A stretch of 28,516 bases of DNA from a virus, in the IMG/VR virus record IMGVR_UViG_3300032268_000376, positions 1 to 28,516 of that record, one strand, 5' to 3'. The notes beneath the pieces were generated by a model. It saw nothing but the letters and a program-made list of their open reading frames with translations, did not search any database and had not been told where the DNA came from. Position numbers and translations under genes: made by a program. Of this stretch, positions 1-28,516 are shown piece after piece (position 1 is the first letter of the stretch; each line of letters starts with the position of its first letter).

Positions 1-275
1 GTCAACACATGAATTGGTTCACACACAATAATATAATTAATTTTGAAACAACATATATTATGCGGCGTGATCTATTTGTTCGTTATGCAAGTGAATTTTT
101 TTCTATATTAGAATATATTTGGAAAAATTGTAAAGAGGTTTATCCAACGAATCAGACCACATCAGAACCATTACCATGGAGATATCCAGGTTTCTTAGGT
201 GAAAGATTTTTTCCATTTTTTGTTTATGCTAATGCATTGAAAAGAATACAAGTTCCTTTAGTTGTTCTACAATGA
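1..275 (+). CDS. C-terminal fragment of a DUF4422-like glycosyltransferase (5' end outside window)
   Basis: The frame is open to the left edge, so this is the 3' end of a longer gene; the first in-window ATG (position 9) is probably internal. About 90 residues are visible: a segment N-N-I-I-N-F-E-T-T-Y-I-M-R-R-D-L-F, then F-F-S-I-L-E-Y-I-W and Y-P-G-F-L-G-E-R-F. This order resembles the end of DUF4422 capsule/LPS glycosyltransferases, where a met/phe-rich strand ('NMFIM'-like) precedes a helix and an 'R-x-x-G-F-L-x-E-R' segment. The catalytic part is not in the window. The stop overlaps the next start in an ATGA arrangement (272-275), so it is translationally coupled to dCMP deaminase. The family assignment comes from the C-terminal pattern only. 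Confidence 0.55.
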   Translation, partial: QHMNWFTHNNIINFETTYIMRRDLFVRYASEFFSILEYIWKNCKEVYPTNQTTSEPLPWRYPGFLGERFFPFFVYANALKRIQVPLVVLQ

Positions 276-712
276 AAGAAAAATTTATTCAAGCACACTT
301 AAAGGCAGCAGAAGCTTATGCACAGTTATCTTCTGCTAAACGCTTGCAAGTTGGTTGTGTGATTGTAAAAGATAACACGATTATTGGTATTGGTTATAAT
401 GGAATGCCAAGCGGTTGGGATAATAATTGTGAAGAATTAATAGAACAACATGAAGATGGTGGTCAAATATTAAAAACTAGACCCGAAGTTTTACACGCAG
501 AAACAAATGCAATTGCCAAAGTAGCACGGTCTACCAACTCTACTGATGGTGCTGACATGATTTGTACTCACGCACCATGCCTAGATTGTGCTAAACTTAT
601 TCATCAAGCGGGCATTAAAAGGTTTTATTTTCGTAGTCATTATAGAAGTGAAGAAGGTTTAAAATTCTTAAACAAATGCGAAATTGAGGTGAATCATGTC
701 AAAGATTTATGA
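272..712 (+). CDS. cd: dCMP deaminase
   Basis: Zinc-dependent deoxycytidylate deaminase converting dCMP to dUMP, which feeds thymidylate synthesis during phage replication; cytoplasmic. The protein is 146 aa, normal for the family. The H-A-E motif is at residues 75-77 (zinc-ligand His75, catalytic proton-shuttle Glu77). The P-C-x-x-C motif is at 102-106 (zinc ligands Cys103 and Cys106), preceded by C-T-H-A. N-terminal V-G-C-V-I-V and G-Y-N-G-M-P form the usual substrate-side strand and loop. T4-like phages carry this enzyme (T4 gene cd) with their nucleotide-metabolism genes. The start is fixed by the ATGA overlap with the upstream gene. The 3' end overlaps the next gene by 17 nt. No key residue is missing. 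Confidence 0.95.
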   Translation: MKEKFIQAHLKAAEAYAQLSSAKRLQVGCVIVKDNTIIGIGYNGMPSGWDNNCEELIEQHEDGGQILKTRPEVLHAETNAIAKVARSTNSTDGADMICTHAPCLDCAKLIHQAGIKRFYFRSHYRSEEGLKFLNKCEIEVNHVKDL

Positions 713-896
713 AGCTAAAGTATTAGCAATAGATTGTTTTGGTGATGCAATTTTAGAAATACCAGAAGAACTTGTTAAAGAATTGGATTGGAATGTTGGT
801 GATAAATTAAATTATGAATTAGTAGGTAAATCAGTAGTTATTAAAAACTTAACAAAGGAGAATGAGAATGAAACTCGCAGGAACAAAAACCGCTGA
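696..896 (+). CDS. AbrB/MazE-fold small DNA-binding protein
   Basis: A 66-aa protein with a SpoVT/AbrB-type swapped-hairpin pattern: a strand A-K-V-L-A-I-D, then 'F-G-D-A-I-L-E-I-P-E-E-L-V-K-E-L', 'W-N-V-G-D-K-L' and a terminal strand 'K-S-V-V-I-K-N-L'. This matches the family layout G-x-(I/V)-x-(I/L)-P-x-x-(V/L)-x-x-x-L-x-(W/V)-x-x-G-D-x-(I/L). Such proteins are transcription regulators or antitoxins. No toxin gene lies beside it, so an antitoxin role is not supported here. It starts inside the end of dCMP deaminase and its last 29 nt overlap the rubrerythrin start. The tail [12 protein letters not shown] is charged and lies in the region that also holds the next gene's ribosome-binding site. 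Confidence 0.7.
   Translation: MSKIYEAKVLAIDCFGDAILEIPEELVKELDWNVGDKLNYELVGKSVVIKNLTKENENETRRNKNR
854..860 (+). promoter_or_regulatory. Ribosome-binding site deciding the rubrerythrin start
   Basis: AAAGGAG at 854-860 lies 7 nt before the ATG at 868 but only 1 nt before the in-frame ATG at 862. The spacing favours 868 as the true start, giving a protein that begins M-K-L-A-G-T-K. The site lies inside the 3' end of the AbrB-like gene. Confidence 0.75.
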
Positions 897-1302
897 GTGT
901 TTGAAAGAAGCTTTTGCTGGTGAATCAATGGCAAACCGCCGTTATTTGTATTTTGCAAACATGGCCGATGTAGAAGGCGCACCAGAAGTTGCAAATGTAT
1001 TCCGTAATACGGCTGAAGGTGAAACAGGCCATGCTCACGGACATATGGAATATTTACTTAAAGGTGGTGCAGGTGATCCAGCAACAGGGGAGCAGGTACA
1101 TTCTGTTGAAGAAGCATTGAAGTCTGCTATCGAAGGTGAAACACATGAGTATACTGACATGTATCCTGGTATGGCTAAAACTGCTCGTGATGAAGGGTTT
1201 GATGAAATTGCGGATTGGTTTGAAACTCTTGCTAAAGCTGAGCGTTCACACGCAGGTAAGTTTAAGAGAACATTAGAAACTTATCAACAAGAAAATAAAT
1301 AA
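868..1302 (+). CDS. Rubrerythrin (ferritin-like diiron protein, no rubredoxin domain)
   Basis: A 144-aa four-helix ferritin-like protein of the rubrerythrin family. The helices begin '[19 protein letters not shown]', where the glutamates supply diiron ligands. They continue with '[13 protein letters not shown]', 'A-I-E-G-E-T-H-E-Y' and '[12 protein letters not shown]', the paired E-x-x-H-type ligand sets of the family. Full-length rubrerythrins (about 190 aa) carry a C-terminal rubredoxin with two C-x-x-C pairs; that domain is absent, as in short 'erythrin'-type members. The usual role is peroxide reduction or oxidative-stress protection, needing an outside electron donor. In a phage this is a host-derived auxiliary gene. 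Codon use matches its neighbours, so any acquisition is not recent. Start chosen from the 854-860 ribosome-binding site. Confidence 0.88.
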
Positions 1303-1303
1303 G

Positions 1304-1951
1304 ATGGCATTTCTTGTACATAATTTGCCACCAATTCAATGCTTTGTTAAAAAGGAATTTCTCTATGACTTTGAAAAAGGTCATGGAGAATTAGAACCTT
1401 GTATTTGGATGACATTGAAGTGTATTAAGAATCAAGCCTTTCGTATAGAGGCGCTGTTACCAAACTACGGTGCTCTTTACGATAAACTCCCAATACATGC
1501 GTTTGTATCAAGGCAAACAGACCTCAAAAATGCAACTTTGCCTTTGGATTACTTGCAAATATGGGACTGTTTGAGTTATAATGTTACTATCATTGAAAAA
1601 GATAATCTTCGCTTGTTGAAGTGTAAATTCTTAGACAAAGATAGAAAATGGCAATTTGGTCAATATATGTTTACAGTTGACTTTTGCCAAAACGACCCTG
1701 GTTATTTAAATACAGGATTTTCCGAAACAGTAGAAGAACATAAGAGTTATAATTTTATTAAAATGGATAACGGCCAATTTGCTGCACAACCAAATAATAA
1801 AACATTATTCTTTGATTCTTCTCTGACGGTGCCTGAATTTAAAATGCCAGATTTTAAAATAGCAACAAAGTTGTATTCAGTAGAGCAATTTAGTAAACAC
1901 TCTGCCAGAAACAACAATGACTTTTTTTATGACTTTAAGGAAACAAAATGA
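1304..1951 (+). CDS. Conserved phage protein of unknown function
   Basis: A 215-aa protein I do not recognise as a named family. It starts one base after the rubrerythrin stop. It is a soluble, beta-rich-looking protein with many aromatics and no signal peptide or membrane segment. The N terminus (M-A-F-L-V-H-N-L-P-P-I) runs straight into strands and has several cysteines, but no regular C-x-x-C pair. The last about 40 residues are Lys/Asn/Phe-rich and end F-F-Y-D-F-K-E-T-K. It heads a run of three small genes leading into DNA polymerase, coupled to the next by a 4-nt ATGA overlap. Co-transcription with replication genes is likely; nothing in the sequence supports a specific function. Confidence 0.75.
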   Translation: MAFLVHNLPPIQCFVKKEFLYDFEKGHGELEPCIWMTLKCIKNQAFRIEALLPNYGALYDKLPIHAFVSRQTDLKNATLPLDYLQIWDCLSYNVTIIEKDNLRLLKCKFLDKDRKWQFGQYMFTVDFCQNDPGYLNTGFSETVEEHKSYNFIKMDNGQFAAQPNNKTLFFDSSLTVPEFKMPDFKIATKLYSVEQFSKHSARNNNDFFYDFKETK

Positions 1952-2166
1952 ATCTGCGTGAACTTGCTAAAAAACTTGCCATTGAACATAAAATGCCAAG
2001 AGCTGAGAAGTATGACTTGGTGCTTCGTGATTTTGATAATCAAGTTGAGGTTGTTGGTTGGGTACAAGATCCCAATTATGATATGAAGGATTTTCAAGGC
2101 AGAGAAATGTTATTTCCTAAAAGATGGATTACAATCGGAGTTTTATCTGCGGAGACCAAAATATGA
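1948..2166 (+). CDS. Small conserved phage protein, unknown function
   Basis: A 72-aa protein. The N-terminal 20 residues form a basic amphipathic helix (M-N-L-R-E-L-A-K-K-L-A-I-E-H-K-M-P). A predicted beta segment follows: 'Y-D-L-V-L-R-D-F-D-N-Q-V-E-V-V-G-W-V-Q-D'. No catalytic or metal-binding motif is visible. It is coupled on both sides: ATGA overlap with the 215-aa gene upstream, and ATGA overlap with the Sm-like gene downstream at 2163. The tight coupling suggests a product needed together with its neighbours. Function cannot be assigned. Confidence 0.65.
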   Translation: MNLRELAKKLAIEHKMPRAEKYDLVLRDFDNQVEVVGWVQDPNYDMKDFQGREMLFPKRWITIGVLSAETKI

Positions 2167-2489
2167 AAAACAAATTAGTTAGCTTTAGAAGTAATCAAAC
2201 AATTCTTGCTCAAGTTGATTGTGTTGATGACAAAACAATTATTGTCAAAGCTCCTGTTCAAGTTGTTCAACAGGTAGTTAAAGAAGGTTTGCAATTAGGT
2301 TTTGCACCTTTTTTGGAATACACATTAGAGTTCGATACAGGCATCAAGTTTAATATGTCTGATGTTCTTTGTATCACTACACCTAATGCAACACTTGAAG
2401 CTCAATACAATAAATTAATGTGGGATCAAACACCTAATTCGAGTATTGAAGTTCCAGAAGCAAAAACACAAAAAAAATCAAAAAAATGA
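2163..2489 (+). CDS. Sm-like (LSm-type) phage protein
   Basis: A 108-aa protein with the pattern of a phage Sm-like domain: 'K-L-V-S-F-R-S-N-Q-T-I-L-A-Q-V-D' (Sm1-like hairpin), 'K-T-I-I-V-K-A-P-V-Q-V-V', 'L-G-F-A-P-F-L-E-Y' and 'K-F-N-M-S-D-V-L-C-I-T-T-P', then 'L-E-A-Q-Y-N-K-L'. A Lys-rich tail ends K-S-K-K. Many marine T4-like phages encode proteins with this order; Sm folds usually bind RNA or form ring oligomers, but their phage role is not established. I chose ATG 2163 over the longer in-frame start at 2124. It overlaps the previous stop as ATGA, has a GCGGAG sequence upstream (2150-2155), and removes 13 residues that do not fit the domain. It ends directly against the polymerase start. 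Confidence 0.65.
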   Translation: MKNKLVSFRSNQTILAQVDCVDDKTIIVKAPVQVVQQVVKEGLQLGFAPFLEYTLEFDTGIKFNMSDVLCITTPNATLEAQYNKLMWDQTPNSSIEVPEAKTQKKSKK

Positions 2490-5024
2490 ATGAGTAAGTA
2501 TTACACACACGTTCTATGCTTCGGTAATCACATTATGTACCGAGGCCTCAACAATGGTCGGAGAGTAAAACAAAAGATCGAATACTCTCCGACTTTGTAT
2601 TTTCCTACGAACAAGAATACCGAATGGCGTTCGTTGCAGGGAGATGTGCTTGAGCCTAAATCATTTGGCTCTATCCGTGAGGCTAAAGAATTCATCAAAC
2701 GGTATGAAGAAGTTCAAAACTTCAAGATGTTTGGGAACACCAGGCTTGAGTATGCCTATATCGCTGACACTCAAAAGGGGATCATAGATTGGGACATTAA
2801 AGACCTTGACATAGCCATCATCGATATTGAGGTTGGGTCAGAAAACGGCTTCCCGGACCCAGCCACCGCCAGCGAACCGGTGACCGCCGTAGCTGTGAAA
2901 AGACTAAATAAAAGGTTAAGCGTTTACGGATGTGGGGATTTTGACAATACCCGTGATGATGTTGACTATATTAAGTGCCAAGACGAATATACCCTTCTTA
3001 AAACTTTCCTGATGGATTGGGAAGCAAACACACCAGATATTATGTCTGGTTGGAATATTAAATTCTTTGATATTCCCTATCTTCACAATCGTATGCAACG
3101 AATTCTTGGGCCAGATTTGACCAAGAAACTATCTCCATGGGGTGGTCTTGCAGAGCGTGAAAAAATCATTAAAGGTAAAAAACAAACAACATATGAGATA
3201 CTCGGCGTTTCTTGTCTTGATTATATTGAGTTATACCGCTGGTATGCTCCTGCAGGTAAGTCACAAGAGTCCTATAAACTTGACCATATTGCCTCAGTAG
3301 AACTTGGTACAAACAAACTAGATTATTCAGAGTATGATAATCTTCACCAACTCTATAAATTAAATTACCAAAAGTTTATTGAATACAACATTAAAGACGT
3401 AGAACTTATCGTAGATTTGGAAGATAAGTTGAAATTAATTGAGTTGGCTGTAACTTTGGCGTATGATACTAAAACGAATTTTGAAGATGTATTTGCTCAA
3501 ACTCGTATGTGGGATTCATTGATTAATTGTTATTTGTTGGAACAAAAGATTATTGTACCACCAAAAGAACGCAAAGACAAAGAATCAGCATTTGAAGGTG
3601 CATATGTTAAAGAACCACAAGTTGGCAAGCACGATTGGGTCGCATCATTTGACCTCAATTCTCTGTATCCACATTTGTTGATTCAATATAATATTTCACC
3701 AGAAACAATTATTGAGCCACACGAATACACATTAGAAATGCGGCGTATTATTTCCGATGGCGTAAATGTTGACAAAATGCTTGACATGAAAGTTGATACA
3801 AGCAAACTAGAAGGTGTTACATTGACACCAAACGGTCAATACTTTACAACACGCAAACAGGGCTTTCTTCCTAAGATGATGGAAGAAATGTATGAAGATC
3901 GGAAAAAATTTAAGAATTTAATGATTAAAGCTCAGCAAGATTATCAAGTTGAAACTGATAAGAAGAAAAAAGCGGAGTTAGAAAAACTAATTGCACGGTA
4001 TAATAATCTACAACTTGCGAAAAAAGTTTCATTAAACTCCGCTTACGGTGCTCTTGGATCACAATATTTTCGTTTCTATGATTTGCGTCAGGCATTGGCA
4101 GTTACACAAGCAGGCCAATTAAGTATTCGTTGGATTGAGAAAAAACTCAATCAGTTTATGAACAAATTATTGAAAACGGAAAAAGATTATGTTATCGCCT
4201 CAGATACAGATTCGATTTACCTTCGTCTTGGTGAACTCGTTGATAAAGTGTATAAAGAAAAGACGGACACTAATTCAATTATCACCTTCATGGACAAGGT
4301 CTGTGAAGATAAAATACAACCTTTTATTGACGAAAGTTATCAAGAGCTTGCTGATTATGTCCACGCCCACTCACAAAAAATGCAAATGAAACGTGAAGCA
4401 TTGGCAGACAAAGGTTTGTGGACTGCCAAGAAACGCTATGCGCTGAATGTGTATAACAATGAAGGTGTTGTGTATAAAGAACCAAAACTCAAAGTAATGG
4501 GTTTGGAAATGGTTAAATCATCTACGCCTTCCGTTATCCGTGAGAAGATGAAAAAAGTTTTGAATCTGATGATGATGGGAACAGAAGAAGATGTGCATAA
4601 GTTTGTTGCTAATTTCCGTGATGAATTTAATAAATTACCACCAGAAGATATTTCATCACCAAGAGGTTGTAATGGCATCGCACAATACTCCGATTCAGTA
4701 ACATTGTATAAGAAAGGCACACCAATTCATGTAAAAGGTGCAATTCTTTATAATTTTCACCTAAAGCGTTTGGGACTGGAGAATAAGTATCCTATGATCC
4801 AAGAAGGCGAAAAATTGAAGTTTGCTTATCTTAAAATGCCAAATCCAGTCAAAGATATGGTAATTAGTTTTCCACAACGATTACCGAAAGAATTGGATTT
4901 ACAAGAATTCATTGACTATGATGTACAGTTTGATAAAGCTTTCTTAGAACCAATTCGTGTAGTTTTAGATTGCATGGGTTGGAAAACAGAAAAACAAAAT
5001 TCAATCGAGGATTTTTTCGGATGA
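2490..5024 (+). CDS. 43: DNA polymerase, family B (T4 gp43-like)
   Basis: Replicative DNA polymerase with 3'-5' exonuclease, 844 aa (T4 gp43 is about 900). Exonuclease motif I is D112-I-E114, the same numbers as the T4 catalytic pair. Exo II is 'S-G-W-N-I-K-F-F-D-I-P-Y-L' with Asp194. Exo III is 'Y-N-I-K-D-V-E-L-I' with Asp303. Polymerase motif A is 'S-F-D-L-N-S-L-Y-P' (Asp388), motif B 'K-K-V-S-L-N-S-A-Y-G' (511-520), and motif C 'A-S-D-T-D-S-I-Y' (Asp572, Asp574). K-K-R-Y follows at 647-650. The C terminus, Q-N-S-I-E-D-F-F-G, has the hydrophobic-aromatic pattern of a sliding-clamp-binding tail. The first about 500 nt (2490-2990) are visibly richer in G and C, with C/G-ending codons, than the rest of the gene. 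All key residues are present. It is coupled by ATGA to the membrane-protein gene. Confidence 0.97.
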   Translation: MSKYYTHVLCFGNHIMYRGLNNGRRVKQKIEYSPTLYFPTNKNTEWRSLQGDVLEPKSFGSIREAKEFIKRYEEVQNFKMFGNTRLEYAYIADTQKGIIDWDIKDLDIAIIDIEVGSENGFPDPATASEPVTAVAVKRLNKRLSVYGCGDFDNTRDDVDYIKCQDEYTLLKTFLMDWEANTPDIMSGWNIKFFDIPYLHNRMQRILGPDLTKKLSPWGGLAEREKIIKGKKQTTYEILGVSCLDYIELYRWYAPAGKSQESYKLDHIASVELGTNKLDYSEYDNLHQLYKLNYQKFIEYNIKDVELIVDLEDKLKLIELAVTLAYDTKTNFEDVFAQTRMWDSLINCYLLEQKIIVPPKERKDKESAFEGAYVKEPQVGKHDWVASFDLNSLYPHLLIQYNISPETIIEPHEYTLEMRRIISDGVNVDKMLDMKVDTSKLEGVTLTPNGQYFTTRKQGFLPKMMEEMYEDRKKFKNLMIKAQQDYQVETDKKKKAELEKLIARYNNLQLAKKVSLNSAYGALGSQYFRFYDLRQALAVTQAGQLSIRWIEKKLNQFMNKLLKTEKDYVIASDTDSIYLRLGELVDKVYKEKTDTNSIITFMDKVCEDKIQPFIDESYQELADYVHAHSQKMQMKREALADKGLWTAKKRYALNVYNNEGVVYKEPKLKVMGLEMVKSSTPSVIREKMKKVLNLMMMGTEEDVHKFVANFRDEFNKLPPEDISSPRGCNGIAQYSDSVTLYKKGTPIHVKGAILYNFHLKRLGLENKYPMIQEGEKLKFAYLKMPNPVKDMVISFPQRLPKELDLQEFIDYDVQFDKAFLEPIRVVLDCMGWKTEKQNSIEDFFG

Positions 5025-5854
5025 CACAAGTAATCTTTCCACTTTTAACTGCATTAGCACTTTCAGCTATTGCAGCTTTTTATTCTGTGATTGGTTTAGC
5101 ACAGATATTTCCTGGTTCTTTTTGGCCAATTATCATTATGGGTGCAGTATTAGAAGTTGCAAAGTTAGTAACAGTATCTTGGTTATATAACAACTGGAAA
5201 GCAACAACACGAGCTTTAAAATATTATTTTTTAACTGCCATTGTTTTGTTGATGTTGATTACATCAATGGGCATTTTTGGTTATCTTTCAAAAGCTCACT
5301 TAGAATCAAATGTAACTCTTGGTGCCAATACGGTTCAACTAAGAACAGTTGAAGCACAGGAAAAGATTGCTCGTGAAAGATTAAATTATTTGTTGAAACA
5401 AGCTTCTGATCCAGAAAAAATTACTCCAAGGGTTGACCGAGATATTCGTGCTACACAAGCAGAGTTGAAGAAACTTTCTGAACAAAAACTACCTCTGATG
5501 GCGGAAGAAAACAAATTGGCGGCAGAAATTGGTCCTATCAAATACATCGCCGAACTGTTCTATGATAAGGAAGATCCATCATTCATAGATAAAGCTGTAA
5601 GATCAGTAATTATTACAATTATTTTTGTATTTGATCCACTTGCCGTTTTATTGTTGATTGCTGCCCAACAAACATACCGCAAATTAAAACCGCACGAAAA
5701 AAAAATAAATTGGCCAAAGTTTACCTTTAAAAGAGAAGAAAAGCTTGACAAGCAGCCTGAAAATGATGTACCATTTAAGCCGTACTTAGATACAACTTCA
5801 AACGAAATTATACCCAAAGAAAAAATTACACGACTTGACGGAGGTTCATTTTAA
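5021..5854 (+). CDS. Conserved phage inner-membrane protein with central coiled coil
   Basis: A 277-aa protein with about four hydrophobic segments: residues 7-30, 34-58, 68-90 and 192-217. Between the third and fourth lies a charged, heptad-like stretch of about 100 residues (95-190, rich in E, K, L, Q) expected to form a coiled coil. The last helix holds the striking run F-D-P-L-A-V-L-L-L-I-A-A, a proline and aspartate inside a membrane span. Similar four-span proteins occur in marine T4-like phages without known function. Its place between polymerase and UvsX suggests a replication-linked role, perhaps membrane anchoring of replication or host-membrane remodelling; this is inference. I chose ATG 5021 because it overlaps the polymerase stop as ATGA; the longer start at 4970 would lie within polymerase coding sequence. 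Confidence 0.8.
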   Translation: MTQVIFPLLTALALSAIAAFYSVIGLAQIFPGSFWPIIIMGAVLEVAKLVTVSWLYNNWKATTRALKYYFLTAIVLLMLITSMGIFGYLSKAHLESNVTLGANTVQLRTVEAQEKIARERLNYLLKQASDPEKITPRVDRDIRATQAELKKLSEQKLPLMAEENKLAAEIGPIKYIAELFYDKEDPSFIDKAVRSVIITIIFVFDPLAVLLLIAAQQTYRKLKPHEKKINWPKFTFKREEKLDKQPENDVPFKPYLDTTSNEIIPKEKITRLDGGSF

Positions 5855-5855
5855 C

Positions 5856-6905
5856 ATGAGTTTATTAGATAAATTGAAAAAGAATACAACGATTAAAGAT
5901 TCGTCTATTCTTGCTAAATCCAAATTCTTCAATGAAAAGGATATGATACCAACTGATGTGCCAATGGTTAATGTGGCACTATCGGGTCAATTAGATGGCG
6001 GCCTTACACCAGGTCTTACAATGTTGGCAGGCCCATCTAAACACTTCAAAACGGCATTTGCTCTTTTGATGGCATCTTCCTATCAAAAGAAATATAAAGA
6101 TGCGGTTGTTTTGTTTTATGATTCAGAGTTTGGCACTCCACAAAAATACTTTGAAACATTCAATATTGATATGAACAAAGTATTGCATACACCAATCACC
6201 GATATTGAAGAACTGAAACATGACATTATGAATCAGTTACAAGGCCTCGACAAAGATGACAAAGTGATTATTGTCATTGATTCAATTGGTAATTTGGCAT
6301 CACGCAAAGAAGTTGAAGATTCGCTTGAAGGTAAATCTGTTGCAGACATGACCCGTGCTAAACAAATCAAATCGTTATTTCGTATGATTACACCACATCT
6401 CACAATCAAAGATGTGCCAATGATCGTTGTTAATCACACATACAAAGAGATTGGTATGTTTCCTAAAGATATTGTTGGCGGCGGCACAGGTTCTTATTAC
6501 TCAGCTGATACGATTTGGATTCTTGGTCGTCAGCAAGAAAAAACTGCTGGTGAACTTACTGGTTATAATTTCATTATCAATGTTGAAAAATCTCGCTATG
6601 TGCGTGAGAAATCTAAGATTCCTGTCACAGTATCTTTTGATGGCGGTATTCAAAAATATTCAGGTCTATTAGAGATTGCATTGGAAGGTAATTTTGTTCA
6701 GAAACCATCGGCGGGTTGGTATGCAAAAGTTGACCAGAAAACTGGAGAACTTGGTGCTAAATTGCGTGAATCGGATACCAACTCTAAAGAATTTTGGAAA
6801 GACATTCTAAACGATAAGAAGTTTAAAGAGTTTATTAAACAGAAATACTCCATTTCTTTTGGATCTATTTTACAGGAAGAAGAACAAGATGAAACTGTCG
6901 CCTGA
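5856..6905 (+). CDS. uvsX: UvsX recombinase (RecA/Rad51 superfamily)
   Basis: ATP-dependent strand-exchange protein for phage recombination-dependent replication and repair, 349 aa. Walker A is G-P-S-K-H-F-K-T at residues 59-66, the UvsX-type variant (T4 has G-P-S-K-S-F-K-S). The adjacent 'D-S-E-F-G' (89-93) includes the catalytic-glutamate position. Walker B is 'V-I-I-V-I-D-S' with Asp142. The loop 'V-N-H-T-Y-K-E-I-G-M-F' and the glycine-rich 'V-G-G-G-T-G-S-Y-Y-S-A-D' correspond to DNA-binding loops. An acidic tail (E-E-E-Q-D-E) ends the protein. The start at 5856 is chosen because GGAGG (5840-5844) lies 11 nt upstream; the longer frame from 5835 would overlap the previous gene and place the ribosome-binding site inside its own coding sequence. 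The 3' end overlaps the next gene by 17 nt. Confidence 0.95.
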   Translation: MSLLDKLKKNTTIKDSSILAKSKFFNEKDMIPTDVPMVNVALSGQLDGGLTPGLTMLAGPSKHFKTAFALLMASSYQKKYKDAVVLFYDSEFGTPQKYFETFNIDMNKVLHTPITDIEELKHDIMNQLQGLDKDDKVIIVIDSIGNLASRKEVEDSLEGKSVADMTRAKQIKSLFRMITPHLTIKDVPMIVVNHTYKEIGMFPKDIVGGGTGSYYSADTIWILGRQQEKTAGELTGYNFIINVEKSRYVREKSKIPVTVSFDGGIQKYSGLLEIALEGNFVQKPSAGWYAKVDQKTGELGAKLRESDTNSKEFWKDILNDKKFKEFIKQKYSISFGSILQEEEQDETVA

Positions 6906-7242
6906 AAAAAAATGGCCTGTTGAAGGTGAAGATTACGGATTTGTTGATGCAGACGGTGTTGACAAAGTAACCTCTATTCGTATATTAAAAGGAAAATTTG
7001 AAGGTGTGCTATATCATTATGGTACGATTGAGGTTGTAGAAGAAGATCCTCCAAGAATTAAATTTGATTATTTTTTGGATGATCCAGGTAAATTTGAATT
7101 TAAAGACTTGCAATCAAATAAAAAATTTGATACAATGATGGGTGACATATTAGTGTCTATTTTTGATAATAACATTCTGAAAAAGAAAGAATTAGATGAC
7201 GAGGCTGGAACAGACGATACTGAAGAATTTAATTTACAATGA
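6889..7242 (+). CDS. Small acidic phage protein between uvsX and gp41
   Basis: A 117-aa acidic protein of unknown function. Predicted strands ('V-T-S-I-R-I-L-K-G-K-F-E-G-V-L-Y-H-Y-G-T-I-E-V-V-E') are followed by a short charged helix and a strongly acidic end (D-D-E-A-G-T-D-D-T-E-E-F-N). No enzyme motif is present. It starts within the last codons of uvsX and ends 47 nt inside the gp41 gene, so it is translationally tied to both. Position suggests an accessory to recombination or helicase loading, but no similarity to T4 UvsY or gp59 can be seen. The longer start at 6859 was rejected because it lies deeper in uvsX. AAGAAG at 6880-6885 is only a weak ribosome-binding site. Confidence 0.7.
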   Translation: MKLSPEKKWPVEGEDYGFVDADGVDKVTSIRILKGKFEGVLYHYGTIEVVEEDPPRIKFDYFLDDPGKFEFKDLQSNKKFDTMMGDILVSIFDNNILKKKELDDEAGTDDTEEFNLQ

Positions 7243-8599
7243 GGCATTTACCCGTAAAGTAATTCCTTTTATTCGTTCTGATTATTTTAGTGATGATGCT
7301 GAACGAATTGTTTTTAAAGAAGTTTTTGAGTTTACCAACAAATACAAAAACCTTCCATCACACGAAGCACTTGTAATTAATCTCACCGAAAGTAAATCGC
7401 TAACTGAACCACAAGTTAAGTCGGCGATTGAACTCCTCAATGCAATCAAAGAAACCAAAGATGAAACAGTAGAACTGGCATGGATTTCTGAGCAAACAGA
7501 AAAATTTTGCCAAGATAAAGCCATCTACAATGCCATCATGGAATCTGTCCATATTCTGGATGACAAACAATCTAAAAGAAGCAAAGGAGAAATACCAAAG
7601 TTATTGAGTGATGCTCTTGGTATTTCTTTTGATAGTAATGTCGGCCACGATTATATGCAAGACTTTGATGACCGATATGATTTCTATCATCGTGTAGAAA
7701 GCCGTGTTCGCTTTGATTTGGATATTTTCAATAAGATTACAAAAGGCGGCTTGCCTGTTAAAACTTTGAACATCGCACTTGCTGGTACTGGTGTTGGTAA
7801 ATCATTGTTTATGTGCCATATGGCCGGTAGTTGTTTATCTCAAGGCCATAATGTTTTGTATATTACCATGGAAATGGCCGAAGAAAAGATTGCAGAAAGA
7901 ATTGATGCGAACTTGCTCAATGTCGATTTTAATGAATTACATACCATGAGTAAGAATGATTATGAACGTAAGTTTGAAAGCCTAAAAGTAAAAACACATG
8001 GTAAGTTAATCATCAAAGAATATCCTACAGCTGGAGCTTCTTCGTTACATTTTCGTGCTTTGTTGAATGAACTTGCATTGAAGAAATCATTTAAACCAGA
8101 TATTATCTTTATTGATTATTTGAACATCTGTGCCTCTGCTCGAATCAAACCTGGCGGTAATGTAAACAGTTACACATATATCAAATCAATTGCTGAAGAA
8201 CTCCGTGGTCTTGCTGTAGAAAATAATCTACCAATTGTTTCTGCGACACAAACAACAAGAAGTGGTTTCACCAATTCTGATCCTGGTTTGGAAGATACAA
8301 GTGAATCATTTGGTCTGCCTGCAACTGCCGATTTTATGTTTGCTTTAATTACAAATGAAGAACTAGAAAGCCTGAATCAAATACTTGTTAAGCAATTGAA
8401 GAATCGTTATTCTGATCCAAATGCCTTCAAACGATTTGTTGTCGGTGTTGATAGGTCTAAGATGAGATTGTATGATGTAGAAGAAACTGCTCAGCAAGGC
8501 ATTACTGATTCTGGTCAAGATGAAGATCCAGGCCCAATTAATACATTTGGTAATCGTGAAGGTAAATTTAATCGTAACTTTGGCGGCTTAAAAGTATGA
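7196..8599 (+). CDS. 41: Replicative DNA helicase, DnaB family (T4 gp41-like)
   Basis: Hexameric 5'-3' helicase that unwinds the replication fork and works with the primase, 467 aa (T4 gp41 is about 475). The N-terminal helical domain starts 'L-E-Q-T-I-L-K-N-L-I-Y-N-E-A-F', the same layout as T4 gp41's N terminus; this supports the start at 7196 despite the 47-nt overlap with the preceding gene. Walker A is A-G-T-G-V-G-K-S at 196-203. 'I-T-M-E-M-A-E-E' (223-230) carries the catalytic glutamate. Walker B is I-I-F-I-D-Y-L-N with Asp307. The motif 'S-A-T-Q-T-T-R' provides the sensor glutamine, and 'K-Q-L-K-N-R-Y-S-D-P' and 'D-R-S-K-M-R-L' fit motif 4 and the arginine-finger region. It is coupled by ATGA to the DruA-like gene, where many T4-like phages place primase. 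Confidence 0.93.
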   Translation: MTRLEQTILKNLIYNEAFTRKVIPFIRSDYFSDDAERIVFKEVFEFTNKYKNLPSHEALVINLTESKSLTEPQVKSAIELLNAIKETKDETVELAWISEQTEKFCQDKAIYNAIMESVHILDDKQSKRSKGEIPKLLSDALGISFDSNVGHDYMQDFDDRYDFYHRVESRVRFDLDIFNKITKGGLPVKTLNIALAGTGVGKSLFMCHMAGSCLSQGHNVLYITMEMAEEKIAERIDANLLNVDFNELHTMSKNDYERKFESLKVKTHGKLIIKEYPTAGASSLHFRALLNELALKKSFKPDIIFIDYLNICASARIKPGGNVNSYTYIKSIAEELRGLAVENNLPIVSATQTTRSGFTNSDPGLEDTSESFGLPATADFMFALITNEELESLNQILVKQLKNRYSDPNAFKRFVVGVDRSKMRLYDVEETAQQGITDSGQDEDPGPINTFGNREGKFNRNFGGLKV

Positions 8600-9711
8600 G
8601 TTTGAATTACGATCAGGCCTTACATTGTGCTAAGGTCTTTGAAGATTACTTTGGTGATTTCAATCGCATCGATGAGTATATGCGTGAGCAAAAACTAAAC
8701 TCTCTTGCTGAGTTGCCTTTTGCTTTGCCTGGTTGTGGACCTGAAGCAGATTTATTTGATGATTTCACTATAAACCCACAAGACATGGAGTTTGAAGTTG
8801 TTGAATTGGAATCAGCAAGATGGCAGTTATATTTGGATATAATTTCATCACACAACAATCTTAGTAGTCCTGGCCGAAATATACGCCTTGCTGTAATGGA
8901 AAAGAAAACGAAAAAGTGGGTTGGTTTTATTCGTCTTGGTTCTCCAACAATTATGATGAAGCCAAGAAATGAACTTCTTGGTTGTGTAATGACAAACGAA
9001 CTAGAAACAACAAAGGCTTTCAATCGGGCTTCAGGTATGGGATTTGTTATTGTGCCAGCACAGCCTTTTGGTTTCAATTATCTTGGTGGAAAGTTACTTG
9101 CTGGCATTTGTTGTTCACATGAAGTAAGAGAGATGCTGAACAAAAAATATAATATGAATACTTGCTTGTTTGAAACTACCAGTTTGTATGGCACCACAAA
9201 AGCCGTATCACAGTATGATGGTATGAAACCTTATTTACGATTTGGCGGTGTAACTGAATCTAATTTTCTACCAATGATGCACGGCAAACCTTATGAAGAT
9301 TTGAAAAACTATGTTGAAGATATTGTAGGCGAGTTTGTTCCTGCTGATGCAAGTAGTCGTAAACTTAAAATTAGTACCACAATTATTGCTATGACCAAAT
9401 CAGCATTAAAGAATCATAAAAGTGATTATGACTTGTTTATGAACACTATTGAAAAGGCCAAAGGTTTGACTGAAAGAAAACGATACTATTATTCAAACTA
9501 TGGATTTTCCAACTTTAAAGACGTTGTTCTTGGAAAGACAGACAAACTTGTACCAGACAAAGAAAACTACGATAAACACCACCTGAAAAACATCGTAGAG
9601 TGGTGGAAAAAGAAGGCTTGTAGTAGATTTACAACACTTCAGACAGAAAATCGACTGAGAACGGAGATAGAAGTTTGGACTGGTGATAAGGAGATTGACA
9701 TTATCAGATAG
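8596..9711 (+). CDS. DruA-like (DUF4338) protein
   Basis: A 371-aa protein whose middle part follows the DUF4338/DruA pattern. 'E-S-A-R-W-Q-L-Y-L' (72-80) is followed by a charged strand ending 'W-V-G-F-I-R-L-G-S' (108-116). Next come 'F-N-R-A-S-G-M-G-F-V-I-V-P' (142-154), 'N-Y-L-G-G-K-L-L-A' (161-169), 'L-F-E-T-T-S-L-Y-G-T' (191-200) and a 'G-x-T-x-S'-like end (218-222). In DruA proteins the matching blocks are (A/S)-R-W, a G-F-x-x-x-(G/S)-S strand, R-F-x-I-L-P, N-L-x-S-x-x-L and L-x-E-T-F-V-D-x-x-x-x-x-G-T. DruA is a core part of Druantia anti-phage defence, and related proteins occur alone or near mobile elements; its biochemistry is not settled. Here it is coupled by ATGA to gp41, so expression with replication genes is likely. 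Family call moderate, function unknown. Confidence 0.6.
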   Translation: MSLNYDQALHCAKVFEDYFGDFNRIDEYMREQKLNSLAELPFALPGCGPEADLFDDFTINPQDMEFEVVELESARWQLYLDIISSHNNLSSPGRNIRLAVMEKKTKKWVGFIRLGSPTIMMKPRNELLGCVMTNELETTKAFNRASGMGFVIVPAQPFGFNYLGGKLLAGICCSHEVREMLNKKYNMNTCLFETTSLYGTTKAVSQYDGMKPYLRFGGVTESNFLPMMHGKPYEDLKNYVEDIVGEFVPADASSRKLKISTTIIAMTKSALKNHKSDYDLFMNTIEKAKGLTERKRYYYSNYGFSNFKDVVLGKTDKLVPDKENYDKHHLKNIVEWWKKKACSRFTTLQTENRLRTEIEVWTGDKEIDIIR

Positions 9712-9720
9712 TCGTGGTAG

Positions 9721-9728
9721 GATAAATA
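9721..9728 (+). promoter_or_regulatory. Possible T4-late-type promoter (GATAAATA)
   Basis: GATAAATA matches the T4 late -10 box (TATAAATA) in 7 of 8 bases. It lies in a real boundary, the only non-overlapping junction in this part of the genome. A late start point would fall about 6 nt downstream, near the ATG at 9730. It would therefore serve the next genes (including the capsid-targeted gene at 10836) better than the one at 9730. It overlaps an AGGA ribosome-binding site (9719-9722), so the match could be chance. Weaker case than 19115 or 26088. Confidence 0.4.
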
Positions 9729-9729
9729 C

Positions 9730-10836
9730 ATGAATATGAAAATTCCTACTAAAGTCAATACTGATAATTCAAGTCAATCTGGTGCTGGTGCAGAAGTAAC
9801 CGCATTAGCAGAATCTATGCAAGCATATGCTTGTGCAACTAGACAACATTATGGTAAACCTCTTGGTGATATATCTCAGGTTACAGAAAGAACAATCGCT
9901 GATGCTGATTGCGATAGAACATTAAAACAATGTATGAAAGGTCTTGATGAAAAATGGTTTCTTAGCATTATAAAAACAGCAAATAAAATTTTCGAAGAAG
10001 TGCCTGGCGCTAAGACAGGAAAAAGATTTAAATTTTATCGTGGCGGCCGATTTGTAGATTCTATTTACAATCAATGGAGAAAATTTAAAAAAGATAGTGG
10101 CATTACTGGTGATGATAAATGGAATCCTGCTGATATTTGGATGGCCAAAAAAGATTTTAGATTGAAAGAAGAATGGCCAACACTTAGAGATTATAACCGT
10201 TACATTTATGATGAGTTTGCAAAAACTAATTTGATTGGTATTTCTTTAAAAAAGTTAGATCCTAAAGCAACTGAAGCACATTCTAAAATTTTTAATAACG
10301 GTAAACCACTCATAGCACAGTTTAGAGGAATAAAACTCGGCGCAAATATGTTTGATTCAAAAGACATTTATATACAATATAAATCAGAAGGCGTTGATGG
10401 CGAAATTCAGTTTCGTAATTTTTCTAGTAGACCACAACCATCTTCTTGGCAAGGAGAAATTAAAGGTAAAAGTGCCGCCGGCGGAAAAATTGGTGGAGGA
10501 ATTATAATGTCTGGTGCTATAGAATCTGGAGTTCCTAGGACCAAATTGACACAACCAAATCAAGCACCAATTGAAAACCCAAAAGATTCTGATTTTAAAG
10601 AATTTGCTACAATGTTCAAATACTTGTCAAAATCTAAAGATAGTTTAGATAGTTTAATAATGCAGGCAAAAGCTGGTCATAGAAAAGATAAAACTTGGTG
10701 GATGTCCAAATATCTTGGAATTAGTTTAGTATATGCGGTATTGCAATCTAAAAAAGAAGATGATTTTTGTAAATACATTTTTGAATATGCTTCATCTGCT
10801 ACAAAAAACAGTAGTATTTTTATAAAGTATAGCTAA
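9730..10836 (+). CDS. Conserved phage protein, possible PD-(D/E)XK-type nuclease
   Basis: A 368-aa soluble protein. I do not recognise a firm family. A block of interest is 'D-K-W-N-P-A-D-I-W-M-A-K-K' (129-141), followed about 30 residues later by 'L-I-G-I-S-L-K-K-L' (168-176). In restriction-endonuclease-fold nucleases an Asp in '(P/W)-x-D-(I/L)' and an '(E/S/Q)-x-K' on the next strand form the metal site; Asp135 and Ser172-Leu-Lys174 would fit that order and spacing. The N terminus also has 'Y-G-K-P-L-G-D-I-S-Q', and the C-terminal third contains a Gly-rich stretch around 'A-A-G-G-K-I-G-G-G'. AGGA at 9719-9722 gives a good ribosome-binding site 7 nt upstream. The stop overlaps the next start (TAATG). 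Gene call firm, nuclease idea tentative. Confidence 0.6.
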   Translation: MNMKIPTKVNTDNSSQSGAGAEVTALAESMQAYACATRQHYGKPLGDISQVTERTIADADCDRTLKQCMKGLDEKWFLSIIKTANKIFEEVPGAKTGKRFKFYRGGRFVDSIYNQWRKFKKDSGITGDDKWNPADIWMAKKDFRLKEEWPTLRDYNRYIYDEFAKTNLIGISLKKLDPKATEAHSKIFNNGKPLIAQFRGIKLGANMFDSKDIYIQYKSEGVDGEIQFRNFSSRPQPSSWQGEIKGKSAAGGKIGGGIIMSGAIESGVPRTKLTQPNQAPIENPKDSDFKEFATMFKYLSKSKDSLDSLIMQAKAGHRKDKTWWMSKYLGISLVYAVLQSKKEDDFCKYIFEYASSATKNSSIFIKYS

Positions 10837-12062
10837 TGAATTTCACAGAATACTTAACAGAAGGTAAAGAAGGTAAGAATGTTCACCTCGAGCATATTGA
10901 GGATGAAGTTCTAAACTTTGGTGTGTCCGGTGCCAGGTCTGCCATTAACTTTCTACAATCACTTCGCAATATGTTGGCAGGTAATGCCGAATCAAAAGTA
11001 AATGTTACGACCAAATGGGATGGCGCACCTGCTATTTTTGCTGGTGTTAATCCTGAGAATGGTAAATTTTTTGTTGGCACCAAAGGCGTATTCAATGTCA
11101 ATCCAAAATTAAACTATACAGATGAAGATATTGACAATAATCATCCAACAGAAGGCCTCAATCAAAAACTCAAAGTAGCCTTGCGTTATCTGCCAAAACT
11201 TGGCATCAAAGGTGTCTTGCAAGGTGATATGATGTTTACAAAAGGTGATATTAAGAAGCAAGTTATTGGTGGTGAATCATACATAACATTTCAACCAAAT
11301 ACGATTGTTTATGCGGTGCCTTCTGATATAAAATTGGCTCGTTCAATGCTAGATGCACAAATTGGTGTGGTGTTTCATACATCATACACAGGTAAAAAGA
11401 TGCAAGATATGAAGGCTTCTTTTAATGTTGACCTTGGAGGTCTTACGAACACCAAAGATGTTTGGTTCCGTGATGCTTCATTTGTAGACACTTCTGGTTC
11501 TGCTACATTCACAGACGAAGAAACAAAACAACTTACCACAATTCTTTCTTTAGCAGGTCGCACATTTCAAAATATCAACTCTATGGTATTAAATCGCATT
11601 TCTTCAAATGAAGTAATTAAAACTTATATTAAAACCTTCAACAATGCTAAAGTGCGTGAAGGTAAAAAGATTAGTAATACAAATCAGCACACATTAGAAT
11701 TGATTCGCTGGGTCGAGGCGAAGCTAAATAAAGATATTGCTGATGTAAAGAAAGAAGAAACAAAGAGAAAACGAATTGCTGCCAAAACAGAACTCATGCG
11801 ATTCTTTCGCCAAAACGCAGCACAATTACGATCCATCTTTGATTTACAAAATTTATTAGTAGATGCAAAACTAATGATTGTTCGCAAGTTAGAAACAGTC
11901 AAATCAATTGGCACATTTGTAAAAACAGATGATGGTTTTAGAATTACTGCACCAGAAGGTTTTGTTGCGGTAGATAGATTAAAAGGTAATGCAGTTAAAT
12001 TGGTTGACCGTTTAGAATTTAGTCAAGCAAACTTTAATGCAGCAAAGAATTGGGACAAATAA
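10836..12062 (+). CDS. Ligase-fold nucleotidyltransferase (DUF6267-like) with capsid-targeting-like N terminus
   Basis: A 408-aa protein with the motif order of ATP-dependent DNA/RNA ligases. Motif I is K60-W-D-G63 within 'T-T-K-W-D-G-A-P-A', where Lys would accept AMP. A 'G-V-F-N'-containing strand follows (79-88). 'G-V-L-Q-G-D-M-M-F' (126-134) is motif III-like, with Asp131 in place of the usual Glu. 'A-P-E-G-F-V-A' (372-378) is motif IV and 'K-G-N-A-V-K-L-V-D-R' (383-392) motif V. A helical, Lys/Arg-rich insertion of about 130 residues separates the two halves. Such folds catalyse nucleic-acid ligation or capping; the substrate here is unknown. The N terminus M-N-F-T-E-Y-L-T-E resembles the T4 internal-protein capsid-targeting sequence and ends in an L-x-E protease site. 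It is coupled by TAATG on both sides. I believe the DUF6267 name fits, less surely than the fold. Confidence 0.68.
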   Translation: MNFTEYLTEGKEGKNVHLEHIEDEVLNFGVSGARSAINFLQSLRNMLAGNAESKVNVTTKWDGAPAIFAGVNPENGKFFVGTKGVFNVNPKLNYTDEDIDNNHPTEGLNQKLKVALRYLPKLGIKGVLQGDMMFTKGDIKKQVIGGESYITFQPNTIVYAVPSDIKLARSMLDAQIGVVFHTSYTGKKMQDMKASFNVDLGGLTNTKDVWFRDASFVDTSGSATFTDEETKQLTTILSLAGRTFQNINSMVLNRISSNEVIKTYIKTFNNAKVREGKKISNTNQHTLELIRWVEAKLNKDIADVKKEETKRKRIAAKTELMRFFRQNAAQLRSIFDLQNLLVDAKLMIVRKLETVKSIGTFVKTDDGFRITAPEGFVAVDRLKGNAVKLVDRLEFSQANFNAAKNWDK

Positions 12063-12334
12063 TGACTTACAATATCAACGACATTCTCAAAGAATATGGT
12101 GAAGATGATTTTGGCTTTACTGCGGTTGATGAGGCCGAATATGAAGCAGTCATCGCTGAAAAAGATGAAACAGTAGAAGAATACAAAGCAAGGCTAGATC
12201 AAGTAGAAAAAATTATTATGCCTTTTCTAACTAATCTATATAAGTCTGCTAGTCAACCATACATTCATTGGCCAAATCGTGGACCAATCATTGAAAAACA
12301 AATGCAAAAAATATTAAAGTTGACGAGGGGCTAA
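12062..12334 (+). CDS. Small conserved phage protein, unknown function
   Basis: A 90-aa acidic protein. An N-terminal segment 'D-D-F-G-F-T-A-V-D-E-A-E-Y-E' leads into a predicted coiled coil (25-50), then the conserved-looking 'V-E-K-I-I-M-P-F-L-T-N-L' and 'I-H-W-P-N-R-G-P-I-I-E-K-Q', ending 'K-I-L-K-L-T-R-G'. The pattern W-P-N-R followed by a basic helix ending in T-R-G recurs in T4-like phages without an assigned role. I chose the ATG at 12062, which overlaps the previous stop (TAATG), over the one at 12050. It is coupled by TAATG to the next gene. Confidence 0.75.
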   Translation: MTYNINDILKEYGEDDFGFTAVDEAEYEAVIAEKDETVEEYKARLDQVEKIIMPFLTNLYKSASQPYIHWPNRGPIIEKQMQKILKLTRG

Positions 12335-12669
12335 TGTTTAAAAGCAAGGTAGATGAAGCCGCTTATGTTGGCAATATTGGTGCGATGGAAATGTTTAAGT
12401 TTCATCAAAAGGCCAACGAAGAACAAAAGAAAAAGCTTCAACAACATCTAAAGAATAAAGATACACGAGGCGCTTGGAAACATATTCAATCTGTTACCAA
12501 TGTAAAACTCCATAAAAGTGTAAGTGAAGAAAAAAAATCACCAAATCCAGACATATTGCCTGTTGCTGGTGCAGGTCAATGGGGAACAGATACATTACGG
12601 CGAAATTATCAGAACGGAACTCCAGGCCAAGAAATTAAACGATTTAAGGATTATAGCAAGCATAAGTAA
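12334..12669 (+). CDS. Small conserved phage protein, unknown function
   Basis: A 111-aa basic protein. The N-terminal half is helical: 'Y-V-G-N-I-G-A-M-E-M-F-K-F-H-Q-K-A' followed by 'E-Q-K-K-K-L-Q-Q-H-L-K-N-K'. It then has 'A-W-K-H-I-Q-S-V-T-N-V-K-L'. The C-terminal part, 'A-G-A-G-Q-W-G-T-D-T-L' and 'T-P-G-Q', looks like a flexible conserved tail found on several phage proteins. No catalytic motif. It closes the block before the sugar island; 21 nt separate it from the first glycosyltransferase gene, one of the longer gaps in the window. Possible virion or cargo component, by neighbourhood only. Confidence 0.7.
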   Translation: MFKSKVDEAAYVGNIGAMEMFKFHQKANEEQKKKLQQHLKNKDTRGAWKHIQSVTNVKLHKSVSEEKKSPNPDILPVAGAGQWGTDTLRRNYQNGTPGQEIKRFKDYSKHK

Positions 12670-12690
12670 TTAATACACAATGGGGTTGTT

Positions 12691-13530
12691 ATGAAAGATT
12701 TGATAATTGGTGGTGCCAGTAACTATGACTGGAATGTTTTAAAGTATTGGGTTAACTCAATCAATAAATCAGGATTTGAAGGCGATAAAGTCCTGATCCT
12801 AATGAATTGCGACAAAGATACGGTAAAAAAAGTTTCTGATGCCGGTTTTAAAGTCGTAGGTTTCCAACAAGATTCCCAAGGTAATCTAACTTATCCACAA
12901 ACAGGTCGAGCACCGCATGTGGAAAGATTTCTGCACATCTATAATTTACTTTCACAGAACGAATATCGGTATGTTGTTACTACCGATGTGAAAGATGTTG
13001 TCTTTCAACAAAATCCAATTGATTACATGGAAAAAGCTTTAACAGACGATAAAAATCTAATGTTTGCTTCTGAAAGCATGTATTACAAAGATGAACCATG
13101 GGGCAACGAAAATCTGCTTCAAACTTTTGGTGAATTCATTTACAGTAAATTTAAAGACAATGAAATTTATAATGTGGGTGTTCTTGCTGGTCGTGGTCAT
13201 GCTGTTCGTGATTTGATTTGTAATATCTTTGTTTCTACACAAGGCAAACCAATTCCTATTTGTGACCAATCCACATTTAACTTTATGATTTCAATGTCGC
13301 CATATAAAGAAACCTCGGTGTATTTGCGGTCAGAAGATGCTTGGGCTGCACAACTTGGTACAACAGGAGACCCAACAAAGATTGAACAATTCAGACCATT
13401 TTTAATTGAAGCCGAGCCAAAAATAAATGATGATATTGTTACAACATCTACCGGGATACCCTTTACAATTGTTCATCAATATGATAGAATTCCTAATTGG
13501 AAAAAAATATTAGAGGCAAAATATGGCTAA
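12691..13530 (+). CDS. Glycosyltransferase-like protein (GT-A fold, DxxD motif)
   Basis: A 279-aa protein with a Rossmann-like N terminus ('K-D-L-I-I-G-G-A-S-N-Y') and a sugar-nucleotide/metal motif 'Y-V-V-T-T-D-V-K-D-V-V-F-Q' around Asp99 and Asp102. 'V-V-x-T-D-V-x-D-V-x-F-Q' is the signature of a family of eukaryotic-type and phage glycosyltransferase-like proteins. Later 'N-V-G-V-L-A-G' (about 161-167) and 'C-D-Q-S-T-F-N-F' (190-197) fit acceptor-site elements. It has its own ribosome-binding site (GGGGT, 12682-12686) and opens the eight-gene island. Its 3' end overlaps the next gene by 8 nt. Likely role: transferring a sugar or cyclitol made by the island onto a phage or host polymer. Donor and acceptor unknown. 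Confidence 0.72.
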   Translation: MKDLIIGGASNYDWNVLKYWVNSINKSGFEGDKVLILMNCDKDTVKKVSDAGFKVVGFQQDSQGNLTYPQTGRAPHVERFLHIYNLLSQNEYRYVVTTDVKDVVFQQNPIDYMEKALTDDKNLMFASESMYYKDEPWGNENLLQTFGEFIYSKFKDNEIYNVGVLAGRGHAVRDLICNIFVSTQGKPIPICDQSTFNFMISMSPYKETSVYLRSEDAWAAQLGTTGDPTKIEQFRPFLIEAEPKINDDIVTTSTGIPFTIVHQYDRIPNWKKILEAKYG

Positions 13531-14233
13531 AATTGCATTATGTATTACAGGTCAACCTCGTTGTGTAGAAAAAGGATATGAATACCATAAACAAAACATC
13601 ATTAACAATAATGATGTAACTGTTTTTATACACACATGGGAATCACCAGAAACAAAAAAAGCTTTTGAACTTTATAAGCCTGAAGCGATGATGGTTGAAG
13701 AACCGATTAATCCAGACTTATCAAAATATACAAGAGTTCCTCCACCGCAACCTAATTGGAAAGTAAAAAATCCAGCATTATCAACATATGCACAGTTATA
13801 TGCTATTAAAAAATGTAATGAATTAAAAACCATTTATGAAGAAGAAAACTCTATTACTTTCGATTGGGTCATACGTTCTCGTTTTGATTTTGCTATCAAT
13901 GCTACAATACCTTTTACTGAATTGGACAATAGTAAACTTTATATTCCAAATTGTCGCATGACACCACAAAGAGATTTTGGTAACGATCAATTTGCTTTTT
14001 CATCGTCAGAAAATATGAACAAATATGCAAAGGCTTTTGATTTTATTGATTATCACTATGATCGTGGTACGCAAATGATGTGTGAAGATTTGATGAGTGA
14101 AAATTGGAAACATTTTAATATGGTTGGAGAAAACTTGGTTTATTGTAATATTGAACATCCATTTCCACCAGGCCCTTACAATGGCACATGGCATTCTTTA
14201 TTGCGTGAGGATTTTGAACAATGGGCTCGTTAA
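13523..14233 (+). CDS. Second glycosyltransferase-like protein (GQPR family)
   Basis: A 236-aa protein beginning 'I-A-L-C-I-T-G-Q-P-R', the N-terminal signature of a group of phage and bacterial glycosyltransferase-like proteins. It continues with 'V-F-I-H-T-W' (34-39) and 'D-W-V-I-R-S-R-F-D-F' (114-123), where R-x-R-x-D is the conserved nucleotide-sugar site of that group. 'G-N-D-Q-F-A-F-S-S' then matches the substrate-side loop. The end is rich in Pro and aromatic residues. It overlaps the first glycosyltransferase by 8 nt and the nucleotidylyltransferase by 13 nt, so the three are one translational unit. With two transferases side by side, more than one residue or acceptor may be involved. 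Confidence 0.65.
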   Translation: MAKIALCITGQPRCVEKGYEYHKQNIINNNDVTVFIHTWESPETKKAFELYKPEAMMVEEPINPDLSKYTRVPPPQPNWKVKNPALSTYAQLYAIKKCNELKTIYEEENSITFDWVIRSRFDFAINATIPFTELDNSKLYIPNCRMTPQRDFGNDQFAFSSSENMNKYAKAFDFIDYHYDRGTQMMCEDLMSENWKHFNMVGENLVYCNIEHPFPPGPYNGTWHSLLREDFEQWAR

Positions 14234-14961
14234 TTATTTGCATGGCTGGTCTAAACACCAGATTTCATGATGTTGGTTTTGATATGCCAAAATATTTGTT
14301 ACCTTGGCGTGGCAGCTGCATCATTCATTCAATTATTAATGAATTTCAAACAAGACATAAATTCACAAACATTATATTATTAGCAAACAAAAGAGATTTA
14401 TATTTTAGAAAAAGTTTAGTTGACGCAATTAAACATATTGGTTTAGACGAAACTAATATTCACTATATCGGAGATACAAACGGTCAGGCACATACTGCAT
14501 ACATTGGTTCTACTATCGCAAAAAGTAATGAACCAATTTTTGTTCACAATGCAGACACACATTTAACATTTAGAAATTTTAATCACATCATAGAAATGTT
14601 AAAAACAGCCGATGCTTTTGTTGATGTGTTTATTGCAAATAATCCTAAGTATTCTTATGTAAAGAAAGAAGGAGATAGGGTCATAGAAATTGTAGAAAAG
14701 AATCCTATTTCTCCTTTTGCAAGTTCTGGTTTGTATTGTTTTAAGACGGCTGAAATGTATCAAGAATACTTCAACAAATTACAAAAAGATTTTACCAAAT
14801 CAGAAATGTATATCGCTGATGTTTTAGCACTCATGTTGAATGATAGAAAACTTATTGTAACAAATGAATTGAACAACCGAGAAGAAACTATTGTTCTTGG
14901 TTCACCACAAGAATATGGATTAGAAATAGCAAAATGGTCGATAGTAGGCAGACAAAACTAA
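14221..14961 (+). CDS. Sugar-1-phosphate nucleotidylyltransferase
   Basis: A 246-aa nucleotidyltransferase of the RmlA/GlmU-like NTP_transferase fold. The signature loop is 'C-M-A-G-L-N-T-R-F' (7-15), in which Gly-Thr-Arg has become N-T-R, followed by the conserved lysine in 'D-M-P-K-Y-L-L-P' (Lys24). The uridine/purine loop is 'G-D-T-N-G-Q-A-H-T-A' (84-93), and the metal-binding strand is 'F-V-H-N-A-D-T' (Asp112). 'S-S-G-L-Y-C-F-K' near residues 168-175 is the typical sugar-side strand. The reaction class is NTP + sugar (or cyclitol) 1-phosphate to NDP-sugar + PPi. Next to a kinase and a sugar-phosphate cyclase it could make the activated donor, as ValB does for valienol-1-phosphate; that substrate is inference. 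Start at 14221 keeps the first beta strand intact. Confidence 0.85.
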   Translation: MGSLIICMAGLNTRFHDVGFDMPKYLLPWRGSCIIHSIINEFQTRHKFTNIILLANKRDLYFRKSLVDAIKHIGLDETNIHYIGDTNGQAHTAYIGSTIAKSNEPIFVHNADTHLTFRNFNHIIEMLKTADAFVDVFIANNPKYSYVKKEGDRVIEIVEKNPISPFASSGLYCFKTAEMYQEYFNKLQKDFTKSEMYIADVLALMLNDRKLIVTNELNNREETIVLGSPQEYGLEIAKWSIVGRQN

Positions 14962-15908
14962 AAGGCGGTTCATTAAGTTCAACATACTTAATTGAACAGG
15001 ACAATAAGAAATTCATAAGAAAAACTGTATCTCTAAAAGAAAATAGAGAATACGGTTATGTTCGTTGGTATTCTCAACTAAAAAAACTTCAAAGATATAG
15101 CACAGAATTTCCTAGATTGTTTCCAAAAGTATTGAATGTGTCTTATGAAAAAGATGATGCATACTTTGATTTACAATACATGGATGGTTATTCTGACCTA
15201 TACACCATTTTTTCTGGTCGTGATTTGTCTGAGCATGAATTAAAGAAAATTAATCACGCTTTATGGAATGCTTTTAAAGAACTGCATCGTATTGATTATG
15301 TGCCAAATTCTGGTGCAGCTTTACTTTATTTTAAAGAAGAAGTTGAACAAAAACTCATCGATGCAAATAAGTTCATTGAGTTTAATAAATTCTATTGTCA
15401 TGGAACGTATGAATTAAATGGTGAAATTGTTCATGGCATTACTAATTTTATGGATGAATTACGAAACTTTTTTTCAGAAATGAATTTGATTAATGAGGAA
15501 TGTATTCATGGCAATCCAACATTAGAAAATACTTTATATTCTTTTGTTGATGATATGATTGTATTTGTTGACCCATATGAAGAAAGTATTATTGACAGTA
15601 GGTTTTTAGATTATTCGATGGTGTTACAAAGCTCACACAGCTTATACGAACATTTTAATAGTCAAACAATTAATGTAGAAGATTCTAAAGTTTGGTGTAA
15701 TGCTAATCAACCGTCAGATAATTTTAGAAAGTTCAATGAATTGTTCACTTCTGAATTGATAGAATCAAGAACAAATAAAATTGTAGAGGTTTTAGAAGCA
15801 ACACAATTCATTCGTATGTTGCCATTTAAGTGTGCAGCTGGTAACTATGATCACGCTAAGTATTTTTATCTTCACGCTTGTAACCTATTTAATAAAATTT
15901 TCGTATGA
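14934..15908 (+). CDS. APH/choline-kinase-like small-molecule kinase, catalytic-loop Asp replaced by Asn
   Basis: A 324-aa protein of the aminoglycoside-phosphotransferase/choline-kinase superfamily. The N-lobe shows 'G-S-L-S-S-T-Y-L-I' (glycine loop, 12-20) and the ATP lysine in 'K-F-I-R-K-T-V' (26-32). The catalytic loop is 'E-C-I-H-G-N-P-T-L-E-N-T-L' (189-201) and the metal motif 'V-F-V-D-P-Y' with Asp213. In the family the loop reads H-G-D-x-x-x-x-N. Here residue 194 is Asn (codon AAT) instead of the catalytic Asp (GAT), while Asn199 is kept; activity is therefore uncertain. Related proteins occur in capsule and cyclitol clusters as sugar or cyclitol kinases. It overlaps the nucleotidylyltransferase by 28 nt and the cyclase by ATGA, so it belongs to the same pathway unit. 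Confidence 0.72.
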   Translation: MVDSRQTKLKGGSLSSTYLIEQDNKKFIRKTVSLKENREYGYVRWYSQLKKLQRYSTEFPRLFPKVLNVSYEKDDAYFDLQYMDGYSDLYTIFSGRDLSEHELKKINHALWNAFKELHRIDYVPNSGAALLYFKEEVEQKLIDANKFIEFNKFYCHGTYELNGEIVHGITNFMDELRNFFSEMNLINEECIHGNPTLENTLYSFVDDMIVFVDPYEESIIDSRFLDYSMVLQSSHSLYEHFNSQTINVEDSKVWCNANQPSDNFRKFNELFTSELIESRTNKIVEVLEATQFIRMLPFKCAAGNYDHAKYFYLHACNLFNKIFV

Positions 15909-17038
15909 ATGATTTATTAGTCGATTTTAACAATTCAAAAAGAACTTGGCAAGTTAGTGCTACTTTGCCTGTATCTTTTACAATTCACTATTCAAACAAT
16001 ATATTTGATCCAACCAATCATGATTTATTGTCCTATGGAACAGGTGACCGTAGAATTGTTGTGGTAGATAAGAATGTTTATAAATTATATTCTGAAAAAA
16101 TATCAAATTACTTTAAAACTCTAAAGATTGATTGTCGTTTGTATATTATTGATGCAACTGAAGCTAATAAGGATTGGCAACATACTAACGAAATATTGAA
16201 ATTTTTTGAAGATGAAGGCGTTCTACGCCGAGAGCCAATAATTGTAATTGGCGGCGGTGTTTTACTTGATTTGGTTGGTTTTTGTTGTAGTATCTACCGC
16301 CGAGGTATTCCATACATCAAGATACCAACAACTCTTTTAGCCATTGTAGATGCTTCAGTTGGTGTAAAAGTAGCTGCAAATCATTTTGAAAGACGCAATC
16401 GCATTGGTGCATATTATCCACCAATTGCTACTCTCATAGATAAAAAGTTTATTAAAACACAAGACGAGAGAGAAATTATAAACGGGATTGCAGAAATTTT
16501 TAAACTTGCAGTTATTAAATCTGAAGAATTATTTGTATTATTGGAAGAAAATTATGATCAACTTATCAATGAGAAGTTTCAGTTTGGTGCTGTTCCTGTT
16601 CGTGTTATTAATCTTGCCATTTCTGGTATGATTGATGAATTAGCACCAAATCTATGGGAGAAAAAGCTAGACCGTTGTGTAGATTATGGCCACACTTTTA
16701 GTCCAATTATAGAAATGGCAAATATACCAAACTTATTACACGGCGAAGCGGTTGTGTTGGATTGTTTATTTTCTGCTTGCATTTCGTATAGCCGTGGGCA
16801 TATCAATAGAGAAATCGCCAAGCGCATTTTCAATGTTGCAGGAAAGTTAAGATTGCCTACTTTCCATAACGATTTTACCAATATTGACTTGCTTAAAAAG
16901 TCATTATCTGATACAATGAAGCATCGCAACGGTAATCAATATATTCCTATACCAATTGGTATTGGCAATTATAAATTTATAAACGATTTGACTGACAAAG
17001 ACATAGAAAAAGCAATAGCAATTTTTGAAGAATTATGA
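15905..17038 (+). CDS. Sedoheptulose-7-phosphate-cyclase-like sugar phosphate cyclase (EEVS/DHQS superfamily)
   Basis: A 377-aa NAD- and metal-dependent sugar phosphate cyclase. The NAD loop is 'V-I-G-G-G-V-L-L-D-L-V-G' (G116-G118, Asp122). 'I-P-T-T-L-L-A-I-V-D-A-S-V-G-V-K' (140-155) is the conserved core. Metal ligands are expected at Glu197 ('N-G-I-A-E-I-F-K'), His263 and His279 ('L-L-H-G-E-A-V'). Dehydroquinate synthase reads 'L-N-x-G-H-T-x-G-H-A-I-E'. This protein reads 'V-D-Y-G-H-T-F-S-P-I-I-E-M' (259-271), plus 'R-I-G-A-Y-Y-P-P' (166-173), the pattern of 2-epi-5-epi-valiolone, epi-valiolone and desmethyl-4-deoxygadusol synthases that cyclise sedoheptulose-7-phosphate. Which product is made cannot be read by eye. 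ATGA overlaps couple it to the kinase and the reductase. It is the key enzyme of the island. Confidence 0.82.
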   Translation: MNDLLVDFNNSKRTWQVSATLPVSFTIHYSNNIFDPTNHDLLSYGTGDRRIVVVDKNVYKLYSEKISNYFKTLKIDCRLYIIDATEANKDWQHTNEILKFFEDEGVLRREPIIVIGGGVLLDLVGFCCSIYRRGIPYIKIPTTLLAIVDASVGVKVAANHFERRNRIGAYYPPIATLIDKKFIKTQDEREIINGIAEIFKLAVIKSEELFVLLEENYDQLINEKFQFGAVPVRVINLAISGMIDELAPNLWEKKLDRCVDYGHTFSPIIEMANIPNLLHGEAVVLDCLFSACISYSRGHINREIAKRIFNVAGKLRLPTFHNDFTNIDLLKKSLSDTMKHRNGNQYIPIPIGIGNYKFINDLTDKDIEKAIAIFEEL

Positions 17039-17703
17039 AAACAGCATTTATAACTGGAACAACAAGTGGTTTAGGCCTAGAAATCGCAAAACATCTAATC
17101 TCAATTGGTTGGAAAGTTTATGGTATGTCTAGAACTTCTTCAGTTATTAGACACCATTATTATCGTCATTTAGAATGTGATATTACTAATCCTGATTTAA
17201 TTAAAGTTTTAGTTCAGTATGATGTTAAAGATAAAATTGATTTATTAATTAATAACTCAGCTGATTTTGAATATATCGACTTTGAAAATACAGAATTAAA
17301 TATAATCGATAGAATTATTGACACTAATTTGAAGGGGTCAATTTATGTCACCAAATATCTGTTGCCTTTAATGAAAGAACCAAGTAGAATAATCTTCATC
17401 AATTCTGTAGCAGGTTTAGAAGAATTGGAAAATCAATCTATTTACTGTGCTTCAAAACATGGACTTACTGGATTTGCTGGTGTATTAAGTAAAGAATTAC
17501 AGAAAAGAAAAATAAAAGTGACAAGCATTCATCCTGGAGGCATTAATACTCCATTATGGAGTGGTTCTGATTTTCACGATGATTTGACAAAACTTTTAGA
17601 TCCAAAAGAAATTGCTAAACTTATTGCATTTATTTGTGATAGTCAGCAAAATGTGGAATATAAAACAATTAAACTTTTTCCGGATATAGAATGGCATCAA
17701 TAA
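17035..17703 (+). CDS. Short-chain dehydrogenase/reductase
   Basis: A 222-aa classical SDR. The cofactor loop T-G-T-T-S-G-L-G is at 8-15, and an acidic 'C-D-I-T' (48-51) sits at the adenine-side position. 'L-I-N-N-S-A' (75-80) is the N-N-A-G-like motif. Catalytic Ser is in 'I-N-S-V-A-G' (about 121-126) and Tyr/Lys in 'Y-C-A-S-K' (about 136-140). 'H-P-G-G-I-N-T-P-L' is the expected post-catalytic loop. It oxidises or reduces a hydroxyl/keto group with NAD(P). Following the cyclase by an ATGA overlap, it is the natural candidate to reduce the ketone of the cyclitol product, as reductases do in C7-cyclitol pathways; the substrate is inferred from position. All catalytic residues are present. Confidence 0.85.
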   Translation: MKTAFITGTTSGLGLEIAKHLISIGWKVYGMSRTSSVIRHHYYRHLECDITNPDLIKVLVQYDVKDKIDLLINNSADFEYIDFENTELNIIDRIIDTNLKGSIYVTKYLLPLMKEPSRIIFINSVAGLEELENQSIYCASKHGLTGFAGVLSKELQKRKIKVTSIHPGGINTPLWSGSDFHDDLTKLLDPKEIAKLIAFICDSQQNVEYKTIKLFPDIEWHQ

Positions 17704-18404
17704 TACCAACTAGAAATTTATTCATCATCACTTCAGCTTTAAATGCTAAAATTGGCGTAGTTGGAGAAAAAGAACGATTAGAACAAACTATTGCAACATT
17801 GGATAATCTTAGAGATAAAGTTCCTGATGCTGCTGTTCTTTTTGTTGATGGTTCACCTGAAAATGTACCTAAAGAAACAAAAGAGTTGATTGGTAAATAC
17901 TGTCAAGCTCTTTGGTTTACTAGCCATCCCGAAATTAAATCTTTTGCACTAGCAGGTAGAAAAAGTGAAGCTGAACTTTTGCTGTTATTGAACACACTTA
18001 TACAATTCAAAAACAATCCCGAATTGATGGGTTTCTTACACGGAGTTAAAAGAATATTTAAGTTTTCTGCAAGATCATTGTTAGAAGAAGATTTTGATAT
18101 TACTGAATATAATAATAAATTTGGCAAATATGTTTTTAAAAAATCTTTGCCTTCATGGATGTCACCAGAAAGAAAAACAAGCATTACTGACCATCTGTAC
18201 ATCACACGATTGTTTTCTTTTTGTCCATCTCTGTTAGACAATTATTTGCAGACAATAGGGCCAATGATAAGTAATGTTATGTCACATGGCATTGACACGG
18301 AACACGCACATTATTTGTGCTTAGATAAAAAACATGTTGTTGAATTTGATAGAATAAAATGTGCTGGTATTGTTGCTGGCTCAGGTGAAACGGAGAGATA
18401 CTAA
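17691..18404 (+). CDS. Glycan-associated protein, possible glycosyltransferase
   Basis: A 237-aa soluble protein I cannot place firmly. It begins with a strand 'N-L-F-I-I-T-S-A-L-N-A-K-I-G' and a helix 'E-R-L-E-Q-T-I-A-T-L-D-N-L-R'. The strand 'A-A-V-L-F-V-D-G-S-P-E' follows. Further on, 'K-R-I-F-K-F-S-A-R-S-L-L-E-E-D-F' and 'K-Y-V-F-K-K' recall a block 'K-x-(S/T)-G-R-Y-x-L' in some capsule-associated glycosyltransferase-like proteins. 'D-T-E-H-A-H-Y' near the end could be an active-site or structural motif. It overlaps the SDR by 13 nt and the methyltransferase by TAATG, so it is part of the island. A third transferase, or an enzyme acting on the activated product, would fit. Confidence in the gene is high, in the role low. 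Confidence 0.55.
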   Translation: MASIIPTRNLFIITSALNAKIGVVGEKERLEQTIATLDNLRDKVPDAAVLFVDGSPENVPKETKELIGKYCQALWFTSHPEIKSFALAGRKSEAELLLLLNTLIQFKNNPELMGFLHGVKRIFKFSARSLLEEDFDITEYNNKFGKYVFKKSLPSWMSPERKTSITDHLYITRLFSFCPSLLDNYLQTIGPMISNVMSHGIDTEHAHYLCLDKKHVVEFDRIKCAGIVAGSGETERY

Positions 18405-19111
18405 TGGAATTGTGGAACTATTTTACAACCAATAAAGGTAAGAAGATTACAAAATGGAAACACTATTTTCCAATTTATGAAAAACATTTTACGCCTATTC
18501 GTAATAAACCAATTAAGATGTTAGAGATTGGTATTCTAAATGGCGGTTCTTTGGAAATGTGGCGTTATTATTTTCCAGAAGCCACGATTGTTGGTATTGA
18601 TATTAATCCATTGTGTAAAGAACATGAACAAGAAGGTATCAATATTCGAATTGGCGATCAAACAGACGAAAAGTTTTTACAGAGTTTAATTGATGAATTT
18701 GGCACATTTGATTTAATTATCGATGATGGGTCACACCATGTTGCTCATGTAAATAAAACATTTCAATTTTTATTTCCAAAATTGGCAGATGAAGGCATTT
18801 ACTTCATTGAAGATACTCATGCAGCATATTGGGATTCTCATGGTGGAAGTATTAAAGAACCAGAATCTATTAATAATGTCGCAAAAGGCATGATTGATAG
18901 TATCAATGCAGATCATGCTAGAGGCCAGAAAGAGCCTGATTATTTCACTCGTAATGTTAAATGTATGTCTGTGTACGATTCTATCATTGTTTTTGATAAA
19001 GGCAATGTTGGCGAAAAGATTCCTATGGAGATAGGAATGTCAAGAATAGTCATGCAACCAGACTCAGTTCCTAAAATCAATGAGGGTTGGGTGTCATTTA
19101 GAACTGATTAA
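18404..19111 (+). CDS. SAM-dependent O-methyltransferase (MycE/TylF-like)
   Basis: A 235-aa class I methyltransferase. The SAM loop is 'M-L-E-I-G-I-L-N-G-G-S-L-E-M-W' (39-53), the acidic ribose site 'V-G-I-D-I-N' (63-68), and the catalytic/metal motif 'L-I-I-D-D-G-S-H-H' (104-112). 'E-D-T-H-A-A-Y-W' (136-143) follows. This set (L-E-I-G-x-x-x-G-G-S, D-D-G-S-H-H, E-D-x-x-x-x-Y-W) is typical of macrocin/mycinamicin-type sugar O-methyltransferases and relatives in polysaccharide clusters, which methylate sugar hydroxyls with Mg2+. It closes the island; its stop lies only 4 nt before a late-promoter element. It would cap or decorate the transferred sugar or cyclitol; the acceptor is unknown. Confidence 0.82.
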   Translation: MELWNYFTTNKGKKITKWKHYFPIYEKHFTPIRNKPIKMLEIGILNGGSLEMWRYYFPEATIVGIDINPLCKEHEQEGINIRIGDQTDEKFLQSLIDEFGTFDLIIDDGSHHVAHVNKTFQFLFPKLADEGIYFIEDTHAAYWDSHGGSIKEPESINNVAKGMIDSINADHARGQKEPDYFTRNVKCMSVYDSIIVFDKGNVGEKIPMEIGMSRIVMQPDSVPKINEGWVSFRTD

Positions 19112-19114
19112 AGA

Positions 19115-19122
19115 TATAAATA
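19115..19122 (+). promoter_or_regulatory. T4-type late promoter (exact TATAAATA)
   Basis: TATAAATA is identical to the T4 late -10 element read by RNA polymerase with gp55. It lies just after the island's last stop codon, with no -35 element expected. Start of transcription would be about 19128, leaving a roughly 30-nt leader with ribosome-binding site CGGGAG (19148-19153) before the ATG at 19158. The downstream genes look like capsid and cargo genes, fitting late timing. The box-to-ATG distance (36 nt) is almost the same as at 26088 (34 nt). Confidence 0.78.
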
Positions 19123-19157
19123 GCATATCAATGTAACGCTGTAGAGGCGGGAGAGAT

Positions 19158-21692
19158 ATGAAATTTAGCGATTTTCTGCTAGAGCAGAAAGAAAAACATG
19201 CAGTAATGGCCTTTGGGCGTATGAACCCAATCACAGTTGGCCATGAAAAACTTGTCAACAAGGTACAAGAAATTGCCAAAAAAGTTGGTGGTTCTGCACA
19301 TATCGTTGTTTCGCACTCACAAGATCCAAAGAAAAATCCTCTTTCTCCCGCACAAAAATTAAAGCACGCCAAACGTGCTTTTCCTGGCGTCAATGTATCT
19401 GCATCTGACGCATCTGCACCAAATTTTCTAGCACAAGCCGCAAAATTACACAAACAAGGTGTAACACATTTCCACATGGTTGGCGGTTCAGACCGTGCCG
19501 AAGAATATCACAAACTTCTCCACAAATACAACGGCGTAAAAGGTCCACACGGTTCTTTTAATTTCAAACACATTGAAGTTCATTCAGCTGGTGAGCGTGA
19601 TCCAGATGCCGAAGGTGTAGAAGGTATGTCAGCAAGTAAAATGCGTGAGCATGCTTCAAATGGCAATTACAAAGAATTTCGCAAAGGTGTTCCTTCAGCG
19701 ATGACTGATGCTCATGCAAAAGAAATGTTTAACCATGTTCGCAAAGGCATGGGAATGAACGAAGATGTAAACGAAGATTTCCAAGAATTGCTTATTGAAG
19801 GTGTGCATGATAAGGCCATTTTTAAAGCAGTTTTTCTTGCAGGCGGTCCTGGTTCTGGTAAAGATTATGTTCTTAGCAATACACTCGATGGCCATGGCCT
19901 CACAGAAATTAATTCAGATAAAGCATTAGAGTTTTTGATGGACAAAGAAGGCCTTGATAAAACAATGCCTGAATCAGAAAAAGAAAAACGTGATACGGTT
20001 CGTGGCAAAGCCAAAAATATGACCGAGTTGCGCCAGCGTTTAGCACTAATGGGTCGTAATGGTCTTATTATTAATGGTACAGGTGATGACCATGAAAAGA
20101 TTGGTCGTATTAAAGACCGTTTAGAAGAAATTGGCTACGATACTTCAATGATTATGGTTAATACTGATAATGAAGTATCAGCACAAAGAAATGTTGAAAG
20201 AGGACAAAGAGGCGGCAGAACTGTACCAGAAGATATTCGCCGACAAAAATGGGAAGCAGTACAAAACGCAAGACCAGAATTAGCAAAAATGTTTGGTGAC
20301 CGTTATGTTGAATTTGATAACTCAGAAGATTTAAGAACTGCTTCACCTGATGTTGTTAAATCTAAAAAAGATGAAATGACAGAGTTGTTTAAAAATGTCC
20401 AACAATTTGTAGCAGAGCCACCAAAATCAGAAGCAGCATCATTGTGGGTAGCACACGAATTAGATTTGTCTGATAAATTGCCAGTGCCAAAAGAAGGTGC
20501 TGAGCAAGCGCCTCATGCCGATTCTGCTGCAGCTGAAGAAGCCCGCAAGATGGGATTACAGTATTATGGTTTTGGTCGTTATGGTCGTAATGGCAAAGTA
20601 ACACATCGTTCAATACACGATAAATTGGTAGAAGTTCAAAGAGAAGAGCCTCAGCAACCAAATATTCCTGTATCAGGTTCATCTGGTACACCAAAGAAAG
20701 GTGTCAATGAAGAATTTGAAGAAGTGTTCACCGAAGATTTGCGCCAATGGTTTGATCCAAAACATCCAAAAGGTGGATGGAAAAGAATCAACAGCAAAGG
20801 CGAAGCAATTGGCCCATGTGCTCGTGAACCAGGCGAAGCAAAACCAAAATGCATGTCAAATGAAAAGCGTGCTAAATTGAGTAAAAAAGAACGAGCATCT
20901 GCTGTTTCTGCCAAACGCCGACATGATCCAGATCCAGAGCGTAAAGGTGCACCAATTAATGTATCTAACTTTGGCAAAGGTAAATTATCTGAATCATATC
21001 AGTTGTCTGATTCTTCATCGTTAAACCTTTTGTTGCTTGGTACCCGAATCGATGAAATTGAATTAGAAGAAGAAAAGAAAAAAGAAATTAAACTTCTAAA
21101 AGATAAAAGTGGTAAAGTAAGAACATTTATGCTTCGTGCCGCAGCTGCAAGAGAAGCACATACAAGTAATGGTACAGTCATGCCCTATAAAAATGGCTAT
21201 GTTATTAAAATAAATGAGGAGAATGAAGATGTTGAATCTAATCAAAAACCTTTTTGGCAAATCAGAGAGTCAAACTCATCCGCTAGACGGATCAACCAGA
21301 GTAGCACAGGAGAGAGCAGACAACTTATCTCAGAAGGTTACACCGAGCTCACCAGCGCCAACGAGTACGCCAAAGGCACCGGCATTGAAATCCAAGGCAC
21401 CAACAAAGAAACCCCAACCCCAAAAATCACGCTCGGGCAAATCCGCTCCCGCCAAAAAGAAAAAGTAAAAGAATCAATTGACAAAGGCATTGAACCTGGT
21501 TTATCTTTGTCGGCAGGTGGAGAAAATGCACAAAGGCCGTCATTGAAAACAAAACAGAATAAAAAACCATTTGAAGAAGCAATTGGTGCTGGTGGTGAAG
21601 ATGCTACATCAATGAGTGATTTTAATGATAATGTATTGAAACAAAAAGGTATCAACATTAAAACATTTAAAGCAAAGAGGCCAATAGGATGA
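19158..21692 (+). CDS. 844-aa multidomain capsid-cargo candidate: nucleotidyltransferase + zeta-toxin-like kinase + DUF5872-like
   Basis: Residues 1-10 (M-K-F-S-D-F-L-L-E-Q) resemble a T4 capsid-targeting sequence ending in L-x-E. Residues 14-195 are a cytidylyltransferase-fold domain: 'F-G-R-M-N-P-I-T-V-G-H' (T-x-G-H, 26-29) and 'S-A-S-K-M-R' (158-163), as in NMN adenylyltransferases. An internal copy of the targeting-like motif, 'N-E-D-F-Q-E-L-L-I-E' (205-214), precedes a P-loop kinase with Walker A G-G-P-G-S-G-K-D (229-236), zeta-toxin-like. Another copy, 'N-E-E-F-E-E-V-F-T-E' (517-526), precedes a DUF5872-like domain ('L-R-Q-W-F-D-P' to 'A-K-R-R-H-D-P'). The tail (about 630-844) is charged and unassigned. 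It looks like several cargo proteins joined with protease sites between. Bases 21229-21468 are also open in another frame with their own ribosome-binding site. Transcribed from the late promoter at 19115. Confidence 0.8.
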   Translation: MKFSDFLLEQKEKHAVMAFGRMNPITVGHEKLVNKVQEIAKKVGGSAHIVVSHSQDPKKNPLSPAQKLKHAKRAFPGVNVSASDASAPNFLAQAAKLHKQGVTHFHMVGGSDRAEEYHKLLHKYNGVKGPHGSFNFKHIEVHSAGERDPDAEGVEGMSASKMREHASNGNYKEFRKGVPSAMTDAHAKEMFNHVRKGMGMNEDVNEDFQELLIEGVHDKAIFKAVFLAGGPGSGKDYVLSNTLDGHGLTEINSDKALEFLMDKEGLDKTMPESEKEKRDTVRGKAKNMTELRQRLALMGRNGLIINGTGDDHEKIGRIKDRLEEIGYDTSMIMVNTDNEVSAQRNVERGQRGGRTVPEDIRRQKWEAVQNARPELAKMFGDRYVEFDNSEDLRTASPDVVKSKKDEMTELFKNVQQFVAEPPKSEAASLWVAHELDLSDKLPVPKEGAEQAPHADSAAAEEARKMGLQYYGFGRYGRNGKVTHRSIHDKLVEVQREEPQQPNIPVSGSSGTPKKGVNEEFEEVFTEDLRQWFDPKHPKGGWKRINSKGEAIGPCAREPGEAKPKCMSNEKRAKLSKKERASAVSAKRRHDPDPERKGAPINVSNFGKGKLSESYQLSDSSSLNLLLLGTRIDEIELEEEKKKEIKLLKDKSGKVRTFMLRAAAAREAHTSNGTVMPYKNGYVIKINEENEDVESNQKPFWQIRESNSSARRINQSSTGESRQLISEGYTELTSANEYAKGTGIEIQGTNKETPTPKITLGQIRSRQKEKVKESIDKGIEPGLSLSAGGENAQRPSLKTKQNKKPFEEAIGAGGEDATSMSDFNDNVLKQKGINIKTFKAKRPIG
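21217..21221 (+). promoter_or_regulatory. Ribosome-binding site inside the 844-aa gene
   Basis: AGGAG at 21217-21221, 7 nt before an ATG at 21229 in another frame. It is as strong as the sites of recognised late genes in this window (23360-23364, 26117-26121). Its sequence must also encode E-E in the 844-aa protein, so chance is possible, but spacing is ideal. Confidence 0.55.
21229..21468 (+). CDS. Overprinted small basic Pro/Ala/Lys-rich protein (frame-shifted within the 844-aa gene)
   Basis: A 79-aa ORF in another frame, wholly inside the 844-aa gene. The N terminus, M-L-N-L-I-K-N-L-F-G-K, is an amphipathic helix. Then comes a low-complexity, strongly basic tail rich in P, A, K, S and T, ending A-P-A-K-K-K-K. 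Histone-H1-like tails of this kind bind nucleic acid, but here that is inference. In favour: a well-spaced AGGAG, a composition typical of a real basic tail, and a C-rich, GC-higher patch unlike the flanks on either side. Against: the long frame stays open throughout and is clearly coding before and after. Either both frames are used, or a foreign gene was inserted in frame. The start is 21229, not 21214 or 21223, from the ribosome-binding-site spacing. Confidence 0.45.
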   Translation: MLNLIKNLFGKSESQTHPLDGSTRVAQERADNLSQKVTPSSPAPTSTPKAPALKSKAPTKKPQPQKSRSGKSAPAKKKK

Positions 21693-22006
21693 AATCGTTT
21701 AAATCATTTATCACGGAAGAAGCCTTAGATGAAGTTGCTGCCTGGCAACGCAAAGAAGGTAAATCTGAATCTGGCGGTTTGAATCGTAAAGGCATTGAAT
21801 CGTATCGCCGTGAAAATCCAGGTTCAAAACTTTCTATGGCAGTTACAACAAAGCCATCAAAATTAAAACCAGGTTCAAAGTCAGCCAATCGCCGTAAATC
21901 ATTTTGTGCTCGGATGGGCGGAATGAAGAAGCGCCTGACTTCTGCTAAAACTGCGAATGATCCAGATAGCCGTATCAACAAAGCACTAAGAAAGTGGAAC
22001 TGTTAA
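21689..22006 (+). CDS. DUF6321-like small basic phage protein with capsid-targeting-like N terminus
   Basis: A 105-aa basic protein. The N terminus M-K-S-F-K-S-F-I-T-E-E-A fits the T4 capsid-targeting/prohead-protease pattern, with predicted cleavage after I-T-E at residue 10. The rest is one conserved-looking domain: 'A-W-Q-R-K-E-G-K-S-E-S-G-G-L-N-R-K-G', 'Y-R-R-E-N-P-G-S-K-L', 'K-S-F-C-A-R-M-G-G-M-K' and 'I-N-K-A-L-R-K-W-N-C'. This order, with F-C-A-R and a terminal K-W-x-C, is that of a widespread phage domain I associate with DUF6321. Function unknown; strong positive charge suits DNA binding in the capsid. Coupled by ATGA to the 844-aa gene. Three nt separate it from the next gene. Confidence 0.72.
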   Translation: MKSFKSFITEEALDEVAAWQRKEGKSESGGLNRKGIESYRRENPGSKLSMAVTTKPSKLKPGSKSANRRKSFCARMGGMKKRLTSAKTANDPDSRINKALRKWNC

Positions 22007-22009
22007 AAT

Positions 22010-23353
22010 ATGGCCCAATGGCGTGTTGAAACCCAATCGTTAGATTCTAGAATATCATCTCACTATGAAGTGATGATGCTGGCTAACAACCAAGGTCAAC
22101 TAATTAACGATTTTAATCCTGTACCAGTGATGTATACGAATGGTCAAGTTGATGCTTTTGGTCGTTTGCGTATTTCAGATGCATTTACATTAGGTGATTA
22201 TAAACACCTATATGGTATTGATCCAAACTTTTTAGACATTACTGCAAATGGCGGTACGATTACATTTCAAACAAACCAAGCTTGCGCTAGATTAACAACA
22301 AACACATCACCAACGGCTAGTGCGATACATCAAACAAAATTGTATCATCAATATATGCCAGGTAAAAGTCAGTTAATTAAAACAACAATTAACTTTTATG
22401 GCAATACTGCTAATGTAACAAAAAGAACTGGTTATTTTGATGCTAACAATGGGATATTTTTTGAACAATCTGGCAATGGTACACTAAGTTTATGTATTCG
22501 AACCGACACCAGCGGAACAATTAGTGATGCACGAAAGATACCGCAATCACAATGGAATATAGACAAGTGTGATGGAACAGGACCATCATATTTTAACTTA
22601 GATATTACCAAAACGCAGATTTTCTTTACAGATTTTCAATGGTTAGGTGTGGGTCGTGTTCGTTGTGGATTTGTTCACGATGGAAAATTTGTTACTGCTC
22701 ACGAATTTTATAATAGTAATAATTTAGAAACTGTTTACATGAGCCACCCCAATTTACCAGTTCGTTGTGAAATTTTTAATACTGGAGCAACAACTGGTGG
22801 TTTTATGGACCAAATTTGCTCAACAGTTATGGCAGAAGGTGGGTATCGTGAGGTTGGCCAAGATTGGGGCGCAACATCACCAACAATGAGAACAATGGCA
22901 GCAAATGCAGTATTACCACTTTTAGCAATTCGTTTAAAGAATACATTTGGTGGTTATCCACATAATAGAATGTCAGTAAAATTAGAAACCACTAATGTTT
23001 TTACTACAGCAGAAAACATCAAATATCGTATTATTAAATTACCTAATGGGGGTTACTTAACCGACGGCTCTTGGTCATCAGTAAATGCAAATAGTGGTGT
23101 AGAATTCAATGCAACAGCAACAGCATTTATTAATGGTGAAGAACTAGGTAACGGTTATGTAGCAGCTGCCACACAAGGTGGTAAATCTGTTGCAACTACT
23201 GGACAGGCTTCACCTGGCGCTCTATCCAGAAAGAATTTTATTGTTCAGAATTTTGACAGTACCAATTCAGAAATTTATATAATTTCAGTAGAAAACATAA
23301 GTTCAGCATCCACCAATGTTGGAGTTGGACTTCAATGGCGAGAAATTTATTAA
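22010..23353 (+). CDS. Large phage structural protein (virion-surface or fiber-like)
   Basis: A 447-aa, beta-rich protein with few charged residues and many Asn, Thr, Gly and aromatic residues, typical of exposed virion proteins. Early landmarks are 'D-A-F-G-R-L-R-I-S-D-A-F-T-L-G-D', 'T-N-Q-A-C-A-R-L-T-T', then 'H-Q-Y-M-P-G-K-S-Q' and 'R-T-G-Y-F-D-A-N-N-G-I-F-F-E'. 'G-R-V-R-C-G-F-V-H-D-G' and 'P-N-L-P-V-R-C-E' follow, ending 'G-L-Q-W-R-E-I-Y'. The block 'A-F-G-R-L-R-(I/V)-S' followed by a strand-rich body is common in uncultured marine phage structural proteins; whether it is a fiber, head decoration or baseplate part is not known. No collagen-like or chaperone domain. It sits among late genes under the 19115 promoter. 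Confidence 0.7.
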   Translation: MAQWRVETQSLDSRISSHYEVMMLANNQGQLINDFNPVPVMYTNGQVDAFGRLRISDAFTLGDYKHLYGIDPNFLDITANGGTITFQTNQACARLTTNTSPTASAIHQTKLYHQYMPGKSQLIKTTINFYGNTANVTKRTGYFDANNGIFFEQSGNGTLSLCIRTDTSGTISDARKIPQSQWNIDKCDGTGPSYFNLDITKTQIFFTDFQWLGVGRVRCGFVHDGKFVTAHEFYNSNNLETVYMSHPNLPVRCEIFNTGATTGGFMDQICSTVMAEGGYREVGQDWGATSPTMRTMAANAVLPLLAIRLKNTFGGYPHNRMSVKLETTNVFTTAENIKYRIIKLPNGGYLTDGSWSSVNANSGVEFNATATAFINGEELGNGYVAAATQGGKSVATTGQASPGALSRKNFIVQNFDSTNSEIYIISVENISSASTNVGVGLQWREIY

Positions 23354-23370
23354 AAACTTAGGAGAAAAAA

Positions 23371-24201
23371 ATGCAATTTAACAACCAAAAAACAAGAAAT
23401 GTTGCAGATGCAGTTGCCAAAATTTTGGCTGGTGAATCTGCTAAACAAGAGCCAAAAATGTTGGAAGAAGAGCTTAAAGGCAATCAACATAAAATTGATG
23501 CCAACAAAAACAACAAGGTTGATGCTCACGACTTTAAACTGCTTCGTGCTAAAAAAGAAGTAAAGAAAGAAGAAGTTGAGCAGATTGAAGAATTGGTGGG
23601 TAAAGGAAAACTTCCACAAATTGCTTCTTATCACAAACAAAAAGGTGATGAAGCAAAAGGAAAAATGGAAACCATTAGAAATACCAATACGACTGTTCCT
23701 GTACCTAAAGAAAAATCAGCAAAAATTTATGCTAAAGATGCTGAAGCAACTCAACATTATACACAGGCTAAAAGAGCTAAAGCTTTAATGAACAAAGAAG
23801 AAGTTGAGCAAGAAGAAAAATCAATGACCTTCTCTGAAATGCTTGCTGCATACAAAGAGCATGGCCTTGCTGTAATTGCTGAAGAACCTACAGAAGAAGA
23901 ATTTAACAAAGAAATTAAAAAAGCTCAAGCAAAATCTGAAGGTAAAGAAAAAGCTGATGTTGCTAAAGCATCTGTTCAAGCAGTAAAACAAGAAGAAATT
24001 GAAGTTCTTGATGCGAATGTAATTAATGGTGTAGAACAAATTGATATTGAAGAGCGCACACTTACAAAACCAGAAGCAAGCAAAAAAGAAGAAATTGTTA
24101 AATCAATGAAAAAGAAAATGTCTGGTTTTAAAGAGCGTTATGGTGAGCGTGCAAAAAATGTAATGTATGCCACAGCAACAAAAATGGCTAAGAAAGACTG
24201 A
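23371..24201 (+). CDS. Modular charged late protein with EF-hand-like loop and EEVEQIxE repeats
   Basis: A 276-aa, Lys/Glu-rich protein with good ribosome-binding site AGGAG (23360-23364). Residues 43-54 form a 12-residue EF-hand/dockerin-type loop (D-A-N-K-N-N-K-V-D-A-H-D; acidic or Asn ligands at positions 1, 3, 5, 9 and 12), followed by F-K-L-L-R. Three copies or partial copies of the E-E-V-E-Q-(I)-x-E motif are at 23569-23592, 23797-23817 and 24031-24054. A capsid-targeting-like M-T-F-S-E-M-L follows the second. The C terminus 'S-G-F-K-E-R-Y-G-E-R-A-K-N-V-M-Y-A-T-A-T-K-M-A-K-K' is a tail shared by many phage proteins. The repeats fit the prohead-protease consensus (I-x-E). I infer a capsid-internal protein cut into segments. 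Coupled to the next gene with 1 nt between stop and start. Confidence 0.72.
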   Translation: MQFNNQKTRNVADAVAKILAGESAKQEPKMLEEELKGNQHKIDANKNNKVDAHDFKLLRAKKEVKKEEVEQIEELVGKGKLPQIASYHKQKGDEAKGKMETIRNTNTTVPVPKEKSAKIYAKDAEATQHYTQAKRAKALMNKEEVEQEEKSMTFSEMLAAYKEHGLAVIAEEPTEEEFNKEIKKAQAKSEGKEKADVAKASVQAVKQEEIEVLDANVINGVEQIDIEERTLTKPEASKKEEIVKSMKKKMSGFKERYGERAKNVMYATATKMAKKD

Positions 24202-25663
24202 AATGAAAAAGTTGTCTGAAGTTTTCAGCGAGCAACACCGAGAGAAAGGTAGGTTTAAACCTACCGTTCGTCATATGGTAGCAAATAAAGCAACGGCATC
24301 ACCAAGAACAACTTCTGATAGTGCTAACGTTTCTTTGAAGGAAAGGTGTTGGCCTGGTTACAAACCAACACCAGGTAAGAAAGCATATGCAAAAGGATCT
24401 TGTGTAAAAGAAGCAAATGCTGCGGCTATTGCTGCAGCTACTGCTATTTCTAAAAAGAAATCTGGCAACTATGATAAAGAAGGTTTTAGAAAAACACCTT
24501 ATAAAAATGCTGACCATCCAAATGTCAAGAGTAATGAACAACGCCGTAAAGAAATGAAAGAAGATATTGATGGCACTACAGAACAAGTGGCTGGCTCAGC
24601 ACAATCAACACTAACAGATAAACCAAATAGAGAACCTATGAAATCATATAAACAAAAAAATATCACAGAGTTATCTACTGAACTTTTGGATCGTTATAAA
24701 GATAAAGCTGCAGCTGATTCTACTAAGGCAGATAAAGAAGGTAATACTGCAAAGGCCGACAAAAGATTTTCTGGTGTGGTCAAAGCAACCACAAAACAAT
24801 TTGATAACTTTAAGAAAAAAGGTTTCAAAGAAGAAACAGAGCAAATTGATGAACTTAAAAAAGCCACGCTTGCTTCTTATATTGACAAGGCCGCAGATAG
24901 TGTAAAATCAAAAAAAGATGCCGCTGCTAATATGTATAGATTCACTAAACAGGTTACTTCCGCAATGAAAAAAAGTGCCGAGGGTGATAAACGAATTGAA
25001 GGTATTAAAAGTGCCACGAAACGACTAGCAAAAGAAGATGTGGAACAAATTGATGAGATTTCAGCACAAGCACATAAAGAATATCAAACAAAAGCTCGTG
25101 CTGATGTTAAATCACTCGCAAAACATACTGGCGGCGAATACGGTGATATTGCTAAAAACATTATGAAACGCCGTATGAAAGGATTATCTACATCGACTGC
25201 TTTACAAGCTCGTGATAAAATGGCAAAAATGAATAAAGAGGAAACAGATATGAATGAAGCAATCAAAGATAAATTTGATATTGGTGAATATGACCAAGAA
25301 GGCGATATGGCCAAATCTGATTTGCGTTCTATTATGGCCAATGCAAAGAAATTGCACGATATGATTGAAGATGCTGATAATTTGCCAGAATGGGTTCAAT
25401 CTAAGATTACTAAAGCAGAAGATTACATTTCAACTGTAGCAAATTATTTGACTGCTGAAATGAGTGAAGAAACAGAGATACAAGAAGATGAAAAGAAACC
25501 TGATGATAAATTTAAATCATTAGCACCAAAAGATGATCATCATACTTACTACAAATTTGTTGTAGGAAAAGCAAAAATGGGAAAACCACTTTCACAAAAA
25601 GAAAAAAGTTTTGCTAGTTCATACAGATTAATGAGGCAAGAAGAAGTTGAGCAGATTGATGAG
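23569..25663 (+). repeat. Dispersed EEVEQIDE-coding repeats (six copies in two genes)
   Basis: Copies lie at 23569-23592 (E-E-V-E-Q-I-E-E), 23797-23817 (E-E-V-E-Q-E-E), 24031-24054 (V-E-Q-I-D-I-E-E), 24830-24853 (E-E-T-E-Q-I-D-E), 25034-25057 (E-D-V-E-Q-I-D-E) and 25640-25663 (E-E-V-E-Q-I-D-E). The first and last share 22 identical nt (23567-23588 and 25638-25659). Most stand between distinct conserved segments, so they look like linker/cleavage modules. The (I)-x-E endings match the T4 prohead-protease consensus. Confidence 0.7.
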
Positions 25664-26077
25664 AAGAATGTTCCGACCTCACCAGAGAAATGGGCTCAGG
25701 CTAAAGCCCAAGCAAAAGCAAAGTTTGATGTTTATCCTTCAGCATATGCAAATGGTTGGGCTGCAAAGAAATACAAGGCCATGGGCGGTGGTTGGAAATC
25801 TGTAAGTGAAGAAACTGACAATTTACCATTCACACCAGATAAACCAAAAAAACAAAGTGTAGTTGCTGGCAAATACGGTAAAGGTTATTCTACTGCTCGG
25901 CACCTTGCTCGTTCTGCTATGCAGAAACAAGTAGAAAAGATGAAGAAACAGCCTATCAAAGAAGAATCACGAAAGGCTGCAATCGTTAAAGATATTATGA
26001 AGAAGAAAAAAGGTACTTCTGATGATGCCTTTCAGAAAGAACCTGAGTTATCATCTACATTAACAAAAGTTCAGTAA
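24203..26077 (+). CDS. Large modular charged late protein (tandem helical domains, EQIDE linkers)
   Basis: A 624-aa, Lys/Glu-rich protein. The start M-K-K-L-S-E-V-F-S-E resembles a capsid-targeting sequence. Blocks in order: a 'C-W-P-G-Y-K-P-T-P-G-K-K-A' to 'K-G-S-C' segment (49-67), and helical domain 1 (about 153-209, 'I-T-E-L-S-T-E-L-L-D-R-Y' to 'V-V-K-A-T-T-K'). E-E-T-E-Q-I-D-E (210-217) then leads into homologous helical domain 2 ('L-K-K-A-T-L-A-S-Y-I' to 'I-K-S-A-T-K-R-L'). E-D-V-E-Q-I-D-E follows at 278-285. 'N-L-P-E-W-V-Q-S-K-I' (about 393-402) starts a helical segment. A third linker at 480-487 precedes 'F-D-V-Y-P-S-A-Y-A-N-G-W-A-A-K', a block found in other phage proteins. The longer start at 24167 lies in the previous gene. 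A polyprotein of packaged segments is inferred; no enzyme motif seen. Confidence 0.72.
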   Translation: MKKLSEVFSEQHREKGRFKPTVRHMVANKATASPRTTSDSANVSLKERCWPGYKPTPGKKAYAKGSCVKEANAAAIAAATAISKKKSGNYDKEGFRKTPYKNADHPNVKSNEQRRKEMKEDIDGTTEQVAGSAQSTLTDKPNREPMKSYKQKNITELSTELLDRYKDKAAADSTKADKEGNTAKADKRFSGVVKATTKQFDNFKKKGFKEETEQIDELKKATLASYIDKAADSVKSKKDAAANMYRFTKQVTSAMKKSAEGDKRIEGIKSATKRLAKEDVEQIDEISAQAHKEYQTKARADVKSLAKHTGGEYGDIAKNIMKRRMKGLSTSTALQARDKMAKMNKEETDMNEAIKDKFDIGEYDQEGDMAKSDLRSIMANAKKLHDMIEDADNLPEWVQSKITKAEDYISTVANYLTAEMSEETEIQEDEKKPDDKFKSLAPKDDHHTYYKFVVGKAKMGKPLSQKEKSFASSYRLMRQEEVEQIDEKNVPTSPEKWAQAKAQAKAKFDVYPSAYANGWAAKKYKAMGGGWKSVSEETDNLPFTPDKPKKQSVVAGKYGKGYSTARHLARSAMQKQVEKMKKQPIKEESRKAAIVKDIMKKKKGTSDDAFQKEPELSSTLTKVQ

Positions 26078-26087
26078 TGAGTGTAGG

Positions 26088-26095
26088 CATAAATA
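26088..26095 (+). promoter_or_regulatory. T4-late-type promoter (CATAAATA)
   Basis: CATAAATA differs from the T4 late box only at its first base. It lies in the 51-nt gap between genes. Predicted start of transcription is near 26101; the ribosome-binding site AGGAGAG is at 26117-26123 and the ATG at 26129, 34 nt after the box, nearly the same distance as at 19115. It drives a structural gene, which supports late function. Confidence 0.65.
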
Positions 26096-26128
26096 CATTA
26101 TCAAATTTTAATTCTTAGGAGAGAAACA

Positions 26129-26680
26129 ATGTCACTTTGGGGAAATCTAGACGCTGCGAATAACGCACCAAAGCAAAGTGCTATGACAGGTTATGGTGGT
26201 AATACACCACAAGTTACAGCAAATGCCCAGGTCTATTACGCAAACACACAAACCAACGCTTTTATTGCTGGTGAAGCTATCGGCGTATTTGGTATCGATG
26301 CTTCAGAACAAGCACTTTTACCTGCTGCAAACCTTGGAAAACCACAACACGCAGGATGGGTAGTTCGTAAAGTTGGAACTGGTCCAATCGCTTCATTATC
26401 AGCAAATAGCGGTGTATTTGGCACAAACGCTGCTGTTACATTTACCGGCGGCGGCGGTTCATCTGCTAATGCTTATGCTTATTTTGATGGCACAACCGGC
26501 GCTTTAGTTCGGATTCAATTGAACAATGGCGGTACAGGATACAGAACAACGCCAACAGCAACAATTGCTGGTTCCAATGCATCAATAACAGTAGTAATGG
26601 GTGGTCGTGCTAATCGTGTTCATACAGAAACTTTAGTTGCTATGGGTTCTATGCGTGGCGATGGTGATAGTTTGTATTAA
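26129..26680 (+). CDS. Glycine/alanine-rich virion protein
   Basis: A 183-aa, weakly charged, beta-rich protein with its own late promoter and a strong ribosome-binding site, so probably abundant. The start 'M-S-L-W-G-N-L-D-A-A-N-N-A-P-K' and the end 'G-G-R-A-N-R-V-H-T-E-T-L-V-A-M-G-S-M' followed by 'D-G-D-S-L-Y' are features of a small structural protein family in marine T4-like phages. In the middle lies a strand-turn motif 'L-N-N-G-G-T-G-Y-R-T-T-P-T-A-T-I', the short beta repeat often seen in tail or fiber proteins (G-G-x-G-Y-x-x-x-P-x-V-x-I). No signal peptide. Head decoration or tail/fiber component cannot be told apart. Coupled by TAATG to the next gene. Confidence 0.72.
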   Translation: MSLWGNLDAANNAPKQSAMTGYGGNTPQVTANAQVYYANTQTNAFIAGEAIGVFGIDASEQALLPAANLGKPQHAGWVVRKVGTGPIASLSANSGVFGTNAAVTFTGGGGSSANAYAYFDGTTGALVRIQLNNGGTGYRTTPTATIAGSNASITVVMGGRANRVHTETLVAMGSMRGDGDSLY

Positions 26681-27111
26681 TGAAATTTAAACAATTTATG
26701 GAAGAATTGGCCAGTATTGAATCTGGCCAAGCAATCGAGGCGCATGAACCTACGGGTGAAGGATCGTCAGCTATTGACAACCCTAAAATTCGTATGGAAA
26801 TAAACTATCGATTGACAAATGAATTGTATAGCAGTTTTCTCTCTCCTGAAGGTGGTATACAAGCAATTCGTAAAGTGCTGCATCGTTTTAGTTTTGACAT
26901 GCCAGCACTTTACGATGCTAATCCTGAAGGAGATGAAATTGTTTTTGATATAGAACAGTTTGGTCAAGAAAATTTAACGACAAACATTTATATTTTATAT
27001 TATCTCACCGATGAAGGTCATTATGAGTTTTTTGCTGAAGTAGGCGATGATGCGAGAATGGATGAACTTTTATCAGATGGTGAGGAGGAAGACGAAGAAG
27101 AACAAGTATAA
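26680..27111 (+). CDS. Acidic late protein with capsid-targeting-like start
   Basis: A 143-aa acidic protein. The N terminus M-K-F-K-Q-F-M-E-E-L-A has the amphipathic targeting pattern, though the cleavage site is F-M-E rather than L/I-x-E. The body has 'P-K-I-R-M-E-I-N-Y-R-L-T-N-E-L-Y' and 'P-E-G-G-I-Q-A-I-R-K-V-L'. 'E-I-V-F-D-I-E-Q-F-G' and a strand 'N-I-Y-I-L-Y-Y-L-T-D-E-G-H-Y-E-F-F-A-E-V' follow. The tail is almost all Asp/Glu (D-G-E-E-E-D-E-E-E-Q). An acidic tail is common in scaffold or assembly factors. Function unknown. It overlaps both neighbours by one base. Confidence 0.68.
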   Translation: MKFKQFMEELASIESGQAIEAHEPTGEGSSAIDNPKIRMEINYRLTNELYSSFLSPEGGIQAIRKVLHRFSFDMPALYDANPEGDEIVFDIEQFGQENLTTNIYILYYLTDEGHYEFFAEVGDDARMDELLSDGEEEDEEEQV

Positions 27112-27503
27112 TGTCTTTTGAAGATTTGACGAATGAAAACATAATGATATATGCGATGAAAGCTTATGATAAGCCAAATTGCATAATGAGTGAATTCAGA
27201 GAAGATATGAAGCGATTTAATTACCTCAAAAGGTTATTTAAAAGGTACCGTAAACTAGGTGAATTAAGAGAGCAGTTAGTTATTAATCACTTGGTGGTTT
27301 TAAATAATGTCTTTGGTCCTGAAGTTGCAACACGATTATTATTTTTTAAGATGGCGAAAGATGATTATTCAGCACTCAAAACATATCTTTTGTTTTTGAG
27401 TTGTATGCCTGAGGTAATAAGAAGTATTAAAGGGCAAGATATACTTTCTTCAGATATTCCAGTAGATATGATCGTAGCACAAGCACTCAGAAAAATAAAA
27501 TGA
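27111..27503 (+). CDS. Conserved T4-like phage protein (DUF7207-like)
   Basis: A 130-aa helical, basic protein. Visible blocks: 'M-S-F-E-D-L-T-N-E-N-I-M-I-Y-A-M-K-A-Y', 'F-R-E-D-M-K-R-F-N-Y-L-K-R-L-F-K-R-Y', 'G-E-L-R-E-Q-L-V-I-N-H-L-V-V-L-N-N-V-F-G' and 'T-R-L-L-F-F-K'. This order recurs beside head-completion and assembly genes of T4-like cyanophages and relatives, in a family I recall as DUF7207. No enzymatic motif; function unknown. It starts on the last base of the previous stop and ends by ATGA into the leader ORF at 27500. Confidence 0.7.
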   Translation: MSFEDLTNENIMIYAMKAYDKPNCIMSEFREDMKRFNYLKRLFKRYRKLGELREQLVINHLVVLNNVFGPEVATRLLFFKMAKDDYSALKTYLLFLSCMPEVIRSIKGQDILSSDIPVDMIVAQALRKIK

Positions 27504-27553
27504 TAAAAAACAATACAGCTAGAACAAAAACAATACAGCTGGAACAAAAATGA
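27500..27553 (+). CDS. 17-codon leader ORF made by duplication of the next gene's start
   Basis: M-I-K-N-N-T-A-R-T-K-T-I-Q-L-E-Q-K, then TGA. The first 9 residues are the same as those of the next protein (M-I-K-N-N-T-A-R-T). It overlaps the upstream gene by ATGA (27500-27503) and the next gene by ATGA (27550-27553), so ribosomes could pass through all three. It may only be a remnant of a start-region duplication, but it keeps the translational coupling intact. Confidence 0.4.
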   Translation: MIKNNTARTKTIQLEQK

Positions 27554-27580
27554 TAAAAAACAATACAGCTAGAACAAGAT
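27501..27580 (+). repeat. Tandem direct repeats across a gene start
   Basis: The 10-mer CAATACAGCT occurs at 27511, 27531 and 27561. A 20-base unit (27511-27530) is followed by a copy with one change (27531-27550). The block TGATAAAAAACAATACAGCT at 27501-27520 recurs exactly at 27551-27570, 50 nt away. This is a nested duplication consistent with replication slippage; it repeats the ATG and first codons of the following gene. Confidence 0.85.
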
Positions 27581-28086
27581 TGCTAAGTGGTTTAAAAAAA
27601 GGTGGTTATGATGCTACAGAGCGTCAAAACTACTGGAAAGCTGAGCAAGAAAAACTTAAAGCCGAACACGAAAAGCTCACAAAAGATATTGAAGCACGAA
27701 AATTAAAAGAAGATACGCCAGCTCACGATGAATTCAAAAGAACTATGGGCATGGGTTCATATGGTGATTTCGTTAAAAAACATGGTGTAACTAAAACACA
27801 AACAGTAGTATCGTCTTTGAAAAAAGAAAGAGATACATTACGTTCTCATAAACAAGATTGGGCAGGACCAAAACATGTTCAGCACCACGATTTTGCTATT
27901 CGTGGCCTACAAAGAGCAATGGGTGAAGATGTAGGTATGGTTGGTGGATCACCAGTAAATAATGTTGGTAATGGAGAAATTGCTGGCCTGGGTGTTGGCA
28001 AACAAGGCGAACCTGGTGTGAATCTTCGCAATAAGAAAAAGGTTGTTCCTTTTGCTGTGTTTATTCGAAAGCCTCAAGATAAATGA
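27550..28086 (+). CDS. Conserved basic phage protein, unknown function
   Basis: A 178-aa basic protein. Residues 22-55 form a charged helix, probable coiled coil (E-R-Q-N-Y-W-K-A-E-Q-E-K-L-K). Next comes 'T-M-G-M-G-S-Y-G-D-F-V-K-K-H-G', then a second helix. The C-terminal third is a conserved-looking tail: 'M-G-E-D-V-G-M-V-G-G-S-P-V-N-N-V-G-N-G', 'I-A-G-L-G-V-G-K-Q-G-E-P-G-V' and 'K-K-V-V-P-F-A-V-F-I-R-K'. This Gly-rich tail occurs on various phage proteins and may be a shared attachment or processing module. The start region is duplicated just upstream (27500). Function cannot be assigned. It overlaps the next gene by ATGA. Confidence 0.7.
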   Translation: MIKNNTARTRLLSGLKKGGYDATERQNYWKAEQEKLKAEHEKLTKDIEARKLKEDTPAHDEFKRTMGMGSYGDFVKKHGVTKTQTVVSSLKKERDTLRSHKQDWAGPKHVQHHDFAIRGLQRAMGEDVGMVGGSPVNNVGNGEIAGLGVGKQGEPGVNLRNKKKVVPFAVFIRKPQDK

Positions 28087-28514
28087 TACTATGGTTATTG
28101 AACTCATGGATTAGTTACATTGTTCACGCTGCATTAATTGCAGGTGTCATTGGTACTTTTTTTGGTTCAATAGTCGCAAGAATTCCAGTAATTAGTAGTT
28201 ATGGTGCAATTGTTAAAACAGTTGCATTACCATTGTTAATTGTTGCTATATTTGCTGAAGGTTATTTGTTTGCATCTAAATCTTGGATTGAAGAAGCCAA
28301 GAAGTTTGAAGAAAAAGTAAAAGTTGCAGAACAGAAAGCTAAAGATGCTAATGACAAACTAGGTCAGGCACTTACAGATAAAAACAATTCAATTAAGCAG
28401 CAACAAGTTGTAATACAAGAAAAGATTAAAGAAGTTCAAGTGAAAGTAAATGCTGAGTGCAAAATTTCACCTGATGTAGTAAAAATACTTAACGATGCGG
28501 CAAAAGTGAAATGA
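28083..28514 (+). CDS. Small membrane protein with coiled coil (spanin-like possibility)
   Basis: A 143-aa protein with two hydrophobic segments (about 5-30 and 45-65), a long charged coiled coil (70-120) and a C-terminal segment 'N-A-E-C-K-I-S-P-D-V-V-K-I-L-N-D-A-A'. An N-terminal anchor, a periplasmic coiled coil and a short Cys-containing end with 'P-x-V-V-x-x-L-N-x-A' recall phage inner-membrane spanins (Rz-like), which act in the last lysis step. Two membrane segments are unusual for Rz, and no outer-membrane spanin (Rz1-like lipoprotein) overlaps it in the window, so the call is weak. An internal virion or membrane-ejection protein would be an alternative. Coupled by ATGA to the preceding gene. 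The window ends 2 nt after its stop. Confidence 0.5.
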   Translation: MILWLLNSWISYIVHAALIAGVIGTFFGSIVARIPVISSYGAIVKTVALPLLIVAIFAEGYLFASKSWIEEAKKFEEKVKVAEQKAKDANDKLGQALTDKNNSIKQQQVVIQEKIKEVQVKVNAECKISPDVVKILNDAAKVK

Positions 28515-28516
28515 AA

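Follow-up and report, generated by a model that had tools for sequence, protein, structure and literature searches.

C7-cyclitols are known mainly as bacterial natural-product building blocks, made in antibiotic-type pathways of soil bacteria such as those for acarbose and validamycin. For acarbose, the logic of cyclase, kinase and nucleotidylyltransferase has been established, and the enzymes of the acarbose/validamycin C7-cyclitol pathway are AcbC-AcbM-AcbO-AcbL-AcbN-AcbU-AcbJ-AcbR (PMC9200736). Nucleotidyl activation and reduction of a non-glycosidic polyol also occur in the CDP-6-glucitol pathway of the Campylobacter HS:5 capsule, where the polyol ends as a polyol phosphate in the surface polymer (PMC10918830). 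Here, we analyzed a window of 28,516 nt, the whole stretch of IMGVR_UViG_3300032268_000376 that was examined, which is a fragment of a T4-like phage belonging to a family of uncultured water phages. As the preliminary description had indicated, eight ORFs were located on the plus strand at 12691-19111, with an overlap of 1-28 bases at all seven junctions:

Gene A, 12691..13530, + strand: glycosyltransferase-like frame gene, weakly assigned (GT_PLOD 4e-4, below cut-off; phrog_1579 glycosyltransferase, 8.9e-6)
Gene B, 13523..14233, + strand: DUF7796-like, putative glycosyltransferase-like frame gene (DUF7796 1.5e-5, below cut-off; phrog_13607, a family of unknown function, 2.2e-26)
Gene C, 14221..14961, + strand: predicted sugar/cyclitol-phosphate nucleotidylyltransferase, core gene 1 (PF00483, 4evw)
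Gene D, 14934..15908, + strand: APH-fold putative small-molecule kinase, core gene 2 (model and fold match; loop HGNPTLEN)
Gene E, 15905..17038, + strand: predicted EEVS-type sedoheptulose-7-phosphate cyclase, core gene 3 (ValA 4p53, residues, tree)
Gene F, 17035..17703, + strand: SDR ketoreductase, core gene 4 (PF00106)
Gene G, 17691..18404, + strand: GT-A-fold putative glycosyltransferase, frame gene (model and fold match)
Gene H, 18404..19111, + strand: MycE-like putative sugar O-methyltransferase, frame gene (3ssm, 8ia9)

All eight genes had been assigned to one cyclitol pathway. Our results agree with this for C, D, E and F, but not for A, B, G and H, which make up a frame found around sugar cassettes of other, non-cyclitol kinds as well. 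In two sister phages with the same frame at the same hotspot (L128 and L165), C-D-E-F was exchanged for another APH-like kinase and a nucleotidylyltransferase; these cassettes differ in having no cyclase, and the 4,6-dehydratase and epimerase of L128 would give a different donor sugar. In its predicted steps, the core shares with the acarbose and validamycin pathways the logic of cyclase, ketoreductase, kinase and nucleotidylyltransferase leading to an NDP-cyclitol, but it consists of four enzymes only and its putative kinase has the APH fold. Pfam/NCBIfam recognized none of the eight island proteins as an epimerase, a dehydratase or a GT-B pseudoglycosyltransferase such as those of acarbose/validamycin biosynthesis, so neither the product nor its transfer has to follow those routes. 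A phosphatase was likewise not detected in the island. The Campylobacter pathway, on the other hand, has no cyclase, acts on an open-chain polyol and uses its nucleotidylyltransferase before the reductase (PMC10918830).

The four core genes were contiguous and in the same order in 40 of 40 viral contigs covering all of them, which form 24 clusters when E is grouped at 95% identity. The median junction was -4 bp, and this linkage is not due to chance. They were also found in unrelated surroundings without the A/B/G frame. In two Prochlorococcus genomes, both of which carry a separate true aroB, C-D-E lies within surface-glycan islands, and an aldo/keto reductase occupies the SDR slot behind it; the presence of a different reductase fold in the same slot argues for a reduction step. 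Of 41 genomes from a single Prochlorococcus genus, one carried the cyclase, and a wider cyanobacterial search of several hundred genomes identified the cyclase-linked kind of D in only those two Prochlorococcus genomes.

The E protein matched the N- and C-terminal DHQ_synthase models of Pfam (7e-35 and 4e-21), and annotation by family would probably read it as aroB. However, its score on the aroB equivalog model was 215.8 bits, below the cut-off of 305, and its best PDB match was the EEVS ValA (4p53, 308 bits), compared with 233 bits for DDGS and 130 bits for the best DHQS. The metal ligands (E197, H263 and H279) and the EEVS pair D260/H340 were invariant in phages and Prochlorococcus and have the same identities in ValA (ligands E213, H284 and H300, whose numbers were inferred by applying an offset of 6 to the 4p53 chain; pair D281 and H360). 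At the two positions reported to separate EEVS from DDGS (PMC4426668), DDGS carries Ala and Thr (controls L117 and 5tpr), a fingerprint that is absent from E, and DHQS carries N and V/A/N. The VDYGHTFSPIIEM signature, which had been pointed out as unlike that of dehydroquinate synthase, corresponds to residues 259-271 of E, whereas DHQS rows read L-N-[YF]-G-H there. In the tree, which had been suggested as a check and was built with EEVS, DDGS and DHQS references, phage and Prochlorococcus cyclases grouped together (100/98) as a distinct branch on the EEVS side, outside DHQS (100/100) and DDGS (100/100), the position of this branch relative to ValA itself being left unplaced. Taken together, these comparisons support the view that E is a C7 cyclase of the EEVS type and not a dehydroquinate synthase, with references that cannot separate EEVS from EVS. 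ValA is the nearest solved relative, but E differs from it in being phage-borne, in lying on the separate branch and in having no antibiotic gene cluster around it. According to the preliminary description, a cyclase grouping inside DHQS or another non-C7 clade, or absence of linkage in related phages, would speak against the pathway; neither was observed, since E appears to be EEVS-type and is linked to C, D and F without exception.

It should be noted that E might make another product, such as 2-epi-valiolone or an undescribed stereoisomer, or use another heptose phosphate, in which case a different activated cyclitol would result. The distinct branch fits this possibility, as does the fact that ValA is simply the nearest characterized relative in a comparison without an EVS reference, but E retains the residues, D260 and H340 among them, that are conserved on the EEVS side and missing from DHQS, and we regard such a product as rather unlikely.

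Of the enzymes of an acarbose/validamycin-type C7 pathway, the EEVS, the ketoreductase and the nucleotidylyltransferase were present at the level of family and motif. The C protein belongs to NTP_transferase (PF00483, 2.3e-11, above cut-off) and matched the NDP-sugar pyrophosphorylase 4evw at 2.4e-31, and its signature motifs are intact and conserved across 20 sequences, including Prochlorococcus. The F protein is an SDR (PF00106, 1e-36) with invariant N98, S124, Y137 and K141, and the catalytic motifs are intact in both E and F.

By sequence, the APH-like assignment of D was weak (Pkinase, 0.05; best APH value of any member, 0.0068), but a confident predicted structure (pLDDT 93.6) matched the folds of MTR kinase and APH(2''). 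Residues K30, N194, N199 and D213 were invariant. In every cyclase-linked member, however, the catalytic loop (HGNPTLEN) has Asn (N194) where APH relatives carry the catalytic Asp, with HGN in 16 of 16 cyclase-linked rows versus HGD in 19 of 19 relatives. Given this substitution, D might be weak, unusual or inactive. If it were a pseudokinase, the cassette would yield a free or host-phosphorylated cyclitol and C would act elsewhere; this reading is improbable, as K30, N199 and D213 are retained, the gene was never lost or separated from the cassette, and in other picocyanobacteria (L120-L124) relatives of D form fusion proteins with nucleotidylyltransferases. These fusions join the C and D domains, which suggests that kinase and nucleotidylyltransferase act together and supports a D-then-C chemistry, although their loop is HGD rather than HGN and they are not known to be linked to a cyclase. 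Among named phages, the sole match to D was gp311 of Bacillus phage G (24%).

Among the frame proteins, G had no family by sequence, and its model (pLDDT 87.5) showed a GT-A fold similar to alpha-1,3-GalT and glycogenin (GT6/GT8 folds, E about 3e-6). Neither G nor A had a match when searched by sequence against the PDB. The H protein is a class I methyltransferase by family search, with MycE (3ssm, 3.8e-37) and demethylmacrocin O-MT (8ia9, 2.3e-31) as its nearest solved relatives. Because H belongs to the frame shared with non-cyclitol cassettes, O-methylation of the cyclitol itself, which had been raised as a possibility, is not implied. Fish make gadusol with EEVS and an MT-Ox enzyme (PMC4426668), and the combination of a cyclase with an O-methyltransferase could in principle indicate gadusol or a mycosporine-like sunscreen, but this is very improbable: E is without the DDGS fingerprint, the island proteins include no ATP-grasp, H resembles a sugar O-methyltransferase and is found, too, in phages that lack the cyclase, and neither the kinase nor the nucleotidylyltransferase would be needed. 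A phage-borne dehydroquinate synthase boosting the host shikimate pathway, as the Pfam label might imply, is refuted by the score, tree position and replaced DHQS residues of E, its linkage to a nucleotidylyltransferase, a kinase and an SDR, and the lack of any other shikimate gene nearby, and has almost no chance of being correct.

We return to C-D-E-F as a mobile donor module, which quite likely supplies an NDP-C7-cyclitol to a phage-controlled glycan via the frame transferases. What the data show directly is the EEVS-type sequence, the intact motifs of C, E and F, the kinase fold of D, the unbroken linkage and the cassette swapping; every reaction, the order of steps, the product stereochemistry, the nucleotide and the acceptor are inferences. 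The E enzyme would cyclize sedoheptulose 7-phosphate taken from the host, giving 2-epi-5-epi-valiolone or a closely related stereoisomer, F would reduce the ring ketone to an alcohol, D would phosphorylate a cyclitol hydroxyl (probably at C1), and C would form the NDP-cyclitol from the cyclitol phosphate and NTP. The cytosolic frame transferases A, G and perhaps B would then add the cyclitol unit to a phage-controlled glycan, in which H may O-methylate some component. With neither an epimerase nor a dehydratase detected among the island genes, a saturated cyclitol is the expected product. Such a compound has no ring oxygen or allylic system to assist glycosyl transfer. Its transfer in the form of a cyclitol phosphate, comparable to CDP-polyols, would therefore be at least as likely as pseudo-glycosyl transfer.

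Virion, DNA and host surface had all been named as targets. Of these, a virion protein or the host surface would be the most probable acceptor, and DNA the least probable. We rejected hmC-type DNA glycosylation, as PF00303 (thymidylate-synthase-family hydroxymethylase) was absent from the four large frame-bearing records (133-162 kb), which may be incomplete. A more specific picture can be offered only tentatively: a minimal, self-contained four-enzyme activation with an HGN kinase, placing a carbocyclic pseudo-sugar on virions or the host surface, probably as cyclitol phosphate. Such a glycan unit would be without precedent in viruses, and the cassette would be one of several donor modules that can replace each other in a single hotspot.

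Although the gp43 protein was nearest to those of Synechococcus phages (about 51%), the cyanophage markers psbA and transaldolase were absent from 15 and 14 records, respectively. Scans for sigma-70 promoters and terminators showed no excess over shuffles, and a single exact late-promoter candidate (TATAAATA at 19115, 1.45 expected by chance) was not used.

The preliminary description knew of no comparable phage pathway, and our search of the available literature and of 50,697 named phage records likewise revealed no phage C7-cyclitol pathway. The papers searched included no phage paper on valiolone or cyclitol chemistry and no Prochlorococcus cyclitol paper, and tblastn of E against named phages gave weak DHQS-like matches only, some of them in records listed as phage that are bacterial or lack annotation. 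Such cassettes are easily overlooked, because family annotation would read aroB and because contigs with islands of glycosyltransferase, nucleotidyltransferase and kinase genes were left out of a major marine survey that catalogued metabolic genes carried by viruses (PMC11360552). A route to an activated cyclitol that is carried by phages and inherited independently would represent a new building block for phages and a very small pathway of this type, and the cassette would supply new kinds of kinase and nucleotidylyltransferase parts. The hotspot also provides a testable system for the exchange of surface-sugar modules among phages.

The island at 12691-19111, whose eight genes (A to H) are all on the plus strand and all overlapping, had been described as a single pathway. 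A scan of viral contigs yielded 46 loci (24 clusters at 95% identity of the cyclase E), and the nucleotidylyltransferase C, the APH-fold kinase D, E and the SDR F were contiguous and in the same order in 40 of the 40 loci whose contig spanned all four, with mostly 4-base overlaps. This cassette was also present in five loci with unrelated surroundings, in which the frame formed by the putative glycosyltransferase-like genes A, B and G was missing (L015 and its near-copy L016, L021, L027 and L040); L027 had nothing of this frame beyond weak B-like proteins, and L021 had no recognised glycosyltransferase adjoining the cassette. Therefore, the functional unit is the four genes C-D-E-F, a smaller set than the eight genes of the pathway proposed in the preliminary description.

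The cyclase E had bit scores of 308 against ValA (4p53, EEVS), 233 against the Anabaena DDGS (5tpr) and at most 130 against DHQS; the aroB equivalog cut-off was not reached. Two positions discriminate EEVS from DDGS (PMC4426668), and their ValA numbering is a mapping made in the present analysis. When 83 cyclases were aligned, E and the other phage sequences all had Asp and His at these positions; DDGS sequences, including a Rhodococcus sequence found by chance, had Ala and Thr, and DHQS sequences had Asn at the first position and Val, Asn or Ala at the second. The metal ligands of E were intact. In a maximum-likelihood tree, 14 phage cyclases formed a single clade (100/99), and the Prochlorococcus cyclases were its sister group (100/98); the splits that set both apart from DHQS and DDGS were fully supported. 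This tree contained long branches (ValA, DHQS), and no exact placement of E among EEVS is claimed; it was built without EVS and DOIS references, and the EEVS-type label for E does not separate EEVS from EVS. It was also observed that Rhodococcus ruber IEGM 1391 has an EEVS-type cyclase, a DDGS-type cyclase and aroB in one genome.

The nearest cellular cyclases (46-47%) were found in two Prochlorococcus single-cell genomes, both of which also have an ordinary aroB. Their islands (L052:2-13963 and L054:1-10345), which would represent a cellular cyclitol route, contain C-D-E in the same order, followed by an aldo/keto reductase where phages have the SDR; the cassette is rare in cyanobacteria. The surroundings of L052 include a cytidylyltransferase and, by eye from translations, glycosyltransferase- and methyltransferase-like surface-glycan genes. 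That two unrelated reductase folds fill one slot argues for ketone reduction at this step.

C is a sugar nucleotidylyltransferase in which the signature motifs are conserved, and F keeps the SDR N-S-Y-K tetrad. D was poorly recognized by sequence, and its confident model (pLDDT 93.6) matched methylthioribose kinase and aminoglycoside kinases. In other picocyanobacteria, relatives of D occur as domains, either C-terminal or internal, of proteins fused to a nucleotidylyltransferase, which ties the kinase to nucleotidyl transfer. The APH catalytic loop was HGN, with its Asn conserved, in 16/16 cyclase-linked kinases (one LGN sequence counted as HGN), and HGD in 19/19 examined relatives of D, none of them cyclase-linked. 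Examples of both are as follows:

Window 15507-15530, plus strand: HGN catalytic loop of D (residues 192-199)
L128 (a sister phage) 14376-15119: APH-like kinase with HGD loop

Established acarbose chemistry (PMC9200736) is the basis for the expected order of steps. By this analogy, cyclisation with loss of phosphate would be followed by reduction of the ketone, phosphorylation and nucleotidylation. Since neither an epimerase nor a dehydratase was detected in the island, the expected product would be a saturated NDP-cyclitol. A saturated ring that lacks a ring oxygen performs poorly as a glycosyl donor; thus, transfer as cyclitol phosphate is worth weighing as a serious, though inferred, alternative. 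Known pseudoglycosyltransferases use the unsaturated valienol as substrate (PMC9200736). The Campylobacter capsule, whose glucitol phosphate is served by CDP-glucitol (PMC10918830), provides a model for the proposed cyclitol phosphate transfer.

The DNA is a 28.5 kb piece of an uncultured T4-like phage, with the island flanked by genes for DNA polymerase, UvsX, a DnaB-type helicase and virion structural proteins. Although its gp43 was ~51% identical to those of Synechococcus cyanomyoviruses, neither psbA nor transaldolase was found in the island's relatives, and no host is assigned on this basis. The replication region also carries a rubrerythrin gene (862-1302; PF02915, 3e-27) near a dCMP deaminase gene (272-712). 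A second scan, with a left-flanking gene as query, yielded sister phages that have A, B, G, H and the flanks in common with this phage; their C-D-E-F slot holds an APH-like kinase (HGD) and another nucleotidylyltransferase, and in some (L128) also a 4,6-dehydratase and an epimerase. The site is a glycan hotspot in which donor modules can be exchanged. Its constant right border is an 844-aa protein (19158-21692) with a cytidylyltransferase-like N-terminus and a zeta-toxin/AAA_33-like kinase domain, and in another sister phage (L187:5886-8356) a radical SAM protein and a methyltransferase-like protein replace the sugar cassette. In some cyclitol-cassette phages, a DegT-family enzyme, an epimerase-like protein and a 2OG-Fe(II) oxygenase follow G (L005:8852-12667), which suggests that the same glycan contains a second sugar of an unusual kind. 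L005 also has a 4,6-dehydratase-like protein together with the cyclitol cassette.

No D or E relatives of the cassette kind were found in named phages. In the literature searched (subscription literature was outside reach), there was no report of a phage C7-cyclitol route and no account of one in Prochlorococcus. Contigs carrying glycosyltransferase/nucleotidyltransferase/kinase islands were filtered out in a large survey of marine AMGs (PMC11360552). We rate the cyclase chemistry as already known, the minimal pathway and its biological setting as new, and the kinase as unusual.

G has a predicted GT-A fold, and H comes closest to MycE and demethylmacrocin O-MT, both of them sugar O-methyltransferases. 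No lipid-carrier or polymer-export genes were seen in the island. No convincing membrane helix was present in any of the eight proteins (the sole hydrophobic stretch, in E, belongs to the cyclase core), and the acceptor should therefore be encountered in the cytosol. T4-style DNA glucosylation needs a thymidylate-synthase-family hydroxymethylase, which was absent from four relatives of 133-162 kb, whose records may be incomplete. The cyclitol would more likely be attached to a virion protein or the host surface than to DNA.
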